A stretch of 64,000 bases of DNA from Streptomyces hygroscopicus (GTDB lineage: Bacteria > Actinomycetota > Actinomycetes > Streptomycetales > Streptomycetaceae). The DNA lies in assembly GCA_002021875.1 (NCBI GenBank), contig CP018627.1, positions 4,402,001 through 4,466,000 of the forward strand. The letters run 5' to 3'. Of the stretch, positions 1 through 64,000 are shown piece by piece. Made by a program: the position numbers and the translations under genes. The notes under the pieces were generated by a model. That model made no database searches. It was not told the origin of the DNA and saw only the letters and a list, made by a program, of their open reading frames with translations. Each line of letters starts with the position of its first letter. Positions within the stretch are counted from its first letter, which is position 1.

Positions 1-1
1 A

Positions 2-487
2 GCGACCCTGCTGATCCCGCTGGAGCTGGCCGCCGACACCATCTTCACCACCGGCCAGCAGGCGTGTTACGGCCCCTCCGGCGGCCCCGTGGCGGGCTCC
101 CTGCGCTCCATGGGGGTCACCGTGCTGTGCGGCGGCGATCTCGGCAGTCCGCTGCCCGGGGTCTCCCAGAACGGCGTCGGCACCCCGCTGGCGGCCGCCG
201 TGAGCTCCGCCACCCCCTGGCTGCTGCTCGCCGCGCATGTCGCGGTGGGTCTGATCGCCTCGGCCTGGCTGCGGCGCGGCGAGGCCGCCCTGAGCCGTCT
301 GCTGGCCTCCCTGGCCGCCTTCGCCTTCCGGCCGCTGCTGCTGGCCGTCGCGGTCCACGCCGCGGCCCTGCGGCCCCGCCGTCGCCCGGCCCCGCGATCC
401 GTACGGCCGGTGCGCCCGGCGCCGGCGCTCCCTCTCCTCGTGCACTCCGTGGTGCGTCGTGGACCGCCCTGCTCGGCCGCTGCCTGA
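2..487 (+). CDS. C-terminal part of a membrane protein (5' truncated)
   Basis: The frame is open at the window edge, so only about the last 161 residues are present. They hold two probable membrane segments, one rich in Leu/Ala/Val near LLLAAHVAVGLIASAWL and one near PLLLAVAVHAAAL, followed by an Arg/Pro-rich tail that should be cytoplasmic. Two cysteines (QQACYG and VLCGG) lie before the first of these segments. The next gene, 63 bp downstream on the same strand, is a membrane-anchored DsbA-like protein, so a shared envelope redox role is possible, but that is inference from position only. I do not recognise a family from this fragment. Confidence 0.6.
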   Translation, partial: ATLLIPLELAADTIFTTGQQACYGPSGGPVAGSLRSMGVTVLCGGDLGSPLPGVSQNGVGTPLAAAVSSATPWLLLAAHVAVGLIASAWLRRGEAALSRLLASLAAFAFRPLLLAVAVHAAALRPRRRPAPRSVRPVRPAPALPLLVHSVVRRGPPCSAAA

Positions 488-550
488 GCACAGCGATCCA
501 CACCCCCGTACGCCTCACTGACGACGCACACCCACGGAGATCGATCCATC

Positions 551-1378
551 ATGAGCAATCGCAACAACCAGCAGAACAAGCAGGCCGCGCGCGAACGGCT
601 GCGCGCCGAGCGTGAGCGCCAGGCCAAGAAGGACCGGACGCGGCGCCAGCTGTTCGTCGGCGGCGCGGTCGTCGCGGTCCTCGCGATAGCCGGCGGCATC
701 GGCTACGCCGTCACCAACATGGACTCGGACGACGCCAACCAGAAGTGGCGGGCGGCGGCCGAGAAGAAGACGTTCGCGAAGCCCGCCAACGCCACCGGCC
801 CCCAGGGCACGACGGTCGTCATCGGCGACAAGAAGGCCAAGAACACCCTGCACGTCTACGAGGACATGCGCTGCCCGGTCTGTGCCCAGTTCGAGAAGTT
901 CACCGGCCCGACCGTGCTCAAGGACATCAAGGACGGCACCTACAAGGCGCAGTTCACCATGGGCACCTTCCTCGACGACAACAAGCAGATGCCCGGCGCC
1001 GGCTCGAAGAACGCGCTGAGCGCGCTCGGCGCGGCCCTCAACGTCAGTCCGCAGGCGTTCCTGGACTACAAGGAGGCGCTGTACGCGCCGAAGAACCACC
1101 CGGAGGAGACCGATGACGCCTTCGCGAACGACCAGAAGCTGATCGACGTCGCCCAGCAGGTCAAGGAGCTGAAGGGCAACACGGCCTTCGAGAAGGCCGT
1201 GAAGAACGGCACCTACGACCGGTGGGCGCTGGCCATGTCCAAGTCGTTCAACGACACCAAGGACGTCGACGCCACCCCGGCCTTCAAGCTGAACGGGAAG
1301 AAGCTGCAGGTGGGCGAAAACCCGCCGATGACTCCGGAGCAGTTCACCCCGCTCGTCAAGCAGGGGCTCGAGAAGTAG
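551..1378 (+). CDS. Membrane-anchored DsbA/thioredoxin-fold protein
   Basis: A 275-residue protein with a strongly charged N-terminus (about residues 1-32, Arg/Lys/Gln-rich), a single membrane anchor (about 34-55) and an extracytoplasmic thioredoxin-fold domain. The active-site motif CPVC is at residues 108-111 in EDMRCPVCAQFEKF, and a probable cis-proline motif DATPAF lies near the C-terminus. This is the architecture of actinobacterial DsbA-like disulfide oxidoreductases (thioredoxin_4 type), which form or shuffle disulfides in exported proteins. The ATG start follows GGAGATCG at short spacing. No DsbB/VKOR partner is complete in the window. Confidence 0.85.
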   Translation: MSNRNNQQNKQAARERLRAERERQAKKDRTRRQLFVGGAVVAVLAIAGGIGYAVTNMDSDDANQKWRAAAEKKTFAKPANATGPQGTTVVIGDKKAKNTLHVYEDMRCPVCAQFEKFTGPTVLKDIKDGTYKAQFTMGTFLDDNKQMPGAGSKNALSALGAALNVSPQAFLDYKEALYAPKNHPEETDDAFANDQKLIDVAQQVKELKGNTAFEKAVKNGTYDRWALAMSKSFNDTKDVDATPAFKLNGKKLQVGENPPMTPEQFTPLVKQGLEK

Positions 1379-1571
1379 CGTCCGGCTCTTCCCGGCCGAG
1401 TCGGCGGGCGTGCCCCTGGGGCGCGCCCGCCGACGGCGTTGTGGCCCGGTGACGACGGCAGTGGCAGCGGTGACCCGGCAGCCGCGGTGGTGACCTCACG
1501 CCCACGACGGGGGTGACCTGGCGGCGACGGGTGGGCGAACATCCCCCAAGCCCCCTGTCCCCGCCCGCTAC

Positions 1572-3224
1572 TTGTCAGTAATGTCCTCGGCCGTGACCGA
1601 CCTCCACATCTCGCGCCGCAGCGCCGTCACGGCCGCGGCGGCTGCCGCCGCCCTGCTGCCCCTCGTCCCCGGACCCGCCGCCCACGCCGGTTCCGGGCCC
1701 GCCTTTCTGCACGGCATCGCCTCGGGTGACCCGCTGCCCGACGGGATCCTGCTGTGGACCCGTATCACGCCCGCCCCCGACGCCCTGCCCGGTTCGGGGC
1801 GCGGCCCGGCCATCGAGGTGACCTGGGAGGTCGCCGAGGACCGGGACTTCCGCTCGGTCGTCGCCCGCGGCACCGTCAAGGCCGCCGCCGGCACCGACCA
1901 CACCGTCAAGGCCGATGTGCGCGGGCTGCGGCCCGCCACCGACTACTTCTACCGCTTCGGCGTGGACGGCGGCGTCCGCTCCCCCGTGGGACGCACCCGC
2001 ACCACTCCCGCGCACGACGCCGCGGCCGACGGGGTCCGCTTCGGCGTGGTCTCCTGCGCCAACTGGGAGGCGGGCTGGTTCTCCCCGTACCGCCATCTGG
2101 CGGCCCGTACCGACCTGGACGCGGTGCTCCATCTCGGTGACTACATCTACGAGTACAAGAGCGGCGAATACCCGGAGGCGAAGGGCGTCGTCCGCCCGCA
2201 CGCCCCCACCCACGAGATCGTCACGCTCGCCGACTACCGCGTCCGGCACGGGAACTACAAGACCGACCCCGACGCCCAGGCGCTGCACGCCGCGCTCCCC
2301 CTGATCGCGATATGGGACGACCACGAGTTCGCCAACGACGCCTGGTCCGGCGGGGCGGAGAACCACACCCCCGGCGCCGAAGGGGCATGGGCCCAGCGGG
2401 TGGCCGCCGCCAAGCAGGCGTACTTCGAGTGGATGCCGGTGCGCCCCTCCACCCAGGGCACCACCTACCGGCGGCTGCGCTACGGCACCCTCGCCGATCT
2501 CCATCTGCTCGATCTGCGTTCGTTCCGCTCCCAGCAGGCGGCCACCGGCAGCGGCGATGTGGACGACCCGGAGCGCACCCTGACCGGCCGCGCCCAGCTC
2601 GACTGGCTGAAGTCGGGCCTGACCGCCTCGGACACCACCTGGCGGCTGGTGGGCAACTCGGTGATGATCTCACCGGTCGCCTTCGGGGCCCTCCCCGCCG
2701 AGCTGCTGGGCCCGCTCGCCGAGCTGCTGGGGCTGCCCAAGGGCGGCCTGGCCATCAACACCGACCAGTGGGACGGCTATACGGACGACCGGCGCGAACT
2801 GCTCGCCCACCTCACCGACCACGCGATCGGCAACACGGTCTTCCTCACCGGTGACATCCATATGGCGTGGGCCAACGACGTACCGGTGAAGGCCGCCACC
2901 TATCCGCTCTCCCGGTCGGCCGCGACCGAGTTCGTGGTCACCTCGGTCACCTCGGACAACCTCGACGATCTGCTCCATGTGGCACCGCACACGGTGTCCT
3001 TGGCCGCGGCGGCCGCGATCAGTGTCGCCAACCGCCATGTGAAGTGGGTGGACATGGACTCGCACGGCTACGGCGTGCTCGATGTCACTCCCCAGCGGGC
3101 CCAGATGGACTACTACACCGTCTCCGACAAGACCGATCGCAACGCCACGACCGCCTGGGCGCGGTCGTACCGCACCCAGGCGGGCAGCCAGCGGGTCGAG
3201 CGCGCCGACGCACCGGTGCGCTGA
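1572..3224 (+). CDS. phoD: PhoD-family alkaline phosphatase/phosphodiesterase, Tat-exported
   Basis: A 550-residue protein with a twin-arginine signal (SRRSAVT followed by an Ala/Leu-rich stretch ending PAAHA), so it should be exported folded. The mature part has an N-terminal PhoD domain ([20 protein letters not shown]) and then a metallophosphoesterase domain with [17 protein letters not shown] and [12 protein letters not shown], the metal-binding signatures of PhoD. The family hydrolyses phosphate mono- and diesters extracellularly using Fe/Ca. The first in-frame start is TTG at 1572; ATG at 1581 is equally possible and gives 547 residues. No Pho box is evident upstream. PhoD proteins are usually phosphate-starvation induced, which is family knowledge rather than something seen here. 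Confidence 0.88.
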
Positions 3225-3268
3225 CGCACCCGTGCGCTGACGCGGCGGTTCACAGACGGTTCACGGGC

Positions 3269-3850
3269 TCAGAGGCCGGCCAGGAAGCCGAGCGCCACCC
3301 GCCAGGTGGCCTCGGCGGCCTCCTTGTCGTAGTCCGGCAGCTCGGGGTCGGTGAAGATGTGCCCGGCCCCGGCGTAGCGGAAGACCTCCACATCGGCACC
3401 GGCCCGCCGCATCCGCAGATACCAGGCATTGAGCCAGTCGTGTGGCTCGAACGGGTCGGGATCGGCCACATGCAGCTGCACCGGCAGCTCATCGACCGTG
3501 GTGTCGTCGGCGATGTCCGAGGTGCCGTGCAGCAGAAGCAGTCCGCGCGCCTTGTCGTCGGCCAGCGCCAGATTCTGCGCCAGCGCGCCGCCGAGCGAGA
3601 AGCCGGCGTAGACCAGCCCGCGGTCCGAGTACGGCGCGGCGGCGGTGATGGCCCGTTTCAGCAGCTCGTCGCGGCCGATCCGCTCCTTGATCACCATGCC
3701 GTCCTCGACGGTTTCGGCGGTCTGCCCCTCGTACAGGTCCGGCACGACCACCTCATGCCCGGCCGCACGCAGTCGGTCGGCCGCCTCCTGTACGGCGGGC
3801 CGCAGCCCGTACGCGGAGTGGAACAGAACAATCGTCGAGGTATCGGCCAC
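3269..3850 (-). CDS. Dienelactone hydrolase family protein
   Basis: A 193-residue alpha/beta hydrolase. The nucleophile elbow is GFSLGG, with Ser where classical dienelactone hydrolases have Cys. The acid is probably in VADPDPFEPHDW and the histidine in GAGHIFTD. It is predicted cytoplasmic, with no signal peptide. The GTG start at 3850 was chosen because GGAAAGGAAAG lies just upstream; a longer frame to 3913 has no ribosome site and a poor-quality N-terminus. Natural substrate is unknown for this subgroup. It is convergent with phoD, with only about 44 bp between. Confidence 0.8.
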   Translation of the reverse strand: MADTSTIVLFHSAYGLRPAVQEAADRLRAAGHEVVVPDLYEGQTAETVEDGMVIKERIGRDELLKRAITAAAPYSDRGLVYAGFSLGGALAQNLALADDKARGLLLLHGTSDIADDTTVDELPVQLHVADPDPFEPHDWLNAWYLRMRRAGADVEVFRYAGAGHIFTDPELPDYDKEAAEATWRVALGFLAGL

Positions 3851-3978
3851 CGCTGTCACTTTCCTTTCCGTGGATCGCCCCCTCCCATCGTGCCAGTCGC
3901 GGTCTGAGGACACCCGATCCGGGGAAGGCGGGACAGGACACCCGGAGTCTCCCTGAGGGAAGGATGAGGTAGGTGTCC

Positions 3979-5133
3979 ATGGAGGACGTACTGCGTCCGC
4001 TCGTCGTCATCGGCGGATCACTGGCCATCACGCTGTTCATCGGCTGGGCCGTCGACTGGCTGCTGCGGAGGGTCGATGCCCGGCACCCCGAGACCCCCTT
4101 GTGGGGCCATCTGCGCCGCTGCCGGCTTCCGCTGCAGGTGACCGTGTGCACGGCGCTGCTGAGCGGTTCGTACGACAAGACACGGGCGAGGGTCGTCCAG
4201 GAGCATGAGTCGGCGGTCGGCCGACTGCTCGCGCTGGTGCTGATCGCGGCCACGGCGTGGCTCGTGGTGCGGGTCTCGTCGGCCGTCGTGGAGTCCTCCT
4301 ACTTCCGCTACGCCTCCAGCGCGCACGACGCCGCGCGGGTGCGCCGGGTGCGCACCCAGGTGACGCTGATCCAGCGGGTGGTGGCCGCGATCGTCGGCGT
4401 GGTGGCGGTCTCCGCCATGCTGCTGACCTTCCCGGCGATGCGCACGGTCGGCACCTCCATGCTGGCCTCCGCCGGGATCCTCGGTGTGGTCGCCGGTGTC
4501 GCCGCCCAGTCCACGCTGGGAAACCTCTTCGCGGGGCTGCAGATCGCCTTCGGCGACATGGTGCGGATCGGCGACACGGTGGTGGTGGACGGCGAGTGGG
4601 GCACGGTCGAGGAGATCACGCTGACCTTCCTGTCCGTACGGACCTGGGACGAGCGCCGGATCACCATGCCGGTGTCGTACTTCACCAACAAACCGTTCGA
4701 GAACTGGTCGCGGGGCGGCACCCAGAAGGTGGCCACCGTCCTCTTCCACCTCGACCACACGGCGCCGATCGAGGAGATGCGGGAGCGGCTGCGCGAGATC
4801 GTGCAGAAGTCCCCGGCCTGGGACGGCCGGGACTGGAACCTGGTGGTGACGGACACCACCCCGAGCACCATCGTGGTGCGGGCGCTCATCACGGCGCGGG
4901 ACCCGGACGACGCCTGGACCGTGCGCTGTGAGGTGCGCGAGAAGATGATCACGTGGCTGCGGGACGCCCACCCCCACGCCCTGCCGCGCATCGCCACCGC
5001 CCCGGCGGCCCAGCCCCCGCCGGCAGGGCTGGAGCGCGAGCGGGGCCGTGAGTTCCACGACCGCCACGGCAGTCAGGACCGTCTCGCCCGCTTCGAGGAC
5101 GGGCTCCGTAAGGACGCCCCGCATACACGGTGA
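3979..5133 (+). CDS. MscS-family mechanosensitive ion channel
   Basis: A 384-residue inner-membrane protein with an N-terminal helix, a second pair of helices around LLALVLIAATAWLVVRV, and the pore-lining region rich in Gly/Ala (SMLASAGILGVVAGVAAQSTLGNLFAGLQIAF). The conserved MscS beta domain follows (MVRIGDTVVVDGEWGTVEEITLTF...PVSYFTNKPFENWSR). MscS channels open under membrane tension to release solutes on hypo-osmotic shock. GAGG at 3966-3969 is 9 nt from the ATG at 3979, so I prefer that over the GTG at 3973. The C-terminal tail is charged and Pro-rich. Confidence 0.85.
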   Translation: MEDVLRPLVVIGGSLAITLFIGWAVDWLLRRVDARHPETPLWGHLRRCRLPLQVTVCTALLSGSYDKTRARVVQEHESAVGRLLALVLIAATAWLVVRVSSAVVESSYFRYASSAHDAARVRRVRTQVTLIQRVVAAIVGVVAVSAMLLTFPAMRTVGTSMLASAGILGVVAGVAAQSTLGNLFAGLQIAFGDMVRIGDTVVVDGEWGTVEEITLTFLSVRTWDERRITMPVSYFTNKPFENWSRGGTQKVATVLFHLDHTAPIEEMRERLREIVQKSPAWDGRDWNLVVTDTTPSTIVVRALITARDPDDAWTVRCEVREKMITWLRDAHPHALPRIATAPAAQPPPAGLERERGREFHDRHGSQDRLARFEDGLRKDAPHTR

Positions 5134-5149
5134 GGGCACCGTCGGACCG

Positions 5150-5614
5150 CTACAACGGCCGTCGCATCGCGCGGTGGGGGATGCCGCTGCCCTCGTCGAA
5201 CTCGGGGCCGAACGCCTCGTAGCCCAGCCGTTCGTAGAAGCCGAGCGCATGGGTCTGGGACTCCAGATAGACCTCGGCCAGGCCGCGCCGGTGGGCCTCC
5301 GCCTCGACGGCCCGGACCAGGTCGGCCCCCAGCCCCGTGCCCCGCGCGACCTTGGCCACCGCGAGGCGGCCGAGAACGGCGGTGGTGGCGCCGTCGACAC
5401 CGGCGTGGGCGTACTTCTTGTCCGCGGCGGCGCCGTGCAGAAAGCGCGCGGTGCCCACCGGGCGGCCCGCGCCGTCGGTGGCCAGGAGGTGGACGGCGTG
5501 CGCGTCGTACGCGTCCATCTCCTCCTCCTCGGGGATCCGCTGCTCCACCACGAAGACCTCCCGGCGGACCGCGAAGCAGCCGGACAGATCCCCGTCGGCC
5601 ACAACCTCGATCAC
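5150..5614 (-). CDS. GNAT family N-acetyltransferase
   Basis: A 154-residue single-domain GNAT enzyme. Strand pattern and motif A are clear: VGTARF, then [27 protein letters not shown] holding the acetyl-CoA pyrophosphate loop (RGTGLG), and [16 protein letters not shown]. It resembles the ElaA-like subgroup ([12 protein letters not shown] near the N-terminus). The GTG start at 5614 overlaps the rluD stop by 4 bp (GTGA), implying translational coupling. Substrate unknown. A longer open frame exists upstream but runs inside rluD in another frame. Confidence 0.85.
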
Positions 5615-6552
5615 GCGCTCTCGGCCTTCACGATGTCCAGCGCCCCGCGCAGATCGTCGGGGTAGGCGCTCTCGAACTCGACCCACTCGCCGTGCGCGGG
5701 GTGCTCGAAGCCGAGCCGCATGGCGTGCAGCCACTGCCGGGTCAGCTTCAGCCGCTTGGCGAGCGTCGGGTCCGCACCGTAGGTGAGGTCGCCGACGCAG
5801 GGGTGGCGGTGGGCCGCCATATGCACCCGGATCTGGTGAGTGCGGCCGGTCTCCAGCTTGATGTCCAGCAGGCTCGCGGCCCGGAACGCCTCGATGAGGT
5901 CGTAGTGGGTGACGCTCGGCTTGCCGTCCGCCGTCACCGCCCACTTGTAGTCGTGCTGCGGATGGCGCCCGATCGGGGCGTCGATGGTGCCGCTCAGCGG
6001 GTCCGGGTGGCCCTGGACCAGCGCGTGGTAGCGCTTGTCCACGGTGCGCTCGCGGAAGGCCTGCTTGAGCACGGAGTACGCGAGCTCGGACTTGGCGACG
6101 ACCATGAGCCCGGAGGTGCCGACGTCCAGCCGGTGCACGATGCCCTGGCGCTCGGCGGCGCCCGAGGTGGAGACGCGGAAGCCGGCGGCCGCGAGCCCGC
6201 CGATCACGGTGGGGCCGGTCCAGCCGGGGCTGGGGTGGGCGGCGACGCCGACCGGCTTGGAGACGACCACGATGTCCTCGTCGTCGTGCACGATCTCCAT
6301 GCCCTCGACGGGTTCGGCCACAACCCGCACCGGCGGCGCGGCCTGCGGCAACTCGACCTCGAGCCAGGCACCCCCGGAGACCCGGTCGGACTTCCCGGCC
6401 ACGGCGCCGTCGAGCTGCACCTTTCCGGCGGCGGCCAGCTCGGCCGCCTTGGTCCGGGAGAAGCCGAACATGCGGGCGATCGCGGCGTCGACGCGCTCGC
6501 CCTCCAGACCGTCCGGTACGGGCAGGGTGCGGATCTCGGGAATCGTACTCAC
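5611..6552 (-). CDS. rluD: RluD-type 23S rRNA pseudouridine synthase
   Basis: A 313-residue RluA/RluD-family enzyme: an S4 RNA-binding domain (about residues 15-75, [27 protein letters not shown]) followed by the catalytic domain. The catalytic Asp lies in [18 protein letters not shown], and downstream family motifs [22 protein letters not shown] and VGDLTYG are intact. By family it isomerises uridines in helix 69 of 23S rRNA. It follows lspA in the order also seen in E. coli relatives and many Gram-positives, and is coupled to the GNAT gene. GTG at 6552 ([11 protein letters not shown]) matches family N-termini better than GTG at 6579. Confidence 0.9.
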
Positions 6553-6619
6553 CCGACGAGTATGCCGGACCGGAAGCACCGGTTCGTACGCCCGTCGGAT
6601 ACCGGCCGCCCGGCTCTCG

Positions 6620-7207
6620 TCAGTCCTTGTGGACCGTGCCGTCCGGGTCCAGACCGCGGAAGGACAGGATCACGATCAGGAAGCCGCCGCACACGATGGC
6701 CGAGTCGGCGAGGTTGAAGACCGCGAAGTGGGAGGGCGCGATGAAGTCCACGACCGCTCCCTGGAAGTCTCCGGGCGCCCGGAAGATCCGGTCGGTGAGA
6801 TTGCCGAAGGCGCCGCCGAGCAGCAGACCGAGCGCGATGGCCCAGGGCAGGCTGTGGAGCTTACGGGCCAGCCGCGCGATCACCACGATGACGCCGACCG
6901 CGATCACCGTGAAGACGATGGTCATGGCCTCGCCGAAGCCGAAGGCCGCGCCCCGGTTGCGGATCACCTCGAACTGCAGCCAGGTGCCGATCACCTCGAC
7001 CGGAGCGTGGTGCTCCAGCTTCGCGACCACGGCCAGCTTGCTGACCAGATCGATCAGATAGGCCAGCGCCGCGACCGTAAGGAGCACGCCGACGTGCCGC
7101 TTCCCCCTGCCCGCCGCGGCCTCATCGGCTCCGGCAGCGCTGGGCCCGGCACCCTCCTCTGCCTTCCCCGCATCCGGCGTACCGATGGCCTGCTCCGCCT
7201 CTGTCAC
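6620..7207 (-). CDS. lspA: Lipoprotein signal peptidase (signal peptidase II)
   Basis: A 195-residue membrane aspartic protease that removes signal peptides from prolipoproteins after diacylglyceryl transfer. Four membrane segments are visible. The conserved RNRGAAFGF motif and the two catalytic aspartates, in [13 protein letters not shown] and FNLADSAI, are present. An extra N-terminal hydrophilic region of about 35 residues (Glu/Ala/Gly-rich) precedes the first helix, which is common in actinobacteria. It is first in the probable lspA-rluD-GNAT group, with a 67 bp gap to rluD. Confidence 0.93.
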
Positions 7208-7278
7208 GTGAGTCCCTCAACTCGTCCGGGCCAGTCTCCCCCTGTGAGGGACGAGGGTACGGCACATGCGTACGGGCG

Positions 7279-8115
7279 TCAGCGCCGCTCCTGGCGCTGC
7301 TTGCACTCGACGCACAGCGTGGCCCTGGGGAACGCCTGCATCCGGGCCTTGCCGATCGGATCGCCGCAGTTCTCGCACAGCCCGTAGGTCGCGGTGTCCA
7401 GCCGCTCCAGGGCCCGCTCGGTCTGCAGCAGCATCTCCCGGGCGTTTCCGGCCAGGGCCATCTCATGCTCGCGGGTGATGTTCTTGGTGCCGGTGTCGGC
7501 CTGGTCGTCGCCGGCGCCGTCGCCGGAGTCGCGCATCAGCCCGGTGATCGCCTGCTCGGAAGCGAGGATCTCGGCGCGCAGCCGTCCGGCCTCGGTCAGC
7601 AGCCCGGCGCGCGCCTCGTCCACCTCCTCGGCGGACCAGGGATCCTCGCCCGGGCGCACCGCGAGCTCGCTGGGGTCGGCGGGCGCGCCCGCCGCACGGG
7701 CCTTGGGCAAGGGGGATGCGGTCGTCGTGGCCTTCTTGTCGGTCGGCGCACCACCCGGAGTCTTCTTCGCAACCACTTTCCTGGCTCCCGTCTTCTTCGC
7801 GGGCACCGCCTTGTCGGCGGGCGCGGCCTTCCTGGCCGTGGTCCTACCGCCCGTGGCCCCGGCCACGGTCTCCCCGGCCGCGCCCTCCTCGGCCGGCGCG
7901 ACCGTCTCGGCGGATGCGTGCTTCCTGGTGGGCGTCTCCGAGCTCTTCCTCGGGGCGCTCTTCCTGGCCGCCTTGGCGGCGCCTTGCGCGGCGGCTCCGG
8001 CGGGCGCCGCGGTCTTGTTGTTGACGGCCTTCTTGCCCGAGGCGCTGTTCTTGCCGGGCGCGGCCTTCGTCGCCTTCGCCGTGCTCTTCTGCACAGCGGT
8101 CTTTCTCGCCACCAT
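7279..8115 (-). CDS. TraR/DksA-type zinc-finger protein with Lys/Ala-rich N-terminus
   Basis: A 278-residue protein. Residues about 1-145 are low-complexity Lys/Ala/Pro/Thr (PAKKT-like repeats resembling histone-H1-type tails). The C-terminal half is a DksA/TraR coiled coil (RAGLLTEAGRLRAEILASEQAI...) with a four-Cys zinc site: CENC at 247-250 and CVEC at 268-271. DksA proteins enter the RNA polymerase secondary channel; whether this one does is not known. The ATG at 8115 follows GAAGGGG at 8 nt. The open frame extends upstream to 8562, but that part overlaps the intergenic region and ileS leader and is not protein-like. Confidence 0.85.
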   Translation of the reverse strand: MVARKTAVQKSTAKATKAAPGKNSASGKKAVNNKTAAPAGAAAQGAAKAARKSAPRKSSETPTRKHASAETVAPAEEGAAGETVAGATGGRTTARKAAPADKAVPAKKTGARKVVAKKTPGGAPTDKKATTTASPLPKARAAGAPADPSELAVRPGEDPWSAEEVDEARAGLLTEAGRLRAEILASEQAITGLMRDSGDGAGDDQADTGTKNITREHEMALAGNAREMLLQTERALERLDTATYGLCENCGDPIGKARMQAFPRATLCVECKQRQERR

Positions 8116-8436
8116 GGCCGCGGCCCCTTCACATATTGTGATCTTGCGCGCGAATCGTTCCGGAACGATAAATCGACTCCGGGCGGGCGGCAACGGGGCA
8201 CGCCGCCCGATTCGCCCGGCTTGCCCGTACGACAACCCGGTCCCCACCTTTGTGCCCCACCCCGCGCCCGGTAATCCGTCCGGAATCCGGTACCCGACGG
8301 TGACCCAACGTGACGACCGCGACCACGACACCCCGCGTATCGCCATTCGGGTCAATCCCCGGAGCCGGCCGTCCCCCACTCGGCGCAGGGCCATATTCGG
8401 TCGGCCCCGGTCCCCCGGGCGCCGTACACTGGGGCG
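8116..8436. other. Divergent intergenic region with a 16-bp palindrome
   Basis: This gap separates the minus-strand DksA-type gene from the ileS leader. A perfect palindrome, ATCGTTCCGGAACGAT, lies at 8154-8169, about 40 bp upstream of the DksA-type start, and is a candidate operator. A -10-like TACACT for ileS is at 8425-8430. The rest shows nothing I can name. Confidence 0.55.
8425..8430 (+). promoter_or_regulatory. Candidate ileS -10 element
   Basis: TACACT lies 6-7 nt before the first conserved bases of the T-box leader, giving a transcription start near 8437. The -35 is poor (no clear TTGAC at 16-18 nt), as is common in Streptomyces. Confidence 0.45.
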
Positions 8437-8700
8437 CAGCGAGAGGCGTGGATGGGGACGAGTAGCGTCGTAGGCGGCCCAGAGCGACCCGGGGACGGTG
8501 TGAGCCCGGGGGCGAGCGCGATGTGAAGGATCACCCCGGAGCCGCCGGAAGAACGCCCGCACTGGGTCAGTAGAACCGGCATCGCGATCCCAATGAGGGG
8601 GCCGGGAGCCGACCAGCTACCGGTCAAGGAGGGTGGTACCGCGGGAGCGCACGGCTCTCGTCCCTCCGACGGAAACGGAAGAGCACGTGTCCGCCGGAGG
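8437..8700 (+). promoter_or_regulatory. T-box riboswitch (isoleucine) in the ileS leader
   Basis: The leader has the T-box features in order. A GACGAGTAG-like start is followed by Stem I with GGTGTGAG. The specifier loop GTGAAGGATCACC carries AUC (Ile) at 8530-8532, followed by the usual purine. The T-box bulge core GGGTGGTACCGCGG starts at 8631, with UGGU at 8634-8637 complementary to an ACCA tRNA end. GGAGGG (8628-8633) can pair with CCCTCC (8662-8667) around it. Uncharged tRNA-Ile should stabilise the antisequestrator and raise ileS expression. I see no U-run terminator, so control of the ribosome site (GGAGG at 8696-8700) seems more likely than transcription termination, as described for actinobacterial ileS T-boxes. 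Confidence 0.9.
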
Positions 8701-8713
8701 AAGAAGAGCCCCG

Positions 8714-11851
<3,138 letters not shown>

Positions 11852-11886
11852 CGCTCCGGCGGGGGTTCTGTTCCCCTCTTCCCGAA

Positions 11887-11918
11887 CGCCGGACGGGCTG
11901 ATTTCAGCCCGTCCGGCG
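11887..11918. repeat. Palindromic repeat element downstream of ileS
   Basis: A perfect inverted repeat with arms CGCCGGACGGGCTG and CAGCCCGTCCGGCG and a 4-nt loop, followed by GATTGAGGACCGGGGTCCGGGGCGGAGCCCC. From general experience of Streptomyces genomes, this compound motif recurs downstream of many genes. It can act as a terminator or mRNA stabiliser. Confidence 0.7.
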
Positions 11919-12029
11919 ATTGAGGACCGGGGTCCGGGGCGGAGCCCCACGCGCGGCGGAGCCGCATATCGACAGGAGCCGGGAAAGGGCGGGTAGGGGA
12001 AAGCCTCCGGCACCCCACCCGCACAGCAA

Positions 12030-12072
12030 AGGGCCGGGCCCGGGAGCTCAGTGCTCCCGGGCCCGGCCCTTG
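12030..12072. terminator. Bidirectional terminator between ileS and divIVA
   Basis: A 19-bp perfect hairpin (arms 12030-12048 and 12054-12072, loop TCAGT), starting AAGGGCC and ending GGCCCTT. It sits between convergent genes and should end transcription in both directions. Confidence 0.8.
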
Positions 12073-12106
12073 TGATTGCCGAACGCTCCGCGCTAAACGG
12101 CCCGCG

Positions 12107-13297
12107 TCAGTTGTCGTCCTCGTCGATGAGGAAGCCCCGCATCGGGCTGGGCGCCTGCTGCATCGGCTGCGGACTCTGCGGCCGCACCGGTGCCATCGGC
12201 TGGGTCATCGCGGGAGACATCTGCTGCTGCCCACCGTAGGACGGCGCTCCGCCGTTCGGGTTGTGGCCGCCCATGGTCTGGTTGCCACCCATGGTGTGGC
12301 CGCCCATCGAGCCGGCGCCGGCCGAGGCCATGGAGCCGCTCATCGACGGGGACGGCGGCAGCGAGGCGGTCGCCGGGGTACGCGGCGGGGCGAGCGAGTC
12401 GTCGGCCTGGTTCTCCAGCTGGCGCAGCTGGCTCTCCAGGTACGACTTCAGCCGCGTGCGGTACTCGCGCTCGAAGCCGCGCAGGTCCTCGACCTTGCGC
12501 TCGAGCGTGGCACGAGCGGACTCCAAGGAGCCCATCGCGACACGGTGCTTCTCCTGCGCGTCCCGCTCCAGAGCGTCGGCCTTGGCGCGGGCGTCCCGCT
12601 CCAGACCCTCGGCGCGGCTACGGGCCTCGCCGACGATCTTGTTGGCCTCGGAACGGGCCTCCGCGATCGCCTGGTCGGCGGTCTGCTGCGCGAGCGAGAG
12701 CACGCGCGCGGCGCTGTCGCCGCCCGGGCCCTGACCCGGCTGCGGCAGCTGCGGGCCACCGGGGCCGCCAGGACCGCCAGGACCGCCCATCGGGCCACCC
12801 ATGGGACCGCCGGGACCCATGGGGCCGTTCTGGCCCATCGGACCGTTCTGACCCATGGGGCCGGGTCCGCCCTGCTGCATGGGGCCGGGTCCGCCCTGCT
12901 GCATCGGACCGGGTCCGCCCTGCTGCATCGGTCCGGGGCCGTTCTGGCCCATCGGACCCGCCGGCAGCTGCGGGGCTCCGCCCGGGAGTTGGGGCGGACC
13001 ACCCATCTGCTGCTGGCCGGGCGGCACCGGCTGCGGTCCGGATATGGCGGCGGGCACAGGTGCGCCGGGCCTCTCCTGCTGTTCGGGAGGCTTGCGCATA
13101 CCTTGTTGCTGACTCTGGGCGGCGGCACGGGTCGCTGCGGCCAGCTTGGCGCGCAGGTCCTCGTTCTCCCGTAGCAGCCGGGTCAGTTCGGCTTCGACCT
13201 CGTCGAGGAAGGCATCGACCTCGTCCTCGTCATAGCCTTCTCGGAGGCGGACGGTCGTGAACTGCTTGTTCCGCACGTCCTCGGGGGTCAACGGCAT
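12107..13297 (-). CDS. divIVA: DivIVA/Wag31 polar growth and cell-shape scaffold
   Basis: A 396-residue coiled-coil protein. The N-terminal membrane-binding DivIVA domain (MPLTPEDVRNKQFTTVRLREGYDEDEVDAFLDEVE) is followed by a first coiled coil. Next is a long Gly/Pro/Met/Gln linker with three consecutive copies of GPGPMQQG (about 12855-12940), then a second coiled coil (Ala/Glu/Arg-rich heptads) and a disordered Met/Gly/Gln-rich tail ending in acidic IDEDDN. In Streptomyces DivIVA marks hyphal tips and directs apical wall growth. It is the last gene of the dcw cluster. The repeat-bearing linker is likely to vary in length between strains. Confidence 0.95.
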   Translation of the reverse strand: MPLTPEDVRNKQFTTVRLREGYDEDEVDAFLDEVEAELTRLLRENEDLRAKLAAATRAAAQSQQQGMRKPPEQQERPGAPVPAAISGPQPVPPGQQQMGGPPQLPGGAPQLPAGPMGQNGPGPMQQGGPGPMQQGGPGPMQQGGPGPMGQNGPMGQNGPMGPGGPMGGPMGGPGGPGGPGGPQLPQPGQGPGGDSAARVLSLAQQTADQAIAEARSEANKIVGEARSRAEGLERDARAKADALERDAQEKHRVAMGSLESARATLERKVEDLRGFEREYRTRLKSYLESQLRQLENQADDSLAPPRTPATASLPPSPSMSGSMASAGAGSMGGHTMGGNQTMGGHNPNGGAPSYGGQQQMSPAMTQPMAPVRPQSPQPMQQAPSPMRGFLIDEDDN

Positions 13298-13346
13298 CTC
13301 TACTTCACCTCAACGTAGTCGTCGGCAATCGGCAAGACCGTATCGT

Positions 13347-13643
13347 TCACACCCTGCTCGCAAAATTGCTCACGACGGTGATCAGGATCCAGACGATGAT
13401 CATCAGCACGAAGAAGGACAGGTCGAGCGCCACACCCCCGAGACGCAGCGGCGGAATGAACCGCCGTAGCAGCTTGAGTGGCGGATCGGTGACAGTGTAG
13501 GTGGCCTCGAGGATGACCACCATCGCCCTACCGGGTTGCCACGAGCGCGCGAACTGGAAGACGTAGTCCATCACGAGCCTGAAGATCAGCACGATCAGGT
13601 AGCAGTAGAGCGCGATGTAGATCACCTGTAGTGCGATGCCCAT
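13347..13643 (-). CDS. YggT family membrane protein
   Basis: A 98-residue protein with two hydrophobic segments (about 5-25 and 72-92) around a conserved central motif (TDPPLKLLRRFIPPLRLGGVALDLS), which defines YggT. YggT/YlmG proteins occur next to sepF in Gram-positives and are linked to division and osmotic tolerance; molecular role unknown. ATG at 13643 follows GAGAGGGA. It sits between sepF and divIVA. Confidence 0.88.
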   Translation of the reverse strand: MGIALQVIYIALYCYLIVLIFRLVMDYVFQFARSWQPGRAMVVILEATYTVTDPPLKLLRRFIPPLRLGGVALDLSFFVLMIIVWILITVVSNFASRV

Positions 13644-13725
13644 CCCGCGCGTCCCTCTCCCCTGGTTCGTACCCGGCCTTTCGGCCTCGGATGACTCGGT
13701 GTTGCCGGTTTGCCGTTTTTGCGTC

Positions 13726-14346
13726 TCAGCTCTGGTTGAAGAACCCGCCCTCTGCGATACGGGCCTTGTCCTCCGCCGTGACATCGACGTTAGCAGGAGA
13801 CAACAGGAACACCTTCTGCGTCACCCGCTCAATGCTCCCATGGAGACCGAACACCAGACCGGCGGCAAAGTCGACAAGTCGCTTCGCATCCGTGTCGTCC
13901 ATCTCCGTCAGATTCATGATCACGGGAGTGCCCTCACGGAAGTGTTCCCCGATAGTACGGGCCTCGTTGTAGGTCCGGGGGTGCAGTGTGGTGATGCGGT
14001 ACGGCTCCCGCTCGGACACAACCTTGGGCATGATCACTGGCGCGTTCTTCTCCAAGTTCTGACGTTCAGGTGTGATGGACGCCACGGGGGCAATTCGCGC
14101 GGGTCGCCCGGTTTCCACCGCAAGAGGAGCCGGTTCACGTTGTGCGGGAGGGTGGACGACTCGCACAGATTCGCCCCTTTCCGGCCGCGGTTCGGTCTCC
14201 ACTACCTGATGCCGCCGACGGTCCCGCTCTCGTTCGGGCTCCGGCTCGGGCTCGAAGTCGTCGTCGGGGTCGAATCCCCGGCCGTCGTACCCATCGTCCT
14301 CCACGAGGCCGAGGTAGACCGCCATCTTGCGCATCGCGCCGGCCAT
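13726..14346 (-). CDS. sepF: SepF, FtsZ membrane anchor/Z-ring assembly protein
   Basis: A 206-residue protein with an N-terminal amphipathic membrane-targeting helix ([14 protein letters not shown]), an acidic/Arg-rich linker of about 75 residues, and the C-terminal SepF fold ([47 protein letters not shown]) that dimerises and binds the FtsZ tail. In organisms without FtsA, such as this cluster suggests, SepF is the main membrane tether for FtsZ. Confidence 0.93.
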
Positions 14347-14469
14347 TCTCTGCGTCCTCCGCTCTGTGGTGGATCGGCTCCGCCACCGGATGCCATGGAT
14401 CCACGTGGCCAGCCCGCCTTTTGACGGGAATGACCATATTTTCTGCTGTGGTCCGACTTCTTCGCGACG

Positions 14470-15189
14470 TTACCGGAGGCTGGGTCGGACTCCGAGTACC
14501 GCAGTGCCGACGCGCACATGTGTCGCTCCCGCCGCCACGGCTTCCTCGAGATCCGAGCTCATCCCCGCCGAGACCATGTTCGCAGCCGGATGAGCCACGC
14601 GCAGGCGGGATGAGATTTCCAGCAGCCGGTCGAACGCCGCCCGTGGCCGCCCCTCATAGGGGCCCGTCAGCGGGGCGACGGTCATCAGACCGTCGAGCCG
14701 GAGTCCTTCGGCCTCGGCCACGGACTCCGCGAGCCGTTCCACTCCGCCCGGTCCCACGCCCCCGCGCGCTCCCCGTTCATCGGAGTCCGCGTCGAGCGCG
14801 ACCTGAATCAGGACACCCATCTCCCGCGCGGCCCCCACAGCCGCACGGGAGAGCGCATCGACCAATCGCTTACGATCGACAGATTGCACCACATCGGCAT
14901 AACTAGATACGGAACGCACCTTATTGGTCTGCAATTGCCCGACAAAGTGCCAGATCAACGGCAGATCCGCGCATTCCGCGGCTTTGGGGGCGGCCTCCTG
15001 ATCGCGGTTCTCGGCGACATGCCGTACGCCGAGTTCCGCGAGCAAACGGACATCGCTCGCCGGATAGGTCTTGGTGACCACGATCAGGGTCACCTCTTCG
15101 CGCTTGCGACCGGCCTCGGTACAGGCGGCGGAGATACGTTCCGTCACCCGCGCCAGATTCGCGGCCAGTTCCGTCTTGCGATCCGTCAC
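14470..15189 (-). CDS. YggS family PLP-binding protein (YlmE)
   Basis: A 239-residue PLP homeostasis protein of the alanine-racemase N-terminal-like fold. The PLP lysine is in LIVVTKTYPASDV, and HFVGQLQTNKVR, SMGMSSDLEEAV-type (here SAGMSSDLEEAV) and VRVGTAVLG are family motifs. YggS proteins carry PLP but have no known catalytic turnover. It follows pgeF by 3 bp, so the two are probably cotranslated, as in ylmD-ylmE of other Gram-positives. Confidence 0.9.
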   Translation of the reverse strand: MTDRKTELAANLARVTERISAACTEAGRKREEVTLIVVTKTYPASDVRLLAELGVRHVAENRDQEAAPKAAECADLPLIWHFVGQLQTNKVRSVSSYADVVQSVDRKRLVDALSRAAVGAAREMGVLIQVALDADSDERGARGGVGPGGVERLAESVAEAEGLRLDGLMTVAPLTGPYEGRPRAAFDRLLEISSRLRVAHPAANMVSAGMSSDLEEAVAAGATHVRVGTAVLGVRPSLR

Positions 15190-15192
15190 AGC

Positions 15193-15933
15193 TCAGCCGC
15201 CCAACCAGACGTAGCTCGCGAGCCGCCCCGTGGTGTGCTCGCGCCGGTACGAGAAGTGGTCCGCCGACTCCAGGGTGCAGATGTGAGATTGTCCATCCTG
15301 CTCGTCCATCCGCACACCCGCGCGGGCCAGTTGGGCCCGCACACCGGCCGCCACATCCACCGCCGGGGTACCCCACCGGGTCTCGGCCCACGCCTCCGGC
15401 ACGCTCTGCGCGACATCGGCGCGCATCTCCGCGGGAACCTCGTAGCAGCGGCCGCAGACCGCGGGGCCGGTACGGGCGACGATCCGGGCGGTCTCGGCGC
15501 CCTGTTCGGTCATCGTCTTGACCAGCGCCGGGACCACTCCGGCGACCAGTCCCGGCCGGCCCGCGTGGGCGGCGCCGACGACCCCGGCCACCGGATCGGC
15601 CAGCAGTACCGGGGTGCAGTCGGCGGTGAGGACGGCCAGGGCGAGTCCCGGACGCCGCGTCACCACCGCGTCCACCGCCGGAATCTCGTCGTCCGACCAC
15701 GGTCCGTCGACCATCGCGACGTCCCGGCCGTGCACCTGGTTCATCCATACGACGGCCGCCGGGTCCAGGCCCATCGCCTTGGCGGCCAGTTCGCGGTTGG
15801 TCCGTACGGCCTGGGGGTCGTCGCCGACCGCCCCGCCGAGATTGAGCTCGTCATACGGAGCGGCGCTCACCCCGCCCCACCGGTCGGTGAAGGCGAAGTG
15901 CGCGCCGCTCGCGTCGTGCTGTTGCGCTATCAC
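15193..15933 (-). CDS. pgeF: Purine nucleoside phosphorylase/laccase-domain protein (YlmD/YfiH)
   Basis: A 246-residue protein of the multicopper-polyphenol-oxidase-like (DUF152) family. Motifs NQVHGRDV, LTADCTPVLLAD, HAGRPGLVAGVV and GPAVCGRCYEVP supply the His/Cys metal site. Members show purine nucleoside phosphorylase/adenosine deaminase activity, and E. coli YfiH (PgeF) also edits peptidoglycan precursors, which fits its place beside ftsZ and the mur genes. GTG start. Confidence 0.88.
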   Translation of the reverse strand: MIAQQHDASGAHFAFTDRWGGVSAAPYDELNLGGAVGDDPQAVRTNRELAAKAMGLDPAAVVWMNQVHGRDVAMVDGPWSDDEIPAVDAVVTRRPGLALAVLTADCTPVLLADPVAGVVGAAHAGRPGLVAGVVPALVKTMTEQGAETARIVARTGPAVCGRCYEVPAEMRADVAQSVPEAWAETRWGTPAVDVAAGVRAQLARAGVRMDEQDGQSHICTLESADHFSYRREHTTGRLASYVWLGG

Positions 15934-15976
15934 GTCTGATTCACTTCAAGGTCGCCGTCGAGCCATGCCGGACGGC

Positions 15977-17212
15977 TCACTTCAGGAAGTCCGGGACGTC
16001 CAGCTCCTCGGCCTGGCTCTCCGGGTAGGGGCGGGCCGGCGGGACCTGGGGGTGCGGGGTGGGCACCGGGGGCGGCGGCACCTCGGCGACCGGGGCCGGG
16101 TCCGCCGGGGCGGACTCCTCGTCGCGCGAGGTGACGCTGCCGAGCCCGCCGAAGGACGGGCGGCTGTTCTCCTGGCCGGACGGGCGGCTCGAAGAGCTGC
16201 CGGATCCCTCTTCGCGGCTGCCGCCGTAGGAACCCAGCACCTTGTCGCGGTTCTTGGGGGGCGGCTGACCGCCGTCGAAGCCCGCCGCGATCACGGTGAC
16301 CCGGACCTCGTCGCCGAGCGCGTCGTCGATCACCGCGCCGAAGATGATGTTGGCCTCGGGGTGGGCGGCCTCGCTCACGAGCTGGGCGGCCTCGTTGATC
16401 TCGAACAGGCCGAGGTCGGAACCGCCGGAGATGGAGAGCAGCACGCCCCGGGCGCCGTCGATGGACGCCTCCAGCAGCGGCGAGGAGATCGCCATCTCGG
16501 CCGCGGCCACCGCGCGGTCGTCACCACGGGCCGAGCCGATGCCCATGAGCGCCGATCCGGCCTCGGACATCACGGACTTGACGTCCGCGAAGTCGAGGTT
16601 GATCAGACCCGGGGTGGTGATCAGGTCGGTGATGCCCTGAACACCCGACAGCAGCACTTGGTCGGCCGACTTGAACGCGTCGAGCACGCTCACCTGACGG
16701 TCCGAAATGGACAGCAGCCGGTCGTTCGGGATCACGATGAGGGTGTCGACCTCGTCCCGCAGACCCGCGATGCCGTCCTCGGCCTGATTGGCTCGGCGGC
16801 GGCCCTCGAAGGTGAACGGGCGGGTGACCACACCGATCGTCAGGGCACCGAGCGAGCGGGCGATATTGGCGACCACCGGCGCACCGCCGGTGCCCGTGCC
16901 ACCGCCCTCACCCGCGGTCACGAAGACCATGTCGGCCCCCTTGAGGACCTCCTCGATCTCCTCACGGTGGTCCTCGGCGGCCTTACGGCCGACATCCGGG
17001 TTGGCGCCGGCTCCAAGGCCCCGGGTGAGCTCACGACCGACGTCCAGTTTGACGTCTGCGTCACTCATCAGGAGGGCCTGTGCATCGGTGTTGATCGCGA
17101 TGAACTCGACGCCCTTGAGCCCGACCTCGATCATCCGGTTGATGGCATTCACGCCACCGCCGCCGATGCCGACGACCTTGATGACTGCGAGGTAGTTCTG
17201 CGGTGCTGCCAC
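15977..17212 (-). CDS. ftsZ: Cell division protein FtsZ
   Basis: A 411-residue tubulin-like GTPase. The GTP-binding tubulin signature [10 protein letters not shown] is intact, with [15 protein letters not shown] at the N-terminus and the catalytic T7 loop region [13 protein letters not shown] Pro/Ser-rich linker leads to the C-terminal partner peptide [12 protein letters not shown] at 17212 ([13 protein letters not shown]) matches Streptomyces FtsZ better than the extra 12 codons upstream, and GAGAGG precedes it. Streptomyces uses FtsZ for vegetative cross-walls and sporulation ladders. Confidence 0.97.
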
Positions 17213-17488
17213 GTCGAAGGCCTCTCGCCTCGAGTTACGTGTCGCCACCCCGCCGTTGCCGCGGTGCGCCGACTGATGCCGAATGGGACGGTTCCGATTG
17301 CCGACCCCAACCCTAACGCTGAAGTTTAGGGTTACCAGTGCCTCTGTTTCCCGGACTCTTCGGAACAGGACACTAAGTCGACAAGTGGCGCGCGTTCAAT
17401 GAACACGCCGAACCTCCCGCTTTTCTTTTCACCCTATGTGATCACCCAGTGGACTAGCCAACCAGGGTGCTGGCCTGCCGGTATCAGG
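17213..17488 (-). promoter_or_regulatory. ftsZ upstream region
   Basis: This 276-bp gap is the largest inside the dcw cluster, which fits the separate, developmentally controlled ftsZ promoters known in Streptomyces. An inverted repeat AACCCTAA (17309-17316) and TTAGGGTT (17326-17333) is present. Read on the minus strand, TAAACT between the arms is a possible -10. Confidence 0.6.
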
Positions 17489-18286
17489 TCAACTGCGAGA
17501 CACCGCCGGAGCGCTCGGCGCACTGACGTCGAAGTGGTCGGCGTCCGGCTGCGCTTTCATCAGTGCGGTGAGCGTCTTCGCCTTCGCCTCGCCTCGCTCT
17601 CCGCTCCCCCAGGCGATCGTACGGCCTCCGGTCAGCTCCAGGGTGATCGAATCGTACGAGCGGACCCGGAGCGAACGGGTGTCCTGGCGGACCTTCTCGG
17701 GAAGTTGGGTGACCACCCGGACCGCCTCGCGGCGCAGTCCGGCGGGGCCGAAATGGCGCGAACTCGGCGACCGGTCCGGCTCCATTTCCAGCAGCGGAAC
17801 CGCCTTCGGACGCTTGCTCACGGTCGAGAACCGGACTCCCGCGGCGTCCACTTCATGGAACTTCCCGCCCTCTTCGACAATGGCTTCGGGCCTGCGTTCC
17901 GTCACTACCAGACTGATGGTGTGCGGCCATGACCGGGATACGTCCACTTTTGCAATCCGCGGCAGCCGCTCGCGCAACCGGTGTTCGATCGCCGCCGCGT
18001 CCACCGCGACCATCGGGGTGTTCAGCGGAACGTCGGCGGCGGAGCGCACCTCCTCGGCGGTGAGGACGGTGGTGCCGGCGACCCGCACCCGCTCGGCCCG
18101 CAGCCAGCCCGAGCCGTACAGCAGCCAGACGGCGCCGGCGCCGAGCAGGGTCACCGCCACCGCCGCCACCAGCAGCGGGCGGCGGCCGGGCAGCCGGAAC
18201 CGGCGGCGCGCCCGGAGGAAGCGTGGGGGCGGGCCGGACGGAGTCGTCCCTCGTACGCCGCGCTCGGCGGTCGACGGTCCGGCCAC
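17489..18286 (-). CDS. ftsQ: Cell division protein FtsQ
   Basis: A 265-residue single-pass protein: an Arg-rich cytoplasmic tail, one membrane helix (PLLVAAVAVTLLGAGAVWLL), a POTRA domain (RAERVRVAGTTVLTAEEVRSAADVPLNTPMVAVD...) and the FtsQ beta domain. It links early and late divisome proteins. It follows murG directly: murC, which lies here in mycobacteria, is absent. GTG at 18286 is a short distance after the murG stop; a longer frame overlaps murG out of phase. Confidence 0.9.
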   Translation of the reverse strand: MAGPSTAERGVRGTTPSGPPPRFLRARRRFRLPGRRPLLVAAVAVTLLGAGAVWLLYGSGWLRAERVRVAGTTVLTAEEVRSAADVPLNTPMVAVDAAAIEHRLRERLPRIAKVDVSRSWPHTISLVVTERRPEAIVEEGGKFHEVDAAGVRFSTVSKRPKAVPLLEMEPDRSPSSRHFGPAGLRREAVRVVTQLPEKVRQDTRSLRVRSYDSITLELTGGRTIAWGSGERGEAKAKTLTALMKAQPDADHFDVSAPSAPAVSRS

Positions 18287-18299
18287 GCTCCCTGCCTTC

Positions 18300-19394
18300 T
18301 CACGCCTGGCGGCGTGCGCTGATCGCCTCGTACACCATGCCGACCAGCAGCTCGTCGGCGTCCCTGCGGCCGAACTCGGCGGCCCGGCGGGACATCTCGT
18401 ACAGCCGGTGCGGGTCGCCGAGTACCGGCAGCACATTGCCCTGCACCCACTCGGGGCTCAGCTCGGCGTCGTCGACCAGCAGTCCGCCGCCCTCCTTGAC
18501 CAGCGGCTGGGCGTTGAGCCGCTGTTCGCCGTTGCCGATCGGCAGGGGGACGTAGACGGCCGGGAGCCCGACGGCGGACAGTTCGGCGACGGTCATCGCG
18601 CCCGCGCGGCAGAGCATCATGTCGGCCGCGGCATACGCGAGGTCCATCCGATCCAGGTACGATACCGGGATATAGGGGGGCATTCCGGGCATGTTGTCCA
18701 CATGCGGCAATTCGTTTTTCGGACCGACCGCGTGCAGCACCTGGATCCCGGCGCGCTGCAGGAACGGCGCCACCGCCTGGACCACCTCGTTGAGCCGGCG
18801 CGCGCCCTGCGATCCGCCGGAGACCAGCAGCGTCGGCAGGTTCTGGTCGAGCCCGAAAGCCGCGCGGGCCTCGGGCCGGACCGCCGCCCGGTCGAGGGTG
18901 GCGATGGAGCGGCGCAGCGGGATGCCGACGTAGCGGGCGTTGCGGAGCTTGCTGTCGGGGGTGGAGACCGCCACGTACTTGGCGTAGCGCGAGCCGATCT
19001 TGTTCGCGAGCCCGGGGCGGGCGTTGGCCTCGTGGACGACGATCGGCACTCCGAGCCGCTTGGCCGCCAGGTATCCGGGCAGGGCCACATAGCCGCCGAA
19101 GCCGACGACACAGTCGGCCTTGGTGCGCTCCAGGATCTGCTCGGCGGCCTTGATCGTGCCGCGCAGCCGCCCGGGGACGGTGATCAGTTCGGGGGTGGGC
19201 TTACGCGGCAGCGGTACGGCCGGGATGAGCCCGAGTTCATAACCACGCTCCGGTACGAGCCGGGTCTCGAGCCCACGCTCCGTTCCGAGCGCCGTGATCC
19301 CCACGGTCGGGTCCTGCCTCCGCAGGGCGTCCGCGAGGGCGAGCGCGGGCTCGATGTGGCCGGCGGTCCCCCCACCGGCGAGTACGACATGCAC
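18300..19394 (-). CDS. murG: MurG, lipid II-forming GlcNAc transferase
   Basis: A 364-residue GT-B glycosyltransferase that adds GlcNAc to lipid I on the inner membrane face. The N-terminal GGGTAGHIEPALALADAL loop, the VGFGGYVALPGYLAAKRLGVP segment, and C-terminal SGGSQGARRLN, CRAGAMTVAELSAVGLPAVYVPLPIG are all intact. GTG start, 7 bp after ftsW stop, implies coupling. Confidence 0.96.
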   Translation of the reverse strand: MHVVLAGGGTAGHIEPALALADALRRQDPTVGITALGTERGLETRLVPERGYELGLIPAVPLPRKPTPELITVPGRLRGTIKAAEQILERTKADCVVGFGGYVALPGYLAAKRLGVPIVVHEANARPGLANKIGSRYAKYVAVSTPDSKLRNARYVGIPLRRSIATLDRAAVRPEARAAFGLDQNLPTLLVSGGSQGARRLNEVVQAVAPFLQRAGIQVLHAVGPKNELPHVDNMPGMPPYIPVSYLDRMDLAYAAADMMLCRAGAMTVAELSAVGLPAVYVPLPIGNGEQRLNAQPLVKEGGGLLVDDAELSPEWVQGNVLPVLGDPHRLYEMSRRAAEFGRRDADELLVGMVYEAISARRQA

Positions 19395-19400
19395 CGAAAT

Positions 19401-20852
19401 TCACCGCTCTCCGGACGGCCGCCTCTTGACGGGCCGTCGCATCGTCTTCCGTCTCACCCGAGCCAGCTTCTTCCGCAAAGCAGGCTGCCGCATGGCCAGC
19501 GCCGCTCGCGCACCGGGCTCAGCCCGTGCGAAGGCGATCAGCAGGCCGACGGCGAACATGGTCGGCAGCAGGGCGGACCCTCCGTAGGAGAACAGCGGGA
19601 GCGGAACCCCGGCGATCGGCAGCAGACCGAGCACCGCACCGATATTGACCACGGCCTGGGCCGTGATCCAGGTGGTCACGCCTCCCGCGGCGTACCTCAC
19701 GAAGGGGTCCTCCGTGCGTCCGGCCACGCGGATACCCGCATAGCCTAGAGCCGCGAAGAGAACGAGAACCGACAGCGTCCCCGCCAGACCGAGTTCCTCC
19801 CCGGTAATGGCGAAGATGAAGTCAGTATGCGGTTCCGGCAGTTCGCCCCATTTTTCCATGCTCGCCCCGAGTCCGGATCCGAACCAGCCGCCGTTGGCGA
19901 GCGCGTAGATCCCGTGGACAGCCTGCCAGCACTGATCGTGCGCACCGGGCTCGGTGGCGCCGATACAGGCGAGCCGGGACATCCGGTTGGCGCTGGTCTT
20001 GATGAGCAGCATGCCGATGGCCCCGGCGAAGGCGAGGACGCCCACGAAGAGCCGGGTAGGGGCGCCCGCCAGCCAAAGCAGGCCGAAAAGGATCGCCGTG
20101 AGAATGATCGCGGTGCCCATGTCCCCGCCCAGCATGATCAGGCCGAGCAGCATGCCGGTCGCGGGCACCAGCGGGACCAGCAGGTGCTTCCACTGGGCCA
20201 GCAGCCGCTTGTCCTGTTTGCGGGCGAGAAGATCGGCGCCCCACAGGACGAGTGCCAGCTTGCCGAACTCACTGGGCTGGAGCAGGAACGGGCCGCCGAA
20301 GGAGATCCAGTTCTGATTGCCGTTGACCGCGATGCCCATGCCCGGGACCTGCACCAGACACATCAGGAAGACCGAGACCGCGAGCAGCGGATAGGCGAAG
20401 GCGCGGTGCAGTTTGATGGGCATCCGCACGGCGAGCAGCATCAGCGCGCCGCCCAGCGCGGCGGCGAAAAGCTGTTTGCGGAAGAAGTACGACGGTGAGA
20501 GCCCGGACTGCAGCGCCTTGATCTGGGAGGCGGAGTAGACCATCACCAGACCGAGCACCAGGATCAGCAGCGAGCCGCCGAGCAGCAGGTAGTACGCGGT
20601 CAGCGGCCGGTCCCAGGCCCTCCGGAGGCGCTGCTGCAGCCCGCGCAGCGCGTCCAAGGCGTTTCCCCTCGACGGGCGGCGCGGAGGGCGGGAGGCGCCC
20701 GCTGTGCCGCGCGGGCGGGCCGGGGACGCCACCTTGCCCTTCGCCCGTACGGCCTCCCGCAGCCGGGGGGCGCCGCCCGAGCGCGGCGCGGGGCGGCCGG
20801 TGCCGGGGCGGGCCGGCCGGGAGCGCGGGGCGGCGGGCTGGTCAGGCGTCAT
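19401..20852 (-). CDS. ftsW: FtsW, SEDS peptidoglycan polymerase
   Basis: A 483-residue SEDS-family protein with about ten membrane helices after an Arg/Pro-rich cytoplasmic tail of roughly 75 residues. Conserved SEDS segments are visible, including QPSEFGKLALVLW, GGDMGTAIIL, and EELGLAG, with the PLPLFSYGGSALLPTMFAVGLL C-terminal signature. It polymerises lipid II at the septum together with FtsI. ATG at 20852 follows GGAGGGGATAAGAAC. Confidence 0.95.
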   Translation of the reverse strand: MTPDQPAAPRSRPARPGTGRPAPRSGGAPRLREAVRAKGKVASPARPRGTAGASRPPRRPSRGNALDALRGLQQRLRRAWDRPLTAYYLLLGGSLLILVLGLVMVYSASQIKALQSGLSPSYFFRKQLFAAALGGALMLLAVRMPIKLHRAFAYPLLAVSVFLMCLVQVPGMGIAVNGNQNWISFGGPFLLQPSEFGKLALVLWGADLLARKQDKRLLAQWKHLLVPLVPATGMLLGLIMLGGDMGTAIILTAILFGLLWLAGAPTRLFVGVLAFAGAIGMLLIKTSANRMSRLACIGATEPGAHDQCWQAVHGIYALANGGWFGSGLGASMEKWGELPEPHTDFIFAITGEELGLAGTLSVLVLFAALGYAGIRVAGRTEDPFVRYAAGGVTTWITAQAVVNIGAVLGLLPIAGVPLPLFSYGGSALLPTMFAVGLLIAFARAEPGARAALAMRQPALRKKLARVRRKTMRRPVKRRPSGER

Positions 20853-20908
20853 GTTCTTATCCCCTCCGGTTTCCCCGCGCGGGCGGTCCTCGCCGGGGGA
20901 CCGGCGGG

Positions 20909-22360
20909 CTACTGATCGTCCGGGCCCCGGCCGGAGGCCAGGTCCTGAACCGCCGCGGCGAAGGCGTCGCCCCGCTTGTTGTAGTTGATGAACATGTCCA
21001 TCGAGGCACAGGCCGGGGCCATCAGGACGGTATCGCCCGGCCGGGCGAGCCGCGCCGCTTCGCGCACAGCCGCCGCCATCGCCCCAGTGTCGGTCCGGTC
21101 GAGGTCCACGACCGGGACATCTGCTGCGTGTCGCGCGAGCGCTTCGCGGATCAGCGCGCGGTCGGCGCCGATCAGCACGACGCCGCGCAGCCGCTCGGCC
21201 GCCGTAAGGACGAGCTCGTCGAAGGTGGCCCCCTTGGCGAGCCCGCCCGCGATCCACACGATGTGCTCATAGGCGCCCAACGACGCCTCCGCGGCATGGG
21301 TGTTGGTCGCCTTGGAGTCGTCGATGTAGGCCACGCCGTCGACGTCCGCCACATGCTCCACCCGGTGCGGATCCGGCCGGAAGGCACGCAGCCCGTCCCG
21401 TACGGCCTTCGGCGGGACGCCGAAGGAGCGGGCCAGGGCCGCCGCCGCGAGGGCGTTGGCGATGTTGTGCGGGGCCGGCGGGTTCACATCGGAGACCTCG
21501 GCCAGCTCCTGTGCCTGCTTCTGCCGGTCCGCCACGAAGGCCCGGTCGACGAGGATGCTCTCCACGACGCCGAGCTGGGAGGGGCCGGGGGTGCCGAGGG
21601 TGAAGCCGATCGCCCGGCAGCCCTCCTCGACATCGGCCGCGCGCACCAGGTCCTCGGTGGCGGGGTCGGCCACGTTGTAGACGCAGGCCACCTGGTTGCC
21701 CTCGTAGATCCGGCCCTTGTCGGCCGCGTACGCCGCCATGGAGCCGTGCCAGTCGAGGTGGTCGGGGGCGAGGTTGAGCACCGCCCCGGAGTGGGCGCGC
21801 AGCGAGGGCGCCCAGTGCAGCTGGTAGCTGGAGAGCTCGACGGCCAGCACGTCGTACGGCGTATCGCCCAGCACGATGTCCAGGAGCGAGACGCCGATGT
21901 TGCCGACGGCGGCGGTGCGCAGCCCGGCCGCCTCCAGGATGGCCGCCAGCATCCTTACGGTCGTCGTCTTGCCGTTGGTGCCGGTGACCGCGAGCCAGGG
22001 CGGGGCGTCCTCACCGCGCAGCCGCCACGCCAGCTCCACATCGCCCCAGATGGGCACGTTCGCCTCGGCGGCGGCCAGGAAGAGCGGGCTGGTGGGCTTC
22101 CACCCGGGGGTGGTCACGATCAGCTCGGTGCCCTTCGGCAACGTCTCGCCGTCGCCGAGGCGGACCGTGATGCCCAGCGGCTCCAGTTCGGCCGCCTGGG
22201 CGCGCTGCGCCTCGCCGTCGCTGCCGTTGACCACGGTCACCGAGGCCCCGAGGCCCCGCAGCGCACGCGCCGCGGGGACCCCGGAGACGCCGAGTCCGGC
22301 GACGGTGACCTGCCGTCCGGCGAGGTCGGACACGTCGAGGGCGACGGCGTCGGACGTCAC
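20909..22360 (-). CDS. murD: MurD, UDP-MurNAc-L-Ala:D-Glu ligase
   Basis: A 483-residue Mur ligase adding D-glutamate. Motifs: VAGLGVSG (N-terminal nucleotide fold), ATP-binding [26 protein letters not shown], and [12 protein letters not shown], which is the MurD signature. GTG at 22360 overlaps the mraY stop by 4 bp (GTGA); an in-frame GTG at 22372 is an alternative. The open frame continues far upstream through mraY in another phase and is not coding there. Confidence 0.95.
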
Positions 22361-23433
22361 GAAGCTCGCCACCCCGCGTAGAACAGGCCGAGGCCGACGA
22401 TCACGCACATGCCCTGGATGATCCAGAACCGGACCACCACAAGGACTTCGCTCCACCCCTTGAGTTCGAAGTGGTGCTGGAGTGGCGCCATCCGGAAGAC
22501 CCGTCGCCCGGTCGTCCGGAACGAGCCGACCTGGATGACCACGGACATGGTGATCAGAACGAACAGGCCGCCGAGGAGGGCCACCAGCAGCTCCGTACGG
22601 GAGCAGATGGCGAGGCCCGCGAGCGCGCCGCCGAGCGCGAGCGAACCGGTGTCCCCCATGAAGATCTTGGCGGGCGAGGTGTTCCACCACAGGAAGCCGA
22701 AGCACGCGCCCATCAGGGCAGAGGCGACGACCGCGAGGTCGAGCGGGTCGCGGACCTCGAAACAGGACGCGGGGTTGGTGAGGGTCTCCGCGTTGGCGCA
22801 GGACTCCTGGTACTGCCAGACGCCGATGAAGGTGTAGGCGCCGAAGACCATCACGGAGGCGCCGGTGGCCAGACCGTCGAGACCGTCGGTGAGGTTCACG
22901 CCGTTCGACATCGCCAGGATCATGAACAGCGCCCAGATCGCGAAGATCACCGGGCCGAACGACCAGCCGAAGTCCTGGACGAAGGAGAGCCGGTCGGAGG
23001 CGGGGGTCTGCTGGCGCGCGTCGGCGAAGTTCAGCGCGAGGATCGCGAACGCGACACCGACGATCAGCTGACCGGCCATCTTGGCCTTGGCCCGCAGGCC
23101 CAGGGACCGCTGCTTGACGATCTTGATGTAGTCGTCCAGGAAGCCGACCAGGCCCATGCCCGCGAACAGGAAGAGCACCAGCACGCCGGAGAAGGTCGGC
23201 TGGCTGCCCGTGATCAACTTCGCCAGGGCGTAGGCGATCAGCGTGGCCAGGATGAAGGAGATTCCGCCCATCGTGGGCGTGCCCTTCTTGCTGCCGTGAG
23301 TGCGCGGGCCGTCGTCCCGGATGAACTGGCCGTAGCCCTTGCGCGCCAGCAGCTTGATCAGCAGCGGGGTGCCGATCAGGGTCAGAAAGAGCCCGATGGC
23401 TCCCGAGAAGAGGATCTGCCTCATGCCACCCAT
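22357..23433 (-). CDS. mraY: MraY, phospho-MurNAc-pentapeptide translocase
   Basis: A 358-residue integral membrane enzyme making lipid I from UDP-MurNAc-pentapeptide and undecaprenyl phosphate. Motifs [30 protein letters not shown] and the [13 protein letters not shown] histidine loop are intact, with about ten membrane spans. Its ATG overlaps the murF stop by one base (TGATG). Confidence 0.96.
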
Positions 23434-24863
23434 CAGCGGACGCCCTCACCCTCGCCCTCGAGCAACACCTGCGCGACCCGCTCCAGCCCCACCGACCTGG
23501 ATGCCTTCACCAACACGACGTCCCCCGGTCGCAGCTCGCTGCGCAGCAGATCGACCGCTGCCCGCACGTCGGACACGTGCACCGACTCCTCACCCCACGA
23601 ACCCTCGTTCTTGGCGCCCATGTCCAGCCAGGCGGCCTCCTGGCCGCCGACCGCCACGAGCTTGCTGACGTTGAGCCGGACGGCCAGCCGCCCGACCGCG
23701 TCGTGCTCGGCCAGTGACTCCTCGCCCAGCTCGGCCATCGGGCCGAGCACCGCCCACGTGCGACGCCCCGGTGTGGCAGCGCCCATGGCGGCCAGCGCGC
23801 GCAGCGCTGCTCGCATGGACTCGGGGTTCGCGTTGTAGGCGTCGTTGACGACCGTCACGCCGTCCGAGCGCTCGGTGACCTCCATCCGCCAGCGGGAGAG
23901 CTGCCCCGCCTCGGAGAGCGCCACGGCGATCTCGTCGACGGACAGGCCCAACTCGTGGGCGACGGCGGCCGCGGCGAGCGCGTTCGACACGTGGTGCTCA
24001 CCGTACAGGCGCATGGTCACTTCGCTGCACCCGGTAGGGGTGTGAAGCGTGAAGGCGGGGCGGCCGCCGTCGGCGAGCCGGACATTCCCGGCACGCACAT
24101 CGGCGTCCTCGGCCTCGCCGAACAGGACGGTACGGGCCTTGGTGCGCGACACCATGGCGCGCACCAGGGGGTCGTCGGCGTTGAGCACCGCCACCCCGCC
24201 CTCCTCGGCGGGGGGCAGGGCCTCCACGAGCTCGCCCTTGGCCTCGGCGATCTGCTCCCGGCCTCCGAACTCTCCGATATGGGCGGTGCCGACGTTGAGC
24301 ACGAGTCCGATACGGGGCGGGGTGAGGTCCGTCAGGTACCGGATGTGGCCCTTACCGCGGGCACCCATCTCCAACACCAGGTGCAGGGTGGCCTCATCGG
24401 CGCTCATCGCGGTGAGCGGCAGGCCGATCTCGTTGTTGAGCGAGCCCGGCGTCCATACGGTGGGGCCGCGGCGCTGGAGCAGCTGGGCGATGAGGTCCTT
24501 GGTGCTGGTCTTGCCCGCGGAGCCGGTGAGCCCGACCACAGTGGCGTCCAGGCGCTCCACGACGGCGCGTGCGAGCGCTCCCATGGCGGCGATGACATCG
24601 GGCACGACGATCGCCGGTACGGGGGCGTCCGCGGTGCCGACGGGGCGGGCGGCCAGGACCGCCGTGGCCCCGGCCTCGATCGCCCTTCGGGCGAAGTCGT
24701 GGCCGTCCACGCGCTCCCCGGGGAGCGCGGCGAAGAGGCTGCCGGGCCGCACCTCACGGGAGTCGATCACTACAGGGCCCGTGACCTTCAGGTCCGGGTC
24801 CGGTATGTCGTGCGGCTGTCCACCGACTAGGCCGGCGATCTCGGTGAGGGACAGTGCGATCAC
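23433..24863 (-). CDS. murF: MurF, D-Ala-D-Ala-adding ligase
   Basis: A 476-residue Mur ligase that adds D-Ala-D-Ala to complete the UDP-MurNAc-pentapeptide. It has [19 protein letters not shown]-binding [21 protein letters not shown] and [15 protein letters not shown], the last being a MurF signature. GTG start is preceded by CGGAGGTGATCA. No ddl gene is in the window, so D-Ala-D-Ala is made elsewhere. Confidence 0.95.
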
Positions 24864-24925
24864 TGATCACCTCCGGCCGTGCGGGAGAGCTGCCTTGAGG
24901 GGGCTGGTGCGCGCATGGCGGTCTG

Positions 24926-26686
24926 TCATCCCTGGTCGTCTTGGTGATTGTCCCGGTGTTGTGAGCTCGCCTCGGGGCGCGTGGCATCGCGCCTGTGGGC
25001 TCGCTCACTGAGCTCGATGGCTTCGCGGAGTACCTGGCGGTCGTCGAAGGCACGGATCACGCCGGCGATGTCCTGGCCAAGTTCATGGCCCTTGCCGGCC
25101 ACGATGACGGTGTCACCCGGCTCGGCGCGGGCGACGGCGGCCGCGATGGCGTTGGCCCGGTCCTCCTCGACCAGCACATCACCGCGCTCATGAGCGGGCA
25201 CCTCGGCGGCGCCCGCGAGCATGGCGGCGAGGATCGCGAGCGGGTCCTCGGAGCGCGGGTTGTCCGAGGTGAGGACGGCCGTGTCGGAGTACCGGGCCAC
25301 CGCGGCGCCCATGGGGCCGCGCTTGAGCCGGTCGCGGTCCCCGCCGCAGCCGAGGACGGCGTGCAGCTTGCCGTCGGTCACCTTACGGAGGGCACGCAGC
25401 ACCGACTCCACGGCGTCGGTCTTGTGGGCGTAGTCGACGACCGCGAGGTAGGGCTGGCCCACGTCGACCCGCTCCAGCCGGCCGGGTACACCCGGGACGG
25501 CGGCGATGCCGTCGGCGGCCGTCTGCGGGTCGACCCCGGCGACGGCGAGCGCGACGACGGCGGCGAGCGCGTTGGCCACGTTGAAGGGGCCCGGGAGGGG
25601 CGCGGCGGCCCGTACGGACTCGCCGTTCGGGCCGACGGCGGTGAAGGTCGAGCCCAGCGGGCCGACCTCGACATCCGCGGCGCGCCAGTGGGCGTCGGGG
25701 TGGCCCTCGGCGGAGAAGGTGGTGACGGGGACCTCGGACTGCTCGATCAGCCGCCGGCCGTACTCGTCGTCGTAATTGATCACTCCGGCGCGGCTGCGGG
25801 CCTTGGTGAACAGCTGGGCCTTGGCCTGGAAGTAGTCCTCCATGCCGGAGTGGAACTCCATGTGCTCCGGGCTGAGGTTGTTGAAGACCGCGACGTCGAA
25901 GACGCAGCCGTCGACGCGGCCGAGGACCAGGGCGTGGCTGGAGACCTCCATGACGACCGAGTGGACGTCGCGCTCCCGCATCACCGCGAACAGGGCCTGC
26001 AGATCGGTGGCCTCGGGGGTGGTGCGCTCGGACTTGATGCGCTCGTCGCCGATCCGCGTCTCCACGGTGCCGATGAGACCCGTAAGGCCGCCGTCGTGCT
26101 TCGCGGCGGCTTTGAGGCCGCCCTCGATGAGATACGCGGTCGTGGTCTTGCCGGAGGTGCCGGTGATGCCGATCTGCAGCAGGTCCGCACCCGGCTCGCC
26201 GTAGATCGTGGCGGCCAGCGCGCCCATCCGGCCGCGCGGGTTGTCCACCGCCAGGACCGGCAGTCCGGTGGCGGCGGCGCGCTCGGCGCCGGCCGGGTCG
26301 GTCAGCACCGCGACCGCGCCGAGGTCGGCTGCCTGGGCGGCGAAGTCCGCGCCGTGGAGGCGGGCGCCGGCCAGCGCGGCGTACACATCGCCGGGGCGCA
26401 CGGCTCGCGAGTCATGGGTGATCCCGGTGATCGCGGCCCCCTCCGGGGCTTCGGGGGCATCGACGCCCAGCTGATCCGCCAGCTCCGCCAGCGGGATCGG
26501 GCGGACCTGGAGAGGGCGGGGCGCTCCCGGGTATTCCACAGAAACGTCCTTCTGAGGGGTTTGGGACTGATCAGCGTGGGGCACGGCGGTGAGCGTACCC
26601 GGGACACCCGCTCCCCCGCGAAATGAGGCGGCGAAGCGGGGCCGTACCGGACCGTGGTTCCCGGAGTCCGGCGTGATCGTCGTCAC
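24926..26686 (-). CDS. murE: MurE, UDP-MurNAc-tripeptide ligase
   Basis: A 586-residue Mur ligase for the third peptide residue. ATP-binding GTSGKTTTAYL, EVSSHAL and NNLSPEHMEFH are intact. The amino-acid specificity motif is DNPRSEDP, the DNPR form associated with diaminopimelate; Streptomyces walls carry LL-DAP. It has an unusually long N-terminus (about 55 residues before QVRPIPLAELADQLG), so an internal start (a GTG before PHADQSQ or SVEYPG) is possible. Start at 26686 is GTG, 12 bp after ftsI. Confidence 0.93.
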   Translation of the reverse strand: MTTITPDSGNHGPVRPRFAASFRGGAGVPGTLTAVPHADQSQTPQKDVSVEYPGAPRPLQVRPIPLAELADQLGVDAPEAPEGAAITGITHDSRAVRPGDVYAALAGARLHGADFAAQAADLGAVAVLTDPAGAERAAATGLPVLAVDNPRGRMGALAATIYGEPGADLLQIGITGTSGKTTTAYLIEGGLKAAAKHDGGLTGLIGTVETRIGDERIKSERTTPEATDLQALFAVMRERDVHSVVMEVSSHALVLGRVDGCVFDVAVFNNLSPEHMEFHSGMEDYFQAKAQLFTKARSRAGVINYDDEYGRRLIEQSEVPVTTFSAEGHPDAHWRAADVEVGPLGSTFTAVGPNGESVRAAAPLPGPFNVANALAAVVALAVAGVDPQTAADGIAAVPGVPGRLERVDVGQPYLAVVDYAHKTDAVESVLRALRKVTDGKLHAVLGCGGDRDRLKRGPMGAAVARYSDTAVLTSDNPRSEDPLAILAAMLAGAAEVPAHERGDVLVEEDRANAIAAAVARAEPGDTVIVAGKGHELGQDIAGVIRAFDDRQVLREAIELSERAHRRDATRPEASSQHRDNHQDDQG

Positions 26687-26698
26687 TGCTGGGTCCGC

Positions 26699-28681
26699 TC
26701 ACTGGCCCGGGTTGTAGCTCACGGGGAGCCGTTTGGGCTGCTTCCCGGACGGCGGGACCTGCAGGGCCTTCAGGCCGAACTCCATGACCTTCTTGTAGAC
26801 CGGTCCGCAGACCTGACCGCCGAAGTAGCTGCCCTTCGTCGGATTCTGAACGGCACAGTAGACGGTCAGCCGCGGTTTGTCGGCCGGAGCGAAGCCGGCG
26901 AAGGACGCGGTGTAGCCGCGGTAGCGGCCGGTCTTGGGGTCCACCCGGTTGGAAGTGCCGGTCTTGCCCGCGACACGATAGCCGGGGATCTTCGCCTTGA
27001 CGCCGGTGCCCTGCTGATCGTCGACGACCGATTCGAGCATCTCGGCGAGCGTCTTCGCGGTCTCCTTACCGACGACACGGGTCTTCTCGGGGGCGGGCGC
27101 GGCCCTGTAGTCGCCGCCGGGCCCCCTGGTGCCGCGGACGAGGGTGGGCGCGACGCGCTCGCCGCCGTTGGCGATGGTGGAGTACACGGAGGCCGCCTGG
27201 ACGGCGTTGAGCGACAGCCCCTGGCCGAAGGGGATGGTGTACTGCTGCGAGGCGCTCCAGTCCTGCGGCCGGGCCAGGATGCCCGGGGTCTCGCCAGGGA
27301 AGCCGAGCCCGGTGGGCCGGCCGATCCCGAACTTCCGCAGATAGGAGTAGAGGATCTGGTTCTTCTGCTTCTTGGTCTTCCCAAGCTGCTCGGTGGCGAG
27401 GATCGTGCCGATGTTGCTGGACTTGGCGAGCACGCCGTTGAGCGTGAGGTACCAGGTGGGATGGTCGATGTCGTCGGCGAAGGCCCGGTCGGCGCGCGGC
27501 AGCCGGTTGGGGACCACCACATGGGTGTCCCAGCGGGCCACGCCCTCCTGGAGGACGGCGGCCATGGACATCAGCTTACTGACGCTGCCGGGCTCGTAGG
27601 CGTCGGAGACCGCGGCGTTGCCCAGGTCGTCGGCGTCCGTGGTGGTGATGTCGCCGGGGTCGAAGCCGGGGGCGTTGGCCATCGCCAGGAGCTGTCCGGT
27701 GCGGGTGTCCTGGACGATGACATAGCCGCGGTCGGCCCCGGACTTGCGGACCTGGTCGGCGATGGCGCTCTGGGCGGCCCACTGGATGTCCCGGTCGATG
27801 GTCAGCTCGTAGTCGCTGCCGGGGACCGCGGGCTGCTCCTTGAGGTCCCCGGTGGGCACCTGGTGGCCGCCCGACTGGGCGTAGACGCGCTTGCCGTCCT
27901 TGCCCGCGAGCTTCTTGTTGAGCTGCTGTTCGAGCCCGGCGGCGCCGCGGCCGTCGGCGCCCACGAATCCCAGTACCCCGGCGGCGAGATCCCCGTTCGG
28001 ATAAACCCGCTTGCTGTGCGCCTCGCGGTTGACCCCGGCCAGGACATTGGTGCCCTTGCCCTTGGACGCCGAGTCGTCCAGGGCGCTCTTCAGGTCCTTG
28101 ATCTGGTTCCAGACCTGCGGGGACTGCTGCCGGGCGAGCACGACGTACTGCGATTTGGGGTTGCCGGTGAGCTTCTTCTCCAGGTCCGCCTCGTCCTTGC
28201 CGAGGATCGGCGCGAGGAGGGCCGCGGCCTGGCGCGGCGCGTCACGGGTCTTGGCCGTCTTGGGCGTGAGCAGGTCGGGGGCGGCGGTGATGTCGTACGC
28301 GTCCACCGTGGTCGCCAGGTCGACGCCGTTGCGGTCGGTGATGGAGCCGCGCTCGGCGGAGAGCTTCACCGGGATGTAGCGGTTGACGTTGGCCTTGGCC
28401 GCGTAGGCGCTGGCGTCGACGGCCTGCACCTGCAGTAGCCGTACGACGAAGACCAGCATGACGAGGGTGAGGCCGAGGCTGATCAGCCGCAGCCGGGGGC
28501 GCGGGCTGCCCAGCCGCAGCGGCTGGGCGGCACCGGGGCGCGGGCGCTGCGCCGGACGGCCGGACGATCCTCCCTGGCGCCCGCCGGGGCGCCGCGCCGC
28601 GTCCTGGCGCGGGCGGCGGTCACCGCGCGGACCGGCCGGGCCGGGCACTCCGCGGCGGCGGGGATCCTGGGGCGCGGTCAC
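26699..28681 (-). CDS. ftsI: FtsI (class B penicillin-binding protein, PBP3)
   Basis: A 660-residue septal transpeptidase. Arg/Pro/Gly-rich cytoplasmic tail, one membrane anchor (ISLGLTLVMLVFVVRLL), the class B pedestal domain, and a transpeptidase domain with SVSK (active Ser), SSN and KTGTS motifs. It crosslinks septal peptidoglycan made by FtsW. GTG at 28681 (VTAPQDPRRRGVPGPA) fits a GAGGGCGG site and family N-termini; GTG at 28714 would add 11 residues. Confidence 0.94.
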   Translation of the reverse strand: MTAPQDPRRRGVPGPAGPRGDRRPRQDAARRPGGRQGGSSGRPAQRPRPGAAQPLRLGSPRPRLRLISLGLTLVMLVFVVRLLQVQAVDASAYAAKANVNRYIPVKLSAERGSITDRNGVDLATTVDAYDITAAPDLLTPKTAKTRDAPRQAAALLAPILGKDEADLEKKLTGNPKSQYVVLARQQSPQVWNQIKDLKSALDDSASKGKGTNVLAGVNREAHSKRVYPNGDLAAGVLGFVGADGRGAAGLEQQLNKKLAGKDGKRVYAQSGGHQVPTGDLKEQPAVPGSDYELTIDRDIQWAAQSAIADQVRKSGADRGYVIVQDTRTGQLLAMANAPGFDPGDITTTDADDLGNAAVSDAYEPGSVSKLMSMAAVLQEGVARWDTHVVVPNRLPRADRAFADDIDHPTWYLTLNGVLAKSSNIGTILATEQLGKTKKQKNQILYSYLRKFGIGRPTGLGFPGETPGILARPQDWSASQQYTIPFGQGLSLNAVQAASVYSTIANGGERVAPTLVRGTRGPGGDYRAAPAPEKTRVVGKETAKTLAEMLESVVDDQQGTGVKAKIPGYRVAGKTGTSNRVDPKTGRYRGYTASFAGFAPADKPRLTVYCAVQNPTKGSYFGGQVCGPVYKKVMEFGLKALQVPPSGKQPKRLPVSYNPGQ

Positions 28682-28784
28682 GCGACGGCCGCCCTCGGCT
28701 CGGCGGCCGCCCACCGCGCGCGGGCGGTGCTCCGCGCGGGCGGGCCGGACTGGGCGCGGACTGGGGATCGCGTCACCGTGTCAC

Positions 28785-29369
28785 CTACTGAGGGGCCGGG
28801 GTGGACTGCGCGGAGGCGGAGGAGGTTGTGGAGAGGGCGGTGGGCAGCCCCCACGGGGCCACGGAGGCCGTGCCCGTGCCCGCCCCGGACGGGGTGGTGG
28901 TCGGCGGCGCGACGGCGGACGGGGTGGGCGATGCCCCGGACCGGGCGGGCGACGCCTGGGACAGCGTGGGGTCGAGCGCGGACGGCAGCACCGGGCCGGG
29001 GGCGCCGAGCACCGAGGGCTGCCCCGAGGCGGGGGCGGGCACCCCGCTGACCGTGCCGTCCGGGTTGAGGAAGGCGGGGCTGCCGCCGGGCACCATCCCC
29101 AGCTCCCGGGCGCGCCGCTCCAGCGCGGTGGGCGCGGAGAGCTGGTCGACGTCCTGCTGGAGCGCCTGGCGTTCGTCAGTGAGTTCCCCGGTCTGCTTCT
29201 CGAGCCTGCTGAGCTCGAACGACCCCTGGTTGAGGGAGGAGTTCAACAGCAGCAGCGCGATCAGGCCGGAGCCGAGCAGGACCACGACGAGCAGCACGAA
29301 GGGCGTGCGCCTGGCCGTGGCACCCCCCGGCACCGGCCGGCCTTTCGGCCCTGTCCCCCTCGTGCTCAT
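28785..29369 (-). CDS. ftsL: FtsL-type septum formation protein
   Basis: A 194-residue bitopic protein: basic N-terminus, one membrane helix ([19 protein letters not shown]), a short coiled coil ([24 protein letters not shown]) with the RARELGMVP motif, and then a long Pro/Ser/Thr/Ala-rich extracellular tail of about 80 residues. FtsL with DivIC/FtsB and FtsQ activates FtsW-FtsI. Its ATG overlaps the rsmH stop (ATGA). The disordered tail is longer than in E. coli or Bacillus FtsL. Confidence 0.9.
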
Positions 29370-30328
29370 GGACCGACCTCTTCCCGGATGCGCTCCGCCC
29401 CCCGGAACCGGGCCGGGGCGGCCCGCCGGTTCTCGGCGATCTCCTCCTCGGTGGGCAGCTCCGCGCCGCGGGTGAGCAGCTTCAGCCGGGGCTGGTACTG
29501 CTCGGGGACGACCGGCAGCCCGGGCGGCGCCGTATTGCGGGCACCGGCCACGAACACCTGCTTGACCAGGCGGTCTTCCAGCGAGTGATACGAGAGCACG
29601 GCGATCCGCCCGCCGACCGCGAGCGTCCCGACGGCCGCCGGAATGGCCCGCTCCAGGACCGCGAGCTCGCCATTGACCTCGATCCGCAGCGCCTGGAAGG
29701 TGCGCTTGGCCGGATTGCCGCCGGTGCGCTTGGCGGCCTGCGGGAGCGCCGCGCGGATCAGCTCGACGAGCCGGGCGCTGTTGGTGAACGGCTCCTTGGC
29801 GCGCTCGCGCACCACGGCGTCCACGATCTTCTTGGCGAACTTCTCCTCGCCGTAGGCCCGCAGGATGCGCACCAGCTCGCCCGGCGGATAGGTGTTGAGC
29901 ACCTCCGCCGCGCTGACGCCGGTGGTCTGGTCCATCCGCATGTCCAGCGGGGCGTCCTGGGCGTAGGCGAAACCGCGCTCGGCCTCGTCCAGCTGCATGG
30001 AGGACACGCCGAGGTCGAAGAGGATCCCCTGGACGCGCGGGACGCCGAGCCGGTCGAGGACCTCGGGCAGCTCGTCGTAGACCGCGTGGACCAGCGTGGC
30101 CCGATCGCCGTACGGGGCGAGCCGCTCACCGGCGAGTCGCAGCGCGGACGGGTCGCGGTCGAGCGCGATGAGGCGGACCTCGGGGAAGTCGCGCAACAGC
30201 GCCTCGCTGTGGCCACCGAGGCCCAGGGTGCAGTCGACCACGACCGCGCCGGGCCGGGCGAGAGCGGGGGCCAGCATGTCCAGGCAGCGCTGGAGCATGA
30301 CGGGAACGTGGAGAGCGTTGCTGCTCAT
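29366..30328 (-). CDS. rsmH: RsmH (MraW), 16S rRNA m4C1402 methyltransferase
   Basis: A 320-residue SAM-dependent methyltransferase for C1402 of 16S r[16 protein letters not shown], the SAM loop [34 protein letters not shown] and [16 protein letters not shown] are intact. It is the first gene of the dcw cluster. ATG at 30328 was chosen because the family begins with this HxPVML context; the upstream 100 codons are open but unlike any protein. Confidence 0.95.
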
Positions 30329-30518
30329 TGCGCTGCTGGTGCGCCCTTCTGAGGATCGGGCGAGGATGGTACGCACCTCCGGGTCCCCGCCCGCTCTGAA
30401 GGGGAAGTGGCCTACTGGCGCCGGGGAAGTGACGTCAGGCGACCGGAGCGGGAGGAGGCCGAGGGGTACGTACGCACCGCGCTCACGCGAAATTCCGGGA
30501 TCCGAGGGGAGCGTCACG

Positions 30519-30550
30519 CCTCCCACTTCGCGCCACTTTAGTCCACTCGT
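30519..30550 (-). promoter_or_regulatory. Three 10-bp-phased AGTGG repeats (MraZ-operator-like)
   Basis: Read on the minus strand, GAGTGG, AAGTGG and AAGTGG occur at 30543-30548, 30533-30538 and 30523-30528, spaced exactly 10 bp. This matches the layout of MraZ operators (GTGGG or AAAGTG repeats every 10 bp). They overlap the -10 of the probable rsmH promoter. Confidence 0.6.
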
Positions 30551-30562
30551 CCCTTCGGTCAA
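30535..30562 (-). promoter_or_regulatory. Probable dcw (rsmH) promoter
   Basis: On the minus strand TTGACC (30562-30557) is followed after 16 bp by TAAAGT (30540-30535), a near-consensus vegetative promoter for Streptomyces. Transcription would begin near 30528, giving a leader of about 200 nt for rsmH. Confidence 0.6.
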
Positions 30563-30736
30563 CCAACCGGTCAGCGCGTCCCGCCCCGGGGGTGGCACAC
30601 CTCCCCCAGACACCACACCGAGGGGCACAGGGTGCTGTGGGTTGCCTCACATCACCCGCTCGGCCCACCCCGTTGCCCTCGTTTGCCCTACCTAAAGAAA
30701 AGACAAAATCCGCTGGTGAGAGGTAACGTCGTCATC

Positions 30737-31291
30737 ATGTCGATATCAGCGCCGCAGCCGAATCCGTCCGCCGACCGCGACGCCCGTACGGGAGACACGG
30801 TCACCGACCGCCTCGTGGAGGCCAACCGCAAGTACGCCGAGAAGTTCACCGACCCCGGAATGGACGCGCGCCCCGTGCAGCGCGTCGCCGTCGTCGCATG
30901 CATGGACGCCCGTCTGGACCTGCACGAGGCACTCGGCCTGGAGCTGGGTGACTGCCACACCATCCGCAACGCGGGTGGTGTGGTCACCGACGACATCATC
31001 CGGTCCCTGACCATCAGCCAGCGCGCGCTCGGGACCCGCAGCGTCGTGCTCATCCATCACACCGGCTGCGGTCTGCTGAACCTCACCGAGGACTTCCGGC
31101 ATGAGCTGGAGGAGGAGGTGGGCCAGCGTCCGTCGTGGGCGGTCGAGGCGTTCAAGGACCTCGACGCCGATGTCCGCCAGTCGATGCAGCGGGTGCGCAC
31201 CTCGCCGTTCCTGGTGCACACCGACGACGTCCGCGGCTTCATCTTCGATGTGACGACGGGTCTGCTGCGGGAGGTCACGCCGCGCACGTGA
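30737..31291 (+). CDS. Beta-class carbonic anhydrase
   Basis: A 184-residue zinc enzyme interconverting CO2 and bicarbonate. Zinc ligands are in ACMDARLD (Cys, with the Asp-Arg dyad) and HHTGCG (His and Cys), and GDCHTIRNAGG is a family motif. It is short compared with plant-type beta-CAs and resembles the small actinobacterial group. ATG at 30737; the frame upstream is open but lacks support. Divergent from the dcw cluster. Confidence 0.9.
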   Translation: MSISAPQPNPSADRDARTGDTVTDRLVEANRKYAEKFTDPGMDARPVQRVAVVACMDARLDLHEALGLELGDCHTIRNAGGVVTDDIIRSLTISQRALGTRSVVLIHHTGCGLLNLTEDFRHELEEEVGQRPSWAVEAFKDLDADVRQSMQRVRTSPFLVHTDDVRGFIFDVTTGLLREVTPRT

Positions 31292-31346
31292 GGGATGCTG
31301 ACGCCACTGAAGGGATTCAGCACCCGAACTCGTACAAGCGTGACAA

Positions 31347-31366
31347 ATAACCCCGGGTTATCCACA
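31347..31366 (+). promoter_or_regulatory. Palindrome overlapping a DnaA-box-like site
   Basis: ATAACCC-C-GGGTTAT (31347-31361) is a perfect inverted repeat, and its right arm runs into TTATCCACA (31358-31366), identical to the classical DnaA box. It lies about 145 bp upstream of the moxR-type gene. A single box is weak evidence of DnaA binding. Confidence 0.4.
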
Positions 31367-31511
31367 GCCGAGTGACGCGAGGCCGCGGAGACCGCAAGAA
31401 TGCATAGGTGACATCGTCCCCCGCAACCACGCGGGGGACCGATGTCAGCGTTTGCGGTGGGCCGGTCCGTTCCGAGGGCAACGGCCCTGAGAACGGGCCG
31501 AGGAGGGCCGG

Positions 31512-32567
31512 GTGACGACCTATGACGAGCGAGCGAGCCTCAGCGATCTGACCACCACAGCGGAGCGGATCCGCCGGTCGGTGGAGGGTGTGATCGAGGG
31601 CAAGCCCGAGGTCGTACGGCTTTCGCTGACCGTGCTGCTCGCCGAGGGGCATCTGCTGATCGAGGACGTCCCGGGCGTGGGCAAGACCATGCTGGCCAAG
31701 GCGCTCGCGCGGTCCATCGACTGCTCCGTGCGGCGGATCCAGTTCACCCCGGACCTGTTGCCGTCCGACATCACCGGCGTGAGCATCTTCGACCAGCAGC
31801 GCAAGGAGTTCGAGTTCAAGCCGGGCGCCATCTTCGCCCAGATCGTGATCGGCGACGAGATCAACCGCGCCTCGCCCAAGACCCAGTCCGCGCTGCTGGA
31901 GTCGATGGAGGAGCGCCAGGTCACCATCGACGGGGAGAGCTACGAGCTGCCCAACCCCTTCATGGTGGTGGCCACGCAGAACCCGGTCGAGATGGAGGGC
32001 ACCTATCCGCTGCCCGAGGCGCAGCGCGACCGCTTCATGGCCCGTGTCTCCATCGGATACCCCAGCCCGCAGGCCGAGCTGCAGATGCTGGACATCCACG
32101 GTGGCGTCTCCCCGCTGGACGACCTGCAGCCCGTCGCGCACGCCCACGAGATCGTCAAGCTGGTCGAGGCGGTGCGCTCGGTGCATGTCGCCGAGGCCGT
32201 CCGGCGTTACGCGGTGGACCTGGTGGCCGCCACCCGCAGCCACCCCGATCTGCGGCTGGGCGCCTCGCCCCGGGCCACGCTGCATCTGCTGCGGGCCGCC
32301 AAGGCGTCGGCCGCGCTGGCCGGGCGGGAGTTCGCACTGCCGGACGATGTGCAGTCCCTCGCCGTGGCGGTGCTGGCGCACCGGCTGCTGCCCACCGCGC
32401 AGGCCCAGCTGAACCGGCGCACCGCGGAGCAGGTCGTCACGGACATCGTGCAGCGCACCCCGGTGCCCACCTCCGGCTCGCGCGGTGCGGGTGGCGGGAT
32501 GCCCCCCATGCCGCCCATGCCCCCGGCCGACTTCGGCCGGCAGCAGCCGGGCGCGCGGAGGCTGTGA
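31512..32567 (+). CDS. MoxR-type AAA+ ATPase
   Basis: A 351-residue MoxR ATPase: Walker A GVGKTML, Walker B VIGDEINRA, sensor region ATQNPVEMEGTYPLPEAQRDRF. MoxR proteins act as chaperones, usually with a VWA or DUF58 partner. AGGAGGG precedes the GTG start, and the stop overlaps the next gene's start. The three-gene set MoxR-DUF58-transglutaminase is a widely conserved module of uncertain function, often thought to mature or crosslink envelope proteins. The C-terminus is Pro/Met/Gly-rich (about 25 residues). Confidence 0.92.
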   Translation: MTTYDERASLSDLTTTAERIRRSVEGVIEGKPEVVRLSLTVLLAEGHLLIEDVPGVGKTMLAKALARSIDCSVRRIQFTPDLLPSDITGVSIFDQQRKEFEFKPGAIFAQIVIGDEINRASPKTQSALLESMEERQVTIDGESYELPNPFMVVATQNPVEMEGTYPLPEAQRDRFMARVSIGYPSPQAELQMLDIHGGVSPLDDLQPVAHAHEIVKLVEAVRSVHVAEAVRRYAVDLVAATRSHPDLRLGASPRATLHLLRAAKASAALAGREFALPDDVQSLAVAVLAHRLLPTAQAQLNRRTAEQVVTDIVQRTPVPTSGSRGAGGGMPPMPPMPPADFGRQQPGARRL

Positions 32568-33955
32568 TGGCCGCAGGGGGGACGGACATGGGCCCCGAGG
32601 GTCCCGGCGCCGGCGAGGACTCGGGCGGGCTGCGGGCCGCCCTCGCCGGTCTGACCACCCGCGGCCGTTCCTTCCTGGCCGCCGGGGTGGCCGCCGCGGT
32701 GTGCAGCTATGTCCTGGGCCAGGCGGATCTGCTGCGGGTCGGGCTGCTGCTGGCCGCGCTGCCGCTGGTCTGCGTCGCCGTGGTCTACCGCACCCGGTAC
32801 CGGGTGGCGGGCAGCAGACGGCTCGCGCCCGCGCGGGTGCCTGCGGGCTCCGAGGCCCGGGTGCATCTGCGGATGGACAATGTCTCGCGGCTGCCCACCG
32901 GGCTGCTGATGCTCCAGGACCGGGTGCCCTATGTACTGGGGCCGCGCCCCCGGTTCGTGCTGGACCGGGTGGAGCCGGGCGGGCGGCGCGAGGTGTCCTA
33001 CCGGGTCCGCTCGGATCTGCGCGGCCGCTATCCACTGGGCCCGCTGCAGCTTCGGCTGAGCGATCCGTTCGGGATGTGCGAGCTCACCCGCGCCTTCAGC
33101 GCCTACGACACGCTCACGGTGGTGCCCCGGGTCGAGCCGCTGCCCCCGGTGCGCCTGACCGGCGAGGCCGCTGGGTACGGGGACGGGCGGCACCGCTCGC
33201 TGGCCCTGGCCGGTGAGGACGATGTCATCCCGCGCGGCTATCGCATAGGCGACGATCTGCGCCGGGTGCACTGGCGGTCCACCGCGCGCTACGGGGAGCT
33301 CATGGTCCGCCGCGAGGAGCAGCCGCAGCGGGCCCACTGCACGGTGCTGCTGGACACCCGGCGCACGGCGCACTACGGCTCCGGGCCCGACTCGGCCTTC
33401 GAATGGGCGGTCTCCGGGGCGGCCTCGACCGCGGTCCATCTGCTGGAGCGGGGCTATGCGGTCCGGCTGCTGACCGACTCCGGAAGCTCGGTGCCGGGCC
33501 CGGACGGCGGAGGCGGCTTCACCGGCTCCACCCATGACTCGGCGGAGACCGCCGGGCTGATGCTGGACACCCTCGCCGTGGTGGACCACTCCGACGGCGA
33601 AGGGCTTTCGCCCGCCTTCGAGGTGCTGCGCGGCGGCGGTGAGGGGCTGCTGGTGGCCTTCCTGGGCGATCTGGACGAGGAGCAGGCGGCGACGGCCGCC
33701 CGGATGCGGCACCGCACCACGGCCGCGGTGGCGTTCGTGCTGGACAGCGCGGCCTGGTCGCGCGGGGCGGAGTTCGGGGGCACACGGGAGCTGGAGGAGC
33801 GGCTGCGGCAGCTCCGCGAGGCGGGGTGGACGGCGCTGCCGGTGGGCCCGGGGGCCTCGCTGGCACAGCTGTGGCGGCAGGCCGACGCCCAGGGCGCCAC
33901 CCGGGCGGACGCGGGAGGTCCCGCAGTCGGCGGTATGACAGGGAGCTGGGCATGA
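32567..33955 (+). CDS. DUF58 domain protein (MoxR partner)
   Basis: A 462-residue membrane-associated protein with two hydrophobic segments near the N-terminus (about 30-75), a beta-rich middle, and the DUF58 motif RGYRIGDDLRRVHWRSTARYGELMVRREE followed by a VWA-like fold (HCTVLLDTR). ATG at 32567 overlaps the moxR stop and is 5 nt from GGAGG; GTG at 32564 is too close. DUF58 proteins are thought to bind the MoxR ATPase. Confidence 0.88.
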   Translation: MAAGGTDMGPEGPGAGEDSGGLRAALAGLTTRGRSFLAAGVAAAVCSYVLGQADLLRVGLLLAALPLVCVAVVYRTRYRVAGSRRLAPARVPAGSEARVHLRMDNVSRLPTGLLMLQDRVPYVLGPRPRFVLDRVEPGGRREVSYRVRSDLRGRYPLGPLQLRLSDPFGMCELTRAFSAYDTLTVVPRVEPLPPVRLTGEAAGYGDGRHRSLALAGEDDVIPRGYRIGDDLRRVHWRSTARYGELMVRREEQPQRAHCTVLLDTRRTAHYGSGPDSAFEWAVSGAASTAVHLLERGYAVRLLTDSGSSVPGPDGGGGFTGSTHDSAETAGLMLDTLAVVDHSDGEGLSPAFEVLRGGGEGLLVAFLGDLDEEQAATAARMRHRTTAAVAFVLDSAAWSRGAEFGGTRELEERLRQLREAGWTALPVGPGASLAQLWRQADAQGATRADAGGPAVGGMTGSWA

Positions 33956-36381
33956 GTGGGAGCGTTCGGCTCGCGATATGTGCGGCGCTGGCCACGGTGG
34001 CGGCGGCCTGTGCGCTGCTGCCGCTGGTGGACCCGGCGAGCTGGCTGTTGCAGGCCGCTCTGTTGCTGGCGGTCCAGAGCGGGACGGGCGTGGCGGCCCG
34101 CCGGGTGCCGCTGACCCGCCCGCTGACGGTGGCCGCGCAGGCCGTGGTGACGCTGCTGCTGCTCACCCTGGCCTTCGCGCACGAGCAGGCGCTGGGCGGG
34201 GTGCTGCCGAGCCCGCAGGCCCTCCACGAGTTCGCACTGCTGCTGCGCGACGGCGCCGACGACGTGGGGCAGTACGCGATCCCCGCGCCGCTCACCGATG
34301 GCATCCGGCTGATGCTGGTGGCCGGGGTGCTGGCGATCGGCCTGGTGGTCGACGCGCTCGCGGTGACGTACCGCAGCGCGGCCCCCGCCGGACTGCCGCT
34401 GCTCGCGCTGTACTCGGTCGCGGCCGGGCTGTCCGACGCCGGGAGCGACTGGCTGTGGTTCCTGCTGGCGGCGGCCGGCTATCTGCTGCTGCTCCTGGCC
34501 GAGGGCCGGGACCGGCTGTCCCAGTGGGGCAGGGTGTTCAGCGGCGGTGCCCCGCATCCGGCGGGTATGCCGCCCTCGGGCCTGGCCGGGGCCGGAGGCG
34601 CCCCGGCGCTCGCCCCGGTCCGCACCGGCCGCAGGATCGGCGTGCTGGCGCTCGGCATCGCGCTGGTGGTGCCCGCGGCGCTGCCGTCCCTGGACGGCGG
34701 GCTGCTGGACCGGCAGGGCAGCGGTGGCGGGTCCGGCAGCGGCGGCGGCACGATCTCGGCGGTCAATCCGCTGGTGTCGCTGCAGGACAGCCTGAACCAG
34801 CCGGAGAACAAGGAGGTGCTGCGCTATCGCACCTCCTCGCAGACCACGCAGGACCTGTATCTGCGGATCGTGGCGCTCGACCGGTTCGACGGCACCTCGT
34901 GGAAGTCGTCCGAGCGGCATGTCACCGATGTGCCCGGGCAGCTTCCGTCGCCCGCCGGGCTCGGCCCCTCGGTCCGGGTCTCCTCGATCGACACCTCGAT
35001 CTCGGCCGCCGACTGGTACGCGCAGAACTGGCTGCCCCTCCCCTACCCCGCGTCCAGGGTCGAGATCGACGGGCGCTGGCGCTATGAGCCGGAGGGCCGC
35101 ACGCTGGTCGGCGACCGCGGCCAGACCACCCGGGGCGCGCGCTACCGGGTCACCAGCCTGCTGGTGGAGCCGACGGCCGAGCAGCTCGCGGCCGCACCGG
35201 CACCGCCCTCGCGGCTGCGGAAGGAGTACACCGAGGTGCCGGACTCGCTGCCATCCGTGGTGGCCAGTACGGCACGGGAGGTGACCGCCGGCGCGGCGAA
35301 CGCGTACGAGAAGGCGGTCAAGCTCCAGGACTGGTTCGCCGTGAACGGAGGATTCCGTTACGACACCGAGGTGCAGTCCGGCAGCGGCTCGGCCGCCATC
35401 GTCCGGTTCCTGAAGCAGAAGGAGGGCTTCTGCGTCCACTTCTCCTTCTCGATGGCGGCGATGGCCCGGACGCTGGGCATTCCGGCGCGGGTTGCGGTCG
35501 GGTTCACCCCCGGCACCGCCCAGGGGGACGGCTCGGTGTCGGTGGGCCTCAAGGACGCGCACGCCTGGCCCGAGCTGTACTTCGAGGGCGTGGGCTGGAC
35601 CCGTTTCGAGCCCACCCCGAGCCGTGGCACCCAGCCCGACTACACGATGGAGCAGACGCCCTCGGGCACCCCGTCCGACGAGCCGACGAGCGAGCCCAGC
35701 ACGACCTCCGAGCCGACGGCCGCCCCGACCGCCTCCGACAGTTGCACCCCGGAGATGAAGAAGCTGGGCACCTGTGGAGGTGCCGCGGCCCAGCAGCCGG
35801 ACAACGGCGCCTCGGGCGGGGGCTGGTCGGCGACCAAGGTCACGAGTTGGAGTTCGCTGGCGGTGCTGCTGGCCGTGGTGCCCCTGCTGCCCATGCTGTG
35901 GCGGCGGCGGGTACGGACCCGCAGACTGGGCGGCTCGGGCGGGCGCACCGAGCAGGACGCGGCCGACCGGATCCTCGCCGCATGGCGTGAACTCACCGAT
36001 TCGGCCTGGGACTTCGGCGTGCTGCCGGACGACTCGCTGACCTCCCGCAGAGCGGTGGCCCGCATGGTGCGGATCGCCGACCTCGACGACGATTCGGCCC
36101 GGGCGGCGCAGCGGGTGGCCGAGGCGGTCGAGCAGGTGCTGTACGCACCGCAGCCACGCCCGTTCGCGGGCGTCGCGGACGACGTCCGGCAGGTGCTGGC
36201 CGGATTCCGGGCCAAGGCGGGGCGGCGGGAGCGGCTGCGGGCGCTGCTGGCGCCGCGGTCCGCGGCTCAGCTGGTGTGGGCGTGGGGACAGCGCTGGTCC
36301 GCGCTGGTCCAGCGGTGGGGAGCCCCCCGCTGGGCCCGCTGGGCCTCCCAGCTCCGGCCCCCGCGCGGCCAGGGGAGCTGA
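33952..36381 (+). CDS. Membrane-anchored transglutaminase-like protein
   Basis: An 809-residue protein with about six N-terminal membrane helices (residues 1-250), a large extracellular region, a transglutaminase core (catalytic Cys in EGFCVHFSFSMAAMARTLGIPARVAVGF, His in DAHAWPELYFEGVGWTRFEP, then Asp/Glu), a Ser/Thr/Pro-rich spacer, a further membrane helix (LAVLLAVVPLLPMLW) and a cytoplasmic DUF4129-like C-terminus. ATG overlaps the DUF58 stop (ATGA). The core may be a protease or crosslinker of envelope proteins; substrate unknown. Confidence 0.9.
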   Translation: MSGSVRLAICAALATVAAACALLPLVDPASWLLQAALLLAVQSGTGVAARRVPLTRPLTVAAQAVVTLLLLTLAFAHEQALGGVLPSPQALHEFALLLRDGADDVGQYAIPAPLTDGIRLMLVAGVLAIGLVVDALAVTYRSAAPAGLPLLALYSVAAGLSDAGSDWLWFLLAAAGYLLLLLAEGRDRLSQWGRVFSGGAPHPAGMPPSGLAGAGGAPALAPVRTGRRIGVLALGIALVVPAALPSLDGGLLDRQGSGGGSGSGGGTISAVNPLVSLQDSLNQPENKEVLRYRTSSQTTQDLYLRIVALDRFDGTSWKSSERHVTDVPGQLPSPAGLGPSVRVSSIDTSISAADWYAQNWLPLPYPASRVEIDGRWRYEPEGRTLVGDRGQTTRGARYRVTSLLVEPTAEQLAAAPAPPSRLRKEYTEVPDSLPSVVASTAREVTAGAANAYEKAVKLQDWFAVNGGFRYDTEVQSGSGSAAIVRFLKQKEGFCVHFSFSMAAMARTLGIPARVAVGFTPGTAQGDGSVSVGLKDAHAWPELYFEGVGWTRFEPTPSRGTQPDYTMEQTPSGTPSDEPTSEPSTTSEPTAAPTASDSCTPEMKKLGTCGGAAAQQPDNGASGGGWSATKVTSWSSLAVLLAVVPLLPMLWRRRVRTRRLGGSGGRTEQDAADRILAAWRELTDSAWDFGVLPDDSLTSRRAVARMVRIADLDDDSARAAQRVAEAVEQVLYAPQPRPFAGVADDVRQVLAGFRAKAGRRERLRALLAPRSAAQLVWAWGQRWSALVQRWGAPRWARWASQLRPPRGQGS

Positions 36382-36708
36382 CCTCGGGGTGGCCCTGAGC
36401 CCTTACGGCTGAGGCCCGGCCTGAGCCCTCGCGACTGAGCCCCTGCGGCGCGTGCGGGGGCTCAGGCCGTTCGGGCACGCCACGGGGCTCAGGGCCGCCC
36501 GAGCTCGCTTCAGGGCCCTGCGCGGAGCCAGGGCCAGGCCCCATGGTCCAGGCCCCGGTTGCGGGCCCAGGACGCGGTTGCGGGCCCAGGCCCCGGTTGC
36601 GGGGCTGGGCACGGCTGAAGGGCTACGGCGCGGAAGGGCCTACCGCACGGTTGAGGGGCGGTCGCCAGTCGGCGACCGCCCCTCAACCACTCATTCAAGA
36701 ATTATTTC
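36382..36708. other. Gene-free region with tandem repeats
   Basis: The gap between convergent genes holds a run of imperfect GC-rich direct repeats at about 36540-36606, each close to GGCCCAGGCCCCGGTTGCGG (three copies, roughly 19-20 bp period), and the terminator at 36651-36686. No credible gene is seen. Confidence 0.6.
36651..36686. terminator. Bidirectional terminator
   Basis: Perfect 16-bp stem: TTGAGGGGCGGTCGCC (36651-36666), loop AGTC, and GGCGACCGCCCCTCAA (36671-36686), between convergent transglutaminase and DUF3040 genes. Confidence 0.8.
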
Positions 36709-37101
36709 TCAGTGGCCCTGCTCATCGCGGCGACGCTGCCACCGCTCCTCGATACGCGCCATCATCGAACGGCGCTGACGGCCCTGACGGCGGGGAGCCG
36801 CCCCGCCGCCGCCCTGCGCCTCGCCGGGTTTGGGAGCCTTGCGCCAGCCGGTCACCGCGAGCACCGCACATCCCAGCATGATCAGGAAGCCCACCACGCT
36901 GATCCAGATCTGGGGAACGATCACTCCGACCATGAGGAGCGCGATACCCACCAGAAAACCCGCGACCGCCTGGTAGACCCGTCGCCGGGTGTACGTGCGC
37001 AGCCCGCTTCCCTCAAGCGCTGTCGCGAACTTGGGATCTTCGGCGTACAACGCTCGCTCCATTTGCTCGAGCATGCGCTGCTCGTGCTCCGAGAGCGGCA
37101 C
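36709..37101 (-). CDS. DUF3040 small membrane protein
   Basis: A 130-residue protein starting MPLSEHEQRMLEQMERALYAEDP, the DUF3040 signature, with two adjacent membrane helices (about 48-90) and a basic Gly/Arg/Gln-rich tail. DUF3040 proteins are actinobacterial and of unknown function; in Mycobacterium and Streptomyces they often lie near the dcw region. Confidence 0.85.
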   Translation of the reverse strand: MPLSEHEQRMLEQMERALYAEDPKFATALEGSGLRTYTRRRVYQAVAGFLVGIALLMVGVIVPQIWISVVGFLIMLGCAVLAVTGWRKAPKPGEAQGGGGAAPRRQGRQRRSMMARIEERWQRRRDEQGH

Positions 37102-37372
37102 GGAGTCCTCCTACTCGTCGGTCGCGGGGGGCGACCGGGTGCGACCCTTTCAGGATAGGCAGGGAATCGCCCCCGTGAAACCCGCCCCTCAACGCCAATT
37201 CGCCCACCCCCACGGGCGTGGCGAAAGTTGACGCTGAGACGTCCATTCCCCTCCCGCCGATTGGCCATGCCGGACGGTGTACCCCGATCATACGGGGCCG
37301 GACGGCCAAGCGGGTCTCCTGTGGCCGACTCCACCTGCACCGCCCGTCGTCCGGTGGGGCGGGAGGAGCCGC

Positions 37373-38155
37373 TCAGTCCCGCTCGGCGAGAACGTGCAGC
37401 TGAGTGGCGACGGAGCGGAAGGCGGGCAGCCCGGCGGCGGCCTCCTCCAGCTGCAACAGGGCGTCCAGCGCCCCGGGCTCGGTGTCCACGAGCACTCCGG
37501 GGACCAGATCGGCGAAGACCCGCACCCCGTGCACCGCGGCGATCTCCAGACCGGCCGCCTCCACCAGCTCGGAGAGCTGGTCGGCGGTGAAGCGGCGCGG
37601 CATCGGGTCTCCGGAGCCCCAGCGGCCCTCGGGGTCGGTAAGCGCTTGCCGGGCCTCGGTGAAGTGGCCGGCCAGGGCGCGGGCCAGCACGGCGCCGCCG
37701 AGGCCCGCCGCGAGCACGCTGAGGGTTCCGGCGGGGCGCAGGGCCGCCGCCGCGTTCCGCAGGCCCTCGGCGGGGTCGTCCACGTACTCCAGGACGCCAT
37801 GGCAGAGCACCACGTCGTAACCGCCCCGCTCGACCACGTCGAACAGCCCGTGGACATCGCCCTGGACTCCGCGCACCCGGTCGGCCACCCCGGCCTCGGC
37901 GGCCCGCCGCTCCAGCGCGAACAGGGCGTTCGGACTCGGGTCGACCACGGTGACGCGGTGGCCGAGGCCGGCCACGGGGACGGCGAAATTGCCGCTGCCG
38001 CCGCCGGTGTCCAGGACGTCCAGCGCGCCGTGCACGGCCCCGCCCTCGGCCGCCTCCCGGCCCGTGACCTTGGCCCGCCGTTCCAGGGCGTCTTTCAGGA
38101 CCTCCCAGACCACGGCGGTACGGAGGGACGCACGGGGGCGCTGCGGGTCTGACAC
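37373..38155 (-). CDS. Class I SAM-dependent methyltransferase
   Basis: A 260-residue protein with a Rossmann methyltransferase fold: motif I LDVLDTGGGSGNFAVPVA, acidic end VVDPSPN, motif II GDVHGL, motif III/post I VLCHGVLEYVDDPAEGLRNAA. The CHGVLEY signature is close to UbiE/CmoA-like enzymes. Substrate unknown. GTG start; adjacent upstream gene on the same strand is the HEPN protein. Confidence 0.85.
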   Translation of the reverse strand: MSDPQRPRASLRTAVVWEVLKDALERRAKVTGREAAEGGAVHGALDVLDTGGGSGNFAVPVAGLGHRVTVVDPSPNALFALERRAAEAGVADRVRGVQGDVHGLFDVVERGGYDVVLCHGVLEYVDDPAEGLRNAAAALRPAGTLSVLAAGLGGAVLARALAGHFTEARQALTDPEGRWGSGDPMPRRFTADQLSELVEAAGLEIAAVHGVRVFADLVPGVLVDTEPGALDALLQLEEAAAGLPAFRSVATQLHVLAERD

Positions 38156-38284
38156 GGCGGGTGGCTCCTCGGCGCGGTGCCGCCACCACCCGGAGGCGGT
38201 GACGACGGCTTACTGACGTCGGCGGTCCCAGCCTATTGCCTCCATGGGGCGGGGTGCGCCGAGGCCGCCGGCCCACCGGCCCCC

Positions 38285-38363
38285 AGCGGATACCGGACGG
38301 ACAGCGGCCGACGCCCGAGCGGTACCCGGCGGACAGCGGCCGTCTCCCGAGCGGATACCGGGC
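38285..38363. repeat. Tandem 32-33-bp repeat between HEPN and methyltransferase genes
   Basis: Two full copies and one partial copy of an imperfect unit, AGCGG(A)TACC..GCGGACAGCGGCCG, at 38285-38317, 38318-38349 and 38350-38363. It lies between two minus-strand genes and has no coding potential I trust. Confidence 0.6.
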
Positions 38364-38391
38364 CGGGCCGGGGCGGTCACCGGGCCATCCC

Positions 38392-38925
38392 TCAGGCTCC
38401 CGACGAGCCCGGCTCGTCGCCCGGCGGGGCCTGGTGGGGCAGGGTCGGCTGCAACATCAGCATGCGCTCCACCAGCCGCAGGAACATCGCGGTGGCACGC
38501 AGCAGATCGTCCGCGTCCCGCCGGCTCGCGGCGCCCTGTATCCCCGCCTCGGCGCGGGCCCGGCGCTCGGCGCCGGAGGCGAACAGCGCGCTCCACTCGG
38601 CCAGTTCGGGAGCGACCTCCGGCAGGACCTCCCAGGCGCTGCGGATCCGGGCCCGGCGGCGCACGGTGGGCTCGGGGCGGCCGCGCACGGCGAGCACGGC
38701 GGCGGCCGTGCGCAGGGCGGCCAGATGTGCGGTCGCAAAGCGCTCGTTGGCGGTTTCGAGCGCGGCGGCCTCCTCCAGGCCCTGATGGGCCTGGGTGAGC
38801 AGACCGGCCGCGGCGGGCGGGGCGGACGCGCGGCGCAGCACGGGGTGGACATCGGTCGCGGGGCCGGTCAACGAAGGGGCAGGGGCGGCGGCACGGTGCC
38901 GGCGCGCTGCGGCGGTACTGGCCAT
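38392..38925 (-). CDS. SAV_6107-family HEPN domain protein
   Basis: A 177-residue all-helical protein that I recognise as the actinobacterial SAV_6107 HEPN family. A possible HEPN RX4-6H motif is RFATAH in ETANERFATAHLAALRTAA. The N-terminus is Ala/Arg-rich. HEPN domains are often RNases in toxin-antitoxin systems, but no nucleotidyltransferase antitoxin is adjacent, so activity is unproven. ATG at 38925 follows AGGAGG; a longer frame to 39060 is unlikely. Confidence 0.75.
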   Translation of the reverse strand: MASTAAARRHRAAAPAPSLTGPATDVHPVLRRASAPPAAAGLLTQAHQGLEEAAALETANERFATAHLAALRTAAAVLAVRGRPEPTVRRRARIRSAWEVLPEVAPELAEWSALFASGAERRARAEAGIQGAASRRDADDLLRATAMFLRLVERMLMLQPTLPHQAPPGDEPGSSGA

Positions 38926-39072
38926 GACGAACCTCCTGTCGTCGCGTGGCGGCCGGTCGTGTGGTAGAGCGACCGCCGTATGGGGCCATCGTGGGGCACA
39001 CCACTGACAATCGGCTCTGACCAGCGCGAACGACCCCGACACCACGCCTCGTCCCGCCATACTCCATACTGT

Positions 39073-39098
39073 TTTTGCACTGACCAGTCAGTTCAAAA
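39073..39098 (+). promoter_or_regulatory. TetR-type operator upstream of ABC/YhgE operon
   Basis: A 26-bp inverted repeat with arms TTTTGCACTGAC and GTCAGTTCAAAA (11 of 12 positions paired) around CA. It lies 18 bp before the GTG start of the ATPase gene, close to a CATACT -10-like element. The distal gene of the operon encodes a TetR regulator, the likely ligand. Confidence 0.75.
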
Positions 39099-39116
39099 AT
39101 CAAGGAAGTGATCTGT

Positions 39117-39962
39117 GTGGGGGGCACCCCAGAAGCGGAGACCGGGGCGGCGGTGACGGCCGAGGGGCTCGGCGTCAGGGGGTCGCACGGCTGGGCGTTC
39201 CGCGGTGCCGACATCGCCGCCGACTCCGGTGCGCTGATCGCGATCGAGGGCCCGTCCGGCTCGGGCCGCACCTCCCTGCTGCTCACGCTCACCGGCCGGA
39301 TGCGCCCCACCGAGGGACACGGCGTGGTCGGGGGCTTCCGGGTTCCCCAACAGATGGCGCGCATACGCCGGATCAGCGCGCTCGCGCACGTACCGGGCGT
39401 CATCGAGCTCGATCCGGTGCTCACGGTCGCCGAGCATCTGCGGGAGCGGGCCCTGCTGCGGCGCCGGTTCGCGGACTCCCCACGCGGGCTGCTGCGCCCG
39501 CGCCGTGAGCGGGCCGCCGCGTCCCGGGCCGGGATCGACGCGGCCCTCACGGCCGCCGGGCTGGACCTCGACACGCTGCCCAAGGGGCCGCGTACGGCCG
39601 TACGGGACCTGGAGCGGCTGGAGGCGCTGCGGCTGTCGATCGCGCTCGCGCTCATCGCCCGGCCGCGGCTGCTGGCCGTCGACGACGCCGACATGAAGCT
39701 CTCGGACGCCGAACGCCAGCGCGCCTGGGCGCTGCTGCGGGAGGTCGCGGAGGGCGGCACCACGGTCCTCGCGGTGTGCAGCCAGGCCCCGGCCGACGCG
39801 GTCGTGGTCCGGACCGCGCGGAAGAGCCCGGCCGAAAAGAGCCAGCAGGCCGACGGGGACGCCTCCGGCACTCCCGCCGCCCACGAGGCCGGACACGAGG
39901 CCGGACACGACGAGAACGAGAAGGGGGCGGCGGATGCGCTCGCCGAAACTCGCCGCGCTTGA
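39117..39962 (+). CDS. ATP-binding cassette protein with degenerate motifs
   Basis: A 281-residue ABC-type ATPase paired with the YhgE/Pip permease that follows. Walker A reads GPSGSGRTS, with Arg in place of the invariant Lys; Walker B is LLAVDDAD with Asp instead of the catalytic Glu; no LSGGQ signature is recognisable. The C-terminal tail is His/Glu/Ala-rich. These changes predict weak or no ATP hydrolysis. GTG at 39117 is 9 nt from AAGGAAGTG; GTG at 39108 is possible. Its end overlaps the permease start by 29 bp. Confidence 0.82.
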   Translation: MGGTPEAETGAAVTAEGLGVRGSHGWAFRGADIAADSGALIAIEGPSGSGRTSLLLTLTGRMRPTEGHGVVGGFRVPQQMARIRRISALAHVPGVIELDPVLTVAEHLRERALLRRRFADSPRGLLRPRRERAAASRAGIDAALTAAGLDLDTLPKGPRTAVRDLERLEALRLSIALALIARPRLLAVDDADMKLSDAERQRAWALLREVAEGGTTVLAVCSQAPADAVVVRTARKSPAEKSQQADGDASGTPAAHEAGHEAGHDENEKGAADALAETRRA

Positions 39963-42018
39963 GCTGAAGCGGTTCGGGAGGGGAAAGCTGCCACGGGCGG
40001 CGCTCGCCGCCCTGCTCCTGCTGCCGCTGCTCTACGGCGCGCTGTACCTGTGGTCCTTCTGGGACCCGTACGGCAAGCTGAACAAGATCCCGGTGGCCCT
40101 CGTCAACTCGGACAACGGCGCCACCGTGAAGGGCGAGCGCCTCACCGCGGGCGACGACATCAGCGGCAAGCTGCTCGACAGCAAGACCTTCGACTGGCAC
40201 CGCACGAGCGCCGCCGAGGCCCGTAAGGGCGTCGCGAACGGCACGTACTACCTGTCGCTGACCGTGCCCTCGGACTTCAGCCGGCAGATCGCCACCAGCT
40301 CCGGCAAGTCCCCGGAGACCGGCGCCCTCAAGGTGCGCACCAACGACGCCAACAACTACATCGTCGGCCAGATCTCCCGCTCGGTCTTCTCCGAGGTGCG
40401 CGCCGCGGCCTCCACCAAGGCGTCCCGCGGCTTCTACGACAACATCTTCATCTCCTTCGCCGATATCCACGGCGAGACGGAGAAGGCCGCCAAGAGCGCC
40501 GACAAGCTCGGTAAGGGCATCGGCAAGGCCAAGAAGGGCGCGGACGACCTCGCCAAGGGCCTGGCCAAGGCCAAGAAGGGCAGCCGCGATCTGAAGTCCG
40601 GGCTCGGCACGCTCTATCAGGGCTCCGGGACGCTCAAGACCGGCGCGGGCGGCGTCGCCGACGGCACCCAGTCGCTGTCCGACAAGGTCAACGACGTGGC
40701 GGCCAAGGTACGCCCGTTCCTCAAGGAGCACGGCAAGGAGATCGGGGACATCTCCCAACTGGTCGCCGACGCCTCCCAGAAGGCGTCCGACAGCCTCGAC
40801 ACCCTGCCCGAGACGACCTCCGCGGCGGCCACCAAGGCCCGTAAGGCGTCCGACGTCCTCGCCGCCGACTACCGGACCCGCTGCGAGGGGGCGGTGCCCG
40901 CCGACCCGGACTGTCCCGCGCTCAAGAAGTCGGTGGCGGCGGCCGACACCGCCGCCGATGTGGCCGAGGACGTCGACAAGCTGGTGCGGGACCACACCAC
41001 CCAACTCGACGCCCTCGGCGGTCATCTGGACGATCTGCACGACCAGGCGCTGTGGCTCGCGCAGAACGCCCCGCACCTGGGCACCGGCCTCGACACCGCC
41101 GTACGGAAGGTCAACGCCCTCAACTCCGGGGCGCAGAAGGTCGCCAAGGGCGCCGGAACCCTGCACACCGGGCTGAGCACCGCCAAGACCGGCGCCTCCG
41201 ACCTCGACAGCGGCGTCGGTAAGGCGCGCGGCGGCGCGAACACCCTGGGCGGCGGGATGTTCCGGCTCGTCGACGGCTCCGGCAAGCTCTCCGGCGGGCT
41301 GCACGACGGCGCCGGCAAGATCCCCGACTACGGCAAGCAGGACCGGGACGCCCGGACCGAGGTGATGGCGGATCCGGTCCGGCTGGTCAACCAGGCGCTG
41401 CACAAGGCGCCCAACTACGGCACCGGTTTCGCCCCGTACTTCATCCCGCTCTCCCTGTGGGTCGGCGCGATGGTGGCCTACATGCTGATCCAGCCGCTCA
41501 ACAGGCGCGCGCTCGCGGTGGGCGCCTCCTCCTGGCGGATCGCGTTCGCGGGCTGGCTGCCGGTCGCCGTGATCGGGGTGTTCCAGACGCTGGCTCTGAT
41601 GGCGGTGTTGCACTGGGCGATCGGCCTGCAGATGGCGCGAGCCGCGGGCACGCTCGGCTTCCTGATGCTGGTGACGGCCTGTTTCGCGGCGATCGTGCAG
41701 TGGCTGAACGCCCGCTTCGGACCGGCCTGCCGGATCCTGGTGCTGGCCCTGCTGATGCTCCAGCTGACCTCGGCGGGCGGCACCTATCCGGTGCAGACCA
41801 GCCCGCGCTTCTTCAACGCCATCCATCCCTTCCTGCCCATGACCTACGTGGTGGACGGGCTGCGCCGGCTCATCACCGGCGGCGGGCTCGGCCCGGTCTG
41901 GCTGGCCTGCGGGGTACTCCTCGGATTCAGCGCGGCCGCCCTCGCGCTCACCGCGTGGTCCGCGCGGCGCAGGCAGGTGTGGTCGGTGGACCGGCTGCAT
42001 CCGGAGCTGAGCCTGTGA
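39934..42018 (+). CDS. YhgE/Pip-family membrane protein (ABC-2-like permease)
   Basis: A 694-residue protein with one N-terminal membrane helix (AALAALLLLPLLYGALYLW), a large extracytoplasmic region rich in Lys/Gly/Ala/Ser coiled segments (KSADKLGKGIGKAKKGADDLAKGL), and a C-terminal block of five to six helices. This is the YhgE/Pip layout, related to phage-infection proteins and to ABC-2 and ESX-type export components. Start ATG overlaps the ATPase gene by 29 bp. Probably an exporter with the preceding ATPase; cargo unknown. Confidence 0.85.
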   Translation: MRSPKLAALELKRFGRGKLPRAALAALLLLPLLYGALYLWSFWDPYGKLNKIPVALVNSDNGATVKGERLTAGDDISGKLLDSKTFDWHRTSAAEARKGVANGTYYLSLTVPSDFSRQIATSSGKSPETGALKVRTNDANNYIVGQISRSVFSEVRAAASTKASRGFYDNIFISFADIHGETEKAAKSADKLGKGIGKAKKGADDLAKGLAKAKKGSRDLKSGLGTLYQGSGTLKTGAGGVADGTQSLSDKVNDVAAKVRPFLKEHGKEIGDISQLVADASQKASDSLDTLPETTSAAATKARKASDVLAADYRTRCEGAVPADPDCPALKKSVAAADTAADVAEDVDKLVRDHTTQLDALGGHLDDLHDQALWLAQNAPHLGTGLDTAVRKVNALNSGAQKVAKGAGTLHTGLSTAKTGASDLDSGVGKARGGANTLGGGMFRLVDGSGKLSGGLHDGAGKIPDYGKQDRDARTEVMADPVRLVNQALHKAPNYGTGFAPYFIPLSLWVGAMVAYMLIQPLNRRALAVGASSWRIAFAGWLPVAVIGVFQTLALMAVLHWAIGLQMARAAGTLGFLMLVTACFAAIVQWLNARFGPACRILVLALLMLQLTSAGGTYPVQTSPRFFNAIHPFLPMTYVVDGLRRLITGGGLGPVWLACGVLLGFSAAALALTAWSARRRQVWSVDRLHPELSL

Positions 42019-42674
42019 GCGGCATAACATCAACAACGGGCAGAATCGGCGCTATGGACAGCAGCAGCACGCGCCGCCAGGCCACACGCCAGAAACTCTT
42101 CGAGGCAGCGGTCACCCTCATCGCCGAACAGGGCTTCTCCTCCACCACCGTGGACGAGATCGCCGAGCGGGCCGGGGTGGCCAAGGGCACGGTCTACTAC
42201 AACTTCGCCAGCAAGACCGTGCTCTTCGAGGAGCTGCTGCAGCACGGCATCGAGCTGCTGACCGCATCCCTACAGAGCGCCGCCGACGAGAACGCGGAGC
42301 GCGGCGGCAGTCATGTGGACGCGCTGGACGCCATGGTCCGGGCCGGGCTGGACTTCATCTCCCGCTATCCGTCGCTGACCCAGCTGTACGTGGCCGAGCT
42401 GTGGCGCACCAACCGCGCCTGGCAGTCCACCTTGATGATGGTCCGGCAGCGGGCCATAGCGGTGATCGAGGCCGAGCTGCGGGCCGGGGTGGCCGGGCAC
42501 GAGTTCAGCGGGGACATCGACATCCCGCTGACGGCGTCGGCGCTGTTCGGGATGGTGCTGGTGGCCGCGCTGGACTGGCAGTCCTACCAGCCGGAGCGGT
42601 CGCTGGAGGATGTGCACGCGGCGCTGTCGCGGCTGCTGCAGGGCCGCGTGGGCGGGACCGTGGCCTCCGGATAG
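42015..42674 (+). CDS. TetR/AcrR family regulator
   Basis: A 219-residue regulator: helix-turn-helix domain (about 22-68, ATRQKLFEAAVTLIAEQGFSSTTVDEIAERAGVAKGTVYYNFASK) and a ligand-binding helical domain. GTG at 42015 overlaps the permease stop (GTGA) and is 8 nt from GGAG; ATG at 42054 gives a shorter form. It most likely represses this operon through the operator at 39073-39098, inducing it with an unknown ligand. Confidence 0.88.
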   Translation: MSGITSTTGRIGAMDSSSTRRQATRQKLFEAAVTLIAEQGFSSTTVDEIAERAGVAKGTVYYNFASKTVLFEELLQHGIELLTASLQSAADENAERGGSHVDALDAMVRAGLDFISRYPSLTQLYVAELWRTNRAWQSTLMMVRQRAIAVIEAELRAGVAGHEFSGDIDIPLTASALFGMVLVAALDWQSYQPERSLEDVHAALSRLLQGRVGGTVASG

Positions 42675-42759
42675 CCGGCCGCGGCCTCCGGATGGCCGAC
42701 CGTAGCCTCCGGATGGCCCGGTGTGGCGGGCGGATCAGCTCCTCCGGGGACACGTAGAA

Positions 42760-42808
42760 GGCGCTGTTCCGGCAGATCGACTTTCATCGAGCTGACCGGA
42801 ACAGCGCC
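42760..42808. repeat. Long hairpin
   Basis: Arms GGCGCTGTTCCGG (42760-42772) and CCGGAACAGCGCC (42796-42808) pair perfectly. An inner 8-bp stem with one mismatch (CAGATCGA with TCGAGCTG) extends toward a 6-nt loop CTTTCA, with a 1-nt bulge. It could be a terminator for the TetR operon or an operator or structured RNA; there is no U-run. Confidence 0.6.
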
Positions 42809-43005
42809 TCCCCCCGTAACTCCCCCGTACTTCCCCCGTTGGAGGCTCCTGGTCCCGGAGACTCCCGGTGACTCCCACCTTTCGTCCGGGCCGCCGCGCC
42901 GTTCCGCCGCCCCGTGCCGGCGGTCCGGCGCGCGGCCCTTCCGTATGCACCACTCTCTCGTCCGAGCAGGTGGCGGCCCATCCGCGCGACTACTCATCTC
43001 CCCGG

Positions 43006-43023
43006 CTGAGTACGCGTACTCAG
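43006..43023. promoter_or_regulatory. 18-bp perfect palindrome, candidate operator
   Basis: CTGAGTACGCGTACTCAG is self-complementary over 18 bp, 64 bp upstream of the flavoprotein ATG, and flanked by related bits (GACTACTCATC before and CAGGTCTGCG after). No known regulator is assigned. Confidence 0.55.
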
Positions 43024-43087
43024 GTCTGCGCACTCGTCCCCAGGTGTGCTGCCCCGGCTGTCGGTGGGGGCGGATAAAGTCGCGGTC

Positions 43088-44644
43088 ATGGCACGGATTG
43101 TGGTGATCGGCTCCGGGATGGGCGCCATGGCGGCGGCGGCCCGGCTGACCGTGGCGGGCCACCGGGTGGTGGTGTACGAGCGCGGGCGGGCCCATGGCGG
43201 CGGGGTCGGCCGCTTCGCGCGGGACGGATTCCGCTTCGACACCGGCCCGGGGCTGCTGCACCTGCCCGCCGTCTACCGGGATCTGTTCGTGAAGACCGGC
43301 AAGCAGACCCTGGAGCAGAGCGTCGAGCTCAGCCAGGTCGACCCGGCGAGCCGGCATCTCTTCACCGACGGCACGGATGTCCGGCTGCCCAATGCCTCAC
43401 GGGCCGGGGTGCTCCAGGCGCTGGACGGCGCCTTCGGCGCGGGCGCGGGCGAGCGCTGGAGTGATCTGGTCAACCGGGCGCGCGAGGTGTGGGACGCCAC
43501 CCGCAGGCCGCTCCTGGAGGAGCCGCTGCGCGCCGACTGGCGGGTCCTGGGCCGCGATCCCTATCCGGCCGCCCCCGTGCGGCGCGGGCGGCTAGGCGGC
43601 CTGTTCGGCCGGGGCGGTGCCGACGGCCCGCCCACGCTCGCCGGAGTGGCCCGCCGTGAGCTGAAGGATCCGCGCGCCGTGGCCCTCCTGGAGAGCCATG
43701 CGCTGGCGCACGGCCTCGACCCGCGCTCCGCCCCCGCCGCGGCCACCGTGCTGCCCTATATCGAGCAGACGTTCGGCGCCTGGTATGTGCGCGGGGGTAT
43801 GCGGGCGCTCGCCGATGCCCTCCATGAGCGCTGCCGTCAGCGGAAGGTCGAGTTCCACTTCGACGCCGAGGTCACCGGCATCGTGGAGAAGGACGGCCGT
43901 GCGGCGGGCGTGGAGCTGGCCGACGGCACCGTCGCGGAGGCCGACGCGGTGGTCTCGGGCATCGACCCCGCGCTGCTGCCCCCGCTGCTCGGCGGGCAGG
44001 CCCTTTGGCGGGAGGGGGACGTGCGGCCGGAGCCCGGCGCGGGCGGCGGCACGCCGGGGCGACTGACCGTCCTTCTGGCGCTGCGCGGCACCCGTCCCGC
44101 GGACACCGCGCACCGCACGGTGGTCCACGCCCCGGACCGGGAGGCGGAGTTGGCCGCCGTCTTCGGCGACGGCCACGGGCTCCGCGAGCCCTGCCCCCAC
44201 CCCACGGTGACCGTGCTGCGCCCGGACGACCCCACGGTGCGCCCGGACGAGGAGCACGAGGCCGTCACCCTTACCGCCGTCGTCGCCCCGCACGGCCCGG
44301 TGGACTGGACGGACGGCGCGGCGGCGGAACAGGACGCCCAGCGGCTGATCACGGCCGCCGAGGCCGCGATACCGGGGCTGCGGGACCGGATGCTGTGGCA
44401 TGAGGTCCGCACACCCGCCGACACCGAGGCGGAGACGGGCGCCAGGGGCGGCGCCGTGCCGGGCCCGGTGCTCGCCGGGGCGGACGGCGCGTTTCTGCGG
44501 CCCGCCAATGTCACCCGGCTCCCGGGCCTGTATCTGGCGGGCGGCTGGGCCCATCCGGGCGGCGGGCTCGCCCACGCCGGAATGTCGGGCGCGCTGGTGG
44601 CCGGGCTGATCGTCGAGGGCGAGGACTGGCGCGGCTCCCAGTAG
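43088..44644 (+). CDS. Phytoene-desaturase-like FAD-dependent oxidoreductase
   Basis: A 518-residue flavoprotein of the phytoene desaturase/CrtI-like amine-oxidase superfamily. N-terminal FAD motif IVVIGSGMGAMAAAARL followed by VYERGRAHGG and RFDTGPGLLHLPAVYRDLF; C-terminal FAD motif LPGLYLAGGWAHPGGGLAHAGMSGALVA. No carotenoid cluster is nearby (no crtE or crtB), so substrate is open. The gene may be leaderless or nearly so, with TAAAGT just upstream of ATG. Confidence 0.82.
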   Translation: MARIVVIGSGMGAMAAAARLTVAGHRVVVYERGRAHGGGVGRFARDGFRFDTGPGLLHLPAVYRDLFVKTGKQTLEQSVELSQVDPASRHLFTDGTDVRLPNASRAGVLQALDGAFGAGAGERWSDLVNRAREVWDATRRPLLEEPLRADWRVLGRDPYPAAPVRRGRLGGLFGRGGADGPPTLAGVARRELKDPRAVALLESHALAHGLDPRSAPAAATVLPYIEQTFGAWYVRGGMRALADALHERCRQRKVEFHFDAEVTGIVEKDGRAAGVELADGTVAEADAVVSGIDPALLPPLLGGQALWREGDVRPEPGAGGGTPGRLTVLLALRGTRPADTAHRTVVHAPDREAELAAVFGDGHGLREPCPHPTVTVLRPDDPTVRPDEEHEAVTLTAVVAPHGPVDWTDGAAAEQDAQRLITAAEAAIPGLRDRMLWHEVRTPADTEAETGARGGAVPGPVLAGADGAFLRPANVTRLPGLYLAGGWAHPGGGLAHAGMSGALVAGLIVEGEDWRGSQ

Positions 44645-44674
44645 AGCGGCTCCCAAGGCTCCCAGGAAACACGC

Positions 44675-44699
44675 GAGCCCGCTCCCGGGGAGCGGGCTC
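44675..44699. terminator. Bidirectional terminator
   Basis: GAGCCCGCTC (44675-44684), loop CCGGG and GAGCGGGCTC (44690-44699), a perfect hairpin between the convergent flavoprotein and Tyr/Gln-rich membrane protein genes. Confidence 0.75.
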
Positions 44700-44731
44700 A
44701 CCTGGCAGCGGGGCTCAGTAGCGCTGCCGAC

Positions 44732-45736
44732 TCAGTAGCGGTACTGCTCGTCGAAGCCCTGGGGATAGCCCTGGGCCTGGCCCTGTTGCTGCTGCTGGTA
44801 CGGGTACCCCTGCTGGTCCGCCGCGGGCGCGGCGTCGCCTTCGCGCTGCTGCGGCACCCAGGGCCCGCCGGACTGCGTCACGTCGTACGCCGGGTCCGGC
44901 GAGGGGTAGGAGGCGTCGGCCGCCCAGTGGTCGCCGCCGTAGGCCCCGCCGCCGCCGTACGGATCCTGCTGGCCGTAGGCCGCGTACTGGTCGGCGTACT
45001 GCTGCTGGCCGTAAGCCTGCTGGTCGTATGCCTGCTGCTCATAGGACTGGGCCTGGGGCTGAGGCTGGTCCTGGGGCTGGGCGCCGTACGGGTCCTGGCC
45101 GTAGGCCGCGTACGCCTCGTTCCCGTAGCCGTACTGCCCGCCCTGGCCCATCTGGTCCGCGTAGACGTCCTGGCCGTAGTTCTGGCCGTGCCCCTGGCTG
45201 TGGTCCTGCTGCGAGCCGTAGCCGCCGTACGTCTCGTACGCGCTGTAGCCACCGGCCGCCTCGCCGCTGCCGCTGTACGCGCCCGCGGCCGGGGTGAAGG
45301 CCGACGGCTCCTCGTAGACGCCGTACTCGCCGGTGTCGTCGGGCAGCGGCTGCGGCTGGTACGTGGGCGGCTCCGGCTGCGCCGCCGGGACCGCCTCCAG
45401 GTCGGACACCTCGAGGATCGGCTCCTTGTCCGAGTCGTCCGGCCGGGGGCTGCGCTCCTCGCGGCCGAGCAGTCCGGGCAGCCCGCCGCTCAGCGCCCAG
45501 CCCGCGGCGAAACCGCGCCGGAAGGAGAGCGTCACATACGTCTGGCCTATGGCGAAGGCGATCGCCCCCACCCCGATCACCGGAACCGACGGGATCAGCA
45601 CGCCGACGACCACGCCCAGAAAGCCGACGAAGGCCAGCAGCCGCCAGCGCAGCCGTGCCTTGTACTGCAGGAGGACCTCCCCCAGCAGCCACAGCGCGAC
45701 GACGCCGAATGCGATGTAGAGGACCGTCCAGCCCAT
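44732..45736 (-). CDS. Membrane protein with Tyr/Gln/Gly-rich low-complexity tail
   Basis: A 334-residue protein. Two to three membrane helices in residues 1-75 (WTVLYIAFGVVALWLLGEVLL and LLAFVGFLGVVVGVLIPSVP) precede a 210-residue disordered C-terminal region dominated by Tyr, Gln, Gly, Ala and Asp (e.g. YAAYGQDPYGA, YDQQAYGQQQYADQ). This resembles prion-like or phase-separating tails. Function unknown. ATG at 45736 follows GAGAGGGG. It lies 46 bp downstream of metF on the same strand. Confidence 0.8.
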   Translation of the reverse strand: MGWTVLYIAFGVVALWLLGEVLLQYKARLRWRLLAFVGFLGVVVGVLIPSVPVIGVGAIAFAIGQTYVTLSFRRGFAAGWALSGGLPGLLGREERSPRPDDSDKEPILEVSDLEAVPAAQPEPPTYQPQPLPDDTGEYGVYEEPSAFTPAAGAYSGSGEAAGGYSAYETYGGYGSQQDHSQGHGQNYGQDVYADQMGQGGQYGYGNEAYAAYGQDPYGAQPQDQPQPQAQSYEQQAYDQQAYGQQQYADQYAAYGQQDPYGGGGAYGGDHWAADASYPSPDPAYDVTQSGGPWVPQQREGDAAPAADQQGYPYQQQQQGQAQGYPQGFDEQYRY

Positions 45737-45782
45737 GCCCGCCCCTCTCAATGCGGCCGCCCGTCGGCTGCCGTCATCAGGA

Positions 45783-46700
45783 TCAGGACCGCTGATGCAG
45801 TCCCAGATTCTCGTAGATTTCCAGCGTCGCCGGGGAGTGGTTCAGGGTGATGAAGTGCAGCCCGGGGATCTCCTCGGCCATCAACCGCGCGCACACCTCT
45901 GTGGCGTAGTCGATTCCGATCGAGCGTACAGCCGCCGGGTCGTCTTTCACCGCCAGGATCCGTTCAGCCAGTTCGGGCGGGAACGCGGCATTGCTGAGCT
46001 GTGCGAACCGCTCGATCTGCTTGACGTTCGTGAGGGGCATGATCTCAGGGATGATCGGTGTCGTACAGCCCGCCGCCGCGACCCGGTCGCGCAGCCGCAG
46101 ATAGTCCTCGGGGTAGAAGAACATCTGCGTGATGGCGAAGTCGGCGCCCGCACGGCACTTGTCGATGAAGTGACGGATGTCGGTGTCCCAGTCCGCCGAG
46201 CGGGGGTGCATCTCGGGGAACGCGGCCACGCCGACGCAGAAGTCCCCGGACTCCTTGATCAGCCGGACCAGCTCGACGGCGTAGTCGAGGCCGTCGGGGT
46301 GCCGGATCCACTCCCCCGTGGGATCGCCCGGCGGGTCGCCGCGCAGGGCCAGCATGTTCCGGATCCCGGCGTCGGCGTACTGCCCGATGATGTTGCGCAG
46401 TTCGGCCCGGGAGTGGTTGACGGCGGTCAGATGGGCGACGGGGGTGAGCGTGGTGTCCGTCGCGATGCGCTCGGTGACGCGCACGGTGCCCTCACGGGAG
46501 GAACCGCCTGCTCCGTAGGTCACGGAGACGAAGGTGGGCGAGACGGCTTCCAGCCTGCGGATGGCGTTCCACAGGGTCTGCTCGCCCTTCGCCGTCTTGG
46601 GGGCGAAGAATTCGAAGGAATACGACTGCTCGCCCGACGCGAGCAGATCGCGCACGGTCCGGGCGCGATCGGTCCTGGTGGAAGCGGTGCCTAGGGCCAT
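45783..46700 (-). CDS. metF: Methylenetetrahydrofolate reductase
   Basis: A 305-residue flavoenzyme reducing 5,10-methylene-THF to 5-methyl-THF for methionine synthesis. [17 protein letters not shown], the [15 protein letters not shown] region, ALRGDPP, and the [16 protein letters not shown] motif are intact. ATG start. No SAM riboswitch is visible in the roughly 170 bp upstream; that stretch instead has short direct repeats of AAANCCGGGTG. Confidence 0.93.
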
Positions 46701-46856
46701 ACGTGCAGGCTATCCACCCGGCTCGGCTACGCCCACCCGGCCGCGGAGATTTGGGGGTTTTGCCAGCCTTCTGTCCGCAGTGCGGACAGCTCGGCGCGCC
46801 CTCGACCGGCGGACGAGCCGAGTCGGATGAAAACCGGGTGAAAGCCGGGTGAAAAG

Positions 46857-46873
46857 CCGGGGCCGGGCCCCGG
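46857..46873 (-). terminator. Short hairpin after thiE
   Basis: CCGGGGC, CGG, GCCCCGG: a 7-bp GC-only stem immediately after the thiE stop. Probably a weak terminator. Confidence 0.5.
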
Positions 46874-47527
46874 TCAGGCCGCGCGCACCCGCTTGGCCAG
46901 CTCCGCCGTCGCAGCCGCCGGGTCGTCGGCAGCGGTGATGGCCCGGACCACGACGATGCGCCGGGCGCCCGCCTCCAGAACCTGATCCAGGTTGGACGCG
47001 TCGATTCCGCCGATGGCGAACCACGGCCGCTCGGTGCCCAGCGCCGCGGCGTGGCGCACCAGGGACAGCCCGGGGGCGGGGCGGCCCGGCTTGGTGGGGG
47101 TGGGCCAGCAGGGGCCGGTGCAGAAGTAGTCCACACCGGGCTGGACGGCCGCCGCGTCCACCTCCGCCTCCGCATGCGTGGAGCGCCCGATCAGCACGTC
47201 CGCGCCGAGGATCGCGCGCGCCGCGGGCACCGGCAGATCGCCCTGGCCCAGATGGAGCACATCCGAGCCGATGGCATGCGCGACATCGGCGCGGTCGTTG
47301 ACGGCGAGCAGCTTTCCATGGCGACGGCAGGCATCCGCGAGGACCTGGAGGTGCTCCAGCTCCTCGGCCGCCTCCATCTCCTTCTCCCGCAGCTGGACGA
47401 TGTCCACGCCCGCCGCCAGGACGGCGTCCAGGAACTCCGGCAGGTCGCCCTGGCGCTTCCGTGCGTCGGTGCACAGATAGAGGCGGGCGTCGGCCAGCTG
47501 CTCATGCGCGGTGGCGGTGGTGGACAT
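46874..47527 (-). CDS. thiE: Thiamine phosphate synthase
   Basis: A 217-residue TIM-barrel enzyme joining HMP-PP and thiazole phosphate (HET-P) to thiamine phosphate. Conserved [55 protein letters not shown] and AIGGI motifs are present. ATG start. It is separated from the thiO-thiS-thiG operon by two genes, on the opposite strand, and lacks a visible TPP riboswitch; instead a hairpin and tandem repeats lie upstream. Confidence 0.94.
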
Positions 47528-47600
47528 GGTTCGGTACCCCCGGAGGGTCGGCGGCGTACGGGCCGTGCGCGGAGCCCGGCCCGTACGCCGTGTGCGACAA

Positions 47601-47640
47601 CACGCGATTACGTGCGACTACATGCGACTACATGCGACTA
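47601..47640. repeat. 10-bp tandem repeats, consensus CATGCGACTA
   Basis: Four directly abutting copies, two identical, one with one change from them, one with three. A related copy TGTGCGACAA precedes at 47591-47600. Confidence 0.7.
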
Positions 47641-47680
47641 CGGCGACAAAAACGCGAGAGCGATCAGCCCTGTACACGCC

Positions 47681-47709
47681 CCGTACGGGCTCTGTACGAG
47701 CCCGTACGG
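47681..47709 (-). terminator. Terminator of the Rv2175c-type gene
   Basis: CCGTACGGGCTC (47681-47692), loop TGTAC, GAGCCCGTACGG (47698-47709), a perfect 12-bp stem 30 bp after the stop codon. Confidence 0.65.
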
Positions 47710-47739
47710 AAGGCCGCCGAAAGCTGGACGGGAGCGGCG

Positions 47740-48105
47740 TCAGACGGCGAGCGCCTGCGCGCGCCGCTTCACCTCCGTACCGCGATTCTCGCCCAGGGCC
47801 CGTGCCGGGGTGCCGGGCAGGCTCGGGTCGGGGGTGAAGAGCCACTCCAGCATCTCTTCATCGCTGAAGCCGTCGTCCTTCAACAGCGTCAAGGTCCCCA
47901 CGAGGCCCTTGACGACCTTTCCGTCGGCGATGAACTCCTCGGGCACCTGAAGCACCCTGTTCTCGCCACGGCGCACCGCGATCAGCTGGCCCTCCTTGAC
48001 CAGCTGCCGGACGCGCGTCACCTCGACACCGAGTCGCTCGGCGACGTCGGGGAGGGTGAGCCAGGCGGGGACGAGAGCATCGATCTTTGCGTCAATCTCG
48101 GTCAC
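47740..48105 (-). CDS. Rv2175c-family DNA-binding protein
   Basis: A 121-residue winged-helix protein: helix-turn-helix WLTLPDVAERLGVEVTRVRQLVKEG with wing AVRRGENRVLQVP, and a C-terminal domain (VVKGLVGTLTLLKDDGFSDEEMLEWLFTPDPSL) typical of the Rv2175c family, which in Mycobacterium tuberculosis is a kinase (PknL) substrate. Operator unknown. The repeats at 47601-47640 just downstream, in front of thiE, are the obvious candidate. ATG/GTG start at 48105. Confidence 0.85.
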   Translation of the reverse strand: MTEIDAKIDALVPAWLTLPDVAERLGVEVTRVRQLVKEGQLIAVRRGENRVLQVPEEFIADGKVVKGLVGTLTLLKDDGFSDEEMLEWLFTPDPSLPGTPARALGENRGTEVKRRAQALAV

Positions 48106-48207
48106 GGAACAAGCCTGCCATCTGGGACTGACAGTGGGTAGCCGGGCGCCCGCCGCGCGGGCCGCCCGCCCCGCCCCGGACGCCCCGGACAGCAGTCTGC
48201 CGGCCGG

Positions 48208-49461
48208 TCAGCAGACGGCCGACTTCAGCGGCACCGACGGGTCCTCGGCCCGCGTCCGGTCCAGCCGGGCGCCGCGCTCGATCAGCTTGCGCCCCTGGGC
48301 CAGATCGCGCGGACGGCCGACGGCCAGCAGGGCGACCAGGGCGCCCTCGCGCAGCCAGCACACCGACCAGGCGGCACCGGCCGGATCGCCGCGCCAGACC
48401 AGTTCATCGGCCTCCGAATGGTGCCCGGCGTACTGCACGAAGCGCCCGAACTGCTCGGACCAGAAATACGGCACCGGGTCGTAGACCGCGCCGGGGAAGT
48501 GGGCGACCGTCCGGCTCCCCACCACATTGGCGGCGACGGTGCGCGGCCCCTGCAGCGCGTTGTCCCAGTGGTGCACCAGCAGCCGGGTGCCGTAGCGGGC
48601 GGACGGGAAGGAGGCGCAGTCGCCGACCGCGTAGACGTCCGGCGCCGAGGTGCTCAGCCGGTCGTCGGCGGCTACGGAGCGGTCCTCGGCCAGCTCCACG
48701 CCCGAGCCCGCCAGCCAGTCCGTGGCCGGCCGGGCCCCGATCCCGACGACCACCGCGCCCGCCCGCAGCCGGGTGCCGTCGCCGAGCACCAGCCCGCTCT
48801 CGTCCACGGAGGCCACCCGGGCGCCGGTCACCAGCCGGGCGCCGTAGTCCTCGTACCAGGCCGCCATGGGGGCCGCGACCTCGGCCGGGAGGGCGCCCGC
48901 CAGCGGCCGGTCCGCGGCCTCGACGACCGTCACGGCGCAGCCCGCCTCGCGCGCCGCCGTGGCGAACTCCGCGCCGATCCAGCCCGCCCCCACGACCGCG
49001 ATCTCGCGCTGCCGGGCGAGCACCGGGCGCAGCCGCACCGCGTCGTCCAGGGTGCGCAGCAGATGGACGCCGGGCACGCCCTCGCTGCCCGGCAGCGGGA
49101 CCGGCTCGGCGCCGGTGGCGATCACCAGGACGTCGTACGGGAGCTGCCCGGTCGCGGTCTCGACAAGCCGCTTGTCCGTACGGAGCCCGGTGACCTGGAC
49201 GCCGAGCCGCAGCGTGATGCCGAGCCCGGCGAAGTCCACGTCGAGCGTCGATCCCTCGGCCTTGCCGAGCAGCACGGCCTTGGACAGCGGCGGTCGGTCG
49301 TAGGGCTGGTGGGTCTCCGCGCCCAGCAGGACGATCTCCCCCGTCCAGCCCTGTTCGCGTAGCGCGACGGCGGTCTGCACCCCCGCCATGCCCGCTCCGA
49401 CGATCACCACCCGCTGTTCGCCGCCGCTCGAGGACGGCTTCGTCGTCGTCTCATCGCTCAC
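48208..49461 (-). CDS. NAD(P)/FAD-dependent reductase (ferredoxin/rubredoxin-reductase type)
   Basis: A 417-residue two-dinucleotide-fold flavoprotein: FAD motif VVIVGAGMAGVQTAVALREQGW, QPYDRPPLSKAVLLG (ferredoxin-reductase family), NAD motif IAVVGAGWIGAEFATAAREAG, and second FAD motif DVYAVGDCASF. It resembles reductases feeding ferredoxins or oxygenases. GTG at 49461; the open frame extends far upstream but overlaps thiO in antisense. Position between thiamine genes may be incidental. Confidence 0.87.
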   Translation of the reverse strand: MSDETTTKPSSSGGEQRVVIVGAGMAGVQTAVALREQGWTGEIVLLGAETHQPYDRPPLSKAVLLGKAEGSTLDVDFAGLGITLRLGVQVTGLRTDKRLVETATGQLPYDVLVIATGAEPVPLPGSEGVPGVHLLRTLDDAVRLRPVLARQREIAVVGAGWIGAEFATAAREAGCAVTVVEAADRPLAGALPAEVAAPMAAWYEDYGARLVTGARVASVDESGLVLGDGTRLRAGAVVVGIGARPATDWLAGSGVELAEDRSVAADDRLSTSAPDVYAVGDCASFPSARYGTRLLVHHWDNALQGPRTVAANVVGSRTVAHFPGAVYDPVPYFWSEQFGRFVQYAGHHSEADELVWRGDPAGAAWSVCWLREGALVALLAVGRPRDLAQGRKLIERGARLDRTRAEDPSVPLKSAVC

Positions 49462-49599
49462 ACGATCACTGTATTGCGGCTGGTGGGGCGGACCGCAGAG
49501 GGCGAGGGGAGATCTCGGGCACAGAGGGGAGGGGTGGCGGGGGCTGGTGGGTGGTCGGGCTTTCGGGCGATTCGGGGCCGTACTAGGGTGGCGGGGCAG

Positions 49600-49694
49600 A
49601 GCACTCGCGGGAGCCCGGACGTACCGGGCTGAGAGGGAGGCTGGAACGGCCTCCGACCGTACGAACCTGATCCGGGTCATGCCGGCGAAGGGAG
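49600..49694 (+). promoter_or_regulatory. TPP riboswitch (THI element)
   Basis: Conserved CTGAGA at 49629-49634 and the second conserved block ACCTGATCCGGGT...ATGCCGGCGAAGGGA (about 49665-49694) define a TPP riboswitch. The last part contains GAAGGGAGG, the ribosome site of thiO (GTG at 49702), so TPP binding should block translation of the thiO-thiS-thiG operon. Confidence 0.95.
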
Positions 49695-49701
49695 GGGCAG
49701 C

Positions 49702-50939
49702 GTGTCCACGCACGCACCAGGTCACGACGACGGACCACACACCTCTGGGCCTGGCCGCCGACCATCCGTGGGCGGACCGTACGACGCCCTCGTCATCGGG
49801 GGCGGCATCATCGGCCTGGTCACGGCCTGGCGGGCGGCCCAGCGGGGGCTGCGCACCGCCCTCGCCGACCCGGCGCCCGGCGGCGGAGCCGCCTGGGTGG
49901 CGGCGGGGATGCTGGCCGCCGTCACCGAGCTTCATTACGGTGAGCAGACCCTGCTCGGGCTCAACTTGGCCTCCTCGCGCCGCTATCCGGACTTCGTGGC
50001 CGAGCTGGAGGAGGCGAGCGGCCAGGACGTGGGCCACCGCCCTTGCGGCACGCTCGCCGTGGCGTTCGACGCCGACGACCGCGCCCAGCTGCGCGAGCTC
50101 CACACGTTCCAGCAGGGGCTCGGACTGGAGTCCGAATGGCTGACGGGGCGTGAATGCCGCCGTCTGGAACCGATGCTCGCGCCGGGCGTACACGGCGGGC
50201 TGCGCGTCTCCGGCGACAACCAGGTGGACCCGCGGCGGCTGACGGCGGCCCTGCTCACCGCGTGCGAGCGGGCCGGGGTCGCCTTCCACCGCGCCCGCGC
50301 GGAGCGGCTGTTGCTGGACGGCGACCGCGCCACCGGGATCGAGCTGACCGGGGGCACGCGCCTGGCCGCCGAGCGGACCGTCCTGGCCGCCGGCAGCCTC
50401 AGCGGACGGCTCGCGGGCGTCCCCGACGACGTCCTGCCGCCCGTACGACCCGTCAAGGGGCAGGTGCTGCGGCTGTCGGTGCCCGAGCGGTACGCGCCGT
50501 TCCTCTCCCGGACCGTACGGGCCGTGGTGCGCGGCGGGCCGGTCTACCTGGTGCCACGCGAGAACGGCGAGCTGGTCATCGGCGCGACCAGCGAGGAGCT
50601 GGGCTGGGACACCACGGTCACCGCCGGCGGGGTGTACGAACTCCTGCGGGACGCCCATGAGGTGGTGCCCGGCATCACCGAACTGCCGCTGGTGGAGACG
50701 TGTGCCGGGCTGCGCCCCGGCTCCCCCGACAACGCCCCGATGCTCGGCCCGACCGCGCTGCCGGGGCTGCTGCTGGCCACCGGCCACCACCGCAACGGCG
50801 TCCTGCTCACCCCGATCACCGGCGATGTCATGGCCGAGGCGCTGACGAGCGGAGAACTCCCGCCGGAGGCCCGGCCGTTCACCCCGCGGCGCTTCGCGGC
50901 CCCCTCAGCCACCCCCTCCCCAGCACAGGAGCAGCACCC

Positions 50940-50943
<4 letters not shown>
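49702..50943 (+). CDS. thiO: Glycine oxidase ThiO
   Basis: A 413-residue FAD-dependent amine oxidase that oxidises glycine to the imine used for thiazole formation. ALVIGGGIIGLVTAWRAAQRG, GAAWVAAGMLA, and the C-terminal GLRPGSPDNAPMLGPT and LATGHHRNGVLLTPITG motifs identify DAO-family ThiO. GTG start inside the riboswitch expression platform; stop overlaps thiS (ATGA). Confidence 0.94.
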
Positions 50944-52038
<1,095 letters not shown>

Positions 52039-52218
52039 GCCCTGTCCGGGCCCGGCGCTCGGGCCCTGTCCCGGCCCGGCGCTCGGCCAGCCGCCGTCCG
52101 GGCAGGGCGCTCGGCCAGACCCCGCCCAGCGCCCCAGTGTCCGGCCCGCCGCTGTCCGGGCCCGGCGCAGCCCTCTACCGTGGATTGAGGAGCAGCGCAC
52201 AGCGCGGAGGTGGTCGCC

Positions 52219-52677
52219 GTGACCGTGACCGTGGACGACCGGATCGAGCGCGAGGTGTACGTACCGGCGCCGATCGACCGGGTGTGGCGGGTGCTGACGA
52301 CGCCCGAGCACATCCGCGTCTGGTACGCCCCCGGCGGCTGCGAGATCGATCCGCACCCCGGCGGGAGGCTCCGGTTCCGGTGGGACGAACACGGAGAGTT
52401 CCACGGTCAGGTCGAGCGGGCGGTCCCCGACACGCTCTTCCGCTTCCGGCTGGCCCTGGAACCCGATCACGCGCCCTCGGACCCCGGGGAGGCGACCCTG
52501 GTGGAGTTCGCGCTCTCCCCCGAGGGGCGGGGCACCCGGCTGCGGCTGGCGGAGAGCGGTATCCGCGCCCTGGCCGTCCCCGACGAGGCCAAGGCCAAGC
52601 ACGCCGAGTACGCCATGCTGTCCTGGACCTCCGCGCTCGAGGAGCTGGCCGCGATCGCCGCCGCGTCGCACAACTGA
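52219..52677 (+). CDS. SRPBCC/AHSA1-type protein
   Basis: A 152-residue single-domain START-like protein. It begins RIEREVYVPAPIDRVWRVLTTPEHIRVWYAP and shows the AHSA1 pattern of a helix-grip fold with a long C-terminal helix. Such proteins bind small hydrophobic ligands or act as co-chaperone-like domains; ligand unknown. GTG at 52219 has GGAGG 8 nt upstream; GTG at 52210 is too close to it. The preceding gap (52039-52208) has imperfect direct repeats of GCGCTCGGCC and nothing else obvious. Confidence 0.8.
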   Translation: MTVTVDDRIEREVYVPAPIDRVWRVLTTPEHIRVWYAPGGCEIDPHPGGRLRFRWDEHGEFHGQVERAVPDTLFRFRLALEPDHAPSDPGEATLVEFALSPEGRGTRLRLAESGIRALAVPDEAKAKHAEYAMLSWTSALEELAAIAAASHN

Positions 52678-52706
52678 CCCGCCGGTGTCACCGTTCCGCT
52701 GCAGTA

Positions 52707-52726
52707 CCCGCCCCACCTGGGGCGGG
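52707..52726 (+). terminator. Hairpin after the SRPBCC gene
   Basis: CCCGCCCC, loop ACCT, GGGGCGGG (52707-52714, 52719-52726), 30 bp after the stop codon. Confidence 0.6.
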
Positions 52727-52752
52727 CGGTCATGGCTCATATCGATGCCTCG

Positions 52753-52758
52753 TAGACT
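52753..52758 (+). promoter_or_regulatory. Candidate -10 for a leaderless kinase gene
   Basis: TAGACT is 6 bp before the GTG start at 52765, where transcription should begin, and no ribosome site is visible, so the mRNA is probably leaderless. Confidence 0.5.
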
Positions 52759-52764
52759 TCCCCC

Positions 52765-54693
<1,929 letters not shown>

Positions 54694-54825
54694 GGCAGCC
54701 GAAGCTGGCCCGCTCCGGCCAGAAGTCGAGCGGCTTCTCATCGCCCAGGATCTCGTAGCGGCACCCTCCGGCAGTGGGGACAGGCCCGATCACACGGGCC
54801 CTCCGCACCTGGGAACCTTGGGTAT

Positions 54826-55704
54826 GTGAGTACGCATCGCAATCCCATCGGTGGCCATGTCCGTGTGGCCGGTGGCCTAGCCACCGTCGGTCTGGCGCAC
54901 GCCGCCGGCATCGGCGCCGAGACCGTCCAGGTCTTCGTCGCCAATCCGCGCGGCTGGGCCACCCCGGCCGGTACGCCCGCCCAGGACGAGGCGTTCCGCG
55001 CCGCCTGCGCCGAGCGGTCCATACCGGCCTACGTCCACGCCCCCTACTTGATCAACTTCGGTTCGCACACCGAGGCCACGGCCGACCGCTCCGTGGAGTC
55101 CCTGCGTCATTCGCTCCGGCGCGGCCGGGAGATCGGTGCGCTCGGCGTCGTCGTCCACACCGGCTCGGCGACCGGGGGACGCGCGCGGGCCACCGCGATC
55201 GCGCAGGTGCGGGAGCGGATGCTGCCGCTGCTGGACGAGCTGACCCGGGACGACGATCCCTGGCTGCTGCTGGAGCCGACCGCCGGGCAGGGCACCTCGC
55301 TGTGCGCGCTGGTGGAGGACCTGGGCCCGTACGTCGAGGCGCTCGACCGGCATCCCCGGCTCGGTGTCTGCCTGGACACCTGCCATGTGTTCGCGGCGGG
55401 CCATGACCTCGCCGCCCCGGGCGGTATGAAGCAGACCCTGGACGAGTTGGTGGCCGTCGTCGGCGAGGGGCGGCTCAAGCTGATCCACGCCAATGACTCC
55501 AAGGACGTGGTCGGCGCCCACAAGGACCGGCACGCCAACATCGGCGCCGGGCATATCGGGGCGGAGCCGTTCCGCGAGCTGTTCAGCCACCCCGCGACGG
55601 ACGGGGTGCCGCTGGTGGTCGAGACGCCGGGCGGACCGGACGGTACGGAGGGGCATGCGGCGGATGTGGCCCGGCTGAAGGAGCTGCGCGCCGGGGTCAG
55701 CTGA
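54826..55704 (+). CDS. nfo: Endonuclease IV (AP endonuclease)
   Basis: A 292-residue TIM-barrel zinc nuclease cutting at abasic sites in base-excision repair. Metal-ligand motifs include VVHTGS, LLEPTAGQG, CLDTCHVFAAGHDL, HANDSKDVVGAHKDRHANIGAGHIG and VETPGG. GTG start directly follows GGGTAT, which suggests a leaderless mRNA. A small hairpin (GTCAGCT...AGCTGAC, 55696-55715) overlaps the stop codon. Confidence 0.93.
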   Translation: MSTHRNPIGGHVRVAGGLATVGLAHAAGIGAETVQVFVANPRGWATPAGTPAQDEAFRAACAERSIPAYVHAPYLINFGSHTEATADRSVESLRHSLRRGREIGALGVVVHTGSATGGRARATAIAQVRERMLPLLDELTRDDDPWLLLEPTAGQGTSLCALVEDLGPYVEALDRHPRLGVCLDTCHVFAAGHDLAAPGGMKQTLDELVAVVGEGRLKLIHANDSKDVVGAHKDRHANIGAGHIGAEPFRELFSHPATDGVPLVVETPGGPDGTEGHAADVARLKELRAGVS

Positions 55705-55725
55705 GAAAAGCTGACGCATGGAGGA

Positions 55726-55742
55726 ATACCCCTAGGGGGTAT
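55726..55742 (+). promoter_or_regulatory. CsoR-type copper operator overlapping a -10 element
   Basis: ATACCCCTAGGGGGTAT is a near-perfect G/C-tract palindrome of the CsoR operator class. Its right arm runs into TATAGC (55740-55745), a probable -10 for the DUF4396 gene, so repressor binding would block transcription. Confidence 0.75.
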
Positions 55743-55786
55743 AGCGTTGAACGGGATCGACCGATCACCGAATCACCGCTGGGGGT

Positions 55787-56296
55787 ATGGACATGCGGCA
55801 GCATGAGCACACGCGGAGCGGACCTTACGAGCGCCATGGACACCATGAGCACCGTAAGGGCGCGACGAGTTGGCCGATGGCCGCCCAGGCCACCCTGCAC
55901 TGCCTCACCGGCTGTGCCATCGGCGAGATCGCGGGCATGGCCATCGGCACGGCCCTGGCCTGGCACAACGTCCCGACCATGATCCTGGCGATCGCGCTCG
56001 CCTTCGTCTTCGGCTACTCCCTGACCATGCGGGGCGTACTGCGGGCGGGGCTCGATGTGCGCAGCGCGCTGCGGGTGGCCCTGGCGGCCGACACCGTATC
56101 GATCACGATCATGGAGCTGGCCGACAACGGAACGATCGCCCTCTTCCCCGGCGCGATGGACGCGACGCTGTCGGACGCGCTCTTCTGGCTCAGCCTGGCC
56201 CTGTCGTTCGTGGTGGCGTTCCTGCTCACCACGCCGGTCAACAAGTGGATGATCGCGCGGGGCAAGGGGCATGCGGTGGTCCACCAGTACCACTGA
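55787..56296 (+). CDS. DUF4396 membrane protein with His-rich N-terminus
   Basis: A 169-residue protein with a His-rich N-terminus (QHEHTRSGPYERHGHHEHRK), four to five membrane helices, conserved CLTGCAIGEIAGMAIG near the first helix, and TPVNKWMIARGKGH near the end. These features match DUF4396. The His-rich tail, the paired cysteines of LHCLTGCAIGE and the CsoR-like operator suggest copper handling or efflux, but no enzyme activity is known. Two ATG starts (55787, 55793) are possible. Confidence 0.85.
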   Translation: MDMRQHEHTRSGPYERHGHHEHRKGATSWPMAAQATLHCLTGCAIGEIAGMAIGTALAWHNVPTMILAIALAFVFGYSLTMRGVLRAGLDVRSALRVALAADTVSITIMELADNGTIALFPGAMDATLSDALFWLSLALSFVVAFLLTTPVNKWMIARGKGHAVVHQYH

Positions 56297-56321
56297 CCGC
56301 GAAACACGGCGACCCCGTCGA

Positions 56322-56954
56322 CTAGAACTCCGGGCCGTCGCCCGGCTCCTCCTGGTAGGAGTAGCGCTGCTCCGCCCACGGGTCGCCGACGTTGTGGTAG
56401 CCGCGCTCCTCCCAGAAGCCACGGCGGTCGGCGGTCATGTACTCCACCCCGCGCACCCATTTCGGGCCCTTCCAGGCATAGAGATGGGGCACCACCAGCC
56501 GCGCCGGAAAACCGTGCTCGGCGGTGAGCGGCTCCCCGTCCTTGTGCGTCGCGAAAATCGTGGTCTCCGCCATGAAGTCCGTCAGGCGCAGATTTGAGCT
56601 GAAGCCGTATTCCGCCCACACCATCACGTGGGTGACATCGGGCGCCGGCGGCGCGAGCCCCATGATCTCCAGCGCGGAAACCCCGCCCCATTCGGCGCCG
56701 AGCATGCTGAATTTGGTGACGCAGTGCAGATCGGCCACGACCGTCGAGTACGGCAGCGCCGAAAACTCTTCATGCGTCCAGCAGTGTTTATCGCCGTCCG
56801 CCGTGGCGCCGAAGACCCGGAACTCCCATCGCTCCGGCCTGAACTTCGGGACCGGCCCATAGTGCGTAACCGGCCAACCGCGCTGCAGTCGCTGCCCAGG
56901 GGGCAGCTTCGCGAGCTCCCCCTCGCGGCTTTCCGACTGACCCATGGGCTCCAT
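56322..56954 (-). CDS. Sulfite-oxidase-like molybdopterin oxidoreductase
   Basis: A 210-residue protein of the sulfite-oxidase/YedY fold, with the molybdenum-ligating Cys in DLHCVTKFS and motifs HYGPVPKF, SNLRLTDF, EHGFPARLVVPHLYAWKGPKWVRGVEYM. No signal peptide, so probably cytoplasmic. Start uncertain: ATG at 56954 or 56945. Convergent with the DUF4396 gene. Confidence 0.87.
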   Translation of the reverse strand: MEPMGQSESREGELAKLPPGQRLQRGWPVTHYGPVPKFRPERWEFRVFGATADGDKHCWTHEEFSALPYSTVVADLHCVTKFSMLGAEWGGVSALEIMGLAPPAPDVTHVMVWAEYGFSSNLRLTDFMAETTIFATHKDGEPLTAEHGFPARLVVPHLYAWKGPKWVRGVEYMTADRRGFWEERGYHNVGDPWAEQRYSYQEEPGDGPEF

Positions 56955-57103
56955 GGTCTCAGACCGCCGGGGGTGGTCGTGACCAGGGCATCAGGGGCGG
57001 GCACAACTCGTACTAAGCGTGCACTTACTGGACGCCTCAACAGGCGCGATGCGACGATGCGCGGAACCTGCCGTTCCCGATCGGATTGGAAGGAGCCCCT
57101 CCG

Positions 57104-57619
57104 ATGCAGGGTGACCCCGAGGTCCTCGAGTTCCTCAACGAGCAGCTGACCGGCGAGCTGACCGCGATCAATCAGTACTTTCTGCACTCAAAGATGCAGG
57201 ACCACTTTGGCTGGACTCGGCTTGCCAAATACACCCGGTCGGAGTCTTTCGATGAGATGAAGCATGCGGAGCTTCTCACCGACCGGATCCTTCTCCTGGA
57301 TGGCCTGCCCAATTACCAGCGGCTCTTCCATGTCCGGGTGGGCCAGACGGCGACCGAGATGTTCCAGGCCGACCGGCAGGTGGAGGTCGAGGCGATCGAT
57401 CGCCTCAAGCGGGGCATCGAGCTGATGCGGTCCAAGGGCGACATCACCTCGGCCAATCTCTTCGAGTACATCCTCGCCGACGAGGAACTCCACATCGACT
57501 ATCTCGACACGCAGCTCGAGCTGATCGAAAAGCTCGGTGAGGCCCTCTACATCGCCCAGCAGATCGAGCAGCCCAGCGACGATCACGGCGGGGGCAACTA
57601 CTCCGGGAAGGGCCACTGA
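57104..57619 (+). CDS. bfr: Bacterioferritin
   Basis: A 171-residue ferritin-like protein: ferroxidase residues in TGELTAINQYFLHSKM, DEMKHAELLTDRIL and LADEELHIDYLDTQLELI, and the haem Met in MEMKHAE-type context (here FDEMKHAEL). It stores iron as ferric mineral in a 24-mer. AAGGAG precedes the ATG at 57104, which I prefer over ATG at 57086. The tail is Gly/His/Asp-rich. Confidence 0.93.
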   Translation: MQGDPEVLEFLNEQLTGELTAINQYFLHSKMQDHFGWTRLAKYTRSESFDEMKHAELLTDRILLLDGLPNYQRLFHVRVGQTATEMFQADRQVEVEAIDRLKRGIELMRSKGDITSANLFEYILADEELHIDYLDTQLELIEKLGEALYIAQQIEQPSDDHGGGNYSGKGH

Positions 57620-57662
57620 GCCCGGAGCCACTGAGCCCGGAGCGACCGGGCCGGGCCGCCGG

Positions 57663-57950
57663 TCAGGCCGCCTCGGCCGCCGTCGGCGCCGGGACGGCAG
57701 CGGCAGCCGTCGCCGCGGTCGTCGTCACCGTGGCCGTCGTCACCGTGGCCGTCGTCAGCACGACCGGGTCCAGCGCCTCGCGCCGGGGGCACGCGCCGCG
57801 GCCCAGCAACGCCTGGATCTTCCGCACGCACGATCCGCAGTCCGTGCCCGCCTTGCAGGCACCGGCGATCTGGCGCGGGGTGCACGCACCCGTTTCCGCG
57901 TGCTGACGCACCTGCTGCTCGGTGATGCCGAAGCATGAGCAGACGTACAC
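57663..57950 (-). CDS. bfd: Bacterioferritin-associated ferredoxin (Bfd) with an extended tail
   Basis: A 95-residue protein with a [2Fe-2S] BFD domain: Cys4 and Cys6 (VCSC), Cys38 and Cys41 (CGSC), and the helix-turn-helix-like middle. It is followed by an unusual Thr/Ala/Val tail of about 30 residues (TVTTATVTTTAATAAAA). Bfd reduces bacterioferritin to release iron. GTG start; an iron box is 30 bp upstream. It is convergent with bfr. Confidence 0.88.
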   Translation of the reverse strand: MYVCSCFGITEQQVRQHAETGACTPRQIAGACKAGTDCGSCVRKIQALLGRGACPRREALDPVVLTTATVTTATVTTTAATAAAAVPAPTAAEAA

Positions 57951-57979
57951 GGGCTCTCTCCAGCGATGGCGTTGATCAG

Positions 57980-57998
57980 TGAGGTAACCCTTACCTTA
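57980..57998 (-). promoter_or_regulatory. Candidate iron box (IdeR/DmdR1 operator)
   Basis: Read on the minus strand, TAAGGTAAGGGTTACCTCA matches the 19-bp actinobacterial iron-box consensus TTAGGTTAGGCTAACCTAA at 14 positions. It is about 30 bp upstream of bfd, so the gene should be repressed when iron is sufficient. Confidence 0.7.
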
Positions 57999-58028
57999 CC
58001 TGCCGCACCGGAGCCCCACAACGGACAA

Positions 58029-58057
58029 GGGGCGCGGATCGTTGTGATCCGCGCCCC
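58029..58057 (-). terminator. Terminator of the DAHP synthase gene
   Basis: GGGGCGCGGATC (58029-58040), loop GTTGT, GATCCGCGCCCC (58046-58057), a perfect 12-bp stem 34 bp after the stop codon. Confidence 0.75.
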
Positions 58058-58090
58058 ACCTGCGTCTTTATGATCTCTACCGGATGGCCC

Positions 58091-59702
<1,612 letters not shown>

Positions 59703-60275
59703 ATGAGGAACACCCCGCAGACCCCGGAGACCCCGCACCACCTGAGGACCTGGCTCCGCGGCGGCGCCACCGCCCTCGCGGCCGCCGTCTCGCTCGTCCT
59801 GCTGCCGTTCGCCGCCTCCTCCGCCCAGGCGGCGCCCTCGGCCATCCCGTCCGGGATGACCTGGACCGTGCTCGCCAAGGGCGACGGCACGGTCCGGGTG
59901 GGGGCCGACGCCTCGACCGACGCCTACAACGGCGACACCGCCGCCACCGCGACGCTGCCCTTACTGTGCTTGAGAGTGAACGGCAGCGCCGTGCCCGCCG
60001 GGATCACCCCGGACTTCTACGCCGGCTGGTCGCGCGGCACCGTCGCCGCGACCCCGCCCGTACTGGGCAAGACGCTCACCAGCCGGGCCGTCGCGGACGC
60101 CCTGTGCGCCCAGTACTACGGCTCGGGGTGGCGGATGGCCGAGTTCCACGACGGCCGCTACGGCAGCGATCTGGAGCTCAGCGGCGGCTGGTCCTTCTGG
60201 GCGTACGGCTATGTCCCGGACGGCACCCGCTTCTGGACCGCGATCGACGATCAGCCCGCCAATCCCTGGAACTGA
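59703..60275 (+). CDS. Secreted protein of unknown function
   Basis: A 190-residue exported protein with a Sec signal peptide (hydrophobic core TALAAAVSLVLLPFAA, cleavage after ASSAQA). The mature region has a pair of cysteines (LLCLRVNG and ADALCAQYY) likely to form a disulfide and a Trp/Tyr/Gly-rich end (GGWSFWAYGYVPDGTRFWTAI). I do not recognise the family. It precedes the trp leader on the same strand but has its own ribosome site. Confidence 0.75.
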   Translation: MRNTPQTPETPHHLRTWLRGGATALAAAVSLVLLPFAASSAQAAPSAIPSGMTWTVLAKGDGTVRVGADASTDAYNGDTAATATLPLLCLRVNGSAVPAGITPDFYAGWSRGTVAATPPVLGKTLTSRAVADALCAQYYGSGWRMAEFHDGRYGSDLELSGGWSFWAYGYVPDGTRFWTAIDDQPANPWN

Positions 60276-60280
60276 TCCGG

Positions 60281-60286
60281 TAAGGT
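60281..60286 (+). promoter_or_regulatory. -10 element of the trp leader
   Basis: TAAGGT lies 7 bp before the leader-peptide ATG, so the leader mRNA probably starts at or within a base or two of that ATG and is leaderless. Confidence 0.55.
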
Positions 60287-60293
60287 TCCCGAC

Positions 60294-60350
60294 ATGTTCG
60301 CGCGACTGACCATGACCTGGTGGTGGACCGCTCATCCGGCGGCCCGCTGA
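60294..60350 (+). CDS. trpL: trp leader peptide (attenuation)
   Basis: An 18-residue peptide, MFARLTMTWWWTAHPAAR, with three consecutive Trp codons at 60318-60326. It is followed by the attenuator hairpin and then trpEG. Codons for Pro-Ala-Ala (60336-60344) supply GGCGGCC (60338-60344), which can pair with GGCCGCC of the terminator stem, so ribosome stalling at Trp codons would free it to form an antiterminator. This matches attenuation described for Streptomyces trpE(G). Confidence 0.9.
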   Translation: MFARLTMTWWWTAHPAAR

Positions 60351-60373
60351 ATCGCGCACTCCCAAGATCTCGC

Positions 60374-60398
60374 GAAGGCCGCCCGAGGGGCGGCCTTC
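60374..60398 (+). terminator. trp attenuator hairpin
   Basis: GAAGGCCGCCC (60374-60384), loop GAG, GGGCGGCCTTC (60388-60398): a perfect 11-bp stem between the leader peptide and trpEG. It competes with the antiterminator formed by 60338-60344. Confidence 0.85.
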
Positions 60399-60443
60399 GG
60401 CGTTTCCGCGGGTCGTTCCTCATTCCGGAAGGAACCATCCGCC

Positions 60444-62453
60444 ATGCACCACACCGCTGAGGCCGTCGTCGCCCGGCTGCTCGCCGACGACGCGCCGCCC
60501 TTCGCCCTGCTGCACCGACGCACCCCGGGCCGGGCACCCGACACCGTCGAGGTGCTGCTCGGCCCGGTCGGCGAGGTGGAGCGGCTGACCGACATCCCGC
60601 TGCCGACCGGAGCGCCGACGGATGGCGCGCCGGTGGCGGACGCCCTCGCGCTGGTGCCGTTCCGGCAGATCCGCGAGCGGGGGTTCGAGGTGCGCGACGA
60701 CGGGACGCCGCTGGCCGTGCTGCGCCCGCGGGAGACTTACGAGCTGCCGCTCGCCGAGGCGCTGGAGGCGCTGCCCGCGCACCGGGTGCGGGTCGAGGGC
60801 GGGGCGTTCGACGTGGACGACGACGCGTACGCGTCCATCGTGAGCCGGGTCCTCGAGGACGAGATCGGCACCGGCGAGGGCGCCAACTTCGTCATCCGGC
60901 GGACGTTCCGGGGAGAGATCCCGGGCTTCGGCAGCCGCGACGCGCTCGCGCTCTTCCGGCGGCTGCTGGCCGGTGAGCGGGGCGCCTACTGGACGTATGT
61001 GGTGCGGCTGGCGGACGGGCGGACGCTGGTGGGGGCCAGCCCCGAGGTGCATGTGCGGATGACGGGAGGGAGGGGCGAGCGCGAAGCGCTCTCGTTTGAG
61101 GGTGGTGGTGGGCGACGGGCGGGCACCGTCGTGATGAACCCGATCAGCGGGACGTACCGCTATCCCGAGAGCGGGGCGAGCGCGGAGGGGCTGCTGGACT
61201 TCCTGCACGACCGTAAGGAGGTGGAGGAGCTGTCCATGGTCGTGGACGAGGAGCTGAAGATGATGTGCACCGTCGGCGACATGGGCGGGACGGTGATCGG
61301 GCCCCGGCTCAGGGAGATGGCGCATCTCGCGCACACCGAGTACGAGCTGCGCGGCCGCTCCTCGCTCGACGTCCGGGAGGTGCTCCGCGAGACGATGTTC
61401 GCCGCGACGGTCACCGGTTCGCCGGTGCAGAACGCCTGCCGGGTGATCGAGCGCTATGAGCCCCTCGGGCCGGACGGGGCCGGGCGCGGCTACTACGCCG
61501 GGGCGCTCGCGCTGATCGGACGGGACGGCGGCGGCGCCCAGACCCTGGACTCGCCGATCCTGATCCGCACCGCCGACATCGACCCCGGGGGATCGCTGAA
61601 GGTGGCGGTCGGCGCGACGCTCGTCCGCCACTCGGACCCGCGCGGCGAAGTGGCCGAGACGCACGCCAAGGCGGCCGGGGTGCTGACCGCGCTGGGCGTG
61701 CGGCCGGCGCCCGTACGGCCGGAGGGGCAGGGCCCGCGGCCCCGGCTCGCGGACGATCCGCGGGTGCGGGCGGCGCTGGACGCGCGGCGGGCGGACCTGG
61801 CGCCGTTCTGGCTGCGTATGCAGCAGACCCCGTCGTCGGCGGACGAGCCCCTGGCCGGGGGGCTGTCCGGGCATGCCCTGGTGATCGACGCCGAGGACAC
61901 GTTCACCGCGATGCTCGCGCATCTGCTGCGCACCTCGGGGCTGACCGTGACCGTGCGGCGGTACGACGAGCCGGGGGTGCGGGAGGCGGCGCTGGCGCAT
62001 CAGGGGCCCGTGGTGCTCGGTCCGGGGCCGGGCGACCCCGGCGACGCGGCCGACCCCAAGATGCGGTTCCTGCGGGCGCTGACCGCCGAGCTGGTGACCG
62101 GGCACCGGCACGGGCTGCTGGGGGTGTGCCTGGGGAACGAGCTGATCGCGGCCGAGCTGGGGCTGGAGATCGTGCGCAAGGACGTCCCGTTCCAGGGCGC
62201 ACAGGAGCGGATCGACTTCTTCGGGCGCAAGGAGACCGTCGGCTTCTACAACACCTTCACTGCGCGCTGCGACGAGGCGGCGGAGGCGGAGCTGGCGATG
62301 CACCGCGTGGAGCTGAGCCGGGATCCGGTGACCGGCGAAGTGCACGCGCTGCGCGGACCGGGCTTCGCCGGTGTGCAGTTCCACCCGGAGTCGGTGCTGT
62401 CGCGGGACGGGGCGGCGCTGGTGGCGGAGCTGCTGGCGGCCGTGCTGGTCTGA
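60444..62453 (+). CDS. Fused anthranilate synthase (TrpE-TrpG), PhzE-like
   Basis: A 669-residue protein: an N-terminal chorismate-binding domain (about 1-430; NPISGTYRYP, EELSMVVDEELKMMCTVGDMGG, FAATVTGSPVQNACRVIERYE) and a C-terminal class I glutamine amidotransferase domain (about 470-665; nucleophile in GVCLGNELIA, His in VQFHPESVL). It converts chorismate and glutamine to anthranilate. The sequence is closer to PhzE-type (ADIC synthase) proteins than to E. coli TrpE: SPVQN replaces SAPK, and Glu replaces the usual Gln in GxCxGxQ. The Trp leader argues for tryptophan synthesis. Confidence 0.9.
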   Translation: MHHTAEAVVARLLADDAPPFALLHRRTPGRAPDTVEVLLGPVGEVERLTDIPLPTGAPTDGAPVADALALVPFRQIRERGFEVRDDGTPLAVLRPRETYELPLAEALEALPAHRVRVEGGAFDVDDDAYASIVSRVLEDEIGTGEGANFVIRRTFRGEIPGFGSRDALALFRRLLAGERGAYWTYVVRLADGRTLVGASPEVHVRMTGGRGEREALSFEGGGGRRAGTVVMNPISGTYRYPESGASAEGLLDFLHDRKEVEELSMVVDEELKMMCTVGDMGGTVIGPRLREMAHLAHTEYELRGRSSLDVREVLRETMFAATVTGSPVQNACRVIERYEPLGPDGAGRGYYAGALALIGRDGGGAQTLDSPILIRTADIDPGGSLKVAVGATLVRHSDPRGEVAETHAKAAGVLTALGVRPAPVRPEGQGPRPRLADDPRVRAALDARRADLAPFWLRMQQTPSSADEPLAGGLSGHALVIDAEDTFTAMLAHLLRTSGLTVTVRRYDEPGVREAALAHQGPVVLGPGPGDPGDAADPKMRFLRALTAELVTGHRHGLLGVCLGNELIAAELGLEIVRKDVPFQGAQERIDFFGRKETVGFYNTFTARCDEAAEAELAMHRVELSRDPVTGEVHALRGPGFAGVQFHPESVLSRDGAALVAELLAAVLV

Positions 62454-62478
62454 AGGGCCCACCGGCCCAACGGGCGGC

Positions 62479-62514
62479 GTGACGATGGGCGTGACGATGG
62501 GCGTGACGATGGGC
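62479..62514. repeat. 12-bp tandem repeat, three copies
   Basis: GTGACGATGGGC repeated exactly at 62479-62490, 62491-62502 and 62503-62514, just before the terminator hairpin. Strain variation in copy number is likely. Confidence 0.8.
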
Positions 62515-62542
62515 CGGGCGCGGAAGACGCGCCCGGCCCATC
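62508..62542. terminator. Bidirectional terminator
   Basis: GATGGGCCGGGCGCG (62508-62522), loop GAAGA, CGCGCCCGGCCCATC (62528-62542), a perfect 15-bp stem between the convergent trpEG and pfkA genes. Confidence 0.8.
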
Positions 62543-62564
62543 GCCGTACTGCACCCAGACGGCC

Positions 62565-63593
62565 TCAGCCGAAGAAGACCTCGGCCTCGGCGTAGAGCGA
62601 GGGATCGACGGTCTTGAGCCGTGCGGTCGCCTCGGCAAGCGGAACCCGGACGATGTCGGTGCCGCGCAGCGCCACCATCTTCCCGAAGTCCTCGTCCCGT
62701 ACCGCGTCGATGGCGTGCAGCCCGAAGCGGGTGGCCAGCCAGCGGTCGAAGGCGCTGGGCGTGCCTCCGCGCTGGACATGGCCGAGGACGGTGGTGCGGG
62801 CCTCCTTGCCGGTGCGCTTCTCGATCTCCTTGGCCAGCCATTCGCCGACCCCGGAGAGCCGGACATGGCCGAAGGAGTCCGTCGAGTCGTCCTTGAGGAC
62901 CGCGTCGCCGTCCTTGGGCATCGCGCCCTCGGCGATGACCACGATCGGGGCGTAGCGGATCTTGAAGCGGGATTCGACCCAGGCACAGACCTGGTCGACG
63001 TCGAAGCGCTGTTCGGGGAGGAGGATGACATTGGCGCCACCGGCGAGCCCCGAGTGCAGGGCGATCCATCCGGCGTGACGGCCCATCACCTCGACGACGA
63101 GCACGCGCATATGCGATTCGGCGGTGGTGTGGAGCCGGTCGATGGCCTCGGTCGCGATGTTGACGGCGGTGTCGAAGCCGAAGGTGTAGTCGGTGGCGGA
63201 CAGGTCGTTGTCGATGGTCTTGGGGACGCCGACGCAGCGGATCCCGTAGTCGCCGGAGAGCCGGGCGGCGACGCCGAGGGTGTCCTCGCCACCGATCGCG
63301 ATCAGCGCGTCGACCTCCTCCTTGACCAGGGTCTCCCTGACCCGCCGGATGCCGTCCTCGCTCTTGAGGGGGTTGGTGCGGGAGGAGCCGAGGATGGTGC
63401 CGCCGCGCGGCAGGATGCCGCGCACCGCGCGGATGTCGAGGGGAACGGTGTCGTTCTCGAGAGGGCCGCGCCAGCCGTCCCGGAAGCCGATGAAGTCATA
63501 GCCGTATTCCTGTACGCCCTTGCGCACGACGGCGCGGATGACCGCGTTGAGCCCGGGGCAGTCACCGCCGCCGGTCAGCACTCCGACCCGCAT
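62565..63593 (-). CDS. pfkA: 6-phosphofructokinase
   Basis: A 342-residue PFK: GVLTGGGDCPGLNA, GGEDTLGVAARL (nucleotide loop), PKTIDNDLSATDYTFGFDTA (catalytic Asp region), EVMGRHAGWIALHSGLA and HVQRGGTPSAFDRWLATRFG. ATP-PFKs usually have GGDGS and PGTIDND; here GGEDT and PKTIDND look like the PPi-using group, although characterised Streptomyces enzymes of this type use ATP. ATG start. Confidence 0.92.
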   Translation of the reverse strand: MRVGVLTGGGDCPGLNAVIRAVVRKGVQEYGYDFIGFRDGWRGPLENDTVPLDIRAVRGILPRGGTILGSSRTNPLKSEDGIRRVRETLVKEEVDALIAIGGEDTLGVAARLSGDYGIRCVGVPKTIDNDLSATDYTFGFDTAVNIATEAIDRLHTTAESHMRVLVVEVMGRHAGWIALHSGLAGGANVILLPEQRFDVDQVCAWVESRFKIRYAPIVVIAEGAMPKDGDAVLKDDSTDSFGHVRLSGVGEWLAKEIEKRTGKEARTTVLGHVQRGGTPSAFDRWLATRFGLHAIDAVRDEDFGKMVALRGTDIVRVPLAEATARLKTVDPSLYAEAEVFFG

Positions 63594-63772
63594 CGTTTCT
63601 TCCCTTCTCCCATGGAATCCCGTGATTGGGCCCGGTACGGAGAGCCACGCTAACGGTGATCCAGGTCACATGGGATGGGGCGTCAGTCGATTCCCGCGCG
63701 GATCAAGGGAGTTGGTTTTGAACTTCACCCGTACGAGGGGTGGGGCGGTGTCACGGCCTCAGCCGGACGGCC
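63594..63772. other. Intergenic region between pfkA and a regulator
   Basis: About 180 bp upstream of pfkA and downstream of the regulator gene; GAGAAGGGAAG upstream of pfkA is its ribosome site. Nothing else identified. Confidence 0.5.
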
Positions 63773-64000
63773 TCAGGCGTCGTCCAGACCGCGCTCGATG
63801 GCGTAGCGGACCAGCTCCACGCGGTTGTGCAGCTGGAGTTTGCCGAGGGTGTTCTGGACGTGGTTCTGCACCGTGCGATGCGAGATGACCAGCCGCTCGG
63901 CGATCTGCTTGTACGACAGCCCCTTGGCCACCAGCCGCAGCACCTCCGTCTCACGCTCGGTGAGCTGCGGGACGGCCGGCTGGTCGGCGGCGGTGGAGGC
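63773..64000 (-). CDS. LuxR-family regulator, C-terminal DNA-binding domain (5' truncated)
   Basis: The gene runs off the window; 75 codons remain. They encode a GerE/LuxR helix-turn-helix: LTERETEVLRLVAKGLSYKQIAERL, then VISHRTVQNHVQNTLGKLQLHNRVELVRYAIERG. This is the effector domain of NarL-type response regulators. The receiver domain and kinase partner lie beyond the edge. Confidence 0.88.
   Translation of the reverse strand, partial: ASTAADQPAVPQLTERETEVLRLVAKGLSYKQIAERLVISHRTVQNHVQNTLGKLQLHNRVELVRYAIERGLDDA

Follow-up and report, generated by a model that had tools for sequence, protein, structure and literature searches.

Streptomyces is a main model for cell division during sporulation, and few regulators that head the division (dcw) cluster are as widespread as MraZ. 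In Escherichia coli, the operator of MraZ reportedly consists of tandem repeats with a GTG core that recur with a 10-bp period over the promoter heading the cluster. The corresponding site in Mollicutes is given in a passage of one study as (AAAGTGK N3)3 (PMC5282649), while that of Burkholderia cenocepacia is described, in a section of another, as four repeats of 7 nt, separated by 3-nt spacers, at the transcription start (PMC7761207). A repressor role was assigned by the authors to MraZ of Mycoplasma genitalium (PMC8475190). According to parts of a study on Neisseriaceae, mraZ was lost in the multicellular longitudinally dividing members, with lower dcw expression alongside, and its deletion in N. 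elongata lowers the dcw genes (PMC9395523); MraZ therefore acts positively in this family. Its loss from several Mollicutes, including most acholeplasmas, is stated in a portion of a further study (PMC5138195).

In the present study, we analyzed a stretch of 64,000 nucleotides from Streptomyces hygroscopicus (the window), in which the promoter preceding rsmH shares with the MraZ operators of Mollicutes, B. cenocepacia, and E. coli the tandem GTG-core repeats, the 10-bp period, and the position over a promoter at the head of the cluster. It differs from them in that no mraZ is detectable in the genome, one of four boxes has been lost, and rsmH follows directly.

The rsmH promoter and its repeats

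The features of the locus, all on the minus strand, are as follows.

30563..30583, minus, conserved block directly upstream of the -35, consensus GCGC-GGCCGGTTGA (Streptomyces alignment)
30557..30562, minus, -35 hexamer TTGACC of the rsmH (former mraZ) promoter; commonest base at 0.90-1.00 per position among the distinct sequences of 83 Streptomyces genomes
30553..30556, minus, position of box 0, lost, GAAG here and GTGG in relatives with mraZ (columns -9 to -6 of the alignment)
30543..30547, minus, box 1, AGTGG, within the promoter spacer (pattern match)
30535..30540, minus, -10 hexamer TAAAGT (promoter scan)
30533..30537, minus, box 2, AGTGG, overlapping the end of the -10 (pattern match)
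30523..30527, minus, box 3, AGTGG, at the predicted transcription start (pattern match)
30507..30524, minus, hairpin GGGAG...CTCCC predicted for the transcript 5' end (fold prediction); shared with some mraZ-carrying relatives and absent from some folded genomes
30361..30477, minus, mraW RNA motif (RF01746) in the rsmH leader (44.1 bits, E 2e-7, full model length)
29366..30328, minus, rsmH (mraW), the first gene behind the promoter (PF01795, E 6e-113)

The segment AGTGGACTAAAGTGGCGCGAAGTGG (minus strand, 30547-30523) contains three exact copies of AGTGG spaced by 10 bp over a sigma-70-type promoter, and a preliminary description of this DNA was accordingly right about both the repeats and their spacing. 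When up to two mismatches were allowed, AGTGG-N5-AGTGG-N5-AGTGG matched once in the whole window, with none of the mismatches used; 0.10 matches are expected by chance at this tolerance, and at least one was found in 9 of 100 window shuffles. One further triple-AGTGG site, with one mismatch, is present in the rest of the genome, and the backwards pattern, used as a control, likewise matched once. The overlap of the repeats with the -10 of a promoter TTGACC-16-TAAAGT (30562-30535, minus), also described previously, was borne out: this predicted rsmH promoter has the two hexamers and the 16-18-nt spacer of the sigma-70/HrdB type, and it was the sole match of its kind in 29500-31500 (shuffle mean 0.0). 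Judging from the spacing, transcription would start near 30528. The divergent carbonic anhydrase gene starts at 30737 and rsmH at 30328, and the intervening gap of 408 nt, which the preliminary description had found to be devoid of mraZ, gave no match to PF02381 (MraZ) at E<=10.

Homology to the mraZ promoter of relatives

The region preceding mraZ was compared in 60 loci, 30 from the class and 30 from the family, and scored on the 15 box positions. A score of 12-15 was obtained in 59 of them, with at least 13 in 58, versus a maximum of 12 in 1200 block shuffles; the sixtieth locus (L108), which was taken in the wrong frame, scored 9. Family members that carry mraZ commonly show TTGAC[C/G]GTGGGG....GTGGAGTAAAGTGGCGCGAAGTGG, in which four GTGG boxes stand 10 bp apart and the first directly follows the -35. 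In six of these relatives, the promoter before mraZ is identical to that of the window at 23-24 of 25 bases (one or two differences). The likeness to an MraZ operator noted in the preliminary description thus reflects real homology, the same promoter preceding mraZ in relatives.

The -35, the -10, boxes 1-3, and the spacers are the same in the window as in the mraZ promoter of Actinacidiphila rubida, Streptantibioticus parmotrematis, and other mraZ-carrying members of the family, and the mraW RNA and rsmH also lie downstream in those inspected or scanned. However, box 0 and mraZ, retained by all these members, are missing in the window, which has three boxes and GAAG in the place of the fourth. 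The leader is arranged in the six relatives as operator, 5'UTR, mraZ (435 nt), an intergenic region with the mraW RNA, and rsmH, and in the window as operator, short 5' end, mraW RNA, and rsmH; when aligned by eye, the window leader follows the relatives through the mraZ 5' region, skips the 435-nt mraZ, and resumes in the intergenic region between mraZ and rsmH. The window carries this promoter joined to the leader of rsmH, and both mraZ and box 0 have been lost.

Conservation of the boxes with and without mraZ

Boxes were counted in 45 of the 47 mraZ-carrying family genomes, in 83 Streptomyces genomes, and in 10 other genomes without mraZ, with nine g115 genomes and one g111 genome left out due to unreliable placement of the element in eight of these ten. 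Column frequencies refer to distinct sequences only, in an ungapped alignment anchored on the element. GTGG was intact in boxes 0, 1, 2, and 3 in 45, 45, 45, and 34 of the mraZ-carrying genomes, in 0, 73, 16, and 19 of the Streptomyces genomes, and in 0, 10, 1, and 0 of the other mraZ-less genomes, respectively. When the mraZ-less genomes were pooled, box 0 was intact in 0/93 and box 1 in 83/93, boxes 2 and 3 were mostly decayed, and the -10 was largely kept. Box 2 ends in G in all sequences with mraZ, while its last base is A in 81% of the distinct sequences from Streptomyces and in 90% of the second set without mraZ; the CGC that follows box 2 is invariant in Streptomyces and occurs at 0.70-1.00 in the other set.

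Upstream of rsmH, the element, which has the form GTGGACTAAAGTG[A/G]CGCGAAG in most genomes, was present in 58 of the 58 Streptomyces genomes in which rsmH was found, among 61 searched; its likeness to the 25-mer of the window was 18-25 of 25 bases in 56 of them, 17 in one, and 16 in one. The exact triple AGTGG occurs in 8 of 83 Streptomyces genomes, including the window, and hence is not genus-wide. The preliminary description had made its reading depend on conservation of the repeats in close relatives, which holds in part: within Streptomyces, strong conservation is seen in the GTGG of box 1, the AGTG of box 2, and the promoter but not in the A of box 1, the final G of box 2, or the end of box 3, which vary. 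When changes were counted on an RsmH tree of 55 Streptomyces genomes, none fell in columns 11-13 and 15-17, 0-2 in each of columns 1-8, seven in column 14, 2-8 in each column of box 3, and 7-19 in the spacer columns -8 to 0. For a test of whether boxes 2 and 3 decay together on independent branches, the supported branches yielded only two pairs, which gives no power.

Named contigs were scanned with a pattern in which box 1 and most of box 2 were fixed and box 0, box 3, and the last base of box 2 were free, and mraZ was recognized by a short motif. Among the matches listed (at least 119 named contigs with the element), rsmH lay 120-823 bp downstream in 115, and none was present in the locus for four. 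Among these listed 115 contigs, the three with mraZ have all four boxes, while the 112 without it have box 0 in none and GTGG in boxes 1-3 in 27. In two of the nine g115 genomes, which are without mraZ (L170 and L177), the best site has TTGACT upstream and GTGG[A/G]CGATAGT, with the GTGG of box 1 beside an altered -10.

Origin of the element

Based on these comparisons, we consider it highly probable that the element is the old mraZ promoter-operator as it stands after the deletion of mraZ, with MraZ control gone and the bases that served MraZ alone drifting. Among the options raised in the preliminary description, that of a relic is the best supported, by the tree, the box decay pattern, and the box counts, and on the best reading the orphaned operator would now be conserved mainly as a promoter, which appears to be still in use for the cell-division genes.

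The ancestor, similar to the sister genera, would have carried, before mraZ, the mraW RNA, and rsmH, a row of four GTGG boxes that spanned the promoter from its -35 to the start at 10-bp intervals, and its MraZ presumably bound these boxes and controlled its own operon, as suggested by work on MraZ elsewhere. On the stem of Streptomyces, a deletion may then have removed the DNA that begins with the mraZ ribosome-binding site and stops just short of the mraW RNA, so that the promoter and 5' end now lead straight into the mraW RNA leader and rsmH. Once the loss of mraZ had ended MraZ control, the bases that served MraZ only (box 0, the last G of box 2, and the end of box 3) would have been free to drift, and those also serving transcription (the GTGG of box 1, the -10, and the CGC after the -10) would have been kept. 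The three whole boxes of this lineage may still be present because decay is incomplete.

Some findings count against this reading. Boxes 1-3 are exact in the window and in 7 of 82 other Streptomyces genomes, and in both groups without mraZ the conservation of the box 1 GTGG comes close to that of the -10. Since this is stricter than a plain relic predicts, something may still read box 1; its GTGG presumably serves either transcription itself or another protein. As a tentative proposal, possible but short of probable, box 1 (GTGG, at approximately -18 to -15 relative to the predicted start) and the CGC that follows the -10 may be read by a family-wide factor other than MraZ, either through an undescribed core-promoter contact of the actinomycete RNA polymerase with its partners or as the site of a successor division-gene regulator in Streptomyces. 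If so, the promoter, once free of MraZ, would have re-tuned itself in separate mraZ-less lineages by a parallel shift of box 2 from AGTGG to AGTGA.

The lineage-specific loss of mraZ proposed for Streptomyces has counterparts in Neisseriaceae and Mollicutes, and in the former it was also from the head of a dcw cluster that was kept; a left-over operator, as proposed for the window, is not described in the passages on either loss (PMC9395523, PMC5138195). A narrow literature search, with most subscription journals outside its range, met no published statement on the loss of mraZ in Streptomyces. This loss, together with the remaining operator, would constitute a natural experiment in which promoters with and without the regulator may be compared and the bases of MraZ separated one by one from those of the promoter, and it raises the testable question of what, if anything, now controls rsmH, ftsL, and ftsI in Streptomyces.

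A possible successor regulator

A different regulator may have taken over part of the site after the loss of mraZ, reading GTGG-N6-AGTG-N1-CGC, perhaps with the upstream block, and controlling rsmH and the division genes. The 0-2 changes in columns 1-8, 11-13, and 15-17 of the 55-genome tree, versus 7-19 in the spacer columns, are consistent with this, as is the conserved block before the -35, which is prominent in Streptomyces and could be the site of a new or successor regulator; it stands out relative to the mraZ-carrying genera in an ungapped comparison of one genus with ten. Since the mraZ promoter of the actinomycete Dietzia is bound by MtrA (PMC9602371), this protein is one candidate, and a non-orthologous successor was proposed, in a section on Mollicutes, where MraZ was lost (PMC5138195). 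However, the 10-bp repeat has not been retained, the last G of box 2 being gone in most genomes and box 3 decaying, and the kept bases cluster at the -10, as expected for contacts of RNA polymerase. Neither motif clearly recurs elsewhere: the 14-mer CCGGTTGRTTGACC from the upstream block gave 34 matches in 61 genomes (32 genomes hit), of which 32 were at rsmH and two elsewhere. We consider a takeover of this kind unlikely.

Search for MraZ

The preliminary description had also offered a distant mraZ as an explanation, in which case MraZ encoded elsewhere in the genome would still bind the operator. A PF02381 profile search of the 12.0-Mb one-contig genome, including the rsmH gap, gave no match at E<=10, a setting at which 12 of 14 control genomes matched, seven of them above the cut-off. 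The only support comes from 150 Streptomyces genomes, 48 of which gave matches at E<=0.01, 22 of these above the cut-off; however, all were of at most 26 bits over approximately half of the profile, and the 10 loci inspected (L089-L098) all encode an ABC-transporter ATPase with a C-terminal MraZ/AbrB-like half domain as its tail, which accounts for the weak signal there. The remaining 38 cover a similar half of the profile. A distant mraZ is therefore extremely improbable, and we rejected it for this genome.

In a sample of the class, a MraZ match was found in 263 of 295 genomes and 101 of 102 genera; since two of these matches are weak and in Streptomyces, genuine MraZ seems to be absent from Streptomyces and one further genus. 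In the family sample, mraZ was present in 47 of 121 genomes and 10 of 17 genera. The assignment of the window's genus to Streptomyces is borne out by 200-base pieces taken from six of its genomes, each of which recurs in named Streptomyces records, including S. rimosus and S. thermodiastaticus. The record Streptomyces sp. DvalAA-14 has mraZ and four boxes, and its promoter groups with those of mraZ-carrying genera in the promoter comparison; the loss therefore tracks the genus as defined from genomes, not every use of the name Streptomyces.

That chance alone produced the repeats in a GC-rich promoter, to which the 9 of 100 matching shuffles and the frequent matches of the backwards control pattern in 61 Streptomyces genomes might point, has a negligible probability given that the 25-mer, including its spacers, is common to the mraZ promoters of sister genera and that 59 of 60 mraZ loci exceed or equal the shuffled maximum of the box score.

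Number of losses

A tree of 40 genomes was constructed from RpoB, RpoC, and RsmH, with RsmH lacking for three genomes and RpoC for one. Streptomyces (17 genomes, support 100/99) is nested in genera with mraZ, the branches being at bootstrap values of 98-100, and two further mraZ-less groups branch below it, such that genomes without mraZ fall into more than one lineage. Forcing all of them into one clade was rejected (p 4.35e-88), as was a single loss on this basis, although both are compatible with RsmH alone, for which a single mraZ-less clade was not rejected (p 0.316). Constraining the eight mraZ-less genomes outside Streptomyces together gave p 0.00675. Because the 40-genome tree rejects one mraZ-less clade, mraZ was probably lost at least twice. 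The states of mraZ on this tree require three changes, which losses combined with a regain could also yield; losses are likelier than a regain, and the counts alone do not discriminate between these.

The rsmH leader and minor observations

The mraW RNA motif is listed as observed in RNA-seq of Corynebacterium glutamicum (PMC3890552). The window resembles RF01746 in its full-length match and its location upstream of mraW/rsmH, which is the same in relatives, while its score of 44.1 bits is under the curated cut-off of 50. In a scan of 20 loci, RF01746 matched at E<=0.01 in 15, two of which exceed the cut-off.

The DxKGR motif of MraZ reads DxK[S/N/H/C]R in many mraZ-carrying genomes of the family (L129-L158), with G kept in g103 and g106; this change is possibly a sign of an altered function that predated the losses. 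Between rsmH and the carbonic anhydrase gene, a near-palindrome, TGTGGGTTGCCTCACA, is located at 30636-30651, which we take to resemble a CRP-type site. Among Streptomyces genomes, 65 of 77 contain TGTG-N8-CACA no more than approximately 200 nt upstream of box 1; among genomes with mraZ, 23 of 45 do.
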